Below are positions 1-58,382 of a DNA stretch of 58,382 nt, in pieces. The number at the start of each line of letters is the position of its first letter. Positions within the stretch are counted from its first letter, which is position 1. The notes beneath the pieces are model-generated. The model did not search any database. It saw only the letters and a program-made list of their open reading frames with translations, and was not told where the DNA came from. The stretch is from Bacteroidia bacterium (GTDB taxonomy: Bacteria > Bacteroidota > Bacteroidia > Chitinophagales > UBA2359), in assembly GCA_030427245.1 (NCBI GenBank), contig JAUHXA010000048.1, forward strand, positions 1 to 58,382, in the 5' to 3' direction. The position numbers and the translations under genes were made by a program.

Positions 1-252
1 TCGCCAAATTCGATTGGCTCACGGCAACGGTCGGATGGTCCTTGCCAAAGTTCTTTATCGCCGAAGCTAAAGCGATTTCCAATAAACTCGCTGCTTCCCC
101 GTACCTGCCCAAATTCCGATACACAGTCGCCAAATTCGATTGGCTCACGGCAACGGTCGGATGGTCCTTGCCAAAGTTCTTTAGATCCGAAGCTAAAGCG
201 ATTTCCAATAAACTCGCTGCTTCCCCGTACCTGCCCAAATCGCCATACACAT
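1..252. repeat. Two near-identical 126-bp tandem units inside the TPR region
   Basis: Positions 1-126 and 127-252 are nearly the same sequence. A third, clearly diverged unit starts at 253. The unit length of 126 bp equals 42 codons, one TPR of the NB-ARC protein, so these are coding repeats that duplicated recently and may extend past the window edge. Confidence 0.9.
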
Positions 253-2106
253 TCGCCAAATTCGATTGAGTTATAGCAACTGCTGAATGGTCATTGCCAA
301 AATGATTGATATAAGAAACCAAAGCGATTTCCATCAATTCTGTTGTTTCATTGTACTTTCCTAAATACTGAAGTGTATTTGCCAAGTTCACCTGCAATCT
401 TGCGACTTCTGGGTGTTCTTTGTCATACAAGAAAATTGCAATCTCCATAGCTCTTTCTTTGAAGGTAGCGGCTATTTGATATTGTCCATAATTTTCTTCC
501 AAATAACCTATGTTTCCCAAGAAACGAATCAATGTTTCATGATTTTCATGGAAAAACAAATCACTCAACCGCTCCGCAAGGTATTTGTATTTGTTTTTCT
601 CTATCAGCTGGTACTCAGGATTCAAATTGTTGTAGTGGATTAAATTCCCCACAGATTGGATGTATTTTGCGGCAAACGCCACCTCTACCTCCAATTTTTC
701 GACACCGACCTCCGCAATCAAAGGATGGATTTTGTATTGAATCCCTTCTTTTTCACTCTCTGTTGCTACCGAAAAATCCTTTTTCTCCAACCAACCTCTT
801 TCCACCAATTCCTCCAAGTCGTCGTATAAGTCCTCCGATTGCAGCTCCATCACTTCAAAAAAACTGTCCAAAAATTCTTCTCCAAAAAAAGTGGCAGTCG
901 GCAGCAGTACAAAGGCTCGAAGGAGCTCTTGGGTTCTGTCTTGTAGTCGAGTGATGTTTTGGAAGATAAACCAAATATAATCCGCTACTTTGGATTTTTT
1001 AGGGCGGTTTTTGATGCTGTCGCCTCCTGCGCCTGTATCTATGCCTCGTTTGTTGAGTGGCTTAGAGCGGATGTATTCTGTTTCAATTAGGTCTGCCAAT
1101 TTTTCAAAAGGAATCGCTGATTTTCGGGCGGATTTGGCGACCAATTCTATGAGCAGGGTATGGAAGTCTAAGTGGCTCAGTAGGGATTTGATTTGGACAT
1201 CGCTTGCGGTCGTACTTGGATGGTGTTGACGAAAGAGGGCGATGGCTTGTTTCGGTGCTAAGGTTTCGATTCTGACGGTTTGCCAGTTGTCAGGCTGAGT
1301 GCGAGAGGTGATGAGAATGTGGCAGTTGTGGCTTCGTTCAAACAATTGACGGTGTTGGAGGAGGTCTTGTACTTGGTTGGCATTGTCTATCACCAAGAGC
1401 GTTTTGTCGAGGTCGTTGAGTCTTTTGAAGACCATTTGAAAGGCTTGGTCGGGGGCTTTCGCTTTGAGCAGTTCGTTGATTTCTGCGGGATACCGAGGCT
1501 GTCGAGTAGGGGCAGATTGGAGGTGAAGGTGTCGGCGATACTCTGCGAAAGTGGATTGTCTTGGTGGCTGCTTTGGACGGTCAGCCATGCAAAGTGTTGA
1601 TAATCCTGGAGGTGTTGGGCGATGTATTTGGTGGCGACTGCGGTTTTACCGATGCCACCCATGCCATTGACGAGGGCAGTGGGTTTGTGTTCTTGCAGAA
1701 AGTGGTGGGTCTTTTGGAGTTCGACTTCTCGACCGATGATATTATCGGCTTGGGTTGGGATGTTGTTGGTGAGTAGGCGGGGGATTTTTCGGCTTTCGTT
1801 GTGGAGGTGGTATTGTATCACATTGCCGATGTGCATATTGCCGCCTACGGTGACATCACTATTGAGAATGGCATTTTGAACATCAGAAACGGACATTTGG
1901 TTAAAATCCAACAACTGTTCTTTCAATTGCAGGTTTTGGCATTGGAGTTCTTGCAGCTTTTGATAGAGCCGATTGAAGTCCTTTTTGATGGCAATGATTT
2001 CACCATTGGCTTCAATGGTGATGTGGCTGTCGCTGACTCCTTGAATAACGATGTTGTAATCGCCTTTGATGTAGGACTTGTTTTCTTGATTGTATTTGTT
2101 GGACAT
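1..2106 (-). pseudogene. NB-ARC/STAND ATPase with C-terminal TPR repeats, frameshifted and cut by the window edge
   Basis: The first frame starts at 2106. It gives a short N-terminal region, a coiled coil (about residues 43-70) and a Walker A motif GMGGIGKT near residue 150. It stops at 1390, but homologous sequence continues in another frame from about 1489 to the left edge. That continuation carries NB-ARC features (LLVIDNAN; HILITSRT) and then kinesin-light-chain type TPRs of 42 residues (NLANVYGDLGRYGEAASLLE). The break lies at a run of three C (minus strand, 1487-1489). One extra C would restore a single reading frame, so it is a one-base deletion, a programmed shift or a sequencing error. 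STAND proteins of this build are signal-sensing switches, often in conflict systems. The function here is inferred. The 3' end lies outside the window. Confidence 0.8.
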
Positions 2107-2194
2107 GTGCTATTTCTTGTAGAAAAAAGTGGTGTCCTAACAAATATAGGTAAAAGTCTACAAAATATATACTGTTGTGCTTCCACAAACAACG

Positions 2195-2232
2195 AAAGCC
2201 CATATCTTTAGATGGGCTTCATAGTTTTTTTT
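2195..2232. terminator. Intrinsic terminator downstream of rpsU
   Basis: AAGCCCAT (2196-2203) pairs with ATGGGCTT (2212-2219) around an 8-base loop. A run of T follows on the plus strand (2225-2232) and a T-rich tract on the minus strand. It lies between the end of rpsU (2274) and the start of the NB-ARC gene (2106), so it probably ends the rpsU transcript. Confidence 0.7.
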
Positions 2233-2273
2233 AATCAATAGATTGGTATCCTCCTATCGAAGTAAAAGAACAG

Positions 2274-2462
2274 TTAGTTGTTACCGTACTTCTTTTGAAT
2301 ATAAGAAGCCTTCAAAATTTCTTTTCTTCTTTCAACAGAAGGTTTGGTGTAATCTTTTCTTCTACGTAGTTCGCTTAAAATACCTGTTTTTTGACCTTTC
2401 TTTTTGTAACGACGCAATGCTTTGTCTATCGTTTCGCTATCTTTTACTTCAATGATAATCAT
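2274..2462 (-). CDS. rpsU: 30S ribosomal protein S21
   Basis: A 62-residue basic protein beginning MIIIEVKDSETIDKALRRYK and ending in KYGNN, which matches S21 in length and character. S21 binds the small ribosomal subunit and helps initiation. The frame is open 18 codons further upstream, but the conserved start is the ATG at 2462. The gene is followed by a strong hairpin terminator, and the upstream neighbour on the same strand is the DUF547 lipoprotein, about 160 bp away. Confidence 0.95.
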   Translation of the reverse strand: MIIIEVKDSETIDKALRRYKKKGQKTGILSELRRRKDYTKPSVERRKEILKASYIQKKYGNN

Positions 2463-2620
2463 ATTGAATATTTGTTTGATAATTGGGTAATAAAAAATAC
2501 TACAAAATGGCTGCAAAGATACAGCATCTTCTTGTTTTTACCTAATGCCTGATGGAATGAAAATGAAAATAGCCTCTCCAGAGGACTCAAAAATACTACA
2601 AATCAGATTTTGAGGGCCGT

Positions 2621-3736
2621 TTATTGTTGATTTATCTTCCAATTGTAGGGATAATAATCCACTGTATAATCGGACGGAATGGGTTCGTTTCGATATTGAT
2701 TAATATACTCTATCAATGATTTCCCACCTTGTGTAAAGTCGGATTCGTACCATTTGAAGATTTCGGACAATTCTACTTTTTTTGCAGCATCATTGACTTT
2801 CGTAAAATTTGGGTCGTTGAGTGCTTTTTTGGTTTGACGGTCAAGTTGGGCATTCAACATTGAAGGGGTATAAGCAAAAGACTCTATTTGAGGGCATCCG
2901 ATTGCGCCACATACTACTGCAAAGTGAAAACGTGCATCTTTTTTCAAGCCAAATAATTTTCCTTTTTCTAACTGATTCAAAGTCAAAGATTCTCCTGCTA
3001 CCGTATATTTTTGGGCATCAAAAAACCCCAATACGTCTAAGGGTGAACTTGGAGTGTCGTTCTTTAGAATAGAATGGATGACCAAAATATTGTAAGCGTT
3101 GATGTAAAAAGCTTGTTTTTCGAGGCTACTTGCTTTGCTAAGGTCTGTGGCAGCAGTTTGATCAACTATCTGTTTGAGTTTTGATTTGTTGATTTGTGAA
3201 TAAGCGACCAAACCCCTTGACACATGGCTGCTCAAAAAACTATTTGTTGTTTCGATCAGACCACTCAATAAGGATTTACTCGTTTCCTGCTTCTCGGGCT
3301 TCTCAATAGAGGGGGCATTATCACTGGTCGAAACTGTAGGGCTGGCAGGACTTGGAGGACTTTCTTTTGAAGTAGCGACTACGGTATTTTTTTGGTTATC
3401 CGCTTCTTTGGGACTGATGTCGGGTTTTGGAGCGACTTCTATTTTGGTCAAATGGTCGTTGGAGACAGGGGCTTCTTTTGCTTCAATGACCTCACCTTTT
3501 TTTTGTGTTGCTTTTTTCTCCGTTTCCTCCTCCAAGTTGCTGATTTCTTCATTGGTGGTGAGTGTCGTTGTTGTTTCGGATTGCGGTGCTTCGTTCAAGG
3601 CTTTCACCACTTCCATAGCGTCTGTTTTTGCAGCCGATTTGTCGAGTGACTTATTGCAGGAAAATAGCAGTAAGGTTATTATCAAAGTGTTGGAAAACAA
3701 CAATATTTTGTTCATCTTTCTTTTATTGAAATTCAA
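2621..3736 (-). CDS. DUF547 domain lipoprotein
   Basis: The N-terminus holds a lipoprotein signal ending LLLFSC, so Cys is the likely lipidated residue and the protein is probably membrane-anchored in the envelope. A second Met at residue 8 (MNKILLFS) is an equally good start. A Ser/Pro/Glu/Lys-rich linker (about residues 40-155) leads to a DUF547 domain recognised by FYINAYNILVIHSIL, HFAVVCGAIGCPQI and LSEIFKWYESDF. DUF547 is widespread and of unknown function. The paired Cys residues in VVCGAIGC are conserved in the family as I know it. Confidence 0.85.
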   Translation of the reverse strand: MNFNKRKMNKILLFSNTLIITLLLFSCNKSLDKSAAKTDAMEVVKALNEAPQSETTTTLTTNEEISNLEEETEKKATQKKGEVIEAKEAPVSNDHLTKIEVAPKPDISPKEADNQKNTVVATSKESPPSPASPTVSTSDNAPSIEKPEKQETSKSLLSGLIETTNSFLSSHVSRGLVAYSQINKSKLKQIVDQTAATDLSKASSLEKQAFYINAYNILVIHSILKNDTPSSPLDVLGFFDAQKYTVAGESLTLNQLEKGKLFGLKKDARFHFAVVCGAIGCPQIESFAYTPSMLNAQLDRQTKKALNDPNFTKVNDAAKKVELSEIFKWYESDFTQGGKSLIEYINQYRNEPIPSDYTVDYYPYNWKINQQ

Positions 3737-4022
3737 AATAGTATATTTAGATGGTGGTTGAGAATTCTATTATTAGAAATGCTTGTGGCATTGGATTGGT
3801 TTAGAGATACAGCTATTAAAAGTGTAAAAGGACGACAGTTTCGCCAATATTAGATGGTGAAAAAACAACTTTTCATTTTTCTAACTCAACCTACTTTCCT
3901 CTTTCTAAAAAGGGAATAAAGGCTTTGAAATTATTTTTTCTTTGTTTCTTCGCTTGAATGACAAGGAACTTTATAGCTTGTTTTTTGAGTTATTACTTTA
4001 AGTACAAAATGAATGTTTTATT

Positions 4023-4382
4023 ATGGATGCACTACTTTTCAATGCACTTATCGGAGGTCTTTTTTCTTTGATTGGAATTTATATTAAACACCGATTGGAC
4101 AAAAAAAACGAGATTCGATTTGATTCGAATGTAGAAAACCGAGACGCTGCCGAATACAAGTCAAAAGGAATTTGGGACAAATTCTTCAATGCTGATATGA
4201 ACAGGGGGTTGTCGGTTTTGTTTTTGGACTTTATTGTCATTGTAATAGTTGTAGGAATTTTTGACCTCAACAATACTGAGCCATTTTGGGAAGATTTCTT
4301 TGCAATGGTGGTAATAGGTGCTGTTCCTGTGTATGGATTCTTTTATATGCTGAAAGGGTTTTTCAAATATTTTGTAGATTAG
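4023..4382 (+). CDS. Small membrane protein of unknown function
   Basis: A 119-residue protein with three hydrophobic segments: residues about 4-21, 63-81 and 92-113. A charged loop between the first two (HRLDKKNEIRFDSNVENRD) separates them. I do not recognise a family. It lies 27 bp upstream of ppa on the same strand, which suggests cotranscription and supports it as a real gene. Most likely an inner-membrane protein. Confidence 0.6.
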   Translation: MDALLFNALIGGLFSLIGIYIKHRLDKKNEIRFDSNVENRDAAEYKSKGIWDKFFNADMNRGLSVLFLDFIVIVIVVGIFDLNNTEPFWEDFFAMVVIGAVPVYGFFYMLKGFFKYFVD

Positions 4383-4409
4383 CCCCTTTTTTAACACAGC
4401 TTCAATATT

Positions 4410-4958
4410 ATGATAATTGACAAAAACAATCCTTGGCACAAGGTAAAAATAGGCAATAATGCGCCTGATGTGGTAAATGGCATCATCGAAATTCCACAGA
4501 ATACAAGAGCTAAATATGAACTTGACAAAGAGAGTGGTTTATTGAAATTAGACAGAGTGCTCTATTCTTCTATGTATTATCCTGCCAACTATGGCTTTAT
4601 TCCCCAAACTTATTGTGACGACAAAGATCCTTTGGACATCGTGATTTTGTCTCAAATAACGGTTGTGCCACTTTGTATTGTGTCGGCAAAAGTAATTGGC
4701 GTGATGCGAATGTTGGATGGAGGGGAATTGGACGACAAAATCATTGCAGTAGCAGAAAACGACATGAGTGTGAGCCATATCAACGATATTTCGGAGCTAC
4801 CTGAGCATTTCTTCAATGAGTTGCGAAATTTCTTTGAAGACTACAAAAAACTGGAACATAAGACCGTAGAAGTAGAAAAGTTTCAGAATGCAACGGTAGC
4901 AAAAGAGATTGTGAAAAGGAGTATTGAAGATTATCAAAAACTTGTTGGAATAAAATAA
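4410..4958 (+). CDS. ppa: Inorganic pyrophosphatase (family I)
   Basis: A 182-residue soluble enzyme that hydrolyses pyrophosphate to phosphate and so drives biosynthetic reactions. The active-site motif D-x-D-P-x-D is present as D71-K-D73-P-L-D76. The [10 protein letters not shown] segment just before it is also typical of family I. Length matches the bacterial family. The ATG at 4410 gives the expected N-terminus. Confidence 0.95.
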
Positions 4959-5058
4959 GTGGAATCGGGAACTTATTGGGTTTTCACCCTACTTTTGAGA
5001 TGGTCATGGAAGTCATTGAGTTGAGAGATAGATTGGAAATCAGTAGAAGGAAAAAAAG

Positions 5059-5790
5059 ATGAACTTATACAAAGAACTCTCCACCGTTTATCACGAAATG
5101 TATCAATTTTTTTTTGATTACGACCATGAGTTTTCTTTTTATCATTCTGTTTTAGAAAGATACAAAGCAAACAAGGTATTGGAGTTTGGCTGTGGTACAG
5201 GCAACTTGGCGAAGCGTTTTTTGGCTGCAAAATACGACTACTTGGGCGTGGATTTGAATCAAGAAATGCTGGACATTGCTGCAAAATCTTTGCCTTCAAA
5301 TCGTTTCCTTCAAGGCGATATACGAACATTTACTTCTCCTACTATTTTTGAAGCTGCCTTGATAACAGGGCGCACCATCAGTTATTTGCCAACCCATCAA
5401 GATGTTCTCCAAGCCTTTGAAGTGATATACAATTGTTTGAACGACAAGGGAATTTTGGTGTTTGATGCGATTGATGCGTCTTTATTGTTTGAAGATTTTG
5501 ACGAGAGCGAAAAAGAGTTGAGAGTGGGTAAATACAAGCGTGTGAGTCAATCCACACCCAATTTAAAAACAGGTTGGACTTGGGATTGGAAATCTACTTA
5601 TTTTGAAGAAATCAATGGAGAATTTGAAGTAATTGGAAAAGACTTTGCTACGGTTCGAGCCTTTACCCACGACGAATTGAAGCTTTTATTGAAGCTGTCG
5701 GGCTTTGAAGTTCTGGAGGTGGTCAAAAAAGACACTTATATGTGGCAAGACCATTATTTTCTGGCGCAAAAAAATGTATCTTTGGAATGA
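5059..5790 (+). CDS. Class I SAM-dependent methyltransferase
   Basis: The SAM-binding glycine loop is VLEFGCGTGNLAKRF near residue 38, followed by an acidic strand end YLGVDLNQEMLD and a motif IRTF region. The 243-residue size fits small-molecule or protein methyltransferases of this fold (PF13649/PF08241-like). The substrate cannot be told from sequence. It sits between ppa and a cytochrome c gene on the same strand; the next start lies 17 bp after its stop. Confidence 0.85.
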   Translation: MNLYKELSTVYHEMYQFFFDYDHEFSFYHSVLERYKANKVLEFGCGTGNLAKRFLAAKYDYLGVDLNQEMLDIAAKSLPSNRFLQGDIRTFTSPTIFEAALITGRTISYLPTHQDVLQAFEVIYNCLNDKGILVFDAIDASLLFEDFDESEKELRVGKYKRVSQSTPNLKTGWTWDWKSTYFEEINGEFEVIGKDFATVRAFTHDELKLLLKLSGFEVLEVVKKDTYMWQDHYFLAQKNVSLE

Positions 5791-5806
5791 ATCAAAATCA
5801 CTACTC

Positions 5807-6649
5807 ATGTCAAAAAAAACATACTCCGCCCTCCTTTTCATCTTTATTTTGATAACTTCTTGTGTCCAAAATGACTCGACTGATACGGCTTCAAAAACAG
5901 CAGTAATAGAGGAAACGTCTACTCAAAAAAGAGAAGTTCCTTTTGAAGTGAGTATTGACGAGGTGAAAGACTATGTACCCGACATCACTGTTGTTATCCC
6001 ACACGACAAGGCTTTTAAGGAAGAAATGACTTTTCTCGGTTTCTCATTGAATTCCTTGATTGATTCTTTGGTTGCCGACTTAGAGAATACCGATAATTTA
6101 CAAGCTACTTTTGTTTGCACAGATGGTTACAAGCCCTCTATTCCTTTGTCGGAAGTCGCTAAACACGAGGGATACATCACCTATCAAAAAAGCCGTGAAC
6201 AATTGAAGGTTTGGGCTGACAGTATCAAAGAGCGCATTCCACCTTATTATGTGACTTGGAAAACGGATACGCTCAACCAAGACTTGATCAATCCTTATGG
6301 GGTCACTTCTCTGAGAATTGAAATGATTGGTTTCAATTACGACAAAATATTACCTGCAAAAGTCAAAGAAGACAGCCTTCTCTCCAAGGGCTTCAAACTC
6401 TACGAAAAAATGTGTATGAAATGTCATGCCATCAATCAGGAAGGAGGCGTATTGGGCCCTGAACTAAATGTTCCTCAAAACATAACAGAATACAGAAGTA
6501 AGGATTTTTTCTTTTCTTTTATCAAAAGCCCTATGTCTTACCGCTACAACAGTAAAATGCCACCGATTCCATTGCCCGATGAAAAGTTGGGTTTGATCTA
6601 TGACTATTTGGAGGCAATGAAGGAGTTTAAGGTGTTGGAAGAAGATTAA
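5807..6649 (+). CDS. c-type cytochrome lipoprotein
   Basis: The start at 5807 gives a lipoprotein signal (MSKKTYSALLFIFILITSC, lipobox ITSC at residue 19). The open frame upstream overlaps the methyltransferase and is not convincing. The C-terminal domain has one haem site C203-M-K-C-H207 and a plausible axial Met in KMPPIP (M251), so it is a mono-haem cytochrome c of about 90 residues. The N-terminal 180 residues resemble the periplasmic domain found in front of some cytochromes (FVCTDGYKPSIPLSE), whose role I cannot assign. Expected in the periplasm as an electron carrier. Confidence 0.85.
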   Translation: MSKKTYSALLFIFILITSCVQNDSTDTASKTAVIEETSTQKREVPFEVSIDEVKDYVPDITVVIPHDKAFKEEMTFLGFSLNSLIDSLVADLENTDNLQATFVCTDGYKPSIPLSEVAKHEGYITYQKSREQLKVWADSIKERIPPYYVTWKTDTLNQDLINPYGVTSLRIEMIGFNYDKILPAKVKEDSLLSKGFKLYEKMCMKCHAINQEGGVLGPELNVPQNITEYRSKDFFFSFIKSPMSYRYNSKMPPIPLPDEKLGLIYDYLEAMKEFKVLEED

Positions 6650-6970
6650 ACCTCTCCACTTCCTCCACAGGTACATTATTCCGTTTCGCCAAATCTATCA
6701 TTCTTGCATTCAATAAAATTACATTTTTTTTTCAAAAAACCTTCAATCTGCTTCCTTCAATTCGTCTATTGGAGCAGAGAGACTTGTCATTGGAGTCACA
6801 GAAAGCCAAAACCATCACAAATAAGTAAAAAAAAATGCACCTAAATATTTTTCCGAAAATTGCTGTTTTTTCAAAAAAACAATCCTTATTTTTATGAAAT
6901 AATCTGCTCAATATTGAAATCCAACAAAGTGGGCTGTCATTTTAAATATTCATTTTTTAAATTATTTATT
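6650..6970. other. AT-rich intergenic region
   Basis: There are 321 bp between the cytochrome gene and the interrupted IPTL-CTERM gene. It is rich in A and T runs and must contain the promoter of the downstream gene. I see no gene, RNA or strong hairpin. Confidence 0.5.
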
Positions 6971-7923
6971 ATGAACAATTTTAACATTTTTCAGGACGGG
7001 TCAGGTCACCCCAACACCCCAACACCCCAACAAAGTAAGCTAAACTTCAAATGGCTATTTTCTTTTTGTTTGGTTGGATTGCTCTCTATTTCTTCCAATT
7101 TTGTATTAGCTCAACCTCCCAATGATAACCTGGCAGATGCGATTGAAATTACCACCATACCTTATACTTCTCCGGGCGTTCCAGATGTAGAAATGGATGC
7201 AGCTACCACAGAAACCAATGAAAATGTGTGCGGTTCCACATTTAACCCTGTTGGCTCATGGTGGTACACATTTACCACGACCGTTAGTGGAAATCTTAAT
7301 TTTCAAGCGGCAGATTTTGATGCTAACCCGAGTTTCTTCGGTGCACAATTATATATGGGAATTTATACAGACGCTACTCATCCTTTGACTGAAGAAGAAT
7401 GTAGTACTACCACTGTTGCGGCATTAAATAGTGCCTGAACGGAAAGAGATAATTGTCTGTCTATCAAAACATAACTAATGGTTAAAACAAACGAACTTTT
7501 TCCTTCAATTTTTATATTCTTATAGCAACTTGATGTTAATTTATTAGGAATTTATTGAAGGTATTGATATATGGGGAAACTTTAAAAAGTTCGTCTGTTT
7601 AAGTGTTTAGTTATGTTTTAACACTCAATTAGTTAAGAGTTTCCGTTCAAGCACTAAATAGCGGTACTGAGATAATTAACTTCAGTGTAAATGCGGGAAC
7701 AACTTATTATGTGCAAGTAACTAATGCTGATCAGGGCTCTTCTTTTCCTACTTCTGAGAGTGAATTGCGAATTACGGGTGACGATGTATTTGTGCCAGTG
7801 CCGGCTAGCATCCCCACCCTCTCCGAATGGGGCTTGCTCATTTTGGCTTTGTTGTTGATGACGGCAGGGACTTTGTATTTAATGCAGCCGAATTTTAGGA
7901 AGGGTTTGAACAGGAACTCTTAG
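6971..7923 (+). pseudogene. Secreted IPTL-CTERM protein split by a MITE-like insertion
   Basis: From ATG 6971 the protein has a long signal peptide ending VLAQ, then PPNDNLADAIEI typical of pre-peptidase C-terminal-like beta-sandwich domains. Translation stops at 7438, inside a 220-bp insertion. Removing the insertion and one copy of the flanking duplication (keep 6971-7422 and 7653-7923) gives an uninterrupted frame of 240 residues ending in IPTLSEWGLLILALLLMTAG, the IPTL-CTERM signal with its membrane segment. IPTL-CTERM is an exosortase-type sorting signal. The original product was probably a small surface protein. It now lacks its anchor unless the element excises. Confidence 0.85.
7433..7652. 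mobile_element. 220-bp MITE-like element inside the IPTL-CTERM gene
   Basis: The ends are inverted repeats. The left end starts GCCTGAACGGAAA; the right end read on the other strand starts GCTTGAACGGAAA. Imperfect similarity continues for about 70 bp, including AAAACATAACTAA and CGAACTTTTT on both arms. Flanks ATTAAATAGT (7423-7432) and ACTAAATAGC (7653-7662) look like a 10-bp target duplication with two later changes. No transposase fits inside, so it is non-autonomous. The parent transposase family was not identified. Confidence 0.8.
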
Positions 7924-8076
7924 ATGGAAAGGAACTTGCTGCACTGAATTTGCTCCAAAATGTATATTGAAAATTAAAGATACTCTCGAAATATAGCCGC
8001 TACTCGGAATGAGTGGTGGCTTTTTTGTGTTGGGTTGATGGTTTTTTGAACAGGAACTGCTAGATGGAAATGAACT
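7906..8076 (+). repeat. Two direct copies of a 31-bp dispersed repeat (7906-7936 and 8046-8076)
   Basis: Both copies read TTGAACAGGAACT, two variable bases, then TAGATGGAAA, one variable base, then GAACT. The first copy covers the last codons and stop of the IPTL-CTERM gene. An inverted copy lies at 9075-9105, and a weaker direct copy near 9028-9060, on the other side of the HNH module. Confidence 0.75.
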
Positions 8077-8122
8077 GTTTGTAGGAGGTACTTTTTGGGG
8101 AGGTGGACGACATGCAAGTCAT

Positions 8123-8545
8123 TCAATAAGGCGGATGTTCTTCTATAGCAGTCAGCACCTTTCGCAAATTAACCACTCCCAATCTGTTCCGTTTTAATTT
8201 ATCAATTGTTGCACGACCAATTGGAGACAAGCCTATTAAGAGTGTTTTGTCATTGCCCCATTTGAAGTGTTCTGTCCAATTATCTTTGCGAGGATGATAC
8301 AAGCGAATCCACTTACCCGTCACTAAATCGAAGCTATGGGTATGGTTGTACTTGAAGTTATTGCAACCTTGACAGGCATAAGCTAAATTTGGCAATAGGT
8401 CAGAACCTCCCTTTGACACAGGAATGATGTGTTCTATAGAGAAGGAGTCGGGAGAATAGATTTGTTGTGACAAGCAGTATTCACAACAGTTTTTTGCCCT
8501 TGCTACTACTTTTCTTTTAATGACAATGGAGAGGTATTTAGACAT
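8123..8545 (-). CDS. HNH endonuclease
   Basis: A 140-residue protein with a compact HNH domain. A first Cys pair CEYC (about residues 20-23) is followed by the core FSIEHIIPVSKGGSDLLPN and the second pair CQGCNNFK, a standard zinc-supported beta-beta-alpha-metal nuclease. Its ATG overlaps the upstream gene by 8 bp, which implies translational coupling. The pair is probably an accessory nuclease module; whether it acts on foreign DNA, as a toxin or in repair is not visible. Confidence 0.85.
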   Translation of the reverse strand: MSKYLSIVIKRKVVARAKNCCEYCLSQQIYSPDSFSIEHIIPVSKGGSDLLPNLAYACQGCNNFKYNHTHSFDLVTGKWIRLYHPRKDNWTEHFKWGNDKTLLIGLSPIGRATIDKLKRNRLGVVNLRKVLTAIEEHPPY

Positions 8546-8924
8546 AATTGTTGGGTTTGATTCCCAAATCGTGCATCAAATCCTTTAGACTCACCTCTCT
8601 TAGTTGTGCCAATTCCACTAAGTGCTTAATTCTTTCGGCATTGGCTATTTCAATCTCATTAGAAATATCAATTAATTGCTGATGCTCAATAGAAGTGAGT
8701 GTTTCAGCCTTGCGTTTTTCAATCAGCCTGTAATAAGTCGTCCATTTTTCTTCTGAAATCCCCAAATTGATTTTCAAGAGCAATTCATCTTCCTTAGAAG
8801 AAATAGATTGCAATTGTTTTTCAAGCAATTCATTTACAAAATGGTCTAAATCCAAGCCTTTTTTTACAACTAACTCTTTGAGTTTTGTTCCTAATTTGGG
8901 TGTTATATCAATGGTAAGGGACAT
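8538..8924 (-). CDS. Small partner protein of the HNH endonuclease
   Basis: A 128-residue, mostly helical and charged protein. The start MSLTIDITPKLGTKLKELVV looks like a short strand plus helix of the kind seen in ribbon-helix-helix or antitoxin-like proteins, but I cannot place it in a family. The coupled downstream HNH gene (8-bp overlap) suggests that this protein regulates or inhibits the nuclease. That role is inference. Confidence 0.65.
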   Translation of the reverse strand: MSLTIDITPKLGTKLKELVVKKGLDLDHFVNELLEKQLQSISSKEDELLLKINLGISEEKWTTYYRLIEKRKAETLTSIEHQQLIDISNEIEIANAERIKHLVELAQLREVSLKDLMHDLGIKPNNYV

Positions 8925-9018
8925 CTGTTAAATTTTAGTAGGAGAAATTTGCTATTCCGTTTTATTACAACAATCCAAACTCAAAACAAGTTTCCTTATG
9001 CTTTTTGAACATAGCCTG

Positions 9019-9038
9019 CCCCGATGACTGAATCGGGG
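9019..9038. other. Perfect small hairpin downstream of the metH stop
   Basis: CCCCGAT (9019-9025) pairs exactly with ATCGGGG (9032-9038) around 6 bases. It lies about 70 bp past the metH stop codon and upstream of the HNH partner gene. It could be part of a terminator or of the dispersed repeat array. A T run is absent. Confidence 0.5.
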
Positions 9039-9105
9039 AACTCTTAAACGAAAAAGAACCAACACCCAGTGAGTAGTTCCTTTCTACCTAGCAGTTCTTG
9101 TTCAC
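9028..9105. repeat. Inverted copy of the dispersed repeat (9075-9105) facing a diverged copy (9028-9060)
   Basis: On the minus strand 9105-9075 reads TGAACAAGAACTGCTAGGTA followed by GAAAGGAACT, matching the copies at 7906 and 8046. The weaker copy at 9028-9060 lies in the opposite orientation, so the two can form an imperfect hairpin directly after the metH stop. Confidence 0.6.
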
Positions 9106-9109
9106 ACAA

Positions 9110-12100
9110 TCACACCTCATACCCCAAACTCACCTTCAACCATTTCTCCACTTCCTCCACAGGCACGCCCTTGCGTTTCGCCAAATCCACCACTTGGTCT
9201 TTCTGCACCACTCCAATACCAAAGTAGGTACTTTCAGGATGTGCAAAATACAAGCCACTCACCGAAGCCGCAGGATACATCGCCATGCTTTCAGTCAATT
9301 CGATGCCCGTATTTTCGGTTACATTTAGCAGCTCAAACAAAGTCTGTTTCATCGTATGGTCGGGACAAGCAGGATAACCAGGAGCAGGACGAATCCCCTT
9401 GTATTTTTCCTTAATCATTTCCTCACTACTCAAACTTTCCTCCTTCGCATAACCCCAAAACTCCGTCCGCACCCGCTTGTGCATACATTCCGCCAATGCC
9501 TCCGCCAATCTATCCGCCAAAGACTTCAACAAAATCGCCGAATAATCATCGTGTTGTTCCTCAAACTGTTTCACCCATTTTTCGATGCCAATACCCGTAG
9601 TCACCGCAAAAGCTCCCATATAATCTTCAATACCCGATTCCTTTGGAGCAATGAAATCTGCCAAACTGCGATTGGGCAATTTCTTGGATTTTTGAGCTTG
9701 TTGGCGGAGGCAATGGAATACAAAATCATCTCCTTCTATATCAATTTCAATTTTTCCATTTTTTGCTGCTTTTTCAATCTCAGGAAGTGGGTCTTTGAGT
9801 TTTTTGAATTCCAATATGGCTTTATCCATTTGTTTGTCCAGCTGACGCACTTTAGATTCAAATTTTCGCAACTTCATTTTTCCCATTGTATGAGCTAAAA
9901 AAACCTCTTTTTTCTCATCATCCAACTCTACAACTCGCTCCATTTTACGGTCATACTCGTGCTGTCGCTTTATTAATTCTTGTATTTTTTCCTCTCTTAA
10001 TTCGCTGAGGTTTCTATCGGTTCTAAATACCTCAATATCATCCCCATTCACCACATTTGCAGGAAAAATCCCAATCACCGCCTTAGCCGTCAGCCATTTC
10101 CCTTCAATAATCCTATCCAACATTTTTTGAGCATCATTGAAGAGTTTAGTCGCCTCCGTTCCCAAGTTTTCATCCGTCAAAATTGCAGGATATTTGCCCT
10201 TCATTTGCCAACTGCTAAAGAAAGGAGTCCAATCAATATAATCTCTCAATTCCTCCAATGGATAATCTTCAAAAACTTTGACTCCCAAAAAGTTAGGTTC
10301 AAAAGGTGCATACTCCAATTTTGCAGCATTGGAGCGAGCAGCCTCAATAGACAAATATTTTTTATTGGATTTTTTATTCGCAAAACGCTCACGGAAGCCA
10401 TCGTATTTTTCGATTACACCCTTCATAAATTCCTCCTTCTGCTCCCCCAAAAGCGAGTTTGCCACAGGCACACTTCTCGAAGCGTCCAAGACATGCACCG
10501 TAGCCCCACTGTATTTCGGCGCAACTTTCACCGCAGTGTGCATTTGGCTCGTAGTCGCCCCTCCAACCAACAAAGGAATGTCAAAACCCTGTCGTTCCAT
10601 TTCTTCCGCCACATAAACCATTTCGTCGAGCGAAGGCGTAATCAAACCACTCAAACCAATGATGTCCACCTTTTGCTCCTTTGCAGCCTTCAAAATCTTT
10701 GCAGCAGGCACCATCACGCCCATGTCAATCACATCGTAATTATTGCAGGCAAGCACCACGCCCACAATGTTTTTTCCGATGTCATGCACATCCCCTTTTA
10801 CGGTCGCCATCAATACTTTAGGTCGGGTTTGACTGCCACTTCCTGCCAATCCTGCCGCCTTTTCTGCCTCCAAAAATGGTTGAAGGTAAGCCACCGATTT
10901 TTTCATCACCCTTGCACTTTTCACCACCTGCGGCAAAAACATCTTGCCCGAGCCAAACAAATCACCCACCACATTCATTCCATCCATCAGCGGGCCTTCA
11001 ATCACCAACAAAGGACGACCGTATTTTTGACGAGCCTCCTCCGTATCCGCTTCAATATGCTCCACAATTCCCTTCACAAGCGCATGACTCAAACGCTCTT
11101 CCACCGTTCCTTTACGCCAAGTATCATCCTTAATCCGCTGTTTTCCAGCCCCTCTCACCGTTTCGGCAAATTCCACCAAACGCTCCGTAGCATCGTCTCG
11201 ACGGTTCAACAACACATCTTCTACCAACTCCAACAAATCTTTTGGCACTTCGGCATAGACTTCCATCATACCCGCATTCACAATCCCCATGTCCATCCCC
11301 GCCTGAATCGCATGGTACAAAAACGCAGAGTGCATCGCCTCCCGCACAGGATTGTTCCCTCTAAATGAGAAAGATACATTGCTCACTCCGCCACTAACAT
11401 GCGTCAAAGGCATACGCTCCTTAATCTGTCGAGTCGCTTCAATGAATGCCAACCCATAGCCATTGTGTTCTTCAATACCCGTAGCGACTGCAAAAATATT
11501 GGGGTCAAAAATGATGTCTTGTGGCGGAAAACCCACTTTTTGGGTCAGTACATCGTAGCTCCTTTGACAAATCTCCACCTTTCGCTCTACGGTGTCCGCT
11601 TGTCCTTCTTCATCAAAAGCCATCACAATCACTGCCGCCCCATACTTGCGAATTTTGTTGGCTTGCTCAATAAAACTCGCCTCGCCTTCCTTCAATGAAA
11701 TCGAATTGACCACGCCTTTTCCCTGCAAACACTTCAAACCCGCTTCAATCACCGTCCACTTCGAGGAATCCACCACAATCGGCAAACGGGCGATATCGGG
11801 TTCAGAACCAATCAAATTCAGAAAATGCGGCATTGCAGCTTCCGAATCCAACATCCCTTCATCCATATTCACATCAATCAACTGTGCTCCACCTTCCACT
11901 TGATGCAAAGCCACCGACAAAGCTTCCTCATATTTTTCCTCCTTAATCAACCTCGCAAATTTTCGGGAACCCGTCACATTCGTTCGTTCTCCAATGTTTA
12001 CAAAATTGCTGTCGGGATAAACCGTCAAAGCCTCCATTCCACTCAATCTCAACAAAGGCTCAACCTTAGAACGCACTCTTGGCTTCAATCCTTCCACATG

Positions 12101-13087
12101 TTCTGCAATGTGTGCAACGTGGTCGGGAGTCGTTCCACAACAACCGCCTACAATGTTCACCAAACCATCTTTCGCAAATTCTTCAATCAAATGCGCCGTC
12201 TGATGTGGCTGCTCATCATAGCCTCCAAAAGCATTTGGTAAGCCCGCATTGGGGTAGCAACTGATGTAACAATTGGCTATTTTAGACAATTCGGCAATGT
12301 AAGGACGCATCTCAGTCGCTCCCAAAGAACAGTTAATTCCGACACTAAACAAAGGTGCATGACTGACCGAATTGTAAAACGCTTCAATCGTTTGCCCCGA
12401 CAAATTGCGCCCACTTTGGTCCACAATCGTCACCGAAACCATCAGCGGCAATACCTTCCCTGTTTCTTCAAACAGTTCCATAATCGCATACAGTGCCGCC
12501 TTGCAGTTCAGCGTATCAAACACCGTCTCCACCAAGAACATATCACAGCCTCCATCCATCAAGCCTTTTGCTTGGATGTAGTACGCATCTTTGATTTCGT
12601 CAAAAGTTACGGCTCGGTAGGCAGGGCGGTTGACATCGGGTGAAAGGGATGCCGTCACATTCGTTGGTCCCAAGCCTCCTGCTGCAAAACGGGGTTTGTC
12701 GGGATTCTTCGCTGTGTATTCTACGGCTGCTGCTTTGGCGATTTGCGCCGCCGCAAAGTTGATGTCATAAGCATAATCTTGCAGCCCATAGTCTTTTTGC
12801 GAAATCGGCGTACCATTGAAGGTATTGGTTTCGATGATGTCTGCTCCTGCCTCCAAGTAGCGTTTGTGTATTTCGGCAATGACTTCTGGTTTAGTTAAAC
12901 ACAAAAGGTCGTTATTGCCCTTCAAATCAATGTGATGCGATTTGAACTGCTCGCCTCTAAATTCGGCTTCCGACAATTTGTATTCTTGTATCAAACTGCC
13001 CATCGCTCCGTCTATAACGAGGATTCTTTCTTGGATAGCACGTTGGAGGGCAGGGAAATTGGGAGTTGTTGGGGTACTATTGTTCAT
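9110..13087 (-). CDS. metH: Cobalamin-dependent methionine synthase with an extra segment
   Basis: Transfers a methyl group from methyl-tetrahydrofolate through cobalamin to homocysteine. All four modules are present. The homocysteine domain (about 1-330) has zinc ligands C253, C316 and C317 ([10 protein letters not shown]). The pterin domain is about 355-640. The cap/B12 domain has DVHDIGKN at 766-773, with H768 as the cobalt ligand. The activation domain reaches the C-terminus and has [12 protein letters not shown]. At 1325 residues it is about 100 longer than the Escherichia coli enzyme. The excess is a charged coiled-coil-like stretch at about residues 1022-1123 (9719-10024) between DDIEVF and FHCLRQQ. 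The start at 13087 fits the family; the upstream region is highly structured. Confidence 0.97.
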
Positions 13088-13126
13088 CTATGTGGAGATG
13101 TTTATTAGTTCAGAAATAAGGTTTCA

Positions 13127-13240
13127 GCGATTGGAATTCCACCTTCTTTCAGAAGGGTTCTTCCAATCGCTATTTGGTTTGGTTTCCCCAAAAGCCGAAC
13201 AATAAACGAAAATCCGCTTTTTGGGGATTGTTTTTTTTTA
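13127..13240. ncRNA. Structured element upstream of metH: plus-strand RNA with terminator, or metH leader
   Basis: AGCGATTGGA (13127-13136) pairs perfectly with TCCAATCGCT (13163-13172) and encloses CCTTCT/AGAAGG (13143-13148 with 13152-13157). A second stem, TCCCCAAAAGC (13186-13196) with GCTTTTTGGGGA (13217-13228), is followed on the plus strand by nine T (13232-13240). Read on the plus strand this looks like a small RNA ending in an intrinsic terminator. Read on the minus strand it is the 5' leader of metH. It matches no SAM, SAH or cobalamin riboswitch core that I can recognise. Confidence 0.55.
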
Positions 13241-13739
13241 AGGGGTAAAGATAGGGTGAAAGGAGAGGAAAACTATCTTTATGAGCTTTCTTTTTCTTTA
13301 ATTTCTATAATTCGTGGATTTGTTTTGAAATTGTAGGATTGGGTAATTTTGATTCTCTTTTTATAGAAAGGGAGTGATTATGAGTGAAATGCTACAATAA
13401 AACAGTTTTGTTACAATTCTCCAACAAGATTGGTTTTCAAGAAATAAACGGGTATTTTAAAACCTGTATTATCATTCAGACAATGATAGCAATTCTAAGA
13501 TTTATGAAATAGAATCACAAGATATTTACAATGTGACACTTCCTCTTTTTGTCATATTGTAAATATCCTGTAACTAATCTTCTCTGAATCAGATTTATAG
13601 GCAAAATCTTTTAGGAAAAACCAAGTTAAAATTACCTGGTTAATTTTTGTATCATAATGTGTTGAAGAATTGTAACAATCGACTTTATTCAATTAATTGC
13701 AAAAGTATTTACTCTAAAATAGGATTGATAATGAAAAAC
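13241..13739. other. AT-rich intergenic region with a long dyad
   Basis: No gene is visible. It has an 8-bp stem AAAGATAG (13248-13255) with CTATCTTT (13274-13281). The long dyad at 13521-13567 is listed separately. The rest is AT-rich without clear structure. Confidence 0.5.
13521..13567. other. 18-bp inverted repeat between metH and the symporter gene
   Basis: GATATTTACAATGTGACA (13521-13538) pairs with TGTCATATTGTAAATATC (13550-13567) with a single G-T wobble, around 11 bases. No T run follows in either direction. It is about 170 bp after the symporter stop and about 430 bp before metH. It could be a terminator-like processing hairpin or an operator. Confidence 0.65.
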
Positions 13740-15422
13740 TTACCAAAAATACCCCACAATAAACATTGTTACTATCAATAGTAAGACAGATAAAATGCGA
13801 AAATTTTGATACCAAGGCAAACCTTCCAAAGACTTTGTATCTTCATCAAAAAATTCTTTGGTATAAATATAAGCACTGATTTGTGCAGAGTCAGGCGCAG
13901 GAGTCATCAAACTCACCACCACATGAACGACCGCACACAAAATCGTCAAATAAGCTGTCATGTGCAAAAAGTGAATCTCATTGAGGAAAGGAACTAAACC
14001 CAAGGCTTTGGATATCAATAAGAAAACTGCAAAGAAAAATCCTGTCATAAGTGCTGCAAACGAGCCTGTACTGTTGGCACGTTTCCAAAAAAGCCCCAAA
14101 ATAAACACCGCTACCACAGGAGGACAAATAAATGATAGCACGATTTGAAGGTATTTGAAGAGCGAACCAAAACGCTCAATTTGAGGAGCCCAAGCCGAAG
14201 CCAGAACCACCAATACCAAAGTCGCTATTTGACCTACTTTGACCAATTGTTTGCTTGTCAAATCAGGTTTAAATTTCTGTACAAAGTCCATCGTAATCAA
14301 CGTTGAAGCAGAATTGAAGGTAGCCGAAACACTCGACATCATTGCTGCCAAAAGTCCCGCTAATACGATTCCCAACAAACCTGTTGGTAATAAATTGAAC
14401 AACAATACAGGATAGGTCATATTCGGGCAATCAGCTAGATTCGTACAGGTATCTCCACTCGGAAGGGTATAGTTTAAGGCAGTCAAATCCAAATCGGAGT
14501 ACAACAAAATCGCTAATACCCCTGGCATTACCATAATAAAGATAACAGGCAACTTCAATAGTCCTGCAAACAAAGCACCCCAACGACCATGATTCAAGTC
14601 TTTAGCGCCCAAAATTCGCTGAACCATGAATTGATTGTTTGCCCAAAAGTAAAAACCCAAAATCGGCACTCCAAACAGCAAACCTGTCCACGGCATAAAC
14701 TCATCGCCTGCGGGTCTGACCAAACTAAATATTTCTTCGGAGTTCAGCGCCAATTCACCAGCAGTATTTTTGGCGTTCAATCCATCTACTAAAGCTGTCC
14801 AACCTCCCACTTCTACAAAGGCGTAATAAGTCAAAATACAAGAGCCGAATATCAACAGAATAGCTTGAATTACTTCCGTTTGAATCACCGAGTTCAATCC
14901 TCCAGGGATTGTATAGGCTGCCGCTGCAAATGCCAAAATGACAATAATGACCCATGTATCCAGTTCGGGGAAGATGATTTTTAGAATCAAATTACCAACA
15001 TACAAGCCTGCTGCGGTGTCAATGATAATATTTCCGATGATGGTGATAAACGAAAAGTAATACCTCGAACGGCTGTCATAACGTCTTTCCAAAAATTCGG
15101 GCATCGTATAGACTTTCGACCGCAAGTAAAACGGCAAGAAGAAAATGGAGAAAAATATCAACACCACCACTGCAAACCATTCATAATTATACACATGTAC
15201 ATTGGTCTGAAAAGCATCTCCAGCCAAACCAACCAAAGTAGAACTCGAAATATTCGCCGCAAACAAGGCAATACCCACAATGGGCCAGGTCATATCCCTG
15301 CCCGCCAAAAAATATTCCTCCGAACTTTCACGCTTGGCATGATACAGTCCATAGCCAATGATCAAGATACCGTACATTATCATAATGCCGATATCAATAT
15401 AACTTAGTTGAAATTGCTCCAT
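13740..15422 (-). CDS. Sodium/solute symporter (SSS family, SGLT-like)
   Basis: A 560-residue polytopic membrane protein with about 14 hydrophobic segments. Family features include GYGLYHAKRESSEEYFLAGR near the start, SSSTLVGLAGDAFQ and the ATFNSASTLITMDF stretch that precedes a charged loop. These fit the sodium/sugar branch (SGLT), which imports a solute with sodium. The exact substrate (sugar, inositol or other) cannot be inferred. It is a single gene; flanking genes on the same strand are more than 250 bp away. Confidence 0.9.
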   Translation of the reverse strand: MEQFQLSYIDIGIMIMYGILIIGYGLYHAKRESSEEYFLAGRDMTWPIVGIALFAANISSSTLVGLAGDAFQTNVHVYNYEWFAVVVLIFFSIFFLPFYLRSKVYTMPEFLERRYDSRSRYYFSFITIIGNIIIDTAAGLYVGNLILKIIFPELDTWVIIVILAFAAAAYTIPGGLNSVIQTEVIQAILLIFGSCILTYYAFVEVGGWTALVDGLNAKNTAGELALNSEEIFSLVRPAGDEFMPWTGLLFGVPILGFYFWANNQFMVQRILGAKDLNHGRWGALFAGLLKLPVIFIMVMPGVLAILLYSDLDLTALNYTLPSGDTCTNLADCPNMTYPVLLFNLLPTGLLGIVLAGLLAAMMSSVSATFNSASTLITMDFVQKFKPDLTSKQLVKVGQIATLVLVVLASAWAPQIERFGSLFKYLQIVLSFICPPVVAVFILGLFWKRANSTGSFAALMTGFFFAVFLLISKALGLVPFLNEIHFLHMTAYLTILCAVVHVVVSLMTPAPDSAQISAYIYTKEFFDEDTKSLEGLPWYQNFRILSVLLLIVTMFIVGYFW

Positions 15423-15694
15423 AGTGTTTGTAGTTAGATTAAAATATTATTTAGTGATATTGTATAACGAATAAGGACAGGAAATTTAAGGCAGGGTAAT
15501 ATTATAGAGGCACAAAAAAAGAGAATGTATCTTTAAAAATAGGTTTTAGAGAAAGGCTTTTGAAGTTTGTTTTGAGAAGGATTCTGATTTTCCTTACAAT
15601 GAAAAACCTTTAAATCAAAAGTCTAATTCAAGGTTATTGTGGATCATTATTGAAGTAAATAAAGTTCTTCAAAAAACGAATCACAAGTGACTTT

Positions 15695-16552
15695 TCAACT
15701 CAATGTCAAGGTAGTCTCCAATTGTTTTTCCATCCAGTCAAGGGCATATTGCAGCACTTCCAGTTTTTCGGGTTCATTGTGGATTTCATGGTACAAACCA
15801 GGCCACTCTTTGTAAGTAGCCATTTCACCCGCTTTTTTAGCAAACTTTTTACTGCCTTCATGCCCCGTCAAAGCATCTGCCGTCCCATGCATCAAAAGCA
15901 TTGGAATAGAAAGCATTGCAGCATTGTCCATTGCTTTTTGTGCTTGTTGAAAACAACTCAAAAAGAGTCGCCCCGAAACTTGGTCATGTACCAAAGGGTC
16001 TGCTTCATAAGCTATTGCTACGGACTTGTCTCTTGAAAGCTTGTCCAAAGGTAGCCCGTTTGGTTGGGTCAAACTTCCCCCAAAAAAGTCTGCAAATTTT
16101 GCCAATCGAACTTGTCCTTTCGTTGGAGGATTCGGCAAAGTCAGCCAAGGCGCACTTGCTATAACTCCTTCAACAGCAGGCTTTCGCTCCAAAGCGTGAT
16201 TGACCACAATATTGCCGCCCATGCTGTGACCATACACAAACTTAGGTTCACCGGGGAAACGTTTACTTGCCTCCTCCAAAGTTCGATCTACTTGGTCGAG
16301 CAAAATTTGGTAAGAAGTAACATGACCTCTCTTACCTTCCGACTGTCCATGACCCCGCAAATCACAGGCAATAATCGCATAACCATGGCTTGTAAAAAAC
16401 TCTGCGACATGTTCGTAACGTCCACTATGTTCGCCCATTCCATGTATCAAACAAATCACCGCCTTGGCGGTATCTGTATCGTCAGGCTGCCAAATACGAG
16501 CAAAAACCAATTTGCCATCACTTTCGTACCAATTGAAAGAAGTATGTTTCAC
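15695..16552 (-). CDS. Alpha/beta hydrolase, monoacylglycerol-lipase type
   Basis: A 285-residue enzyme. The oxyanion region is LIHGMGEHSGRY, then DLRGHGQSEGKRGH, typical of the lysophospholipase/monoglyceride lipase group (Hydrolase_4). The nucleophile elbow is G-H-S110-M-G-G. The acid is probably the Asp in HGTADALTG and the base His in GLYHEIHNE. No signal peptide is seen, so it is cytoplasmic. It likely hydrolyses acylglycerols or similar esters; the substrate is not proven. Confidence 0.88.
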   Translation of the reverse strand: MKHTSFNWYESDGKLVFARIWQPDDTDTAKAVICLIHGMGEHSGRYEHVAEFFTSHGYAIIACDLRGHGQSEGKRGHVTSYQILLDQVDRTLEEASKRFPGEPKFVYGHSMGGNIVVNHALERKPAVEGVIASAPWLTLPNPPTKGQVRLAKFADFFGGSLTQPNGLPLDKLSRDKSVAIAYEADPLVHDQVSGRLFLSCFQQAQKAMDNAAMLSIPMLLMHGTADALTGHEGSKKFAKKAGEMATYKEWPGLYHEIHNEPEKLEVLQYALDWMEKQLETTLTLS

Positions 16553-16654
16553 TATTTTTAAAACGTTTTCTTAGAAAAAAATTAACTCGCCCTCCAAGAT
16601 AATAAAAAATCCTTTAATCAAATTCTTCAAAACATTTGCTTTCTTCAATTGTCT

Positions 16655-16662
16655 TAACTTTG
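16655..16662 (+). promoter_or_regulatory. Possible Bacteroidota-type -7 box (TAnnTTTG)
   Basis: TAACTTTG matches the TAnnTTTG consensus and lies 86 bp before the preferred ATG (16748) of the following gene. A TTTG at 16635-16638 could be the -33 element, although the 16-bp spacing is short. This is the only clear promoter candidate in this gap. Confidence 0.4.
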
Positions 16663-16747
16663 TTTCCATTGCTTAATAATGGGTTCTTTTATGAATCATT
16701 TGATTGAAAGGTATTGGATACCTCCTTTTTATAAAATCATCGTTCAC

Positions 16748-17869
16748 ATGAAATATTTCCAACTCTTAGCCTCCACAGTCGTCCTCTTTCTAGCTTTTAT
16801 CAATTGCTCCGTATCCGTTCCAATGAAACCAGTCGAACGAGAAATTTCGGAAATAACCCTACCCGAAGGCTTCAAAATCAGCTACTTTGCCAAGGACATC
16901 GAAAATGCTCGCTCACTTTGTAGAGGCGACAAAGGAACTATTTTTGTGGGAACTCGGAATGTGGGGAAGGTGTATGCAGTTGTGGACGAAAACAATGATT
17001 ATCAATCCGATAAAATCATTACCCTTGCCGAAGGGCTGAACATGCCCAATGGCGTAGCCTTCAAAGATGGCGCATTGTATGTAGCAGAAGTCAACAAAGT
17101 TTGGCGCTACGATGACATCGAAAACAACTTGGACAACATTCCAGAACCCGTTTTGGTAAGAGGTGATTTTCCGGAAGAAACCCATCACGGCTGGAAATTT
17201 ATTCGTTTTGGACCTGACGGAAAACTCTACATTCCAGTAGGTGCACCCTGCAATATCTGCGAAAAAGAAGACGAGCGTTTTGCTTCTATTATGCGAATGA
17301 ACCCTGATGGCACTGATTTAGAAGTGTTTGCTCATGGAGTGCGAAATTCGGTGGGTTTTGATTGGCATCCAACTACGGGCGAACTTTGGTTTACCGACAA
17401 TGGGCGAGATTGGCTGGATGATGATACCCCTCCTTGTGAATTGAACCATGCACCCGAAAAAGGAATGCACTTTGGCTATCCTTACTGTCACGGTGGCACG
17501 ATAAAAGACCCAAAATTTGGCGACAAAAGACCTTGCAGCGATTTTGTAGCTCCTGCCCAAAATCTCGGTCCACACGTTGCGCCTCTGGGAATGAGATTTT
17601 ATACAGGAGAAATGTTTCCCGAACAATACAAACACCAGATTTTCATTGCAGAACATGGCTCGTGGAATCGAAGTGATAAGATTGGCTATCGGGTAATGTT
17701 GGTCGAATTGAACGAAAATTATAAGGCTATTTCTTACAAGCCCTTTGCAGAAGGTTGGCTCAAAAATGGAGATGTTTCAGGGCGACCAGTAGATGTGATG
17801 CACATGCCCGATGGCTCGCTCTTGGTTTCGGATGATTTTGCCCATGCGATTTATCGGATTAGCTATTGA
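16748..17869 (+). CDS. Sorbosone/PQQ-type sugar dehydrogenase family lipoprotein
   Basis: A beta-propeller protein of about 373 residues. The start at 16748 (MKYFQLLASTVVLFLAFINC) gives a lipoprotein-type signal; an ATG at 16679 is in frame but adds 23 residues ahead of it. Family features are ITLPEGFKISYFA, GKLYIPVGAPCN, HGVRNSVGFDWHP and IAEHGSWNRS near the end, as in soluble aldose/L-sorbosone dehydrogenases (GSDH fold). Probably periplasmic, oxidising a sugar with PQQ, but cofactor use is not certain. Confidence 0.85.
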   Translation: MKYFQLLASTVVLFLAFINCSVSVPMKPVEREISEITLPEGFKISYFAKDIENARSLCRGDKGTIFVGTRNVGKVYAVVDENNDYQSDKIITLAEGLNMPNGVAFKDGALYVAEVNKVWRYDDIENNLDNIPEPVLVRGDFPEETHHGWKFIRFGPDGKLYIPVGAPCNICEKEDERFASIMRMNPDGTDLEVFAHGVRNSVGFDWHPTTGELWFTDNGRDWLDDDTPPCELNHAPEKGMHFGYPYCHGGTIKDPKFGDKRPCSDFVAPAQNLGPHVAPLGMRFYTGEMFPEQYKHQIFIAEHGSWNRSDKIGYRVMLVELNENYKAISYKPFAEGWLKNGDVSGRPVDVMHMPDGSLLVSDDFAHAIYRISY

Positions 17870-17976
17870 ACATAGAGTTTTTTACTGCACTTGGTTTGGA
17901 ATGGAACGGAGAGAATAGGAGGTGGAGAGATTTTTTGTTGAACGGTGATGGGTGGTTTCCCCAAACACATAAATAC

Positions 17977-19467
17977 CTATGAATATACAGGCAATTGAAA
18001 TGAAAATCGCGCGCCTTCTTGCTGCTTACTCACCACAATAGGAGTCGTATCGTGAAGCTCCAATATTTTTTTGACAATCGCCAAACCTAAGCCAAAACCA
18101 GTGATATTATCGTTTTCGCCGCCCGTTCTGCAATTGGTTTGATAGCGTTCGAAGACAAAAGGAAGTTTTGCGCTTGGAATCCCTACACCTGTGTCGGTAA
18201 TATGCACCTCAATAGAATTTTCCTTTTTGCTCAATTCAATAGACACTTCACCGCCTTTGGGAGTAAACTTGATGGCATTGTCCAAGAGGTTCTGCAATAC
18301 CCGCTCAATCAAGGAAATATCTCCCAAAACCATTGGCATACCATCAGTTATATGAGTCTTCAATTCCACACCTTTTTCTTTTGCCAACATATCGTATTTG
18401 TAGTAAGCATCCTGCACCAATTCCTGCATAAAAAAAGGCTCTTTTTTGGGCTTCACCTGTTTGGATTCCAATTTGGACAATTCAAACAATTCCGACACCA
18501 TTTTCTTCAATTTTGCCGTACTCTTCATGATGATTTCGATGTAGCGTTTGCGTTCATCGGGAGTCAAGGTATGTTCCTTCATCATCAGTGTTTCGACATA
18601 GCCATGAATCACCGCCAAAGGAGTACGAAGGTCGTGTGAAACATTGGCAATCAATTCTCTCCGCAATATTTCAGCCGATTTCATTTCTTCAATATTCTCC
18701 AAAATCGTATCCGCCATTTCATTGAAGGCGCTGCCCAATTCTGCAATTTCGCCCCCCGACTTCAATTCAATTCGAGCATTCAAATCGCCTTCTTGAAATT
18801 TTCTGACCGTACTGATAATATTACGCAAATTACTCGTCAACAACCAAATAGCCCCCAAACCTATAAATATCGCTGCAAGGATGGTAAACAAAATCGAAGT
18901 CGTTCCTAAATGATACAAGTAGCCCCACAAACGGCTGTCCATCACTGCATGGTATTCTTCGCTCGCCAAAATCACATAAATATATCCCTTCAAATCTCCT
19001 TCTGTGCCAACAGTCGTTGCCGAAAAAACCTTTTTCATCATCTTGTTGCGAGGATCATCCGCCACTGCAAAAGCCTTTCCACCAGATTCAATGAATCTTT
19101 TGATGGGCGTTAAATCCACCATGTTCAACTTGAGGTGGTCGACAGGTGCAGCATATCCCAAAATTTTCCCCAATGGGTCAAGAAGATAGACTTCAATCAT
19201 GGGATTGATCGCCTTCACATCTGCCCGAAGTTTCGCCAACTCTTCCTCCATCACCATTCCACTTTTCGAAAAAGAAGGCAGTTTTTCGCTGATGCTTTGG
19301 GCTACGTGAGCATTGACTTGTTGTGTGACCTCACAAGCGTACTTATTGGAGGAATAAGCCGCTATGGCGATGTACGCAACACCAACTATAATCAGCAAGA
19401 CCAAAAAAATAGCCGAGATTTTCCAGTAAAGGCTGCTCCATATTTTATTCGGAATTCGTTTTCTCAT
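17977..19467 (-). CDS. Sensor histidine kinase
   Basis: A 496-residue membrane kinase. TM1 is about residues 16-38, a periplasmic sensing domain follows (about 40-185), TM2 is about 187-212, and HAMP about 213-262. The HisKA box VSHDLRTPLAVIHGY has H278 as the phosphoacceptor. The ATPase domain has LLDNAIKFTP and ITDTGVGIPS, then GFGLGLAIVKKI. No response regulator gene lies next to it, so it is an orphan kinase in this window. The signal it senses is unknown. Confidence 0.93.
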   Translation of the reverse strand: MRKRIPNKIWSSLYWKISAIFLVLLIIVGVAYIAIAAYSSNKYACEVTQQVNAHVAQSISEKLPSFSKSGMVMEEELAKLRADVKAINPMIEVYLLDPLGKILGYAAPVDHLKLNMVDLTPIKRFIESGGKAFAVADDPRNKMMKKVFSATTVGTEGDLKGYIYVILASEEYHAVMDSRLWGYLYHLGTTSILFTILAAIFIGLGAIWLLTSNLRNIISTVRKFQEGDLNARIELKSGGEIAELGSAFNEMADTILENIEEMKSAEILRRELIANVSHDLRTPLAVIHGYVETLMMKEHTLTPDERKRYIEIIMKSTAKLKKMVSELFELSKLESKQVKPKKEPFFMQELVQDAYYKYDMLAKEKGVELKTHITDGMPMVLGDISLIERVLQNLLDNAIKFTPKGGEVSIELSKKENSIEVHITDTGVGIPSAKLPFVFERYQTNCRTGGENDNITGFGLGLAIVKKILELHDTTPIVVSKQQEGARFSFQLPVYS

Positions 19468-19631
19468 TGTTTGAAATGCTCGTTTTAAAACTTTGAAGGT
19501 TAAACAGATTGTATTTTCTACGTCTGTAACCTCTCGTTTCTTTCTTCAAAACCACAAAGCGATTTTTGAAAGGTAGGATACTCTACCCTAATCTGTTGTC
19601 TAAATTGTGACAGAAAAGCAAAACGTTAAAT

Positions 19632-20318
19632 TCATTCCACCTCCAATTCCCCTCTTCTCAATTCATTCACCACCAAATGCGCTTGTCGAGTCGGTACAGG
19701 AATCCGATAGTTGGTCGTACAAGCATTCATCACCTCAATCGCTTGTTCTAAAGTGATTTTATGGCCTGCTGAGATGTAAACAGGTTTAACACCTTTGCGG
19801 GTTCTCAGCACTACACCAACGGTTTCGTCTTTGTAGCGAATAGGTGCAATACTGCCCTTTTCATCGTCCAAAACATCGTGTGTTCCGACAAACAGTTTTT
19901 TGGCACAACCAATCGTTGCTGTGTTGGTGAGAAGCCCAAGGTGACAAGCAATTCCAAACCGCCTAATATGTGCAATACCATGCCCATCTGCTACAATTAC
20001 ATCGGGTTTGATGGTCAATTTTTCCCAGGCTTTTATCAATAAAGGCGACTCTCGAAACGATAACAAACCAGGAATGTAGGGAAAAGTTGCCTCATCTATC
20101 AACAAAGCCCTATCTACTTCAATCAGTTCGGGGTACTTCAATACAACGATTCCCACATAAACGGTATCTTCTCCTCTATTGAAGGAAATATCTGCTCCTG
20201 CAATGTATTGAATGGGCTTGGTCAATGGCTCAATTTTGACCTTTGCTTTTAGCTCTTGTTGCAGTTCGATGGCTTCTTTTGGAGTCAAACTCCAGTCGTG
20301 GGTAATGATAGAGGTCAT
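19632..20318 (-). CDS. nfi: Endonuclease V
   Basis: A 228-residue DNA repair nuclease that cuts one phosphodiester 3' of deoxyinosine. Catalytic residues are visible: D43 in GADISFNRG, E90 in LLSFRESP and D111 in IVADGHGIAH, followed by RRFGIACHLG. The length is normal for the family. The next minus-strand gene upstream, the TPR membrane protein, ends 54 bp before this start, so they may be cotranscribed. Confidence 0.95.
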   Translation of the reverse strand: MTSIITHDWSLTPKEAIELQQELKAKVKIEPLTKPIQYIAGADISFNRGEDTVYVGIVVLKYPELIEVDRALLIDEATFPYIPGLLSFRESPLLIKAWEKLTIKPDVIVADGHGIAHIRRFGIACHLGLLTNTATIGCAKKLFVGTHDVLDDEKGSIAPIRYKDETVGVVLRTRKGVKPVYISAGHKITLEQAIEVMNACTTNYRIPVPTRQAHLVVNELRRGELEVE

Positions 20319-20372
20319 TTGTTGTATGGTAAAAAGATTAAGAATAAAAGTGACACAAAGTATAAGATGAAA

Positions 20373-22190
20373 TCAGTTTGGCACTACAAAACCCAATTGT
20401 TTTGCCCTTTGCGTGTCCTGTTGTGCTTGAGGTTCATTACCCAATTGATAGTAGACTTTCGCCCGATTGAAGTAATATTCACCTGATTGAGGATTGAGTT
20501 GTATAGCTTTGTTGAAGTCTGTAATTGCTTCTTCAAAATTTTGAAGCTGTGTATAAGCAATTCCTCGCCAATTGAAGGCTCTGTCATCTTCGGGTTTTCG
20601 CTTCAAATATTGGGTGTAATCTTTGACAGCCGCCTCATGATTATTGGAAATACTGTATAAAATGGCTCGATTGAGATAGGCACGATAAAAGGTTGGGTCA
20701 ATTTGAATCAGCAAATTTACATCCTTAAATCCTCGTTCTACATCCTGCAATTCAAAATAAACCCCTGCTCGCTCGTTGAGTCCGTTGATATCGTGAGGGT
20801 GATACTCCAGCGTTTTATTGAAATATTGAAGGGCAGAATCTCTTAGAGCGACATTTGCTCGATTTTTCTTATATTCTTCAATAAAATATACCCCTTTGTT
20901 TATCAAACCTTTCGCTCCTTTTGGCTTTTGTTGGATTTGATAAGTCCAAAGTATTTCCCCATTTTTCCAGACTTTGGTGTACTGAAAACTACAAATTCCC
21001 AAAAACAATATCCAAGCCCCTAAAATGCCACTGAACAATGGCTTTCGAGCGGGATATTGACCACACCATCGTCGCCACCAATACGCCAAAATAAATGCCA
21101 ATCCAATATACGGCATATAGGTATATCGTTCTGCCACGATTGCCCCACCAACCGTCACCAACTGCAAGACCAACAACAGGTTGAGTAAATAAAACGCCAT
21201 CCCAAACAACATCACCTTACTTCGCCTCCAAATCACAAAAACAGCCGCTAAAATTCCGATTGCGACCAAGGGCGACAACCAATATATAAGCGACAAGCCG
21301 TTATCTGTGGTAGGATGTGCATAAAAAGGCAATAAAGGATAGGGAACAAAAAATTTGACGATATAGAAATTGAAGCCATAAGCTGCAAACAAAATTCGAT
21401 GAATCAAACTGTATTTTTCGATAGACGCAACTGCATCTAAATCGCTTTGAATCTGTATGGTGTAAATTCCCATCGCCACTGCCAACAATAAAAAAGGGAT
21501 TTTTTCGACCAATAGTTTCACATTCCATTGTCGCCGATACCAAAAGTCAAAGGCAAACAAAACAATGGGAAAAATCACCGCCGCAGGCTTAGACAACAGA
21601 GATAAAACAAACAAAATGAGTGTAAGTATATAAAAGTGAGACTGTTTGGTTTTGATGTAGCGAATGTAAGTGAGTAAGGCAGGTAGAAAAAACAGGGTAT
21701 AAAGCAAATCTTTGCGCTCCGAAATCCATGCGACCGATTCAACGTGCATCGGATGGATACCAAATATCAAGGCTGCAATGAAAGCAATTTGCAAGTTTCG
21801 TTTGGTCATTTCATACAAAAGCCAAAAAACAAAAAAGGTATTGAGAAGGTGTAAAAGTAAGTTGAAGAGGTGATAGGAAAAAGGATTCAATCCCGAAAGG
21901 GCATAGTTTGCCGCCAAGGAAAGCATGGTCAGTGGATGGTAATTGTGTGCCATCGGTTCGGTTGCCATTGCAGCGATGTCCATGTTTATGAGGGCTTCAT
22001 TTTCATAGACATAAGTATTGTCATCCCAATTCACAAAACCATTTTGAAGGGATGGGATATACACCAAAAAAGTCAGCAACAGTAATATTCCTATTGCCCA
22101 CTTACGTTCTTTGTAGTGTTGGATGAGGCTTTTACCTTGTTGTGTATTTTTTTTGGATTTTGATTTATCCGATTTTTTGGAGTTTTTCAT
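20373..22190 (-). CDS. Multi-TM protein with C-terminal TPRs (TMTC/PMT-like)
   Basis: A 605-residue protein. A basic N-terminus (KKSDKSKSKK) leads into about 10-11 membrane spans (residues about 30-415), with the conserved luminal motif FVNWDDNTYV after TM1 and GIHPMHVESVAWISERKDLL. The C-terminal 190 residues are TPRs (AFNWRGIAYTQLQNFEEAI). This build is that of TMTC-like and other glycosyltransferase-C-fold membrane proteins. Transfer of sugar from a lipid carrier is a guess from family only. Confidence 0.85.
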   Translation of the reverse strand: MKNSKKSDKSKSKKNTQQGKSLIQHYKERKWAIGILLLLTFLVYIPSLQNGFVNWDDNTYVYENEALINMDIAAMATEPMAHNYHPLTMLSLAANYALSGLNPFSYHLFNLLLHLLNTFFVFWLLYEMTKRNLQIAFIAALIFGIHPMHVESVAWISERKDLLYTLFFLPALLTYIRYIKTKQSHFYILTLILFVLSLLSKPAAVIFPIVLFAFDFWYRRQWNVKLLVEKIPFLLLAVAMGIYTIQIQSDLDAVASIEKYSLIHRILFAAYGFNFYIVKFFVPYPLLPFYAHPTTDNGLSLIYWLSPLVAIGILAAVFVIWRRSKVMLFGMAFYLLNLLLVLQLVTVGGAIVAERYTYMPYIGLAFILAYWWRRWCGQYPARKPLFSGILGAWILFLGICSFQYTKVWKNGEILWTYQIQQKPKGAKGLINKGVYFIEEYKKNRANVALRDSALQYFNKTLEYHPHDINGLNERAGVYFELQDVERGFKDVNLLIQIDPTFYRAYLNRAILYSISNNHEAAVKDYTQYLKRKPEDDRAFNWRGIAYTQLQNFEEAITDFNKAIQLNPQSGEYYFNRAKVYYQLGNEPQAQQDTQRAKQLGFVVPN

Positions 22191-22547
22191 TTAGATAGAA
22201 TGAAGCAGTGTCAATTCATAGTTGTCACTGATTTATAGAAAACACTTTTTTGCAAGCTATGTATAAATTTTGTTGAATTAAGGGCATTAAGATTGTAAAA
22301 ATACACCTATCACACCATTTTAAAAGCAGAAATAAAACTAATTTTTCTAAAAGCTTTTTTTGATTCTGTAAATATCCTCAAACGCTCATAATAACCGAAT
22401 TACCATTTTTCATTCATTCCTTACTCTGTCCAATAGCTGACGATTATGTTTGAATGACAAAGAGTTGATAGGCACAAGACGGTTTCAAACATATTTTTTT
22501 TTTACATTCCCGCCAAAATGGACATTTCGTTAAACAAAATAACTCCT
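22191..22547. other. Divergent intergenic region
   Basis: There are 357 bp between the minus-strand TPR membrane protein and the plus-strand T9SS protein. It must hold both promoters. It is AT-rich, with a 12-base T run at 22494-22505. No gene or clear hairpin is seen. Confidence 0.5.
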
Positions 22548-25500
22548 ATGAAACGATTGTTAGTTGTACTAATATTATTTATGTGTGTAACAGAAATTTA
22601 CGCACAAGAGAAAAACAATGATTGGGTTGAAATGATGTGTGAACCCAACGCCAATGTTTTTGAAGTAGAAGCCGCCTTCAATGAGTATTGGGGAAATAGA
22701 AAATACCAAAAAGGGAAAAGCTTCAAACAGTTTCACCGATGGAAAAAACTGGTGATGCCTTACACCGACGCTAAAGGCTATATTCACCGTAGCCATGAGA
22801 TAAAGGAAGTGATGGCTTACCAACAAAAACACCCTGCTCAAAAACAGCAAGCAGCATGGAGACATTTAGGCCCAGTTTTGCCTACCGCCACTGGAATCGG
22901 GCGAATCAACAACATCACCTTTCACCCCAGTAATACAAGTATCCTTTATGGAGGTTCTTCCAGTGGAGGATTATGGCGTTCAAGAGACAATGGAAGCAGT
23001 TGGAATCCAACAACGGATGATTTGCCGAGTTTGGGGGTTTCTGATTTGGTGATTCACCCAACTCAGCCAGAAATCATGTATATGGCAACAGGCGATGGAG
23101 ACGGAAACGGTTCTACCTCTCATTCTTTTGGTATTGTAAAAACGATAGATGGAGGGGTTACTTGGGATATTGTTTTGCCTACAACTGGTGACTCACAGTT
23201 TATCAATGAATTACTTATCAATCCCGACAATCCAGATTTACTTTTTGCAGCGACCTCATTTGGTCTGTATCGTACAGAAGATGCAGGCGAAAATTGGGAG
23301 CGAATGTACACAGGAGCGATTGAAGATATCTTATTCAAGCCAGATGACAACAATACTATTTATGCTTGCGGCAATGGAGGAACGATGTTTTTACGCTCCG
23401 TAGATGCCGGATTGATATGGACACATATTACCGAAGGATTGCCCGACAACAATACCGGACGCAAAATGATTGCAGTAACTCCTGCCAATCCTGATTATGT
23501 CTACATCGTTGTTGGACGAAATCGCAACCAATTTGACGAATCATTGAGCTACACTTTCAGAGGGCTGTATCGTTCTACGAATGGAGGATTGAGTTTTGAA
23601 CTAAGAGGAAATGAAGACCCTAACTTATTTTCAGGACAAAGTTGGTACGACTTGGCTCTCAATGTTTCACCTACCAATCCCAATCAAGTATTCTTGGGTG
23701 AAGTAGAACTGCTCCGCTCCAATAATGGAGGCACAAGTTGGCAAACCATCAATTTTGCAGGAGGTGATTGGGTGCATGTTGATATTCACGACATTGAGTT
23801 TCATCCCGAAACAGGTGAGTTGTATGTTGCTTCTGATGGAGGCCTTTACCGTTCTTCCAATTCAGGCAACAGTTTCACACGAATTAGCGATGGCTTAGGA
23901 ATTACTGAATATTACCGAATGGGAGGAGCGACAACCAATCCCGATATTATTTTGGCGGGTTCGCAAGACAACGGCACCATGTTTTACAATGGCAATAGCT
24001 GGCAAGATTATTCTGGTGGTGATGGCATGGAATGTATTGTCGACTATACAGATGAAAACTGGAGAACCTACTCTTATCAATATGGGACCATCCGAAGGTC
24101 TGACAATGGACAAGATGGCAACTTTATCAACTCAGGCATTGCAGGAGGGGAAGCAGCAAACTGGACAACTCCTTATATCCAACATCCTACCAATCCCGAA
24201 ATTTTTTATGCAGGGTATCAAAGTATATGGAAGACCACTAATCGAGGAAATGCTTGGGAGAATATTTCGGGTATCCTCACCGCAGGCAGTACCATGGAAT
24301 TTATTGCAGCTGCTCCTTCCGACGCAGACAACTATATCTATGCAAGTGATGGCAATAGATTGTTTGTAACCAAAGATGGTGGCGACAATTGGAAATCTAT
24401 AGGTGTGAGCAATCGTGGCTTTTTATCAGGATTGGCCGTACATCCAACCAACCCCGAAATTTTATGGACGGCACAAGGTCAAGGCGTATTTATGTCAGAA
24501 GATGCAGGTGAAAATTGGACAGAGATTTCTGGATCACTTCCCAATATTCCTGCCCTGACGGTAGCTTATCAAGGAGGCGAGGAAGAAACCATCTATGTAG
24601 GGATGACCGTTGGGGTCTATTACAAAGACAATACGATGGACGACTGGGCACCTTTGATGGATGGATTTCCGAATGTGCGTGTATCAGAGTTGGAGTTATT
24701 GCCCTGCGATGGACTACTTCGAGCGGCTACTTATGGTCGTGGACTTTGGGAAATAGATATGGTCAATTACAATGGCAATTCCCTTCAAGTAGAAGCCATC
24801 GTAGGTGATGTGGATTGTCAGTCGGCCAGTAATGGAAGTGTTGAGTTGGTCATTTCGGGCGGTGTAGAACCCTACAATATTCAATGGGAAACAGGCGAAA
24901 CAACCGACAAATTGGAGTTTTTGAACGAGGGTGTGTACCGAGTTCTAGTGACAGATGCCACCTTTTGCAGAAGAACTGCGGAGGCGGTCATCAACTCTGC
25001 TTTAGGAATTGCAGAAATTGACATCACCCCTGCATCTTGTTCTGATTCACAAGATGGTAGCATTGATGTGGATATCACAGGCGGTACAGGTACGGTCTAT
25101 TACGATTGGGGAAATGGCATCAGCACACCTGATTTGCACAATGTACCTGCGGGAACCTATGTACTGATAGTAACGGATGATTTGGGCTGTATTGATGCAG
25201 AATTGATAGACATTCCTGCTTCCTTCAAAGACAACTACACCTATCCTATCAGTGAGAACTTCAATCAAGGCTTAAATGAGGATAAAGTGAACATTGACAA
25301 TCCGCAAGAGGACGGTCTTCAATGGACACTTCGAAGCGCAATACCCGGTCATGGAAGTGTGATGTGGATCGAAAACAGCTCTAATGCTTCCTTCAATTCA
25401 CGAGACAATATGACCTTAGAATTGGATTTGTCAGAGACCATTGGTTCTACGCTTAGTTTTGATTTAGCAGCCACAGGTAAAGCATCTAATCAATTCAACC

Positions 25501-26021
25501 GACTGATCATTGAAGCATCTGTATGTGGCAATGCTCAAACGATTACTTTATATGACAAAGACCGTGATGAACTAAACACAGTTCCTTATCAAGAGGCGGA
25601 TTTTATTCCAACAGCCAATCAATGGCGTACCGAAATTGTTGACCTATCTAATTTTGATGGGCAAACGATACTGCTTCGTTTTGTGAATGTTCATCGCCGA
25701 GGAAACAATATGTTCATTGACAATATTGAAGTAGATGGCATCACAAGTGCTGAAGCCTTACAAGAATTTGGTTTCCACATTCAACTTGCGCCGAATCCCA
25801 ACCGTGGTAATTTTGAAGTAGGCATAGAGGCATTGAAGCCTTTGACTGCTACTTTAGAGGTTTACAATACGATGGGTCAAGTATGGGAAAGCAGAAAAGT
25901 CAATCTTGTTAGTGGTCAAAATCAGTTTGATTTCCAAATGCAGGATGCCCCATCAGGTGTTTACCTATTGAAGCTGAAAGCCGAAGGCAATCAGTTGATT
26001 CACAAGATGGTGAAGTATTGA
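22548..26021 (+). CDS. Secreted BNR/sortilin-like beta-propeller protein with SprB-like repeats and T9SS signal
   Basis: About 1157 residues. The start at 22548 gives the signal peptide MKRLLVVLILFMCVTEIYAQ; an ATG at 22518 adds ten residues. Residues about 110-750 are repeated BNR blades (SRDNGSSWNPT, TEDAGENWERM, SEDAGENWTEI) as in sortilin/VPS10 propellers. Two SprB-like repeats follow (NGSVELVISGGVEPYNIQWE; DGSIDVDITGGTGTVYYDWG). A jellyroll-like domain comes next, and the C-terminus LAPNPNRGNFEV...GVYLLKL is a type A T9SS sorting domain. Expected outside the cell or on the surface. Its ligand is unknown. Confidence 0.9.
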   Translation: MKRLLVVLILFMCVTEIYAQEKNNDWVEMMCEPNANVFEVEAAFNEYWGNRKYQKGKSFKQFHRWKKLVMPYTDAKGYIHRSHEIKEVMAYQQKHPAQKQQAAWRHLGPVLPTATGIGRINNITFHPSNTSILYGGSSSGGLWRSRDNGSSWNPTTDDLPSLGVSDLVIHPTQPEIMYMATGDGDGNGSTSHSFGIVKTIDGGVTWDIVLPTTGDSQFINELLINPDNPDLLFAATSFGLYRTEDAGENWERMYTGAIEDILFKPDDNNTIYACGNGGTMFLRSVDAGLIWTHITEGLPDNNTGRKMIAVTPANPDYVYIVVGRNRNQFDESLSYTFRGLYRSTNGGLSFELRGNEDPNLFSGQSWYDLALNVSPTNPNQVFLGEVELLRSNNGGTSWQTINFAGGDWVHVDIHDIEFHPETGELYVASDGGLYRSSNSGNSFTRISDGLGITEYYRMGGATTNPDIILAGSQDNGTMFYNGNSWQDYSGGDGMECIVDYTDENWRTYSYQYGTIRRSDNGQDGNFINSGIAGGEAANWTTPYIQHPTNPEIFYAGYQSIWKTTNRGNAWENISGILTAGSTMEFIAAAPSDADNYIYASDGNRLFVTKDGGDNWKSIGVSNRGFLSGLAVHPTNPEILWTAQGQGVFMSEDAGENWTEISGSLPNIPALTVAYQGGEEETIYVGMTVGVYYKDNTMDDWAPLMDGFPNVRVSELELLPCDGLLRAATYGRGLWEIDMVNYNGNSLQVEAIVGDVDCQSASNGSVELVISGGVEPYNIQWETGETTDKLEFLNEGVYRVLVTDATFCRRTAEAVINSALGIAEIDITPASCSDSQDGSIDVDITGGTGTVYYDWGNGISTPDLHNVPAGTYVLIVTDDLGCIDAELIDIPASFKDNYTYPISENFNQGLNEDKVNIDNPQEDGLQWTLRSAIPGHGSVMWIENSSNASFNSRDNMTLELDLSETIGSTLSFDLAATGKASNQFNRLIIEASVCGNAQTITLYDKDRDELNTVPYQEADFIPTANQWRTEIVDLSNFDGQTILLRFVNVHRRGNNMFIDNIEVDGITSAEALQEFGFHIQLAPNPNRGNFEVGIEALKPLTATLEVYNTMGQVWESRKVNLVSGQNQFDFQMQDAPSGVYLLKLKAEGNQLIHKMVKY

Positions 26022-26081
26022 TTTAGTGACTAAGCCTTTGGTCTAAGATTAATGGTATGTGTCACAAATCAAGTTGAAAAT

Positions 26082-26119
26082 AAACGCTGCAAAGATTATT
26101 TAATTTTTGCAGCGTTTTT
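26082..26119 (+). terminator. Intrinsic terminator after the T9SS propeller gene
   Basis: AAACGCTGCAAA (26082-26093) pairs with TTTTTGCAGCGTTT (26104-26117), followed by T residues to 26119. It is 60 bp past the stop codon. Confidence 0.8.
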
Positions 26120-26229
26120 ATTTTTCCATCTCACCATCCTAACAATTTCTCCAGCTCACGAAATTAAACCTTCATAGAGTGAAAAAAGTCTAATGACTTA
26201 TTCCTTTTATTAACCAAAAATAACTTTCC

Positions 26230-27030
26230 ATGAAATTTTTCTTTTCCCTAAAAAACACCCTTTCCCTTCTGACCATTCTCACACTCGTAGTTTTCATGAG
26301 TGCGTGTACTAAAGAAGATGAAAACCCCACTGCTCCAGAGGTACCTCCAACGGCTACAATGGTCATGGAAATTGACGATGCTTTTGTGAGCAAAGCTGCC
26401 ACCCAAGAAAACTTCAATGCGGCTGCCCTTCAAGTAGGCGTTTGGAATGTTGTTTTGACAGTAAGTTTGGCCATTCCCGTTGCAGCCTTTCAGGCAATTA
26501 CTCATAGCCAACTACCTACTTTTGTAGATGGAACTTGGGTTTGGGATAGCGACTTCAATGTAGGCGCAATTGGACACAATGCACGATTAGAAGCTACCGT
26601 AGTAGGCAACAATGTGCATTGGAAAATGTATATCTCCAAAGACAATGCCTTTACCGATTTCTTATGGTTTACAGGTACTTCTGTAGTTGGGAATACCTCT
26701 GGGCAATGGTTACTCAACGCAGAACCCAATAATCCAACTGCTTTCTTACAAATTGATTGGGAAGTCAACAACAACGGCACAACCCAAATCCGCTATACCA
26801 ACATCATCCCTGGACACAATGACAAAGGTGGGTTTATCGAATATGGAGTCACAGAAAATAACCCTGCTTTTGATGCTTTCTACACGATTTACCACACCGA
26901 TGGCGACTTTCAGGTTGATATTGAATGGAATCGTGCTACAATAGCTGGACGTATCAAAAACCCAAATCACTTTTTGGACAATGCTTGGCACTGTTGGGAT
27001 AGCAGCTTTCAGAGTATAGATTGCGAATAA
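26230..27030 (+). CDS. Secreted lipoprotein of unknown function
   Basis: 266 residues with a lipoprotein signal ending LVVFMSAC (lipobox MSAC, about residue 26). The mature part is mostly beta, rich in Asn, Trp and aromatic residues (WVWDSDFNVGAIGHNARLEA; VHWKMYISKDNAFTDF) and ends in LDNAWHCWDSSFQSIDCE with two Cys. I do not recognise the family. It lies between two intrinsic terminators, so it is probably a single-gene transcript. Likely anchored in the outer membrane. Confidence 0.75.
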   Translation: MKFFFSLKNTLSLLTILTLVVFMSACTKEDENPTAPEVPPTATMVMEIDDAFVSKAATQENFNAAALQVGVWNVVLTVSLAIPVAAFQAITHSQLPTFVDGTWVWDSDFNVGAIGHNARLEATVVGNNVHWKMYISKDNAFTDFLWFTGTSVVGNTSGQWLLNAEPNNPTAFLQIDWEVNNNGTTQIRYTNIIPGHNDKGGFIEYGVTENNPAFDAFYTIYHTDGDFQVDIEWNRATIAGRIKNPNHFLDNAWHCWDSSFQSIDCE

Positions 27031-27053
27031 TTTTTTTTTACTATATTACATTC

Positions 27054-27092
27054 ACACCTGTTGGGTTTTTAAAATCTAACAGGTGTTTTTTT
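27054..27092 (+). terminator. Intrinsic terminator of the lipoprotein gene
   Basis: ACACCTGTT (27054-27062) pairs with AACAGGTGT (27078-27086), and a T run continues to 27092. It is 24 bp past the stop codon. Confidence 0.85.
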
Positions 27093-27157
27093 ATGCCCCA
27101 TTGCATTGGCAGAATAAGTTTTGTGAAACGGTTGGTAATTTTAAAGCGAGTCATTTC

Positions 27158-27213
27158 AAAAAAAAACGCCTCTAACTACTTTACAATGGTACGTTAAGTA
27201 GTTGAGAAGCGTT
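27158..27213 (-). terminator. Intrinsic terminator for the minus-strand beta-helix gene
   Basis: On the minus strand ACGCTTCTCAACTACTT (27211-27195) pairs with AAGTAGTTAGAGGCGT (27182-27165 area), followed by a run of T (27166-27158). It is about 246 bp beyond the gene's stop at 27459, so the 3' untranslated region would be long. Confidence 0.7.
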
Positions 27214-27458
27214 CAGTTGTTGTTGTAATTTTGATTTTTGAGGGCTACGGCTACGTATTTAGGCTTTGGTCGAAATAGTAAGAAAGTAAGAAGCAAGATA
27301 TAAAACCTTGATAGTCAAAATTCTAAACCAATAAAGATTCGATTTCAAACCATTCATTATCAAATAGTTATAATCTTGCTTCTGGCACCTTTTTACCTCC
27401 ATATAAATTTTAATACTTATGTACAATTAAATAATAAAGAGAGTGCTTTAAATACATG
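27214..27458. other. Noncoding region after the beta-helix gene
   Basis: AT-rich sequence between the minus-strand terminator and the stop codon at 27459. Nothing further is recognisable. Confidence 0.4.
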
Positions 27459-28723
27459 TTATTCCACCTTTTCTCTTGAAACAATCGGGCTATTGACCTG
27501 TACCAAATATAGCGTACCACAAATCATTAAAAGTAGAGCCAAAATGAGTATCCCCCATTCAGATAGGGTAGGAATAGGCTTTGGACATTCTGCACCCTGA
27601 AATTCAAACGCTCCCATATCTATTCCTCCTCCTGTTGGACGGACATTGCCGTCTAAATCCTCACTTGGTGCACCTGCGGCGGTTCCTGTATCAACTGAAG
27701 GGGAACAAGCACTCAGCCGATAATCATCATTATCCGCATCTACAAATATTGGGTCGGTATTAATGTTTCCTGTTCCTGCTGCTCCACCAACTATATTGGA
27801 ATAAGTAGCGGATAAAAGTCCAGCCGTTCCACTTCTTAGGATAGAATTGGTAACAACAGTCGTAGAGGAAGAATTTGTTCTCAAATCTGGTCCTTTATCC
27901 GCTCCAATTCCATCACTATTTGATACATTTTTCACAAATGTACCGTTGATTATGGAAATCGAACTATTATCTTCGATTTCCATTGCTCCTCCGTGACCAT
28001 CCGCTCTATTACCATAAAACAGACAGTTGGTATAGGTAGAACTACTGTTATCGTTATGTATTGCTCCACCGTCTGACCCTGTCGAATTATTGGCAAATAT
28101 ACAGTTGTAGAATATTGGACTTCCTAAGTTTTCGATTGCACCTCCTCGAGTGTTAGCATTATTATTGATGAATATACAGTTATTAATTCTTGCCAAGCAT
28201 CCACTTGAAATAAACATTCCACCACCTTGATTACTATTTGGACCACTTCCACCATCTGACCATCTGCATTACCAGCCGTAATGGTGAAGCCGTCAAGAAT
28301 ACTATTGTTCCCCATAGCTCCAGCTCTGAGTACATGATAAGAATTGTCTGCTATACCTGCTGCTCCTATTTCCCCACTCAAAGTAGTTACATTGACTCTC
28401 CAATCTCTATCAGAAAGCTGGGTTTCGGTAATGATGCCAGTAAATCCACCATATATTCCTACTCCATCTTGCATGACAAAAGAAATAGACTCATCTGTGC
28501 CTGAGGTAGGAAAATAAGTACCTTGAGCTACCCAGATTTCATCACCATTTGTTGCGGCAGCAAGAGCATCTTGAAGGTCGTTGTAAGCATCTGTCCAAGA
28601 AGACCCATCATCTGCGCCAGCAGCAGCATGATTGACAAAAATAGTAGCTGCTTGAAGGTGAATAAAAATGCTACTCAGTAAAAAGGTGAACAGCAGTTTA
28701 TTGGAAAAATTAAAATGTTTCAT
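27459..28723 (-). pseudogene. Secreted parallel beta-helix protein with IPTL-CTERM, frameshifted
   Basis: The preferred start at 28723 gives a signal peptide (MKHFNFSNKLLFTFLLSS...) and ATIFVNHAAAGADDGSSWTD, typical of bacterial pectin-lyase-like beta-helix proteins. The first frame runs to about 28260 and then loses homology. The second frame, open through 28259-27459, continues with repeats such as NCIFINNNANTRGGAIENLG and ends IPTLSEWGILILALLLMICG. The total length is one base short of a multiple of three, so a single-base deletion near 28259-28263 (in the sequence CAGATGGTCAGATGG, minus strand) explains it. Otherwise it would encode about 421 residues, a surface-displayed adhesin or polysaccharide-binding protein. 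Confidence 0.82.
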
Positions 28724-29064
28724 GTTGTTAGGATTTTTTGTTAAATAAAAAGACGAAAGAATGAGATATTGAAGTGGGTAGAAATAAGGTAGTATAGAGA
28801 GTATGGATTTTGGATTAAGATTTGTTTTTAACTCTGATAATTTAAGATAAAGCGCGGGGTTTAGAAGCCCCACGCTTTTGAGCGAGCTAGTAAAAAGTAT
28901 GTTGATTTAACACCCAAAATATTTATGTCCCAAATTTATGGCTTATTTGCACGCTTTATAGGTGACAAATTGGTCAAAAAGGTAGACAAATGTTGCAAAA
29001 GCAAGAAAGGTTTGCAGATGTTGCATAGAAGGTGGACAAATGTTGCATATTGGGCAACAGAAGT
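28724..29064. promoter_or_regulatory. Intergenic region with direct repeats and a hairpin between the HTH gene and the beta-helix gene
   Basis: AGCGCGGGG (28851-28859) pairs with CCCCACGCT (28868-28876) with one mismatch, and T residues follow on the plus strand. Three copies of GGT..(G/A)CA.ATGTTGCA lie at 28981-28997, 29009-29025 and 29031-29047; the first and third are almost identical. They lie between the stop of the AraC-type gene and the beta-helix gene, which it may control. Confidence 0.5.
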
Positions 29065-29367
29065 TTAGATAGATGAGGCTATTTTGTTCGATAAAATGCC
29101 AAAGCGTTTTTTGAAGCGTGCGGAGAAATACTTTTTATCACCAAAACCTACCAATTTGGCGACCTTTCCTACACTTTTTGGAGCATTTTTGAGCAGTAGC
29201 ATGGCATGGTCAAGGCAAGTATTTTGGATAAATTCGCTGGGAGATTCATCTGTCAGAGGTTTCACTTTTCGGAACAATTGGGAGTGACTCATGCAGAGTT
29301 TTGAAGTCAATGTTTCTGCGGTGAGCTTTTCATCTGATACATAACCCAAACATCCATAAATTGGCAT
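29065..29367 (-). CDS. Stand-alone AraC-type DNA-binding domain
   Basis: A 100-residue protein that is almost only an AraC/XylS double helix-turn-helix: LTAETLTSKLCMSHSQLFRK, then SPSEFIQNT and GFGDKKYFSARFKKRFG. Typical AraC regulators carry an N-terminal ligand or receiver domain of 150 or more residues, which is missing here. It may be a truncated remnant or a minimal regulator. Its direct target may be the adjacent beta-helix gene, because repeats lie between them. Confidence 0.6.
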   Translation of the reverse strand: MPIYGCLGYVSDEKLTAETLTSKLCMSHSQLFRKVKPLTDESPSEFIQNTCLDHAMLLLKNAPKSVGKVAKLVGFGDKKYFSARFKKRFGILSNKIASSI

Positions 29368-29658
29368 TTTTCGAAAATTAACAAGGATTTTGTGAAAGAA
29401 TTCGTAGATTTATTCGCTTCCTGTCAATGAAGCTTTATTGACAGGTAGCAAATAAAACGTACTCTCATTCTGTTTTGATAAAATATCGCTCAAAAGAGAA
29501 TAAATCCTCAAACTTCCATTCACAATCGACCAAATTATACTAAGCCGTATGGGCAATATTAAATACTAATCGAGTTATCTGCTTGATAATTAGTTGTTTG
29601 CGAAACGCTAAAGTATGATTTTTCAATGTGGATTGGTATTAAACCTATTATCCGACTT
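29368..29658. other. Divergent intergenic region
   Basis: About 290 bp between the AraC-type gene and the Ycf48-like gene. AT-rich; no gene or clear hairpin is seen. Confidence 0.4.
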
Positions 29659-30753
29659 ATGCTTCTATCACCTCTTCAATCTTTCGCTGCAATCTGCCTT
29701 TCAATACTGCTAATCGCAGCCTGCAACAACAATTCTTCAACATCAAACGCTGCTAATCAGCAAGAAATGACTTCAAAAACAACAACATTTTCTTCCCTTC
29801 AATGGATTCCTCAAACGCCCGTTACGACCGCCAATCTGCGGGGCTTGTATGTAGTTAATGTTGAGGTGATTTGGGCGAGTGGTAGCGGAGGCACGTTTTT
29901 GCGAACCATAGACGGCGGTAAAACTTGGACGACCAATACCATTGAAGGAACAGACAGCCTTGATTTTAGAGACATTCATGCTTTTGACGAAAACAATGCT
30001 TTGGTATTGAGTGCAGGGTTTCCAGCTTATATTTACAAAACAAGCGATGGAGGTAAAACGTGGAAGCAGGTGTACTTCAATGAGCGAGAAGGGGTATTTT
30101 TTGATGGTTTTGATTTTGCAGACCAAAAAAACGGCATGGCGTTCAGCGACCCGATTGAAGGAAAATTATTTATCATCCAAACCACCGATGGTGGCAACAC
30201 TTGGCAGCCAATTGACACCACTCATTTACCCGATGTATTAGAAGGAGAAGCGGGCTATGCGGCAAGCGGAACGGGCATCATTTTTAGAGGTGAAAAAGTT
30301 TGGATTGCAACAGGAGGAGGCGAAAGAGCGAGAATTTTTCACTCAATAGATTCAGGAGTACATTGGAATGTTTTCGACACACCCATCGTCAGCGCTGAAG
30401 GAAAAGGTATTTTTTCGATGGCAATGTCGGATGCTCAAAATGGGGTCGTTGTAGGTGGGGCATACATGGATTCGACCAACAATCTCCGCAATTGTGCGAT
30501 TACCAACGATGGCGGCAAAACTTGGCAATTGATTGAAGCAAATCAACCCAATGGCTACCGTTCTTGTGTGGCAAGTCACCCAAGCGAGCAATTGTTGATT
30601 GCAGTAGGGCGAACAGGTTCTGATGTTTCAACAGATTTGGGAAAAACTTGGCAAACGATTGGCAAAGAAGGTTATTACAGTTGCGACATTGCAGCAAAGA
30701 CTGCTTGGGCTGTCGGGCGAGGTGGTAAAATCGCTCAGATGAATTTAGATTAG
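29659..30753 (+). CDS. Ycf48/BNR-type beta-propeller lipoprotein
   Basis: About 364 residues from ATG 29659, which gives MLLSPLQSFAAICLSILLIAAC, a lipoprotein signal; an upstream ATG at 29626 adds eleven residues. The mature part is a propeller with blades ending in motifs such as TIDGGKTWTT, TSDGGKTWKQ, TTDGGNTWQP and TNDGGKTWQL, as in Ycf48-like photosystem assembly factors and oxidoreductase-like relatives. In a non-phototroph the function is unknown. Probably periplasmic or outer-membrane. Confidence 0.85.
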   Translation: MLLSPLQSFAAICLSILLIAACNNNSSTSNAANQQEMTSKTTTFSSLQWIPQTPVTTANLRGLYVVNVEVIWASGSGGTFLRTIDGGKTWTTNTIEGTDSLDFRDIHAFDENNALVLSAGFPAYIYKTSDGGKTWKQVYFNEREGVFFDGFDFADQKNGMAFSDPIEGKLFIIQTTDGGNTWQPIDTTHLPDVLEGEAGYAASGTGIIFRGEKVWIATGGGERARIFHSIDSGVHWNVFDTPIVSAEGKGIFSMAMSDAQNGVVVGGAYMDSTNNLRNCAITNDGGKTWQLIEANQPNGYRSCVASHPSEQLLIAVGRTGSDVSTDLGKTWQTIGKEGYYSCDIAAKTAWAVGRGGKIAQMNLD

Positions 30754-30771
30754 TTTTCAAGAACCAAAACC

Positions 30772-32970
30772 CTATCCTCCCTCTTCCTCCACTCGATAAT
30801 ACTCCTTCTCCACCTCAATCAAAAACCGGGAAGGCATTGTATAAGTCTGATCCCAAGAATAGACATAAGAAGGTAAAGTTAGGTATAGTTGCTCCTTCGC
30901 CCGACTACAAGCCACATAAAACAAACGCCGTTCCTCCTCCATATCGTCAATATTACTCAGCGAACGAGAAGATGGAAACACGCCATCAATCAAATGTGGC
31001 ACAAAAACAGTGTACCACTCCAAGCCCTTCGCCGAGTGAATCGTTGAGAGCGTAACGGGCTTGTCCTCACTTTCGTCAATCAGCGGGCGGACTTGGTCTT
31101 GAAACTTGGTAGAAGGTGGGTCGAGCGCAAAATCAGACAAGAATTTTTCGAGGTTTTCGTATTTACAAGCAAGCGTATAAAGCACCTCTACGTCTTTCAT
31201 GCGCTTTTCGTAATCGTCCTCTTTCACCTTCAATAGCGGTGTATAGTATTTCCGTAGAATATCCACCTTTGAAGCAATCGGAATGTTCGGGTTGGCAGCC
31301 TTGTTGAGTGCATTTTGGAGGTCGGTAAGTGCAGAGCCATATTTGCGTTTTTCAAAATTGCTAAAATCAATTTTACCCCTGTTTTTGGCGATTTCGTCCA
31401 CGATTTTACTTGCCGTCACCTTGCCAATACCTGGAATCATCTTCAATATTCGATTCCACGACACCGCATCCAATGGGTTGAGAACCAATCGTAGGTAAGC
31501 AATAATATCTTTGACGTGCCGACGCTCCACAAACTTGATTCCGCCCACAACCACATACGGAATACTCCTTTGCAGTAGTGCAGCTTGGATAAAATTTCCA
31601 TGAAAAGTATTGCGATACAAAACCGCTACTTGGTCGAGCGAAATATCTTTTTCACGCAATTCCATGATTTTATCTGCAATAAAATCCGCCTCTTCTTCTT
31701 GGTCATAAAATTTGCAGATAATAGGTTTCCATTGGTTTTGGTTGGTCGAAAAAAGCCTTTTCTGGTAACCAATTTTGGCGTTTTTTACGATGTTATTGGT
31801 GAAGTTCAGAATATCTTGATTGCTTCGATAATTCTGCTCCAATTTGATAACCTTACATTCGGGATAGATAGCAGGGAAGGTGAGAATATTCTCAAAATTT
31901 GCACCTCGGAAAGCGTAAATACTCTGAGCATCATCACCCACAATCATTAGGTTTCGGCTCTTTTTGGCTATCAAATCCACGATTTCCTTTTGCACCACAT
32001 TGGTATCTTGAAACTCATCAACCATCACATACTGAAAATCTCGCTGCACCTTGCGCCTAAATTGAAGGTTGTCTCTCAAGGCATCCCGCAAAATTTCCAT
32101 CAAATCATCGTAGTCCAAAATATGATTACCCCGTTTGTATTTTTTATACACATCTGCAATCGAAATCAATTCCTGCTCAAACTCCAACAAAGCCGTATAT
32201 TCTCGCTCCAAAATATGCGTAATGGGAACATTGCAGTTGCGAGATTTGGAAATGATGTTTTGCACCCGACTTTTGCGAGGAAAAGCTCGACTCTTTTTGG
32301 TGAAGTTCAACTCATTGCGAATCAAGTCTATAATATCCTGTGAGTCAATCGTATCAATGATGGTAAAATTGGCAGGAAGCCCAATGATTTTGGCGTATTT
32401 GCGGAGAATGTGATTCGAGAAAGCGTGATAAGTTCCCCGCATCACCCTATCGACTGCCTTGTTCTTCAATAGCTGCGAACTTCGCTTGACCATTTCGTGT
32501 GCCGCCTTTCGGGTAAAAGTCAGCAGTAAAATACTTTCGGGCGGAATCCCGCTTTCAATCATATAACTCAATCGGTAGGTAATCGTCCGAGTTTTGCCAC
32601 TGCCTGCCCCTGCAATGACCAAAATACTGCCCTTCAAAGTCGTTGCTGCCAAGAATTGACTGGGATTCAAACTGTTTTTATAATCAATCGAAAACTCTTT
32701 GTCTGTTGGGATTTGGTGATTGTCAACATCCGTAATTATTTTTCCTTCAATAGAAGCCGCAATTTGTTGCAATCGTTCGATTCTATCTACCACATTTTCG
32801 GGCGTATAAGGTTCGACATAATCCGAAATGGTCAGCCGTTCAAATTCGCTTTCGGCTTCAAAATCATCGTATTCTGCCGTAGTATCCGACTCAAAGTAGG
32901 CTGCAAATTTGCCGAGAAAGGAGCTGATTTGTTCTTCTTGGTCAGTTTTGTCTTTTTTATTGCGAGACAT
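30772..32970 (-). CDS. UvrD/PcrA-type superfamily I DNA helicase
   Basis: 732 residues. Walker A AGAGSGKTRTITYRLSYMIE, motif Ia LLTFTRKAAHEM, Walker B VDEFQDTN, QSIYAFRGA, then EQNYRSN and the C-terminal TLSTIHSAKGLEW and RLFYVACSRAKEQLYL. An acidic N-terminal extension of about 115 residues precedes the helicase core. Unwinds DNA 3' to 5' in repair and replication. It lies 35 bp downstream of the Septu-like HNH gene on the same strand, so it may be cotranscribed with it, although similar helicases are common chromosomal genes in Bacteroidota. Confidence 0.93.
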   Translation of the reverse strand: MSRNKKDKTDQEEQISSFLGKFAAYFESDTTAEYDDFEAESEFERLTISDYVEPYTPENVVDRIERLQQIAASIEGKIITDVDNHQIPTDKEFSIDYKNSLNPSQFLAATTLKGSILVIAGAGSGKTRTITYRLSYMIESGIPPESILLLTFTRKAAHEMVKRSSQLLKNKAVDRVMRGTYHAFSNHILRKYAKIIGLPANFTIIDTIDSQDIIDLIRNELNFTKKSRAFPRKSRVQNIISKSRNCNVPITHILEREYTALLEFEQELISIADVYKKYKRGNHILDYDDLMEILRDALRDNLQFRRKVQRDFQYVMVDEFQDTNVVQKEIVDLIAKKSRNLMIVGDDAQSIYAFRGANFENILTFPAIYPECKVIKLEQNYRSNQDILNFTNNIVKNAKIGYQKRLFSTNQNQWKPIICKFYDQEEEADFIADKIMELREKDISLDQVAVLYRNTFHGNFIQAALLQRSIPYVVVGGIKFVERRHVKDIIAYLRLVLNPLDAVSWNRILKMIPGIGKVTASKIVDEIAKNRGKIDFSNFEKRKYGSALTDLQNALNKAANPNIPIASKVDILRKYYTPLLKVKEDDYEKRMKDVEVLYTLACKYENLEKFLSDFALDPPSTKFQDQVRPLIDESEDKPVTLSTIHSAKGLEWYTVFVPHLIDGVFPSSRSLSNIDDMEEERRLFYVACSRAKEQLYLTLPSYVYSWDQTYTMPSRFLIEVEKEYYRVEEEGG

Positions 32971-33005
32971 ATTGTTAGGGGTTGAAGGTTAGGTGAATGG
33001 AGGTC

Positions 33006-33797
33006 TTAATTCCAAATTAGTTCAAAAGGAGGATTTAGTTGTAATTGTGTATTAACTAAAACTATTGCCTCATTGATAATGTCGCTTTTTCTAAGAAAAT
33101 ATCGAAGAAAACCAGCATAAGTTTCTTTTGTATTTGCTTCGTTTTTAACGACATCTAAGAAGTCAAGTATATCAGACGCTACTTTATCTCTCCTTGCATT
33201 TTGTTGAAGTTCATTGAATCTATCAATTTGGGCTCTTAATCCATGTTCATTTTTGTAAAATTGTAGCAAGACGGGAAAACGAGTTTGAACAAGTCCTATA
33301 CGCTGTAAATTACATACTTCAATTGTTCGCTTTCCTTTTGTCAAGTCAGGAGCGTCTGGGTTTATCTCAATCAATAAATCACGATAAATGAAATAATCTT
33401 TGGGGTTGTCATTCACGGGGTGAATAATTGGGTGGGTTTGAGTATCAAAAGCACGTTTTTCATTATTGCACTTTGTACATGCTAAGAATAAATTATCCCA
33501 GTCAAAGGTAAACTCAGGATAAAGTGATTTCGGAAAAAAATGTTCTATGTCGCCAAAATCAATAGCTTCAATAAAAGATTCACAAAAAGCACATTTTCCG
33601 CCAGACATTTCTATTAGTGCTGTTTTGATAGCTACTTGATTGTATTTGCTAGCTAATTTATCTCTTTGAGGCTTCTGATTTGTTGGTACGTTTGAATATC
33701 CTCCAAAAGGTCTGATAAAGTCTAATAATTCTCTTTTCCACTGTTCTTGATTATCAGCTAACACCTGTGGAATAGTTGGTCTGGTTAATTGAATCAT
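33006..33797 (-). CDS. ptuB: Septu-like HNH nuclease (PtuB-type, TIGR02646-like)
   Basis: 263 residues. The HNH module is GGKCAFCESFIEAIDFGDIE, then HFFPKS and WDNLFLACTKCNNEKRAF, with two CxxC pairs (CAFC, CTKC) and the general base His in DIEHF. The N-terminal ATG overlaps the preceding ATPase gene stop (ATGA), so the two are coupled. PtuA ATPase plus HNH PtuB is the defining pair of the Septu antiphage system, and PtuB is thought to be the DNA-cutting effector. The assignment rests on domain pairing; sequence identity to characterised PtuB could not be checked. Confidence 0.75.
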   Translation of the reverse strand: MIQLTRPTIPQVLADNQEQWKRELLDFIRPFGGYSNVPTNQKPQRDKLASKYNQVAIKTALIEMSGGKCAFCESFIEAIDFGDIEHFFPKSLYPEFTFDWDNLFLACTKCNNEKRAFDTQTHPIIHPVNDNPKDYFIYRDLLIEINPDAPDLTKGKRTIEVCNLQRIGLVQTRFPVLLQFYKNEHGLRAQIDRFNELQQNARRDKVASDILDFLDVVKNEANTKETYAGFLRYFLRKSDIINEAIVLVNTQLQLNPPFELIWN

Positions 33798-35053
33798 ATC
33801 GCATTAAGTATTAACTCTCCTTTTTTCATTTTATAAACTTTCAGAATAGGGTCATTTCCATGTAAAACTTCTTCAAGTTCTCTGATTTTTTCATCGTATA
33901 GACTCATATTGCCATCATTGACAGCTTGGTTAAGTTGATTTAAAAGCTCACCTGTGTTCAATTCTTGATAATCCATCATATCCATTAAATCTTCAAGAAT
34001 ATAATCTAACTGCCATCCTTTGTAAGATTTTTGTTGTGGTTCAATATTGAAAATTGTATTTTCAGCAGGAATCTTAACTACTTCTCCTGCTTTAGCAGAT
34101 GCAATAATTAAAGGTGAATGTGTAGTAGCAATAAATTGAATGTTTGGAAAAGCATTTTTCAAGTAATATATGACTCGTTTCTGCCAAGAAGGATGTAAAT
34201 GTAAATCCAATTCATCAATCAATACTACCCCTTTACTTTCTAAAGCAGCATTTTCTCCTAAATGAGGATTCAAAATTACACATCTAAAAGCAATATCTGC
34301 TACCATTGCCATCATACCTCTATAGCCATCGCTTAAATTCTTAGCTGGCATTTTGCTCCCATCTTCAAACTGCATCATCAATTCATCTTCTTCAATATCA
34401 AAGTAAATCCTATTGCAATCTTCTATACAATTACTTACAGCTCTACTTATTACATTCAGTTCAACAGATTCTTGACCCTGTTGAATAGCTGCAAACTCTT
34501 TGGTCTTAAACCATCCTAACAAAAATTTATAATTTGATGTGGGATTCAGCGCATTGTAATAGCCCCTAAGTCTTGAACCTCGAACCTCTATTCCTGTATC
34601 TTGTCTTTCTTTCCAAAGCCTTCCTGTTGGAAAATAAACAATAACAGGTAATCTTTCATTTTCGCCATCTCTAACAGCCTGTTGAAGCCTGTTCGCTATA
34701 TTTTTTATAGGTGAGGCATCTCTAGAGGTTGTTCTTCCTTGTTCTGTTTCCTTTGTCCTGCTCCACCCAATTCCTTTTCCTCTGTAAGTAGCCTGACAAC
34801 CAACAATTACAGGATATTGTGATTCTATACTATGTTCATAGCTTACAAGCCTAACATCTTCTTTTTGAATATGACGACTATCTGCATCGTCAATACCTAG
34901 AAAGAAAGAGCCAACCCCAACACATAAAGCCTCTAATAATGCAGTTTTTCCAACTCCATTCCCTCCAATTACTACATTGAAATTCTTATTGAATTTAACC
35001 GTTACTTTTTCAAAAGCTCGAAAGTTTTCTAAATGTATTAAGTCTATTTGCAT
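33794..35053 (-). CDS. ptuA: Septu-like ATPase (PtuA-type)
   Basis: 419 residues from ATG 35053. Walker A NFNVVIGGNGVGKTALLEAL (residues 30-37 for GGNGVGKT), signature-like NLSDGYRGMMAMVADIAFR, and Walker B GVVLIDELDLHLHP; these are SMC/RecF-like ABC ATPase features. An in-frame ATG at 35173 would start 26 bp from purU and add 40 residues without family resemblance, so 35053 is preferred; it also leaves room for a promoter. It forms an ATGA overlap with the HNH gene. Probably senses phage and licenses PtuB; that is inference from known Septu systems. Confidence 0.75.
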   Translation of the reverse strand: MQIDLIHLENFRAFEKVTVKFNKNFNVVIGGNGVGKTALLEALCVGVGSFFLGIDDADSRHIQKEDVRLVSYEHSIESQYPVIVGCQATYRGKGIGWSRTKETEQGRTTSRDASPIKNIANRLQQAVRDGENERLPVIVYFPTGRLWKERQDTGIEVRGSRLRGYYNALNPTSNYKFLLGWFKTKEFAAIQQGQESVELNVISRAVSNCIEDCNRIYFDIEEDELMMQFEDGSKMPAKNLSDGYRGMMAMVADIAFRCVILNPHLGENAALESKGVVLIDELDLHLHPSWQKRVIYYLKNAFPNIQFIATTHSPLIIASAKAGEVVKIPAENTIFNIEPQQKSYKGWQLDYILEDLMDMMDYQELNTGELLNQLNQAVNDGNMSLYDEKIRELEEVLHGNDPILKVYKMKKGELILNAI

Positions 35054-35198
35054 CGAATTGTACTGTTTTGAGATATGACTCAATCGAATTTTACTTAAAG
35101 ATAACGAGATTTCACTAATTTCGCCCTTTCTTTCTACAATAGTAGAAGGATTTTCAAGCAAATAATGTTTCAAATCCTATAATTACGAAATAAAACAA

Positions 35199-36032
35199 AT
35201 GACAGCTCATGTACTTCTAATTGACTGCCCCGACGAGAAGGGCTTAGTTTATCGAATCACCAAAACGCTCTACGAGAGTGACTTCAATGTCTTGAAAAAT
35301 GATGAATATGTCGACAATTCGAGTAATCACTTTTTCATGCGAACCGAATTTGCAGGAGAAGGAGACTCCAATGTGATATTGAAGAAACTTCAAGAGGCAC
35401 TACCAGATACCGCCAATATTCGCCTCAATCCCCAAAAGAAAAAAGATATTGTATTGCTCGTCACCAAAGAACACCATTGTTTGGGGGATTTGTTGATTCG
35501 ATATGCTTACGATGAATTGAATGCCAATATTTTAGCAGTAATCAGCAACCACAACGTTTTGCAGCCTTTGGTCGCCAAATTCGGTATTCCCTTTCACTAT
35601 ATCAGCCACCTTCACAAAACGAGAGAAGAGCATGAAGAAATGGTTTTGAAGGCATTGAAGATTTACGAACCCGAATATTTGGTTTTGGCGAAATATATGC
35701 GGATTCTCAATGCGAGTTTTGTGAGTCATTACTCCAATCGAATCATCAACATTCACCACTCTTTCCTTCCCGCTTTCATTGGCGCAAACCCTTACAAACA
35801 AGCTTTCAATCGTGGCGTGAAAATCATCGGGGCAACAGCGCATTTTGTAAACGATGATTTGGACGAAGGCCCTATTATCGAGCAGAGTGTCATTGAAGTG
35901 AATCACCGACAGTCGTGGAAAGAAATGGCGAAAGCGGGGAGAGATGTGGAGAAAATCGTTTTGTCAAGAGCCTTGAAGTTGGTTTTTCAAGATAGGGTGT
36001 TTATTCATGGGAATAAGACGATTATATTTTAG
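35199..36032 (+). CDS. purU: Formyltetrahydrofolate deformylase
   Basis: 277 residues. N-terminal ACT domain (VLLIDCPDEKGLVYRITKTL) and a C-terminal formyl-transferase-like catalytic domain with NIHHSFLPAFIGANPYKQAF and GATAHFVNDDLDEGPII, giving the Asn/His/Asp set. It hydrolyses 10-formyl-tetrahydrofolate to formate for purine synthesis and one-carbon balance. Divergent from the Septu-like pair. Confidence 0.92.
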   Translation: MTAHVLLIDCPDEKGLVYRITKTLYESDFNVLKNDEYVDNSSNHFFMRTEFAGEGDSNVILKKLQEALPDTANIRLNPQKKKDIVLLVTKEHHCLGDLLIRYAYDELNANILAVISNHNVLQPLVAKFGIPFHYISHLHKTREEHEEMVLKALKIYEPEYLVLAKYMRILNASFVSHYSNRIINIHHSFLPAFIGANPYKQAFNRGVKIIGATAHFVNDDLDEGPIIEQSVIEVNHRQSWKEMAKAGRDVEKIVLSRALKLVFQDRVFIHGNKTIIF

Positions 36033-36140
36033 GGGTGAGGAGTTAGGTGTCAGGAGCGAGAGGCTGTTGTTTGCTCTTTCAATCATAAGTCAGACTTCGT
36101 TAATAGCCCCCGTATTGGTGGCTTTGGACATTTGTGTTTA

Positions 36141-36587
36141 TTATTCTTCTAATTCATTTGTCAATTGTATTAGCTCCTGATTGCCTTTCCAACCTCCACA
36201 TTCATTCATAGCGATTATCAAATACCTTTTTGCTTCTTCTAAGTTTTTTGCTTCTCCTCGAACCCTTGCATTTTCCCAAGGACGTATATTTTTTGGAAGC
36301 AAATATTCAATTGTATATTGTTCGTGTCCTCCACCAGTTATGATAATATACCAATCAGATTTCCAATCATTTTCTTTTTGAATTACCAATCTCTTTAATG
36401 AAGTTAAGCCCCAAATTTGAGTGTCTTTAAATATTTCGTTTATCATTTCCAGAAGCTGAATCATGCTTTTTCCTGCTCTTACATTAAAATCATTTTCTTT
36501 TCCAAATTTTTCTCCAATTGAAATGGATTCTAAATAGAACTCTTCGAGACTTATTTCAGACTGGTTTGTATTTCTCGTTATTGGCAT
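36141..36587 (-). CDS. Hypothetical protein
   Basis: 148 residues, charged, mixed helix and strand (ISIGEKFGKENDF; WKSDWYIIITGGGHEQYTIE). I do not recognise a family. It has the amino-acid balance of a real protein and no overlapping gene. It is between purU and a STAND ATPase in an accessory region. It has the look of a small immunity or regulatory protein, but that is only an impression. Confidence 0.5.
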   Translation of the reverse strand: MPITRNTNQSEISLEEFYLESISIGEKFGKENDFNVRAGKSMIQLLEMINEIFKDTQIWGLTSLKRLVIQKENDWKSDWYIIITGGGHEQYTIEYLLPKNIRPWENARVRGEAKNLEEAKRYLIIAMNECGGWKGNQELIQLTNELEE

Positions 36588-36650
36588 TTTATTTTTTAGG
36601 TTTTGAGCTTATATACATAAATATTCTGACTCCCCCTGTTCCTTGACATC

Positions 36651-38084
36651 TCAAACCGTCTGAAACAAATCCTCCAATGTAACCACATTTTGAATCACAT
36701 CTAAGTGTTCATTTGCATTGATAAGCCCATAAGTCGTTATCAATGTAGTAAAAATGGATTTTTTGGATTTCGTGACAGCCGCAAAAATATTGGCTCTTTC
36801 TATTAGCGTATTTTTATAATTCGAGGTCAGTCTATAAGGCGCATTGTAAAACTTCACCTCACACAAATTAATTACTGCATCTGCTCGGTCAATCAACAAA
36901 TCCACTTGAATACCTGGATAATCCTCATTTCCTGTGAATTGAAAACTTGAAAATTCGTGTAAAATAGAAGCTATGCCCAAAGCTTTTGCGATTTGACGAG
37001 AATGAATCAAGCATACATTTTCAAACGCATAACCACACCACACTCGAAAGCTTTGGTCATTGAATAGCTTCAAAAATGCTCCTTTTTGATTTTGCAGGCT
37101 TCTATTGGAAATCATTTTTAGGTAGAAAAGCGAAAAGTTATCTGTTAGACGAAACAAGCTGCCTTTTTTCTTTTTGCCAAAAGGGAAATAAGATTGTATA
37201 AAAGCCGACTTCTCCAATTCCTTTAATGTTCGGGTGAGGCTGCCACTGTTGCTCAAGCTCGTAGCTTTGGCGATTTCTGTTCGAGTCATGCCTTTCCATT
37301 TAGAAGCCAATGCTTTGACGACTGCTACGTGCTTTTCAGATTTTTCAAACAAGGATTTGAACAAACGGTCAAACTCTCCTCTCAAAAAGCCATTTTCATC
37401 AAAACACAGTCGGTCGATGTTTTGGGCAATACTTTGATTGGCTTTCAATAACTCCAAATAATAGGGGATTCCGCCCAAAGCCATATAGACTTGCACCACT
37501 TGATAGTAATTGGCTTTGATTTTCTTGGCTTTTAGCAATTCATCTGTTTCTGATAAGGTAAAAGGTTGAAGCGGAATGTATTGAGTTGCTCGGTTGTGCA
37601 GTCCGCCTTTGTTGTTCAAAACATGCTTGATCATCCACGAAGCTGCCGAACCACAGACAATCAGTAAGACATTGTTGTAGGCTGCCCAATCGTTCCAAAA
37701 ATAGCCCAACGAACCCAAAAACTTTGATTTATGGGTAGCCAACCAAGGTAATTCATCAAAAAATACCACCTTCTTTTTGTCTTTGTCAAGGGTTTTTAAG
37801 TATTTTTTGAGCAATGAAAAAGCAGTGCGCCAATTTTTGGGTTTCTCTAAGCCAATATTACCGAAATTGTATTCTGATAACTTATCTGTGAAATTCGCCA
37901 ATTGGTCTTTTCGGCTGCCGTCTTGTGTACCTGTCAATTCAAAATCTATGTTTTCTCTTAAAGTACTCTTAATCAAAAAGGTTTTGCCCACTCTTCTTCT
38001 TCCATAAACCACAATAAACTCTGACTTATAAGAAGTTAATGCTTCCTTCAATATCGCTTGTTGTTCTTTTCTACCTATCAGCAT
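36651..38084 (-). CDS. STAND-type AAA ATPase with C-terminal PD-(D/E)XK-like domain
   Basis: 477 residues. N-terminal ATPase_2 (PF01637-like) with Walker A YGRRRVGKT (about 27-35) and Walker B KVVFFDELPWL. A winged-helix region follows (AKATSLSNSGSLTRTLKEL), and the C-terminus has GIQVDLLIDRADAVINLCEVKFY, a DUF234/PD-(D/E)XK-like core with Asp and E-x-K. Such proteins are multi-copy in Bacteroidota and archaea and are poorly understood. A paralogue lies at 47966-49390. A tandem 37-bp palindrome sits just upstream (38115-38205), so autoregulation is plausible. Confidence 0.8.
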   Translation of the reverse strand: MLIGRKEQQAILKEALTSYKSEFIVVYGRRRVGKTFLIKSTLRENIDFELTGTQDGSRKDQLANFTDKLSEYNFGNIGLEKPKNWRTAFSLLKKYLKTLDKDKKKVVFFDELPWLATHKSKFLGSLGYFWNDWAAYNNVLLIVCGSAASWMIKHVLNNKGGLHNRATQYIPLQPFTLSETDELLKAKKIKANYYQVVQVYMALGGIPYYLELLKANQSIAQNIDRLCFDENGFLRGEFDRLFKSLFEKSEKHVAVVKALASKWKGMTRTEIAKATSLSNSGSLTRTLKELEKSAFIQSYFPFGKKKKGSLFRLTDNFSLFYLKMISNRSLQNQKGAFLKLFNDQSFRVWCGYAFENVCLIHSRQIAKALGIASILHEFSSFQFTGNEDYPGIQVDLLIDRADAVINLCEVKFYNAPYRLTSNYKNTLIERANIFAAVTKSKKSIFTTLITTYGLINANEHLDVIQNVVTLEDLFQTV

Positions 38085-38114
38085 AATCTAAAACGTTGAA
38101 TAAATGTCCTATCC

Positions 38115-38205
38115 GTGGCTAAATCTATGTAAAATCAACACTTTTAGCCACTAATAGGTTTTGTATCTGTGGCTAAATCTATTTAAAAATAAGACTTTTA
38201 GCCAC
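38115..38205. promoter_or_regulatory. Two tandem palindromic repeats upstream of a STAND ATPase
   Basis: Each 37-bp unit starts GTGGCTAAATCTAT and ends CTTTTAGCCAC; the arms GTGGCTAAA and TTTAGCCAC are perfect complements. Copies are at 38115-38151 and 38169-38205, 54 bp apart, and their centres differ. The nearest copy is 31 bp upstream of the gene start at 38084. Candidate operator or transposon-type ends. Confidence 0.75.
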
Positions 38206-38326
38206 GAATAAACTGGCTATTTCTAATTATTCATAATAAATACTGATATTTACTAAATAAAAAACTTGTGATTATCATAAGTTTCAAGTACATTCGTTTT
38301 TTACAAGTTGTATAAAAGCGAGTTTC

Positions 38327-40408
38327 ATGAAAGCAATTCACTATCTTTTTGCTCTTTATTTTCTTTTGATTGGAAACACTTTATGGGCAAGTCATCCTAA
38401 TACTTCGTTTATTCAAGACCAATTGTGTAAGGTCAATAGATATTGGTCACAACCTCCTCTAAGCGAGATACCTATCCCCCATGATGTTGTTCTCAAAACA
38501 CCCGATGACCTCACACAGTTGCATTTAAGGCTGGTAGAAAAAATGCTTCGACAAAGACCAACCACACATCTAACTCCACAACAGCGAACCAATCGGAGAA
38601 ATGCTTTGGATGCTTTTCAGTTGTATTGGCAACGCAAACAGTTTCCAAAAAACTTACATCATTCTACCTTTACTCCTGCTTTTGTGGATGATTATCAAAC
38701 AGTGTGTGCAGTGGGGTATTTGGTAGAAGCAAGCGGAGCAGAAGAATTGAAGGATTTGGTGGTTGCCAAAAGTAATTATACACTTGTAGAAGATATGAAA
38801 ATTCCAGACTTGGAAAAATGGGCGCAAGAAAACGGCTTTACGCTGGAGGAATTGAAGTGGATACAACCTACTTATGTTCCAGAACATGATTTTCTTGGTT
38901 ATTCTTTTGCAAACTGTGGGCAGAGTGATGCATCTATTTTTGTTGATTATTATGATTTGATTGAGCAGCATGGCTATGAAGTTAGTAAGTCCGAGTTATA
39001 CAGTATGACTAATGAGCAATTAATACTATTGGACAAGGCATCATACACTTACAATCCAAATTCCAGAAATTATGAAAACCTCCCTGCTGGTTTTTACAAA
39101 TTGAAGGTACTTTTTGATGAAAGTTTTTACAAAGACAGCACTTTTTTAAATTTCTATGTGGATATAGATGATGAAAGTGGTCCTAACCTAACTGCTCAAA
39201 TTACCAAACCTTCTTGTGACAGTCCTCCAAATGGCTCTATTAGTTTGGATATTTCAGGGGGAACACCACCGTACAAAATTAGATGGTTTGACGCTACGGG
39301 TAAATACATGGGCAATGAACCTACGCTTTCCAATCTTTCGGGTTGGTCAGAAACTATAGGTCAAGTTTTGTCCTACAATTATCGAGTAGAAGTAGAAGAT
39401 GCAAATGGCTGTAAAACGTTTGAAAAATTTTGGGTTTACGAATTTGACAATTACATAGGAACAGATATTACTTACCCTTATTGCGGAGAAAATAATGGGC
39501 GAATTCGTTTGATAGAATATCAAGCGGATATAAGTTGGGAACATGATAGCACTCTACACAGCAATACCGCAGAGGACTTAATAGCAGGTCAATACAAGGC
39601 ATTCATTGATTTTGAAGATGGTTGTCATATAGAAAAAAAAATTTCCCTGCCAAACAGATACAATGAGGACATTACCTTTTCAATAATCACAGAAAGTGTT
39701 CAATCTACTCATTGTGGTAGAATAGGGAGAATTGAAATTAGCATCGAAGGAGACTTTGATGGGAATTATCTTTGGTCACACGATGCCACATTGAACAGTC
39801 CTGTTGCTGAAAATTTACCTAAAGGGCATTATTCAGTGATGGTTCAAAATGCAAAAGGTTGTCAAAGAGTAGAACACTTTAACTTAGTACCAGGATTTTG
39901 GCAACCACAAGTATATGGGAGCTACTTTGATGAACAAATCCAAAACGCCGCAGAAGGGAATTTCGATGGTCAAATTATTGTAAATGCCTACAATTCTTGC
40001 GATTGGATTTATAGCTGGTCGCACGATACCACATTGCAGGGAAGTACAGCAAGCAATTTATCAGCAGGAAATTATACGGTAACGATTACAGAAGGTGTGA
40101 ATCAGTACATTCGGAATTATACTGTATTAGAGGAGGAGGTAATAGTGAATATTGGAAAATTGAACACAGAGGACTGGAAAGTTTATCCTACTTTGGTGAC
40201 ACAAAATGTGTTTTGGGATATTTCTCCAAAATCATCATCCAATTTTAGTGTACGACTGTATGATAATACAGGCAAGAAATTAATGAAATGGACATTGAAT
40301 CAAAATGATGCTTCGTTTCTTAATCTAAGTAACTATCCAAAAGGACTGTATTTCTTGCACTTAGAATCAAATAATCTTTCCAAAGTAACCAAAATTATCA
40401 AACAGTAA
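38327..40408 (+). CDS. Secreted protein with SprB-like repeats and T9SS C-terminal domain
   Basis: 693 residues. Signal peptide MKAIHYLFALYFLLIGNTLWA. Residues about 30-190 form a conserved N-terminal domain seen in some secreted Bacteroidota proteins (FVDDYQTVCAVGYLVEASG; KWAQENGFTLEELKWIQP). SprB-like repeats follow (NGSISLDISGGTPPYKIRW; CGRIGRIEISIEGDFDG). The C-terminal domain (VYPTLVTQNVFWDIS; YPKGLYFLHL) is a type A T9SS sorting signal. Expected on the cell surface; SprB-like repeats are associated with gliding adhesins. Confidence 0.85.
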   Translation: MKAIHYLFALYFLLIGNTLWASHPNTSFIQDQLCKVNRYWSQPPLSEIPIPHDVVLKTPDDLTQLHLRLVEKMLRQRPTTHLTPQQRTNRRNALDAFQLYWQRKQFPKNLHHSTFTPAFVDDYQTVCAVGYLVEASGAEELKDLVVAKSNYTLVEDMKIPDLEKWAQENGFTLEELKWIQPTYVPEHDFLGYSFANCGQSDASIFVDYYDLIEQHGYEVSKSELYSMTNEQLILLDKASYTYNPNSRNYENLPAGFYKLKVLFDESFYKDSTFLNFYVDIDDESGPNLTAQITKPSCDSPPNGSISLDISGGTPPYKIRWFDATGKYMGNEPTLSNLSGWSETIGQVLSYNYRVEVEDANGCKTFEKFWVYEFDNYIGTDITYPYCGENNGRIRLIEYQADISWEHDSTLHSNTAEDLIAGQYKAFIDFEDGCHIEKKISLPNRYNEDITFSIITESVQSTHCGRIGRIEISIEGDFDGNYLWSHDATLNSPVAENLPKGHYSVMVQNAKGCQRVEHFNLVPGFWQPQVYGSYFDEQIQNAAEGNFDGQIIVNAYNSCDWIYSWSHDTTLQGSTASNLSAGNYTVTITEGVNQYIRNYTVLEEEVIVNIGKLNTEDWKVYPTLVTQNVFWDISPKSSSNFSVRLYDNTGKKLMKWTLNQNDASFLNLSNYPKGLYFLHLESNNLSKVTKIIKQ

Positions 40409-40433
40409 CTGTTTATGTGGCGATGTTTGTAGT

Positions 40434-41120
40434 TCAAAGCATCTTCATCTCCATCCTCACATTCTCCCTCGCCTGCGCTTCAAATCGCTCGAAAAACTCC
40501 GGGGTATAGTACAAAGGTGTTTTTTGCAGTAAGTGCTGCAATACTTTTTTGCGTCCACGCCGATACAAGATTGAAGGAACGTGTCGGTATTCTTTGCGAA
40601 TAGCCTGAGAATAAGCTTCGTACTTTTTCCAATCTGTGCCCAAAATTGCCAAGTCTGCATCCAAAAAATAGCGAAAATCATTGGTCGGCAACATAGCGTG
40701 ATGGTCTTTTGTCGCCATAATCAAGCTGTAAGTCAATTGAATCGTTGTAGTGTCGACCTTCAATAAAGGCAGCACTTTGTCGGCAAATTCGGCACTTTTT
40801 AGTTCGTTGTCTTTTCGGAGCGAATTGTAGATGATGTCGTGGTAAAAAACAGCAAGATAAACGGCTTTGGGATGCTCCAATTTTTGCTCCAAAGGAAGCA
40901 ATAATTCAAAGAGTTCATGAAGATGCGTCAAATTGTGGTAGTGTCGGTTAGGTTCTTGGTAATGCTTGACCAAACTCTGCCATTGTTCTTCAATAATAGG
41001 CTCACTCACAATATTTTTATCAAATAATTGCAGCCATTGAAGGCGTAGAAAATCTATTGTCTCATTCATTTTTATAGGCATAAGATTCGAGTTTTGTTCT
41101 ATATTTGACAGTTGAAACAA
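40434..41120 (-). CDS. HD-domain phosphohydrolase-like protein
   Basis: 228 residues; an ATG at 41069 (MNETIDFLRLQWLQLF) is the more likely start because the first 17 residues look like leader sequence. NRHYHNLTHLHE and VFYHDIIYNSLRKDNE supply His and HD residues for a metal site. This matches the COG4339-type predicted metal-dependent hydrolases. Substrate unknown. It is divergent from the DinB-like gene. Confidence 0.8.
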   Translation of the reverse strand: MFQLSNIEQNSNLMPIKMNETIDFLRLQWLQLFDKNIVSEPIIEEQWQSLVKHYQEPNRHYHNLTHLHELFELLLPLEQKLEHPKAVYLAVFYHDIIYNSLRKDNELKSAEFADKVLPLLKVDTTTIQLTYSLIMATKDHHAMLPTNDFRYFLDADLAILGTDWKKYEAYSQAIRKEYRHVPSILYRRGRKKVLQHLLQKTPLYYTPEFFERFEAQARENVRMEMKML

Positions 41121-41178
41121 TATTTCTTCCCCATTTTGTTTCGTTTAGAGACTATCGAATATCAAATTTTCAGAATAA

Positions 41179-41703
41179 ATGACACCCACTAAAGTCGCTA
41201 CAAGTTTATTGGAAGATGCAAAAATCTATTTACATCAAGTTTCCGTTGCTGCTTACTGTCAAACTTTGCCTTTGCTGTTCAATTCGAGTATTGGCGTACA
41301 CAGCCGCCATTTTATTGAATTTTTTCAGTGTTTGTTGGAGCAAGCACAAAGTGAGAAAGGAATCATTGACTACGACAAACGGCAACGAAATAGACAGATA
41401 GAGGAAGTGCCAAAAGCTGCTATTGATGCTATTGATATTCTTATCGAAATGCTGCCCAAATGCGAGCCAAACCCCAATTTGCAGCTTCAAGCTGCTTATC
41501 AAATAGATGGAAATGATATGCTAACCGTTCAGACCTGTTTTGACCGAGAATTGTTATACAATATCGAACATACGATTCACCACCTCGCCATGATAAAAGT
41601 TGGGCTGCAATTGGCGATGCCAAATATTGAATTACCTTTGCATTTTGGTATTGCACCCTCAACGGTCAAATACCGTAATAACATACAACATTCACCAAAT
41701 TAA
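41179..41703 (+). CDS. DinB-like four-helix protein
   Basis: 174 residues, all helical. GVHSRHFIEFFQCLL, IDYDKRQRNRQIE and LYNIEHTIHHLAMIKVGLQL have the spaced His residues of DinB/YfiT-like metal-binding proteins, a family including thiol-transferases. The reaction here is unknown. It is 15 bp upstream of an alpha/beta hydrolase on the same strand, so the two probably form an operon. Confidence 0.75.
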   Translation: MTPTKVATSLLEDAKIYLHQVSVAAYCQTLPLLFNSSIGVHSRHFIEFFQCLLEQAQSEKGIIDYDKRQRNRQIEEVPKAAIDAIDILIEMLPKCEPNPNLQLQAAYQIDGNDMLTVQTCFDRELLYNIEHTIHHLAMIKVGLQLAMPNIELPLHFGIAPSTVKYRNNIQHSPN

Positions 41704-41718
41704 TTAACAACCTTATAT

Positions 41719-42735
41719 ATGTTACCTATTCTTGTTCCTGCTGCATTGGCGACCGCTGGTGCTTGGTGGTATGTCAATTCCGGAATCAAAATTCCAGCCG
41801 AAACAGACCAAATTATAGACGAAGTATTAGCAGAAAATAACCTACCTGATTTCATCTCTGGTACGACTGGAATTGCCAAATCTGGTGATATCAATATTTG
41901 GTACGAATCCATGATGCCCGAAGGAAAGCCCTTAGGAACGATTTTGTTGGTGATGGGTTATGGAACAACCGTTTTGGGATGGCCGGCCCATTTTTACCAA
42001 CCCTTCGTAGATGCGGGTTATCACGTTATTCGCTATGATAATCGAGGTCTGGGCATGTCGGACTGGGTGAAAAATTGGGACAAGAAGAATCCTTATACTT
42101 TGGAGGATATGGCAAAGGATGGAATCGCCATTTTAGATGCTTTGGACATCGAAAAAGCTCATATTATCGGTGCTTCAATGGGAGGAATGATTGCACAGCG
42201 AATGGCAATCAGTCACTCTGAACGAGTCTTGACGCTTACTTCCATCATGTCATCGGGTTATATGCACGACCCAGAATTGCCGCCTGTTGACAAATCATTT
42301 CGACAAAACCTATTGAAGCTCATTCTCAAATACCAAATTCGCCCGAACAGCCGAAAGACAGCCAAGTTTGGTGTAGGTATTCGCTTGGCATTGAAGGGAG
42401 ATGGCCCTTATGAGGTGGACATCAAAGATGCGGTTCAAAAGGCTCTTTACGAAAGGCACAAAAGACGAGGTTCTAACCCAAAAGTGAGAGATCAACACGG
42501 AGCTGCAATTGAAGCTTCGGGTTCTCGCCTTCAAGAATTGAAACACCTAAAATTACCGATTGCAGTCATTCATGGAAGACCCGATCCATTGGTGATTTTT
42601 CCACATGGTAAAAAATCAGCTTCTATGATGCCCAATGCCAAAACACTTTGGTTGGACGGAATGGGACACGATATGCCCAAAATGTACATGCCCGAAATAC
42701 ACAAAATGATTTTTAAGAATTTGGAGGAAGTGTAG
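41719..42735 (+). CDS. Alpha/beta hydrolase
   Basis: 338 residues. N-terminal hydrophobic segment ILVPAALATAGAWWYV may anchor it in the inner membrane. Core features: LVMGYGTTVLGWP, DNRGLGMSD, nucleophile elbow G-A-S153-M-G-G, acid in HGRPDPLV and base His in MGHDMPK. Epoxide-hydrolase/esterase-like; substrate unknown. Likely cotranscribed with the DinB-like gene just upstream. Confidence 0.85.
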   Translation: MLPILVPAALATAGAWWYVNSGIKIPAETDQIIDEVLAENNLPDFISGTTGIAKSGDINIWYESMMPEGKPLGTILLVMGYGTTVLGWPAHFYQPFVDAGYHVIRYDNRGLGMSDWVKNWDKKNPYTLEDMAKDGIAILDALDIEKAHIIGASMGGMIAQRMAISHSERVLTLTSIMSSGYMHDPELPPVDKSFRQNLLKLILKYQIRPNSRKTAKFGVGIRLALKGDGPYEVDIKDAVQKALYERHKRRGSNPKVRDQHGAAIEASGSRLQELKHLKLPIAVIHGRPDPLVIFPHGKKSASMMPNAKTLWLDGMGHDMPKMYMPEIHKMIFKNLEEV

Positions 42736-42853
42736 CAGATGGAGATACAGCCTTGAACACGAATCTACTATAAAAAGAATTACTCTACTCAACTTATAAG
42801 ATGCTAGCATAATCAAGTGAGGTTCTTTTCTGTAATCAATTCGTGTTCAAAGC

Positions 42854-43765
42854 TCACACAAACCGAACGGGCTGCAACAACACCTTCCAAGCCTCCTCCA
42901 CCTTTCCTTGCTCTAAAAAATCATGCGCCAAATAATGCAATTGAAGGTTCAGTTCCGCTTCGGTTAACCTTTGCTCTTTCAATGAAAGCAAGTGTATATT
43001 ATTGGCTGCAAAATCTGCAATGTCTTCCTTCGTCGGCAATTGTTCTGTATTTCCCAATCTCCCCAAATCATTTCCTGTCAAAACTCGGCTATTGCGAATA
43101 GCTTCGGGCAGTTGGTCTATACCCATGCCCTGTGTGGTCAAAGGTTTGGCCACCTCAAAGACTTTGTCGCCATTGGCTCTGCAATACCAATTGCTGCCCA
43201 TACGAGCGACTGCATCCATTTTGAATGGATCCACTTGCCCCAATTCATTGAAAATCTCCTTTTTGAAGTGCGCCAAAACGACTTCGCAAATCACCAAATT
43301 TCCAGCACCACCGCCCTCTCCCGTAGCAATGACTTCCTTCACAATACACTCAAAAGCAGCAGGCGACTCTCCCACTCTTGGCGGCTTCACTTTCTCAGAC
43401 TTCAATTCTGTAAAACCCGCTTTTACAAACTCATTTACGCCTTTTGGATATTCGGTACTACTCAAAGAAACCTGCTGTACCATGTTGTAGTTCACCATAT
43501 TAATGACGACTTCTGGCACTTCCAATACATTATCGAGCGTGTGTTTGGTGGTGTTTCCCCTCACCCGTCTTGAAGGTGAAAAAATCATCGTAGGCGGATT
43601 CGCTCCAAATACATTGAAGAAGCTGAAAGGACTGAGATTCACATTGCCCTGCTTGTCTATCGTACTCGCAAAGGCAATCGGACGGGGTGTAACTGTTCCC
43701 GTCAAGTAGCCAAACAATTTACCTGTTGGGATTTCTTTGGGATTTATGGTTAGGTATTGGGACAT
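42854..43765 (-). CDS. Flavin reductase-like protein (FMN-binding split barrel)
   Basis: 303 residues. TVTPRPIAFASTIDKQGN and LSPFSFFNVFGANPPTMIFS are the FMN-binding stretch of the split-barrel flavin reductase family, and KHTLDNVLEVPEVVINMV continues it. The C-terminal 90 residues are a helical extension (TKEDIADFAANNIHLLSLKE). Likely NAD(P)H:FMN oxidoreductase or a related flavoprotein. Confidence 0.85.
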   Translation of the reverse strand: MSQYLTINPKEIPTGKLFGYLTGTVTPRPIAFASTIDKQGNVNLSPFSFFNVFGANPPTMIFSPSRRVRGNTTKHTLDNVLEVPEVVINMVNYNMVQQVSLSSTEYPKGVNEFVKAGFTELKSEKVKPPRVGESPAAFECIVKEVIATGEGGGAGNLVICEVVLAHFKKEIFNELGQVDPFKMDAVARMGSNWYCRANGDKVFEVAKPLTTQGMGIDQLPEAIRNSRVLTGNDLGRLGNTEQLPTKEDIADFAANNIHLLSLKEQRLTEAELNLQLHYLAHDFLEQGKVEEAWKVLLQPVRFV

Positions 43766-43814
43766 TGTTTCTATGGTTATATTGTTACATTATTTTATGG
43801 CTGCAAAAATAGGT

Positions 43815-43891
43815 AAAACTGCTCAATAGCAGTGGTGGGTTTACCGAGTTCTCGGTACAAGTCGAAACCTACCACTATTGAGCGGTTTTTT
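43815..43891. terminator. Long hairpin with T run between divergent genes
   Basis: AAAACTGCTCAAT (43815-43827) and AGTGGTGGGTTT (43831-43842) pair with AAACCTACCACT (43865-43876) and ATTGAGCGGTTTT (43877-43889), with a 3-base bulge. The loop holds a further stem ACCGAG/CTCGGT. T residues follow on the plus strand. It is upstream of both flanking genes, so it does not end either of them. Confidence 0.7.
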
Positions 43892-44045
43892 AAAGAATAA
43901 CAAAAATACTATATCTTAGCAGAACAAAGCGTCTTTTTAGGCTTTGGACACAAGAAGTTCAAATTTGAACTTACATTATTTGTGAGTATCTGGTCAAAAT
44001 CCCGCTTCTCACTTCTCTATTCCCTCTTCCCTAAAAAACAAATAA

Positions 44046-44912
44046 ATGCCAAACCTTCAAAACTTTCTATCTCTTGTCAAATTCTCCCACACGATTTTCG
44101 CTCTCCCCTTTGCAATAATCGGCTTCTTTTTGGCAACCCATCATCCATATTTTGGCTATGATTTTGAGTGGTACAAACTCTTCTTGGTTCTTTTGTGTAT
44201 GGTCTTTGCGAGAAGTGCTGCAATGGCTTTCAATCGCTATGTGGATAGAGACATTGATCTCAAAAACCCTCGAACAGCAACAGTTAGAGAGATTCCAAGA
44301 GGAGTCGTTTCGCCCAAAGCCGCTTTGGGTTTTGTGGTGTTGAACTGTGTGATGTTTGTAACTATGACTTACTTTATCAATCCCCTGTGTTTCTTTTTAT
44401 CGCCTGTGGCATTGGCGGTTGTTTTGGGCTACAGCTATACCAAACGCTTCACTGCTCTCTGTCATTTTGTGTTGGGGCTTGGTTTGGCCTTGGCTCCCGT
44501 AGGTGCATTTGTGGCGGTAACCGCAAAGTTTGAATTGTTGCCGATAATGTTTGGCTTGGTGGTCTTGTTTTGGGTCAGTGGCTTCGACATCATCTATGCC
44601 CTGCAAGACGAAAGCTTTGATAAAGCCGAAAAACTCCATTCGATTCCTACCTATCTCGGCAAAAAAAATGCCCTGCGTCTGTCCTCTGTTTTGCACCTAA
44701 TTTGTGCAGGATTGTTGATTGCTGTGGGATTGTTGGGCAGTATGGGTATGATATATTGGGGCGCAACGGCAGTATTTATCGGCTTGCTCTTCTATCAACA
44801 TACGCTTGTCACGCCCAACGATTTGAGTCGGGTCAATTTGGCGTTTTTTACGACCAATGGTGTGGCGAGTTTGTTGTTTGGAGTGGGAGTTTTGGTGGAG
44901 TTGCTTTTGTGA
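44046..44912 (+). CDS. UbiA-family prenyltransferase
   Basis: 288 residues with about nine membrane spans. First Asp-rich motif NRYVDRDID and second YALQDESFD bind the polyprenyl diphosphate and magnesium. Attaches a prenyl chain to an aromatic acid. In menaquinone-making Bacteroidota this may be the futalosine-pathway enzyme (MqnP) rather than 4-hydroxybenzoate prenyltransferase (UbiA). No pathway neighbours are visible to decide. Confidence 0.85.
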   Translation: MPNLQNFLSLVKFSHTIFALPFAIIGFFLATHHPYFGYDFEWYKLFLVLLCMVFARSAAMAFNRYVDRDIDLKNPRTATVREIPRGVVSPKAALGFVVLNCVMFVTMTYFINPLCFFLSPVALAVVLGYSYTKRFTALCHFVLGLGLALAPVGAFVAVTAKFELLPIMFGLVVLFWVSGFDIIYALQDESFDKAEKLHSIPTYLGKKNALRLSSVLHLICAGLLIAVGLLGSMGMIYWGATAVFIGLLFYQHTLVTPNDLSRVNLAFFTTNGVASLLFGVGVLVELLL

Positions 44913-45103
44913 GGTTTGAGGTGCGAGGAGTCAGGGACGAGGGGTGATCTACTAAGCGAACTTTCCCTACTTCATCTATCCAATAATTTGCAATTTCTAC
45001 TTCCTCTTGCCAGATTTTTATCTTCAAATCTTGCGTTAGTTTTCCTGAAAAAAACTCTTGATTTACTACATCCCACTTAGCAAATTCTACTTTAGAAATC
45101 AAT
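44913..45103. other. Intergenic region upstream of the second MITE
   Basis: Minus-strand reading gives a short open frame from about 45102 (FAKWDVVNQEFFSGKLT) that runs past 44913 into the antisense of the prenyltransferase gene. It begins with a TTG inside the target duplication and has no convincing start or family. It may be a gene remnant. Confidence 0.3.
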
Positions 45104-45280
45104 ACACTGTTTCAAAAGTAATTTAATGATGACTCAAGACTGACGTAACATCCCCCTCGCACCCTTTAAAGGGGGAATTTACTGATAGTGAGGCAAGTCC
45201 CCCTTTGAAGGGGGATTTAGGGGGATGTGATTTGAGAATTTTAGTCATTGTTTAATGTGAAAAAATTTCTGAAACAGTGT
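45104..45280. mobile_element. 177-bp MITE-like element with 7-bp target duplication
   Basis: The left end ACACTGTTTCA (45104-45114) and right end TGAAACAGTGT (45270-45280) are perfect inverted repeats. Both are bordered by AATCAAT (45097-45103 and 45281-45287), an exact 7-bp target duplication. An inner inverted repeat, ACATCCCCCT/AGGGGGATGT, contains a G- and C-rich core. There is no open reading frame. This is a non-autonomous element; the parent insertion sequence was not identified. Confidence 0.85.
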
Positions 45281-45394
45281 AATCAATTGTCCATCTAAAA
45301 AATAATTTTATATTCTTTTTGAATATTGTTATTTTTGAAAAAGCTGATTCTACCAGCAATATATTGGTACTCTTCAACTACAAACTGACACATC

Positions 45395-46459
45395 ATGAGC
45401 TTCAAACCCCTCAAATACTTGCCAATTTTTACGGGTATCATAGCTGTTGCTATATCCTTTACTTCAACGGGTTGGTGGACTTATACCGCTATCATATATA
45501 CTTTTGGGCTGATTCCCATATTGGATATGCTCATGCCTGCTCCCGAAAAAAACATGACCGCCATAGAAGAAGAATTAGCACTCAAAGACCCTCTGTATGA
45601 TTGGTTGGTATATTTGATGGTACCGATACAGTATGCGTTTTTGGGTTGGTTTTTGGTGATTATTGGCGATTCCTCTCTCTCAACTTTTGAAGTGTGGGGA
45701 CGTATTACCGCCATGGGAATCCTGTGTGGAAGTTTGGGCATCAATGTAGCGCACGAATTGGGGCATCGAACCAAAAAAATTGAACAAACGATGTCGAAGG
45801 CCCTTTTATTGACCTCACTTTATATGCACTTTTTCATCGAACACAACCGAGGACATCACAAACGAGTCGCTACTCCTGATGACCCTGCGACTTCTCGCTA
45901 TGGCGAAAACATCTACTCTTTTTATGTCCGTTCTGTGGTGTTTAGCTATATTTCTGCATGGAAATTAGAAGCCAAAAAATTGCAGAAAAAGAACCTGCCT
46001 TTCTTTTCGATTCACAATGAGATGTTGCGATTTCAGGTTATTCAAATGGCACTGTTGGTAGGCATTTACTTTGCCTTTGGTTTATTACCAATGTTGGCCT
46101 TTATCGCTGCTGCCACCTTTGGTTTTTTACAATTGGAGACGGTGAATTACATCGAACATTACGGCCTTCAACGGCAACAAAAAGAGGAGGGGCATTACGA
46201 AAAAGTATTGCCTATTCACTCTTGGAACTCCAATCATATTTTGGGACGATTGTTACTGTTTGAATTGACACGACACAGTGACCATCACTTCAAAGCGAGC
46301 CGAAAATACCAAGTCCTTCGACATTTTGAAGATGCACCTCAAATGCCCACAGGCTACCCTGGAATGATGGCTCTCGCTACGATTCCTCCTTTGTGGTTTT
46401 GGGTGATGCACCGACATATTGACAAATACAAGAAACAGCATGGAGTCGCATGGACGTAA
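45395..46459 (+). CDS. alkB: Alkane 1-monooxygenase
   Basis: 354 residues, about six membrane spans. The diiron His boxes are HELGH (120-124), EHNRGHH (149-155) and RHSDHH (about residue 305), with the family signature NYIEHYGLQR. Oxidises medium-chain alkanes to 1-alkanols with rubredoxin as electron donor. No rubredoxin, rubredoxin reductase or alcohol dehydrogenase gene lies beside it in the window. Confidence 0.93.
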   Translation: MSFKPLKYLPIFTGIIAVAISFTSTGWWTYTAIIYTFGLIPILDMLMPAPEKNMTAIEEELALKDPLYDWLVYLMVPIQYAFLGWFLVIIGDSSLSTFEVWGRITAMGILCGSLGINVAHELGHRTKKIEQTMSKALLLTSLYMHFFIEHNRGHHKRVATPDDPATSRYGENIYSFYVRSVVFSYISAWKLEAKKLQKKNLPFFSIHNEMLRFQVIQMALLVGIYFAFGLLPMLAFIAAATFGFLQLETVNYIEHYGLQRQQKEEGHYEKVLPIHSWNSNHILGRLLLFELTRHSDHHFKASRKYQVLRHFEDAPQMPTGYPGMMALATIPPLWFWVMHRHIDKYKKQHGVAWT

Positions 46460-46650
46460 ATAGACATGATTGATTTACAGATTATAATACAAAAAACAAA
46501 CGGGTAAATCCAATCTCAAGTATCGTCTATCACACTTCACACATCCACTCCAATCGAGAACCATTTTTATACGCATCTGGGGTGAATTTGAGAAGTAAGA
46601 TTACATGATTCCACGAAGTCTCGGGGCAAGTTATGAAGTGCGATTTTGAA
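46460..46650. other. Intergenic region after alkB
   Basis: About 190 bp between alkB and the tandem repeat. Nothing is recognisable. Confidence 0.4.
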
Positions 46651-46862
46651 TGTTCCAAGCCCAATGAAGTTTTGCATTTGCATTTGCATTTGAAGTTTGT
46701 ATTTGAAGTTCTAAGTCCAGTACAGTTTTGCATTTGCATTTGCATTTGAAGTTTGTATTTGAAGTTCCAAGTCCAGTGCAGTTTTGCATTTGCATTTGAA
46801 GTTTGTATTTGAAGTTCTAAGTCCAGTACAGTTTTGCATTTGCATTTGAAGTTCCAAGCCCA
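46651..46862. repeat. Noncoding tandem repeat with nested GCATTT hexamers
   Basis: About four units of roughly 50-57 bp. Each contains a GTTCyAAGyCCA-like block, one to three GCATTT hexamers, then TTTGAAGTTTGTATTTGAA. Unit length varies because hexamer number varies. The array ends six bases before the aldo/keto reductase stop, so it lies in that gene's 3' untranslated region. Reading frames through it are Met/Gln/Cys/Lys-rich and not protein-like. Confidence 0.8.
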
Positions 46863-46868
46863 TTTCTC

Positions 46869-47783
46869 CTACGGTACTTCTTCTCCCATTGAAGCTTCCC
46901 ACAACTCAAACCATTCTTCTCGTGTCAGTTCGATTTGAAGTGCTGCAACGGCTCTTTCGATGCGGTGTATTTTTGAAGTACCCAAAACGGGAAGAATGTT
47001 GGAAGGGTGTTTCAGTAAGAAAGCCAATAAGATTTGGTCTAAACCTGTCGCTTCATACTTCAATGCCAAGGCATTGGCAATCGTTCGCACCCTACTCGAC
47101 TGCCCTTTACGAACATCCGAAAATACCGTTCCTCCTCCCAAAGGTGACCAAGCCATTGGCGTGATTTGATGTTGTAAACATTGGTCGAGTGTGCCATCCA
47201 AAAAAGGCTGCAAATGCAAAACGGAGGCTTCAATTTGGTTCGTTACCAAAGGGAAACAGCGATTCAATGCTTCAAACTGGGTGATATTGAAGTTCGATAC
47301 GCCAAAATGCAAGACTTTGCCCGAAGCTTTCAATTCAGAAAAAGCTTCTGCTATTTCGTAAGGATTCATCAAGGGAGAAGGGCGATGAATCAGAAAAAGA
47401 TCTATGTAGTCCGTTTGCAGTTCCTTCAGAGAGTTTTCGGCTGACCACAAAATATGCTGTTTGCTCGTATCGTAGGATTTGATTTTGTGTTGTGGTCGGT
47501 TTTCGTTGACGAGTTTGATGCCGCATTTGGTGACTATTTGCATCTTTTGTCGAAGCGAGGGCTGTAATTGTAGCGCTTTGCCAAACGCCCCTTCGGTGGT
47601 GTTGTGCCCATAAATATCGGCATGGTCAAAGGTCGTCACGCCTGCGTCTATACATTGTTGAATAAGAGTCGAAATATCTTGTGTCGAGAGATTTGCACCC
47701 CATACGCCCCACTTCATGCAGCCTGCTACAATGCGAGAAAAAACTGGTCCTTGTGGGGAGGTGTTGATTTGTTGGTTGGTCAT
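46869..47783 (-). CDS. Aldo/keto reductase
   Basis: 304 residues, a TIM barrel. Family features: GVTTFDHADIYGH (Asp and Tyr of the catalytic set), IVTKCGIK (Lys), LFLIHRPSPL (His), and AWSPLGGGTVF for NADPH binding. It resembles the YdhF subgroup. Reduces aldehydes or ketones; substrate unknown. The N-terminus starts with MTNQQINTSPQGPVFSRIV. The stop at 46869 is directly followed by the tandem repeat array. Confidence 0.88.
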   Translation of the reverse strand: MTNQQINTSPQGPVFSRIVAGCMKWGVWGANLSTQDISTLIQQCIDAGVTTFDHADIYGHNTTEGAFGKALQLQPSLRQKMQIVTKCGIKLVNENRPQHKIKSYDTSKQHILWSAENSLKELQTDYIDLFLIHRPSPLMNPYEIAEAFSELKASGKVLHFGVSNFNITQFEALNRCFPLVTNQIEASVLHLQPFLDGTLDQCLQHQITPMAWSPLGGGTVFSDVRKGQSSRVRTIANALALKYEATGLDQILLAFLLKHPSNILPVLGTSKIHRIERAVAALQIELTREEWFELWEASMGEEVP

Positions 47784-47910
47784 AGTTGATATGAATTGAA
47801 GATTGAAAGTGAAAATGGTTTTGAAGCCTTTCTTTGAAGGAACAAGATAGGGGATAATTTGGATTTTTGGTTTTACTGCAAAAAAGTATAATTTTTTAGC
47901 TTACAAATAG

Positions 47911-47958
47911 TTTTTTGTACCAAAAGTGTATAATTTTTATTATTTTTGGTACAAAAAA
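47911..47958. promoter_or_regulatory. Perfect 15-bp inverted repeat in front of a STAND ATPase gene
   Basis: TTTTTTGTACCAAAA (47911-47925) and TTTTGGTACAAAAAA (47944-47958) are exact complements separated by 18 bases. The ATG at 47966 follows after seven bases. A partial direct repeat (AAAAGTATAATTTTTT) lies at 47883. Candidate operator or attachment-type site; a different palindrome sits in front of the paralogous gene at 38115-38205. Confidence 0.8.
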
Positions 47959-47965
47959 GAAATAT

Positions 47966-49390
47966 ATGCTAATAGGTCGCAAAAAAGAAATCGAAAAATT
48001 AGAACAAGTTTTAAGATCGCCGAAAGGGGAAATGATAGCTGTATTAGGAAGAAGGAGAGTTGGTAAGACTTTCCTGGTTAATCATATATATAAAAATGAT
48101 ATTGTTTTTCAGCAAACAGGTGTTAGAAATGCTTCAAATGAAGAACAATTGAGAACTTTTGCTATCGAATTGCAGCGGTTATCTAACAAGAAAATTAAAA
48201 CACCCAAAGATTGGTTAGTAGCCTTTTTTGAATTGCGAGAAGCCTTAGAACCATTGGTGAATCAAGATAAAAAGATTGTTATATTTTTTGATGAATTATC
48301 GTGGTTAGCCGTAAAAGGGTCTAAGTTTTTAGAATTCTTAGGGCATTTTTGGAATAGTTGGGCAGCTTGGGAAAATATCGTTGTTGTATTGTGTGGGTCG
48401 GCTACTTCATGGATTATCAAAAAGGTAATTAACGATAAAGGAGGCTTGCACAATCGAGTGACAACCTACATTAACTTGAAGCCTTTTACATTAACAGAGA
48501 CAGAAGAATTTTTAAAATCAAAACATGCTAATTTTACCCGCTACCAAATCGTGCAATTTTATATGGCTTTTGGTGGAATTCCATTGTATTTAGAAAAAAT
48601 TGATATTACCAAAAGTGCTATACAAAACATCAATGATATTTGTTTTTCAGAAAACGGCTTATTGCGACATGAATTCAATCGATTGTACCCTGCCTTGTTT
48701 GATAATCCCGAAAATCACATTGCCGTGATTCGCACTTTAGCCAAAAGCCAGAAAGGATTGAGTAGAACAGAAATCATTAAAGATGCTAAAATTCCGAATG
48801 GTAGATCCGCAACATTGGTATTAGAAGAGTTGGAACAATCGAGCTTCATTAGAGCATATCGTCCGTTTGGGAAAAAGAAAAAAGGTAAGTTATATCGTAT
48901 TGTAGATGAATATTCTGTGTTCTATTTACGGTTTATCGAAGAGCAACCTTACGAAGGTGATGGCACATTTATGCAATTGAGTCAATTACAGACCTATAAA
49001 ACATGGACAGGTTATGCTTTTGAAAATGTGTGTATGAAACATATTTTGTCCATCAAAAAAGCTTTGGGCGTATCGGGTGTTTACACCCGTACTTTTTCTT
49101 TTCTCAAAAAAGCAACCGAAACAGAAGATGGACTTCAAATAGATATGCTATTAGAACGAGCAGATAGAGTTATAGACCTTTTTGAGATTAAATTCTACAA
49201 TACAGAATTCACAATGACCAAAGCTTATGCCGAGAAGCTTCGTCGAAGAACTCGTCTTTTTATGCAGCTTTCCAAAACGAAATATCAAGTTCGTTTGTCT
49301 ATGATTACTCCTTTTGGGCTAAAAAATCCAAATTATAGTCCAGGGTTGCTGCACAGTGATTTTGGGATTGATGCTTTGTTTTTAGGATGA
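47966..49390 (+). CDS. STAND-type AAA ATPase with PD-(D/E)XK-like C-terminus (paralogue)
   Basis: 474 residues from ATG 47966; an in-frame TTG at 47915 lies inside the palindrome and is less likely. MLIGRKKEIEKLEQVL, Walker A GRRRVGKTFL, Walker B KIVIFFDELSWL, wHTH region, then LQIDMLLERADRVIDLFEIK with Asp/E-x-K. It is clearly related to the protein at 36651-38084 over its whole length, although divergent. Function unknown. Probable DNA-binding switch with a nuclease-like domain. Confidence 0.8.
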   Translation: MLIGRKKEIEKLEQVLRSPKGEMIAVLGRRRVGKTFLVNHIYKNDIVFQQTGVRNASNEEQLRTFAIELQRLSNKKIKTPKDWLVAFFELREALEPLVNQDKKIVIFFDELSWLAVKGSKFLEFLGHFWNSWAAWENIVVVLCGSATSWIIKKVINDKGGLHNRVTTYINLKPFTLTETEEFLKSKHANFTRYQIVQFYMAFGGIPLYLEKIDITKSAIQNINDICFSENGLLRHEFNRLYPALFDNPENHIAVIRTLAKSQKGLSRTEIIKDAKIPNGRSATLVLEELEQSSFIRAYRPFGKKKKGKLYRIVDEYSVFYLRFIEEQPYEGDGTFMQLSQLQTYKTWTGYAFENVCMKHILSIKKALGVSGVYTRTFSFLKKATETEDGLQIDMLLERADRVIDLFEIKFYNTEFTMTKAYAEKLRRRTRLFMQLSKTKYQVRLSMITPFGLKNPNYSPGLLHSDFGIDALFLG

Positions 49391-49409
49391 AATAGCAACG
49401 ATAAATTTT

Positions 49410-50249
49410 TCAAACTATTACAAAATCCTCGACTCCATCCCCTTCATACCTCGGTATCAGATGAATATGTACATGCGGAATCGTTTGTCCTGCAATTGGA
49501 CCATTGTTGATGCGAATGTTGAAGCCTTCGGGTTGATATTGTTGGGTCAAAAGCTGCTTGACCCGATTGACGACCAGCCAAATAGCTTGTTGCTCTTTGA
49601 AGCGCAGTGAAAAGTAATCGAAAGTGTGGCGTTTTGGAATGATTAGGGAGTGACCTTTGCTGATAGGACGTCGGTCATTCGTCGCATAGACCGTAGCGGA
49701 TTCGGTCAGAAGGGTTCGCTCGGCAAGGGGTTTGCAGAATGGGCAGGAATTTTCACCTCTGAAACCTATCTGATTGAAGTGTCGGTATTCGTAAATTTCG
49801 CAGTGTTCGGCTAACAGAATGCTTTTTTGATTCAATTTCACATTGCATTGATACACATCACATCGTTGTTTGGGGTGATAGCGAAAACCACTTTTTTTGA
49901 TGTCTCGTCGAACGGTGAAATAAGCCGTTCCTGTGGGCTTCAACAGCTCCGAAACTTCCATCAAAACGCCCGCTTGTTCTTCGGGCATCAATACATTCAA
50001 CACATAATGACAAATAATCGTGTCGAATTTCCCTTTTGGAAACTCTGCAAAATAATACGGGTCATAACCTTCTACTTCATAGCCCTTTTGCTGCAAAAAT
50101 TCTACGTCTTTCCCCAATCCACAACCAAAATCTAAGATTCGTCCTTCGAGGTAACCGTTTTGATGGAGGTGACGGGTGGGAAAGGAGGATTTTTGGCGGT
50201 TTTCGACTGTTAGGTGAGAGTTGGGGTTTTGTTTGGATTTGATGAACAC
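49410..50249 (-). CDS. Fusion of a methyltransferase and a HIT-family domain
   Basis: 279 residues. The N-terminal half has the SAM loop ILDFGCGLGKDVE (residues 38-50) and TIICHYVLNVL. The C-terminal half has CPFC (169-172), a KGHSLIIPKRHTFDYF stretch and the histidine triad HVHIH (259-263), which is the HIT active site for nucleotide phosphoramidate or dinucleotide hydrolysis. The combination in one chain is unusual. It is 37 bp downstream of the DGQHR gene on the same strand and may be the last gene of the sulfur-type operon. Its link to that operon is inference. Confidence 0.8.
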   Translation of the reverse strand: MFIKSKQNPNSHLTVENRQKSSFPTRHLHQNGYLEGRILDFGCGLGKDVEFLQQKGYEVEGYDPYYFAEFPKGKFDTIICHYVLNVLMPEEQAGVLMEVSELLKPTGTAYFTVRRDIKKSGFRYHPKQRCDVYQCNVKLNQKSILLAEHCEIYEYRHFNQIGFRGENSCPFCKPLAERTLLTESATVYATNDRRPISKGHSLIIPKRHTFDYFSLRFKEQQAIWLVVNRVKQLLTQQYQPEGFNIRINNGPIAGQTIPHVHIHLIPRYEGDGVEDFVIV

Positions 50250-50286
50250 TACTTAATATTCAATAATATACTAATAGATACAAGAA

Positions 50287-52311
50287 CTAATCAAGGCTTC
50301 CTTCAATCTGTTTTTCAGACCATTCTTTCAATGCATTGCTAAGATATTCGTTTAAAAAATCTCTTTTAGCATTTAGAATGTTTTTTGTAACAGCTTCGTT
50401 AATTCCGACTTTCACATTTTGTTCTTTTTCTAATCGATTACTAATTCTACTCGGTGCATATTTCATTTCGTGAAATTCACTTTCAGAAGGGTAGGAGATA
50501 TTTTCAGAAAATGAAAAATTATTCATTTTAAAAAACGATTCTATATAATTAAATACGCATCTTAAAGCTTGAATACCTTGATTGTTATATATAATAAAAG
50601 AGCCTTTATAAATAATATCTTCCCAAAAACTAGATGCCTGTACTCCATAATTAACTATACTGTAGTCTTTTTGAAATTTAGGAGGAATAGCTTCACTATG
50701 ACCTTTTAAACCAAAAATAGAATAATCATTTGAATAATTATTAAGTATTTTAAATATTTTATTATACGTATTAATAAATTCACTGGCTGCTTCCTCTACC
50801 TTTTCTTCTGTTACTTCACTTCCAATAAAACTATCTATTCTTTTGAAAAAGATTTCAAATAGAGTCTTTTGTCCTAGTACAGTGAGTAGCAAATAAAATT
50901 TTGGTTCTAATTGTTCTTTTAATTCTTGTTCAGTTTCCTTATAAATATTCTTTTGGTTTTCATTAAATTTTTTAGGGCTTGTCACAAGTATTTTACTTAA
51001 AGTGTAGTTCTTATCAAATGCATTCTTTTTTTCTAAAATAGAAATAGCTTTTTTATAATAATATAATTCCGTAAAAAATCGAACAATTGATTTACAATAA
51101 ACTTGAATGAATACCTTTTGAGCTACTTCAAGAACATAATAATCATAATTGAATAAAAGTGCTTCTAAATTATCATCATCATCATCTTTATCTTTAGCAA
51201 TCTCTTTCTCATATCTCTTTAAAGATGAGTGGAGTGTTTCTATTTCATTATATTCTACTAAATCTTTAATCTTCTCATCAACTAAAAATCTTCCTCGAAG
51301 TCTACTAACCCATCTTTTAACTTTTGATTTTTTTCTTAAATCGTCTATAGATATTAAGTTACTTCTATTTAGTATGACATCAGACATTATTTGATACAAT
51401 ACCAAAACACCTGTAATGTGGGGTAATTGATGTTTCAGATTCTCAGAATGCCAATCTACTAATTGTGGGATTAAATATTTACCTTGTCGTTCATTGTGAA
51501 TATCATCATCGTTTACAAGAGCTTGAACAAAAAGAGAGGCTAAATCTTTGTCATCCATTAAGCACTTGCGAGCATTCGTAACAGGAACAGCTGTGTAATT
51601 TATATCAATAAAAATTCTTCTTACAGCTTCAACAGGAGCTATATTTTCATTTTTTGCTCTTTCACTTAAATCAATAAAAACAACATCCTGTAAATATTCA
51701 TTAACATCAACGTTTGTTTTCGCAGCTTCTTTTAGTGATTCTAATCTATGTTGACCATCGATTACTACAGCATAGTATTTTTGTTTATTCCAGCAAAGTA
51801 ATTTATATCGAAAATCAGGTAAAATATCTAATACGAAAAAACCATCAATCAAACTTCGATTGGGAGCTTTCATAAATAGCGGTTTGGCATCTTCATTATT
51901 TGAAAATTTAGATTTTTTATAAATGAATTCCCTTTCACTATCTTTTAATTCTTCTCGCAAGTTAAATTGAGGAGATATTCCTCTTTTATTATCGCGAGGT
52001 AAAATTGCAATAATAATAGGTGGAAAATATTTTATATTTCGTTCTCTAAGTATGTATTGACTTGCTATTTTTTTGATTCGTTGCCTGTCTATGTCTCGTT
52101 GAATTATTTGACTTACAGGCCAAGATTTATCTTGGGTCAACTTTTCAAAAGTTTCTATATCTGATTTTAACTTAGAAACTTTTGCAGAACAAAAATAAGT
52201 TCTAATTCCTTTATTTTCAATACCAAAACCCCCTTCATCCACCTCATAGATGTTGGAAACGTCTAAATCTGTTTTGCTAGCTTGTATTTTAGATATACTA
52301 AATAAATCCAT
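50287..52311 (-). CDS. DGQHR-domain protein (DndB-like)
   Basis: 674 residues. The motif D-G-Q-H-R is at residues 185-189 (VIDGQHRLESL), preceded by FPPIIIAILPRDNKRG and followed by VFIDLSERAKNENIAPVEAVRR. This is the signature of DndB and related ParB-like DGQHR proteins, where DndB regulates or binds phosphorothioate loci. It is longer than typical DndB (about 350-400 residues). It is strikingly AT-rich relative to most of the window. 11 bp after the GIY-YIG gene. Confidence 0.8.
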   Translation of the reverse strand: MDLFSISKIQASKTDLDVSNIYEVDEGGFGIENKGIRTYFCSAKVSKLKSDIETFEKLTQDKSWPVSQIIQRDIDRQRIKKIASQYILRERNIKYFPPIIIAILPRDNKRGISPQFNLREELKDSEREFIYKKSKFSNNEDAKPLFMKAPNRSLIDGFFVLDILPDFRYKLLCWNKQKYYAVVIDGQHRLESLKEAAKTNVDVNEYLQDVVFIDLSERAKNENIAPVEAVRRIFIDINYTAVPVTNARKCLMDDKDLASLFVQALVNDDDIHNERQGKYLIPQLVDWHSENLKHQLPHITGVLVLYQIMSDVILNRSNLISIDDLRKKSKVKRWVSRLRGRFLVDEKIKDLVEYNEIETLHSSLKRYEKEIAKDKDDDDDNLEALLFNYDYYVLEVAQKVFIQVYCKSIVRFFTELYYYKKAISILEKKNAFDKNYTLSKILVTSPKKFNENQKNIYKETEQELKEQLEPKFYLLLTVLGQKTLFEIFFKRIDSFIGSEVTEEKVEEAASEFINTYNKIFKILNNYSNDYSIFGLKGHSEAIPPKFQKDYSIVNYGVQASSFWEDIIYKGSFIIYNNQGIQALRCVFNYIESFFKMNNFSFSENISYPSESEFHEMKYAPSRISNRLEKEQNVKVGINEAVTKNILNAKRDFLNEYLSNALKEWSEKQIEGSLD

Positions 52312-52322
52312 ATTAATTATAT

Positions 52323-52910
52323 TTATCCAGGTCTTAAAGTTAGCCCAGGTTTTAAAATTCGTTGTAAAATTTCTTCAAAAATATCACTTAAATTATCATC
52401 TGTTGTTAATTCAATAGTATTAATTCCTATCCATATCTCATTTGGATTTATGTTAGAGTGTTTTTCTATTTCAAAGCGTAAGTCTGTTTTATAAGTTAAA
52501 TGTTGCTTTAAACGTTTTTGGAGACATATTGCTTTCCCAATGTAAAAGGGTCGAGAAAAGCACATATTTTTGAAAAAATTAGAGAATGTAATACGATTTT
52601 TTTCTAAATTAAGATATTTTAACAATGTTCTCTCTTTATCTATCGATAAACCCAATAAAGTGTCTTTCTGAGGAAAACTACTTTCTCTTACCTTTACAGT
52701 AAATTTAAATTTAGTCGTTCTTTCAGGATATGTCAAATTTACATTTTTGTATTTATTCAAAGGTGCAATAAATGAAGAAACATCTTTTTCTTTTGGATTT
52801 AGTTTGGGCCAATAAACCCAAGAATAGATACCTTCTTTATTAGTTATATCATCAGTTGAAGCTTCTAAATATGACATATTTAGATAAAAGAAATCATTAT
52901 GTTCAATCAT
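52323..52910 (-). CDS. GIY-YIG-like endonuclease with a long insertion
   Basis: 195 residues from ATG 52910, which follows an AGAAAAAG ribosome-binding stretch; a GTG at 52940 overlaps the upstream gene. GIY is at residues 27-29 and YIG at 123-125 (FYIGKAICLQKRLKQHL), with an Arg (R133) and C-terminal Glu residues. In normal GIY-YIG domains these elements are 10-20 residues apart; here about 90 residues intervene. The fold is therefore likely but unproven. Part of the DndC-like operon. Confidence 0.65.
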   Translation of the reverse strand: MIEHNDFFYLNMSYLEASTDDITNKEGIYSWVYWPKLNPKEKDVSSFIAPLNKYKNVNLTYPERTTKFKFTVKVRESSFPQKDTLLGLSIDKERTLLKYLNLEKNRITFSNFFKNMCFSRPFYIGKAICLQKRLKQHLTYKTDLRFEIEKHSNINPNEIWIGINTIELTTDDNLSDIFEEILQRILKPGLTLRPG

Positions 52911-52920
52911 GTCTTTTTCT

Positions 52921-54027
52921 TTAAATAAAACAAGCAGCACACCCCTCTTCCTCTGCTTCTCCTAAAATATCTAATAATAAATCAGAGCGAGAATTAGCCG
53001 CTGCATGTTCGACTCTTTTGATATTGTCTTCTTTTATTTGTTGGATACGTTCGGGAAGTATGAGTTCAGCCAAACTTTCATCTTGTATCCAAGTATAGCC
53101 GTCTTTTTCATAGTCCATTGCCAATTCATAGAGATGAGGATGTTGTTCATACAACCAAACCCATTCTATTTTCTGTTGGAAAAAACAAAAATAACATCCC
53201 GAACGGCTGCGTGCATAGTAGCCCTCTTGTCCCTCAACTTGATAAGCTACTTTTTTGTAGTATTCAGGTACACCTATGCCGCTATTTTCCAATATCTGAA
53301 AAATATCTTCTCTGACCAAATTATCTTCGTTTTCTAACAAAGAAAAATCTTTTTCCTTTGCCAAAGGATATTTGGTGTTTTTAAGGAATTGAAAAACTAC
53401 TTTGTTAAAGGTCGCAGTTCCCGCATCCAAAAGGGATTCTAATTTTTGTTTTTGAGGAAATTCAAAAGAAAGAGGTTGTTCCAAATAAGGACGGAGCGCA
53501 TTAAAATCTCCCTCATTGCTGTTCTCCTCATACAAACGAACTATTTGAGCAATATTGCTATTATTCAATACTTTGTTAATAACATCTTCACTCCAAATAT
53601 TGCGGCGGAAAGGAAAAATAGATTGAATGTTGGTTTTTTTAGAAATATAGCCTTCTCTGCTTTCGTCGCCTCTAATGCCTACATACGAAATAACAGGGTC
53701 ATCTTTTATCCAATCCTCAAAAGGTTTTAGTTTCAATTCACGGGTACACCATCTGGAAAAATGGGAAGGGAGGTAGTTGCCTTTTATTTTTAATAAGTAA
53801 TCAAAAGGGGAATGTAAGCTGTCTTTTTTAGCTTGTAACTTAACAATTTTTTTTCCTAAGTATTTTTCTAATTTTTCAACAAGTTCATAGGTTTCATCTA
53901 GTTCTTTACCTGTATCGCAGGTATAATACTCAATATCTAATTCAGGATGTTTGTTTTTGAGATAGATAGCCAAAGCAGCACTGTCCTTGCCTCCTGATAT
54001 GCCCAATACATGTCTAACTTTACCCAT
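52921..54027 (-). CDS. DndC-like PP-loop / PAPS-reductase family protein
   Basis: 368 residues. PP-loop S11-G-G-K-D-S16 binds ATP, followed by YYTCDTG (C37), FSRWCTRELKLKP (C94), and Cys pair GCYFC (C278, C281), with a second pair at the C-terminus (C363, C366). These features are those of DndC-like and PAPS reductase-like enzymes, which activate or transfer sulfur with an iron-sulfur cluster. DndA/IscS would be expected to supply sulfur but is absent here. It is 4 bp downstream of the ATPase gene. Confidence 0.8.
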   Translation of the reverse strand: MGKVRHVLGISGGKDSAALAIYLKNKHPELDIEYYTCDTGKELDETYELVEKLEKYLGKKIVKLQAKKDSLHSPFDYLLKIKGNYLPSHFSRWCTRELKLKPFEDWIKDDPVISYVGIRGDESREGYISKKTNIQSIFPFRRNIWSEDVINKVLNNSNIAQIVRLYEENSNEGDFNALRPYLEQPLSFEFPQKQKLESLLDAGTATFNKVVFQFLKNTKYPLAKEKDFSLLENEDNLVREDIFQILENSGIGVPEYYKKVAYQVEGQEGYYARSRSGCYFCFFQQKIEWVWLYEQHPHLYELAMDYEKDGYTWIQDESLAELILPERIQQIKEDNIKRVEHAAANSRSDLLLDILGEAEEEGCAACFI

Positions 54028-54031
54028 AGTT

Positions 54032-57000
54032 TTAGTTGATATATTTTTGCAATAATTTTATCAAAACCGCCTGGTTTACCGCTTTGTCTTTGTCCAATGA
54101 TTTCTCAATTTCATTGTATAAAGCATTGACTTTTTTGTTCTTCTGTTTACTTAACCGCAATTGATGTGCTTTTGTTCCTCCTTTCAGAGTCGTAATGTTT
54201 ATTTTCAATACTTCCTCTTTGGTTTCGTCTATCTCTAATTCATGTAGGTCACAAAGATTGTCCAACTCCCTAAAGATAACAGAGAATTTATCCAATAACA
54301 ATTCTTCTTCTTCATCTCTTAGCTGACTAAGGTTCTTTTTTAAAAGTACAGAAACCATAGAACTAATCCAAGAAGTTTTATCCTCCAAAGGAGAAGTCAG
54401 ACGAGCAAAAAAGATACGTTGATGAGGTAATAAGAGAGGGGTTTTAATAGATTTGTAGCGTTTGGACAATGCTTTTTTATATGCTTTGAAATCCATATTG
54501 CTATAGCCCAAATCCTTTAAAAAACAGCTTTCGATACGACTAATCAAATTTTCGTAGCAAGTTCGCAATACTCTAATTGCTTCTTGCAATTGATGTATAT
54601 AAGCAGCCAAAGATTCATCCGAATCTTTCAAAAATTCAAGGTTGTGATACCCCAATGCCCTCGGAAAATCTTCAAAAAATGTTTTTTCTGGGTCCTTAGC
54701 TACTGAAATTGCCTCCCGAAGTTTAAGCGCACTTTTTTCAATTCGTTTGGTGTTTTTAGTATAGTCTGGAAGTCCTCTATAAAAAGTCAAAAAGGGGCGA
54801 ATGGTTTGTATAAAACTTTGATGGCTCAATTCTTTCGTCTCTTGTTGATTGAGCAGGTCACGGTATTTGTTGAACAAATCCAAACGAATTCCTTCTACAT
54901 TGAAGGTTTTGATTTTGAACTCTTGTGGGACTTTGTAGATAAGGTCAATGACCTCGCTGCTAATAATCGGTACAAAGCGATTGTTTTGAAATAAAGCAAA
55001 CTCATTCCGCTTGATGAACAGAAAGGATGGCATCCAAAAATGGATAAATCCTTTCTTTAGTTTAAGAGGCGGCTTTTTTAGCAGCTTTTCAAACTCCAAA
55101 ATTCCTTTCCGCATTGTTTTTGCCCCTTCGAGAAAACTCTCACTTGTCTCCCAAAGAGAATCGTAAGAAGTATCGGTAGGTTTGTCTAAAAAGTAGTGAT
55201 TGTCATTGCCTTTCTGGTGAATACCTGTTTTTTTGAGAAGGGTAAGGTAAATTGTTTTTTCGGGAGGAAAAGCCGTTTTACTGAATCCCAAATCTTCTTT
55301 TTGCCAGTGTTTGGTCAATGCTCTAAAGTAGTTACGTCTTGCAGTAGCAATCGAACCCGAAATCTTGTCTCGGTTGACCAGTTCGTTTTTGAAAATAGGC
55401 GTAGCTTCATATACTTCTTTGCAAATCTTGGAAAGTCGTTTGTTGAATTGTGTGCGATTCGAGATGCTTAGAATTTGACCATTATAGACCCACTCTACAT
55501 TTTTAGACGTACTGAATAATTGCTTGAAAACGGCATTGTTCAGTTGCTCTACCTCATAGTTTTTAAGGTTTTTAAGTTCTCTCCGTGCTATTTTGTCTTC
55601 ACTCACGATTTCTTGTGTCAGCACATACTCCGTCTTTTTTATTTCGTAGATAATTTCCCGAATTGCTTTGACATTTTTGAAGTAGGCATATAAAATAGCA
55701 GATCCATTTGTTTTGGATTCTTCGACAAGTTGCTCTAAAGAAGCGTCTTTGGAAAAAATAAGATTGATGAAACCGTCAATAGAACCTTTGGGTTGTTCGT
55801 TTTTTGGAAGCGGAGCATTTGATAATCGAAATTCAAAAAATCGAGGAGTTCCTTTTTGGTACTGCTCGGCTTTTGCAGGTAGATAAGGAAAGCTGAAATA
55901 ATTTTGAAGAGAAGTAGTGACATCCTTTACTTTTGGAACTTTACTTGCGGCTTTTAGTAGTTCTTCATCAATGTCAATATCCGTTCCGTCAAATAGAATA
56001 TATTGATTGCGGTATTTAGCAAATCGAATAATTTTTTGACGCTCCAACTTTTCAATCAGTTCGTTTGCATTTTCAATGCCCAAACTCAATTCTCCATAAA
56101 CAGCCAAAAACTCATCATCCAACTTTGCAGCTCTCGAAGCAAAAATATTCAACAAGCCAATGGTTTTGACCAATTTGATTGCAGCCAAAGTATCTTTTTT
56201 GAAACCTCCATCTATTCTTTCAATGGCATCTTTGATTGCTCCCCATTGTGCGAAATGCGGATTGTTTTTAGATGCAATTGTATGATAGTGATTGTATTGA
56301 AGGTAATCATAGACGCAAGCAACATTGTAAAAAGGATTTTGAGTTTGGTCGTAATTTTTCAGACCATGTAAGTCATTGCTTTGCAAAAAAGTAAAAAGAG
56401 AACGCTCGTTTTGACCATACTTTTGTAAGGATAAAGTCAAGATAGATGCACTCAATAAATCAAAGGGTAAAAGTTGAGTAGTTACCTCTTGAGATATTTC
56501 GCTTGATACGGGAACGGCATTTGTTTTATCTAAAAGTTCATTGAGTGTGTCAAAGGATTTTGGAGTAATATTACTTTCTGACAAATTCCCTTTGAGGTAA
56601 TTGGCAGCTAAAAACAACAATTGTTCAACAGGTTCATTGAAAGTAATATCCTTTAAACGTCCACTTACTTTTTCCCATTCATTTCGTTGTTGTTGGGTTA
56701 GGTTCTTTGCATAAGCATTAAAGCTCTGGTGAAGTGTATTGACAAATACGATGCTTTTTTCATCATCATTGATATATTCTGCCAATTGTTGAATAAAATA
56801 GAGTTCTTCTTCAGGCTTATTTTGTGCGGCCTTTTCTAGAAACTTACCAAATTCATCTACCATAATCCATACAATCCCATTCTGAGTTTGTACTTCTTGA
56901 TGCAGATTTTCCAGTGCTTTCAATACATTTTTAGCTGTTCTTTTGCCTTCTATTACTCCTAACTCTTCGCCTAATGCTTGTATAAAAGATTGAGGTTTGC

Positions 57001-57277
57001 CAACAATGTGTAGAAAATGAAAGTTCTTTTTTCCTCCAAATTGACCATTTAATTTGCCAAAGTAAGAAGCTTCATTTCTTAAATTTTGTGTCAGAGCAAC
57101 TAAAAAAGCGGATTTTCCTGTTCCATACGACCCAATAATGCTAAATGAATGAATGCCAACTTTATAATCATTTATAATCTGATTGAATATATTTTGGGCA
57201 TTCGGTGTCGGAATATAATAAAAGTTCCTATCCGTATCACGAATGATATTAACCGATGGTGAAAAATGCACACTCAT
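54032..57277 (-). CDS. Large P-loop ATPase of the sulfur-type operon
   Basis: 1081 residues. Walker A I-G-S-Y-G-T-G-K-S (48-56) and Walker B IMVDE (138-142), the latter in VWIMVDEFGKFLEKA, lie in the N-terminal 150 residues. The remaining 900 residues have no domain I recognise; they are helical and charged and carry several short basic segments. The N-terminal features resemble ATPases of Dnd/BREX-type loci, but I cannot name a family. Tight spacing on both sides (21 and 4 bp) marks it as a core operon member. It is probably the motor that moves or senses DNA; that is inference. Confidence 0.7.
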   Translation of the reverse strand: MSVHFSPSVNIIRDTDRNFYYIPTPNAQNIFNQIINDYKVGIHSFSIIGSYGTGKSAFLVALTQNLRNEASYFGKLNGQFGGKKNFHFLHIVGKPQSFIQALGEELGVIEGKRTAKNVLKALENLHQEVQTQNGIVWIMVDEFGKFLEKAAQNKPEEELYFIQQLAEYINDDEKSIVFVNTLHQSFNAYAKNLTQQQRNEWEKVSGRLKDITFNEPVEQLLFLAANYLKGNLSESNITPKSFDTLNELLDKTNAVPVSSEISQEVTTQLLPFDLLSASILTLSLQKYGQNERSLFTFLQSNDLHGLKNYDQTQNPFYNVACVYDYLQYNHYHTIASKNNPHFAQWGAIKDAIERIDGGFKKDTLAAIKLVKTIGLLNIFASRAAKLDDEFLAVYGELSLGIENANELIEKLERQKIIRFAKYRNQYILFDGTDIDIDEELLKAASKVPKVKDVTTSLQNYFSFPYLPAKAEQYQKGTPRFFEFRLSNAPLPKNEQPKGSIDGFINLIFSKDASLEQLVEESKTNGSAILYAYFKNVKAIREIIYEIKKTEYVLTQEIVSEDKIARRELKNLKNYEVEQLNNAVFKQLFSTSKNVEWVYNGQILSISNRTQFNKRLSKICKEVYEATPIFKNELVNRDKISGSIATARRNYFRALTKHWQKEDLGFSKTAFPPEKTIYLTLLKKTGIHQKGNDNHYFLDKPTDTSYDSLWETSESFLEGAKTMRKGILEFEKLLKKPPLKLKKGFIHFWMPSFLFIKRNEFALFQNNRFVPIISSEVIDLIYKVPQEFKIKTFNVEGIRLDLFNKYRDLLNQQETKELSHQSFIQTIRPFLTFYRGLPDYTKNTKRIEKSALKLREAISVAKDPEKTFFEDFPRALGYHNLEFLKDSDESLAAYIHQLQEAIRVLRTCYENLISRIESCFLKDLGYSNMDFKAYKKALSKRYKSIKTPLLLPHQRIFFARLTSPLEDKTSWISSMVSVLLKKNLSQLRDEEEELLLDKFSVIFRELDNLCDLHELEIDETKEEVLKINITTLKGGTKAHQLRLSKQKNKKVNALYNEIEKSLDKDKAVNQAVLIKLLQKYIN

Positions 57278-57298
57278 TTTATTGAAGTTTGTTTTGGA

Positions 57299-58180
57299 TT
57301 AGGAAACCAATGTTTGATAGTAGCTTTGCAGTATTTCCCATTTATCGGGTTTTTCTTTGAATTGAAGTTCTCTTACCCCTGCATCTTCTTTATAAACTAA
57401 AAAAGAATAACGATTGGTTAGTTCTTCAATTTTAGACATTAACCCATTGGCAGTTAGTGCATAAACTACACCAATACTGTTTTTGTCATTCAACAAACTA
57501 ATAAAAGACATGGATGATTGCCAATTGGGATTGTCCAAAATAGAAAACAACAAAATTTCAATTGGTAAATCTGCCCTTTCTGTTGCTTCGATTTTGTACC
57601 AATTGCTCCCTCCTGTTTCTACTTTGTCTATTTCTTTCAATAAGCCCAATTCTATCAACAAACCCGAAAAATCATCCTCTACATTTTGAGAGCTGCTTTT
57701 TGGTAGCAAATAATTGCGAATGAAAACACCAATATCCCTTTTCAAGCTGTTAGGAGATACTGTGAAATTTTCCTGTTTACAAACTCTTTTTAGAAAATGA
57801 AATAGATGTTCTTTGGTAAATTCTATTCGTTCTTTTCTAAACTGATTGAAGACCAAAGAATAAATTGAAGCAATTTCTTTGGTAACCAAATGATAGTGTA
57901 ATAACCAAAGTGTTCCAATATCTTCTAAATAAGGGTCTGTTCCATTCTTGCTAAATATATAATCTGCAAGTTCGGTAGTTTTTTGATAATTTTCTTCAAC
58001 AATATAGAAAGATTTTAGCCAAAATCTAATAGAATTGACCATATTTTTTCCAACACCCAAATCAACAACAGCTGTGTCGCTGTTAAATTTTTCATCTGCT
58101 TTTACAAAATCATAGCCTTTCTTTAACCAAAAATGTCGGCAGTGAAAGGTGTCGTGCCCACTGAAAATATACTTTGCCAT
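57299..58180 (-). CDS. DUF4007-family protein
   Basis: 293 residues. Conserved-looking start YIFSGHDTFHCRHFWLKKGYD, then AVVDLGVGKNMVNSIRFWL and GTLWLLHYHLVTKE; these features match DUF4007 as I know it, a family of unknown function often found next to PAPS-reductase-like genes. It is first in the operon. A TAnnTTTG box lies 6 bp before the ATG, so the transcript may start at or near the initiation codon. Confidence 0.75.
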   Translation of the reverse strand: MAKYIFSGHDTFHCRHFWLKKGYDFVKADEKFNSDTAVVDLGVGKNMVNSIRFWLKSFYIVEENYQKTTELADYIFSKNGTDPYLEDIGTLWLLHYHLVTKEIASIYSLVFNQFRKERIEFTKEHLFHFLKRVCKQENFTVSPNSLKRDIGVFIRNYLLPKSSSQNVEDDFSGLLIELGLLKEIDKVETGGSNWYKIEATERADLPIEILLFSILDNPNWQSSMSFISLLNDKNSIGVVYALTANGLMSKIEELTNRYSFLVYKEDAGVRELQFKEKPDKWEILQSYYQTLVS

Positions 58181-58186
58181 AGCCTA

Positions 58187-58194
58187 CAAAGATA
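58187..58194 (-). promoter_or_regulatory. Possible -7 promoter box of the sulfur-type operon
   Basis: On the minus strand the box reads TATCTTTG, a full match to TAnnTTTG, and it lies 6 bp upstream of the start codon of the first operon gene. No clear -33 TTTG at the usual spacing is seen. The closeness to the ATG implies a leaderless or near-leaderless transcript. Confidence 0.45.
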
Positions 58195-58248
58195 CGATAT
58201 TTCAAGGATGTTCTTGGCTTTCAGTAGGGCAAAATCATGGTATTCAAA

Positions 58249-58382
58249 TTAAAGTTCCCGCACCCAAATATTCCGATACCTCACCAAATCCCCATGATCC
58301 TGCAAGCGCAAAGGCATTTTTTCGGGATGCGGAAAATAGCTCGATTTGCCGATGTAGGCTGTTGGCCCTTCGAGTTCCGTGT
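58249..58382 (-). CDS. DUF1080 (3-keto-disaccharide hydrolase-like) protein, C-terminal end only
   Basis: The minus-strand frame ends PLRLQDHGDLVRYRNIWVRE and then Leu and stop at 58249-58251. This is the characteristic C-terminal end of DUF1080 laminarin-like secreted glycan hydrolases (typical ending LQDHGNPVRFRNIWIR). Only about 44 residues are in the window, and the start lies to the right. It bounds the six-gene operon on its upstream side. Confidence 0.8.
   Translation of the reverse strand, partial: TELEGPTAYIGKSSYFPHPEKMPLRLQDHGDLVRYRNIWVREL

What the first reader, a model, noticed from the sequence alone, without database searches (positions are those of the whole stretch)
49410..58180. 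Six-gene operon resembling a variant DNA sulfur-modification or defence system
Transcription order: DUF4007-like, 1081-residue P-loop ATPase, DndC-like PP-loop enzyme with four to six Cys, GIY-YIG-like nuclease, DGQHR (DndB-like) protein, methyltransferase-HIT fusion. All genes are on the minus strand with 4-37 bp spacings. Known phosphorothioation systems use DndA/IscS, DndB, DndC, DndD and DndE; here only B- and C-like parts appear, together with a different ATPase and DUF4007. The right border is a DUF1080 hydrolase gene and the left border an unrelated STAND ATPase, so the set looks complete. It may modify or recognise DNA in a new way. I cannot confirm whether this gene set has been described.
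Basis: partly seen in the sequence, partly recalled or inferred. Interest (0 to 1): 0.88.

Follow-up and report, generated by a model that had tools for sequence, protein, structure and literature searches.

The report
Sulfur-marking DNA defence with odd nuclease
The six genes join a known bacterial machine that puts sulfur into the DNA backbone (Ssp) to a different set of cutting and accessory genes that probably attack unmarked phage DNA; the marking part is known, the pairing looks new.

Summary
In detail: six closely spaced minus-strand genes at 49410-58180. The DUF4007 protein, the 1081-aa ATPase and the PP-loop enzyme are SspB, SspC and SspD, the known DNA phosphorothioation (PT) module (PADLOC E 1.3e-108, 0, 1.2e-93). 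No local dndA is needed; the genome holds an IscS. What is unusual is the rest: in place of SspE or SspFGH come a GIY-YIG-like nuclease, a long DGQHR (DndB-superfamily) protein and a methyltransferase-HIT fusion. GIY-YIG + DGQHR is not a one-off: smaller pairs follow intact SspBCD in three Bacteroidota loci and on a Roseobacter plasmid, in the same order, and sit beside dndC-dndD in two others. The window's pair is a very divergent version, linked to them mainly through the DGQHR protein. The MT-HIT is a mobile partner of HNH nucleases, mostly with no ssp genes in the fetched stretch. SspBCD of this clade is an exchange platform: the downstream cassette changes widely on the SspD tree. Best reading: an Ssp system with a third kind of restriction module. 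New variant of a known kind.

The parts
57299..58180 (-). sspB (DUF4007; tripartite helix-turn-helix DNA-binding subunit according to PMC12839542)
   Evidence: Pfam DUF4007 E 2.7e-81, full length; PADLOC SspB E 1.3e-108
54032..57277 (-). sspC (AAA+ ATPase of the SspC/BrxC group), Walker A GSYGTGKS
   Evidence: PADLOC SspC E 0, 1369 bits, model 1-1038 of 1039; motif
52921..54027 (-). sspD, long form (PP-loop/PAPS-reductase-like sulfurtransferase with an insertion at about position 157 of the 277-position model and C-terminal Cys pairs)
   Evidence: PADLOC SspD E 1.2e-93; 51-65% identity to 10 long-form relatives, SGGKDS and five Cys invariant
52323..52940 (-). GIY-YIG-like endonuclease with roughly 70-90 residues between the GIY and YIG motifs; presumed restriction nuclease
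   Evidence: Pfam GIY-YIG E 0.055, 14.2 bits, below cut-off 22.6; motif set GIY...YIG...R...E...P (pattern written after seeing the protein)
50287..52311 (-). long DGQHR protein (DndB/ParB-Srx superfamily), presumed PT-sensing NTPase partner of the nuclease
   Evidence: Pfam DndB 29.7 bits (cut-off 29.1); TIGR03187 53.7 bits (cut-off 58.85); QR, DGQHR and F...N positions invariant in 8 aligned sequences; tblastn to GIY-linked DGQHR genes
49410..50249 (-). methyltransferase-HIT fusion; accessory partner of nucleases, function unknown
   Evidence: Pfam HIT E 2.6e-21, Methyltransf_23 E 3.9e-12; TIGR04096 E 2.9e-15 but 56 bits against cut-off 150; HVHIH
47915..49390 (+). left border, convergent: STAND/ATPase_2 protein, PADLOC candidate PDC-S27; probably a separate defence gene
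   Evidence: PADLOC E 6.2e-185
58249..58382 (-). right border: C-terminus of a 3-keto-disaccharide hydrolase gene, cut by the contig end; not part of the system
   Evidence: PF06439 E 9.4e-6, 26.2 bits against cut-off 26.8

Best explanation
An Ssp-type DNA phosphorothioation defence system with an unusual restriction module. [quoted passage not shown] Restriction step (inferred): the DGQHR protein is the PT-reading NTPase, doing what the N-terminal DGQQR domain of SspE does, and licenses the separate GIY-YIG nuclease to cut or nick DNA without the mark: a 'split SspE' with GIY-YIG in place of HNH. The MT-HIT fusion is an accessory of the nuclease (regulation, end or nucleotide processing, or self-protection), whose task cannot be told from sequence. 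Shown: the SspBCD core; recurrence of smaller GIY-YIG + DGQHR pairs next to SspBCD and Dnd; the MT-HIT's link with nucleases elsewhere. Inferred: all biochemical activity, PT in this genome, antiphage effect, the division of labour, and that the window's divergent pair does the same job as the smaller pairs.
For: SspB, C, D full-length profile matches. An IscS elsewhere in the genome passes NF010611 (654.9 vs 548; it just misses TIGR02006, 626.6 vs 643.2). Smaller GIY-YIG (166-178 aa) + DGQHR (411-422 aa) genes directly follow SspD, with SspB, C and D all present, in L086, L115 and L119; L123 has SspB-C-D, the GIY, then the contig end; L142 (adjacent) and L041 (one gene between) have the pair on the other strand. 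Roseobacter litoralis pROLI83 has desulfurase-SspB-SspC-SspD-GIY-DGQHR. L057 and Rhizobium NXC14 have the pair beside dndC-dndD. Link from the window's own protein: its DGQHR finds few relatives, 2 other genomes of 395 and 3 plasmid records of 72,556 (one identical protein), and of these three distinct proteins two (L057; Rhizobium WP_209186591.1) are DGQHR genes directly after a small GIY. NXC14 holds a true DndB (443.6 bits, cut-off 328) besides the GIY-linked DGQHR (63.2 bits), so the latter is not simply the regulator DndB. DGQHR and DUF262 domains share motifs and predicted fold (PMC4619093, passages); SspE's DGQQR domain is the PT-stimulated GTPase that licenses its HNH (PMC13251355, passages; PMC9646914, abstract).
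Against: The window's GIY has no close relative: own genome only in 296 of the phylum; own plus five weak matches of 28-34% in 298 of the order; none in plasmids or phages. Profile comparison links it to the smaller family only over 25-26 columns (Prob 7.8-15.5); its Pfam score is below cut-off and the usual final Asn is absent. The DGQHR link is local (columns 57-311, Prob 90, E 1.7e-6), and one of its three distinct BLAST relatives (L056) has no GIY-like neighbour by profile. Structure predictions were poor (pLDDT 42 and 44). The pair of the three Rhizobium Ti plasmids (one identical locus) shows no PT-modification genes in 14 kb. In L069 the SspB-SspC region is broken or misassembled (SspB 1-136 runs into SspC 698-1077). 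PT itself and phage defence are untested.
Confidence: 0.7

Rival explanations
1. The DGQHR protein is a DndB-like negative regulator of PT insertion and the GIY-YIG nuclease is a stand-alone suicide or backup effector released when the main system fails; neither reads PT.
For: DndB has been described as an ATP-dependent regulator, and GIY-YIG (URI) genes near Dnd were proposed to be backup suicide effectors, often at the boundary and sometimes on the other strand (PMC10853773, section 17 and passages). In L041 and L142 the pair is on the opposite strand from SspBCD.
Against: No other restriction gene is in the operon. The GIY is co-directional and directly after SspD in six loci (L069, L086, L115, L119, L123, pROLI83) against two on the other strand. 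NXC14 has a separate true DndB besides the GIY-linked DGQHR.
Confidence: 0.2
2. The MT-HIT gene is a passenger from a different two-gene defence cassette (HNH + MT-HIT) that joined the operon; only the first five genes form the PT system.
For: Full-length MT-HIT occurs in 15 of 296 Bacteroidota genomes, this one included. In 13 of the 14 others it is directly beside one HNH-like family, in the last (L187) beside a different HNH-like protein seen by eye; only 1 of 14 (L193) has ssp genes in the stretch, with SspC cut short and no SspD found. In L184 and L185 the upstream side is hidden by the contig end.
Against: Here it is the last gene of a tight co-directional operon. Its N-terminal part matches TIGR04096, a methyltransferase model named for association with phosphorothioation (below cut-off); but the same match is found in L182, which has no ssp genes nearby. 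Of the 80 SspD loci 3 hold an MT-HIT.
Confidence: 0.4
3. It is a Type 4 BREX variant (BrxC, PAPS reductase and DUF4007 are shared with it).
For: SspC also matches BrxC (E 1.3e-74) and SspD matches BrxP weakly; a sub-threshold PglZ match lies in the DGQHR protein (19.9 bits, cut-off 25).
Against: No PglZ over threshold and no BrxL match; SspC and SspD models score far higher than BrxC and BrxP. PglZ was in all 457 Type 4 BREX taxa surveyed and BrxL in 96% (PMC12839542).
Confidence: 0.03
4. PT here serves regulation or redox protection, and the downstream genes are unrelated to defence.
For: PT has been given non-defence roles (titles and starts of abstracts only).
Against: A nuclease-like gene is in the operon and the neighbour gene is a defence candidate; relatives carry other presumed effectors in the same slot.
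Confidence: 0.05

Closest known systems
Ssp system SspABCD-SspE
   Same: SspB, SspC, SspD present in the order B-C-D; the sulfur donor may be IscS; a DGQxR protein of the ParB-like superfamily plus a nuclease follow.
   Different: No SspE at the locus. DGQHR and nuclease are separate proteins, and the nuclease is GIY-YIG-like rather than HNH. SspD is a long form. An extra MT-HIT gene.
SspABCD-SspFGH
   Same: Same SspBCD core with an alternative restriction cassette; a precedent for exchange of the cassette (PMC8092258, abstract and passages).
   Different: No FtsK-like translocase and no second Walker-A protein here.
Dnd systems with a URI/GIY-YIG gene
   Same: GIY-YIG nucleases near Dnd genes are in print (PMC10853773, section 17); L057 and Rhizobium NXC14 show GIY + DGQHR beside dndC-dndD.
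   Different: The marking core here is SspBCD; the passages read do not describe the GIY + DGQHR pairing.
HNH + MT-HIT two-gene cassette (found here)
   Same: Same MT-HIT fusion (48-57% identity).
   Different: The partner is an HNH-like nuclease, and 13 of 14 fetched loci show no ssp genes nearby.

Membership tests
Ssp phosphorothioation module (SspBCD) | SspB (DUF4007) | tested here: met
   PADLOC 1.3e-108, Pfam 2.7e-81
Ssp phosphorothioation module (SspBCD) | SspC ATPase | tested here: met
   1369 bits over model 1-1038 of 1039
Ssp phosphorothioation module (SspBCD) | SspD with SGGKDS PP-loop and Cys residues | tested here: met
Ssp phosphorothioation module (SspBCD) | SspA or substitute IscS | tested here: met
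   not in the locus; IscS on another contig over NF010611 cut-off, just under TIGR02006
Ssp phosphorothioation module (SspBCD) | PT in genomic DNA | not testable with these tools
   needs LC-MS
SspABCD-SspE system | SspE (DUF262 + HNH) with the core | tested here: not met
   none of the six proteins matches SspE. Three DUF262 proteins (open frames of 555, 373 and 530 aa) lie on other contigs and were not typed
Dnd system | DndC, DndD, DndE over cut-off | tested here: not met
   DndC 13.4 vs 290.4 bits (NCBIfam), weak in PADLOC (8.1e-6); no DndD or DndE match
Type 4 BREX | PglZ and BrxL | tested here: not met
   PglZ 19.9 bits vs cut-off 25 inside the DGQHR protein; no BrxL match among the six proteins and the left neighbour
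DGQHR / DndB superfamily | profile score | tested here: inconclusive
   Pfam DndB 29.7 vs 29.1 (just met); TIGR03187 53.7 vs 58.85 (just missed); DndB equivalog 20.9 vs 328 (not met)
DGQHR / DndB superfamily | QR pair, DGQHR, FxxxN | tested here: met
   Q71 R72, D185-R189, F234 and N238 invariant in 8 aligned sequences; motifs as listed in PMC4619093
GIY-YIG nuclease | profile score | tested here: not met
   Pfam 14.2 bits vs 22.6; profile comparison with the smaller GIY family Prob 7.8-15.5
GIY-YIG nuclease | GIY, YIG, Arg, Glu motif set | tested here: met
   full pattern in 0 of 20000 shuffles and 2 of 1743 other proteins; looser pattern 16 of 20000 and 17 of 1743. The pattern was written after seeing the protein; the usual final Asn is replaced
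HIT hydrolase | HIT profile and HxHxH | tested here: met
   76.5 bits vs 21.5, HVHIH
TIGR04096 PT-associated methyltransferase | score over 150 bits | tested here: not met
   56 bits over residues 12-88 only

The most novel reading that the evidence does not exclude
GIY-YIG + DGQHR is a third restriction module for SspBCD, beside SspE and SspFGH: a two-protein 'split SspE' in which a DndB-superfamily NTPase reads the sulfur mark and fires a GIY-YIG nuclease. It also serves Dnd systems, so one restriction pair works with both marking machines. The window holds a highly diverged version with an added methyltransferase-HIT protein. More widely, SspBCD of this clade is a docking core whose effector is exchanged freely.
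Probability: 0.5. Interest if true: 0.65.

Novelty: new variant of a known kind. Interest (0 to 1): 0.5.

Why it matters
How a PT-based system tells self from non-self when only part of the sites carry sulfur is an open question. In the abstracts and passages seen here, few restriction partners have been studied at the bench (SspE, SspFGH, DndFGH, DndI, Pbe), although many nuclease genes lie near Dnd genes. A pair that recurs beside both Ssp and Dnd would give a small, separable sensor-plus-nuclease to test, and the exchange of cassettes would help to explain SspBCD loci that carry neither SspE nor SspFGH.

Tried and rejected
Rejected: ordinary Dnd, Type 4 BREX, and SspE membership of the downstream genes; SspFGH was not seen as a match, but no SspFGH model was named in the outputs, so that rests on the absence of an FtsK-like protein. 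My own idea that the HIT domain strips sulfur from PT nucleotides (recalled for human HINT1; the listing shows only the title and start of the abstract of PMC8775712, on a selenophosphate compared with a thiophosphate) is weakened: in 13 of 14 other genomes MT-HIT has no ssp genes nearby, and only one of those genomes (G111) is in the hit list; whether each of the other 13 was in that draw is not shown. I first took the cassette of L046, L048, L108 and L116 for SspFGH and labelled one row so; one search shows an SspC-like ATPase and a PglZ-like protein in L116, so the label is wrong.

L069 was first counted among intact loci; one search shows its SspB-SspC region broken or misassembled. The confidence of the best explanation went from 0.72 to 0.70 for these two; the link through the window's own DGQHR protein was added.

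Led nowhere: structure predictions of GIY and DGQHR (pLDDT 42 and 44), so no fold search was run; scans of viral contigs with the DGQHR protein and with one small GIY (no relatives); the window GIY against plasmids and phages (none); the motif TANNTTTG upstream of sspB (22 found against 20.07 expected: no signal). One search did not strengthen the GIY link. In one search the input for tblastn was not written and no table came out; searches covered the question. One search stopped at a missing file name and was rerun.

Limits: gene calls in relatives are longest ORFs picked by a script; cassette clusters were chained by phmmer at 1e-5. Cassette types were profile-tested in one or a few representatives each. 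The tree had 85 SspD rows, 71 labelled; loci whose SspD was not called as an ORF, and three duplicates, were dropped. The plasmid gene table is incomplete, so missing neighbours there are weak evidence.
Full report
The observation. The window is one whole contig of a 7.58 Mb assembly of 187 contigs, so the region beyond 58382 cannot be seen, but a hydrolase C-terminus lies between the operon and the contig end (PF06439, just under its cut-off).

What the first three genes are. Against PADLOC the DUF4007 protein is SspB (E 1.3e-108), the large ATPase is SspC (1369 bits over the whole model) and the PP-loop enzyme is SspD (E 1.2e-93). That is the modification core of the Ssp phosphorothioation systems. 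PMC12839542 (section 34 and passages read) states that DUF4007, the BrxC ATPase and the PAPS-reductase of Type 4 BREX correspond to SspB, SspC and SspD. SspA is not in the operon, but an IscS on another contig passes NF010611 (and just misses TIGR02006), and E. coli 3234/A is reported to rely on the host IscS in the same way (PMC13251355, passage). SspD is a long form with an insertion and C-terminal Cys pairs; five Cys are invariant in 11 of 11 long forms. A search of 395 genomes of the phylum with the SspD model found 32 with E <= 1e-10; by the match pattern 12 are long forms like this one (own included) and 9 short, the rest weaker matches.

What the last three genes are. The 205-aa protein has the GIY, YIG, Arg and Glu motifs. 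The full pattern, written after seeing the protein, occurs in 0 of 20000 shuffles and in 2 of 1743 proteins from the fetched loci, both members of another GIY-YIG family; a looser one in 16 of 20000 and 17 of 1743, 9 of these of that family. Its Pfam score is below cut-off. The 674-aa protein carries the three motifs of DGQHR domains (QR, DGQHR, FxxxN, motif list in PMC4619093) and just passes Pfam DndB (29.7 against 29.1 bits). The 279-aa protein is a class I methyltransferase fused to a HIT domain with HVHIH.

The GIY-YIG + DGQHR pair recurs. In 6 of these 80, and in one (L041) of 8 further loci, a smaller GIY-YIG gene (157-178 aa) lies near SspD; in 5 of the 6 and in L041 the neighbouring gene is of the DGQHR/DndB family, and in the sixth (L123) the contig ends. 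In L086, L115 and L119 SspB, SspC and SspD are all there (full-length tblastn matches) and the order SspD - GIY - DGQHR is that of the window. L069 has the same order, but its SspB-SspC region is broken or misassembled and its DGQHR is cut by the contig end. In L142 the pair is next to SspD, and in L041 one gene away, on the other strand. Eight of these proteins were scanned against Pfam: all three DGQHR ones matched DndB at 3e-28 to 2e-32; of five GIY ones three had weak GIY-YIG matches (best 3.2e-4, all under the cut-off) and two none. G-Y, Y-G, Arg, Glu and Asn are invariant in the eight small GIY proteins aligned.

How independent is this? Most of these loci came in through SspD. A profile search with the small GIY found 3 of 296 genomes, all at Ssp or Dnd loci, but the profile holds those very proteins, so the result says only that no further member turned up. 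Loci that came in from the GIY or DGQHR side are four: L057 (found with the window's DGQHR), where DndC and DndD pass NCBIfam cut-offs; Rhizobium NXC14, with GIY - DGQHR - methyltransferase - dndB - dndC - dndD - dndE; Roseobacter litoralis pROLI83, with desulfurase - SspB - SspC - SspD - GIY - DGQHR (its GIY and DGQHR match the Bacteroidota profiles at 9e-28 and 2e-90); and one locus shared by three Rhizobium Ti plasmids, with PIN - GIY - DGQHR and, in K1/93, two more genes and FtsK, without modification genes in the 14 kb shown. Three of four are at PT-modification genes. The NXC14 methyltransferase resembles the window's only as a generic methyltransferase (21% over 101 residues).

The window's pair is a divergent version. 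Its DGQHR has few BLAST relatives: in 395 genomes two besides itself and in 72,556 plasmid records three, all the same protein. Of these three distinct proteins, two (L057 and the Rhizobium one) are DGQHR genes directly after a small GIY; the third (L056, 739 aa) has a PbeC-like ATPase and a DUF2971/PDC-S31 protein nearby. By profile the DGQHR aligns with the smaller family over residues 57-311 (Prob 90, E 1.7e-6), and by tblastn with six of nine loci tested at E <= 1e-3, among them pROLI83 (1.8e-11). The GIY aligns only around the first motif (Prob 7.8-15.5), and close relatives of it were not found. That it has the same role rests on gene order, motifs and the DGQHR link.

MT-HIT. Besides this genome, 14 of 296 hold the full-length fusion at 48-57% identity; most other matches of that search are HIT domains alone. 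In 13 of the 14 it is directly beside a gene of one HNH-like family (weak Cas9-HNH profile matches in the three scanned); in L187 the neighbour is a different HNH-like protein by eye. Only L193 has ssp genes in the fetched stretch, with SspC ending at residue 673 and SspD not found. Among the 80 SspD loci three hold it: L068 (HNH, a KptA/Tpt1-like gene by eye, then MT-HIT cut by the contig end), L074 (SspC only as a C-terminal remnant) and L114 (no SspB or SspC found). It is thus a partner of nucleases that does not need PT genes nearby, and several of its ssp neighbours look decayed. A strict HxHxH pattern was found in 10 of 15 relatives; L074 and L192 have it altered (HASIH, HAALH), and in L184, L193 and L195 the pattern did not match.

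The slot after SspD is exchangeable. Among 85 SspD rows, 71 had a labelled first cassette: 22 DUF262-like (followed by a kinase cluster in 14; two of its members scanned), 17 of a GHKL-ATPase type (one scanned), 8 GIY + DGQHR (window, L069, L123 and the two opposite-strand loci included), 6 and 6 of two other kinds, 3 HNH, 3 Pbe, 2 SspE, 2 of another kind and two single ones. On the SspD tree the labels need 40 changes against 43.5 for shuffled labels (as low in 16 of 200). The 8 GIY + DGQHR rows need 8 changes (at least 5 forced by well-supported branches); the GHKL type is clustered (11 against 15.3; as low in 1 of 500). Cassettes are exchanged widely, though not wholly without regard to ancestry. 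This fits the published compatibility of one SspABCD with SspE and SspFGH (PMC8092258, abstract and passages).

Mechanism. In SspE the N-terminal DUF262/DGQQR domain senses PT and hydrolyses GTP, which licenses the HNH domain to nick DNA (PMC9646914, abstract; PMC13251355, passages). DUF262 and DGQHR domains share motifs and a predicted fold (PMC4619093). The simplest reading of SspBCD - GIY - DGQHR is that sensor and nuclease are two proteins. The main alternative, suicide backup nuclease plus DndB-like regulator, comes from PMC10853773, which reports URI/GIY-YIG genes near Dnd (section 17 read). MT-HIT's role remains open.

Novelty. Searches of the open library for SspBCD with GIY-YIG (0 papers), two of phosphorothioation, GIY-YIG and DGQHR (10), DndB with GIY-YIG (6), two of SspBCD, SspABCD, DUF4007 and restriction effector since 2022 (9, 8 listed), two of phosphorothioation, DUF4007, DGQHR domain-containing and SspD (11), and HIT domain + methyltransferase + HNH + antiphage (0) showed no description of this pairing. 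Of the papers listed I read passages or sections of PMC12839542, PMC10853773, PMC3226654, PMC8092258, PMC4619093 and PMC13251355 and the abstract of PMC9646914; the others were seen as titles and starts of abstracts. Subscription papers, preprints and supplements were not searched, so prior description cannot be excluded. PADLOC 2.0.0 gave no match for the small GIY of L119 or for the window's GIY.

Noticed in passing
L088, L091, L083, L098 and other loci, first genes after SspD: The slot after SspD holds many cassettes: DUF262-like + protein kinase cluster (14 loci), a GHKL-ATPase + two unknowns, a cassette of unknown or weakly matched proteins (c11, c12, c15), and a membrane protein + a nucleoside-deoxyribosyltransferase-like protein (by eye). 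Each is a candidate restriction or abortive module.
   Followed up: partly
L182-L195: HNH-like nuclease + MT-HIT as an adjacent gene pair in 13 of 14 loci, all but one without ssp genes in the stretch; possibly an undescribed defence pair.
   Followed up: partly
L074, L114, L193: ssp genes next to HNH + MT-HIT look decayed: SspC remnant (L074), no SspB/SspC found (L114), SspC cut short and no SspD (L193).
   Followed up: no
L069:7597-9160: SspB residues 1-136 run into SspC residues 698-1077: an internal deletion or a misassembly, ahead of intact SspD and a small GIY.
   Followed up: no
L068:5668-6210: A KptA/Tpt1-like gene (recognised by eye; no PADLOC match) between HNH and MT-HIT after SspD.
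   Followed up: no
L088:13140-19388 and similar stretches: Cysteine desulfurase-like gene (by eye) + PbeA + small gene + SMC-like ATPase + small gene often adjoin SspBCD and its cassette; PbeA matches at 1096 bits in L088.
   Followed up: partly
L116:11120-19294: After SspBCD come two small genes, an SspC-like ATPase of 1550 aa and a PglZ-like protein, a link between Ssp and BREX.
   Followed up: no
L056:6607-12318: Another long DGQHR protein (739 aa) after a PbeC-like ATPase and a small gene and before a PDC-S31/DUF2971 protein.
   Followed up: partly
window 47915-49390: Convergent STAND-type ATPase, PADLOC candidate PDC-S27, 19 nt from the end of the operon; perhaps a second defence gene.
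   Followed up: no
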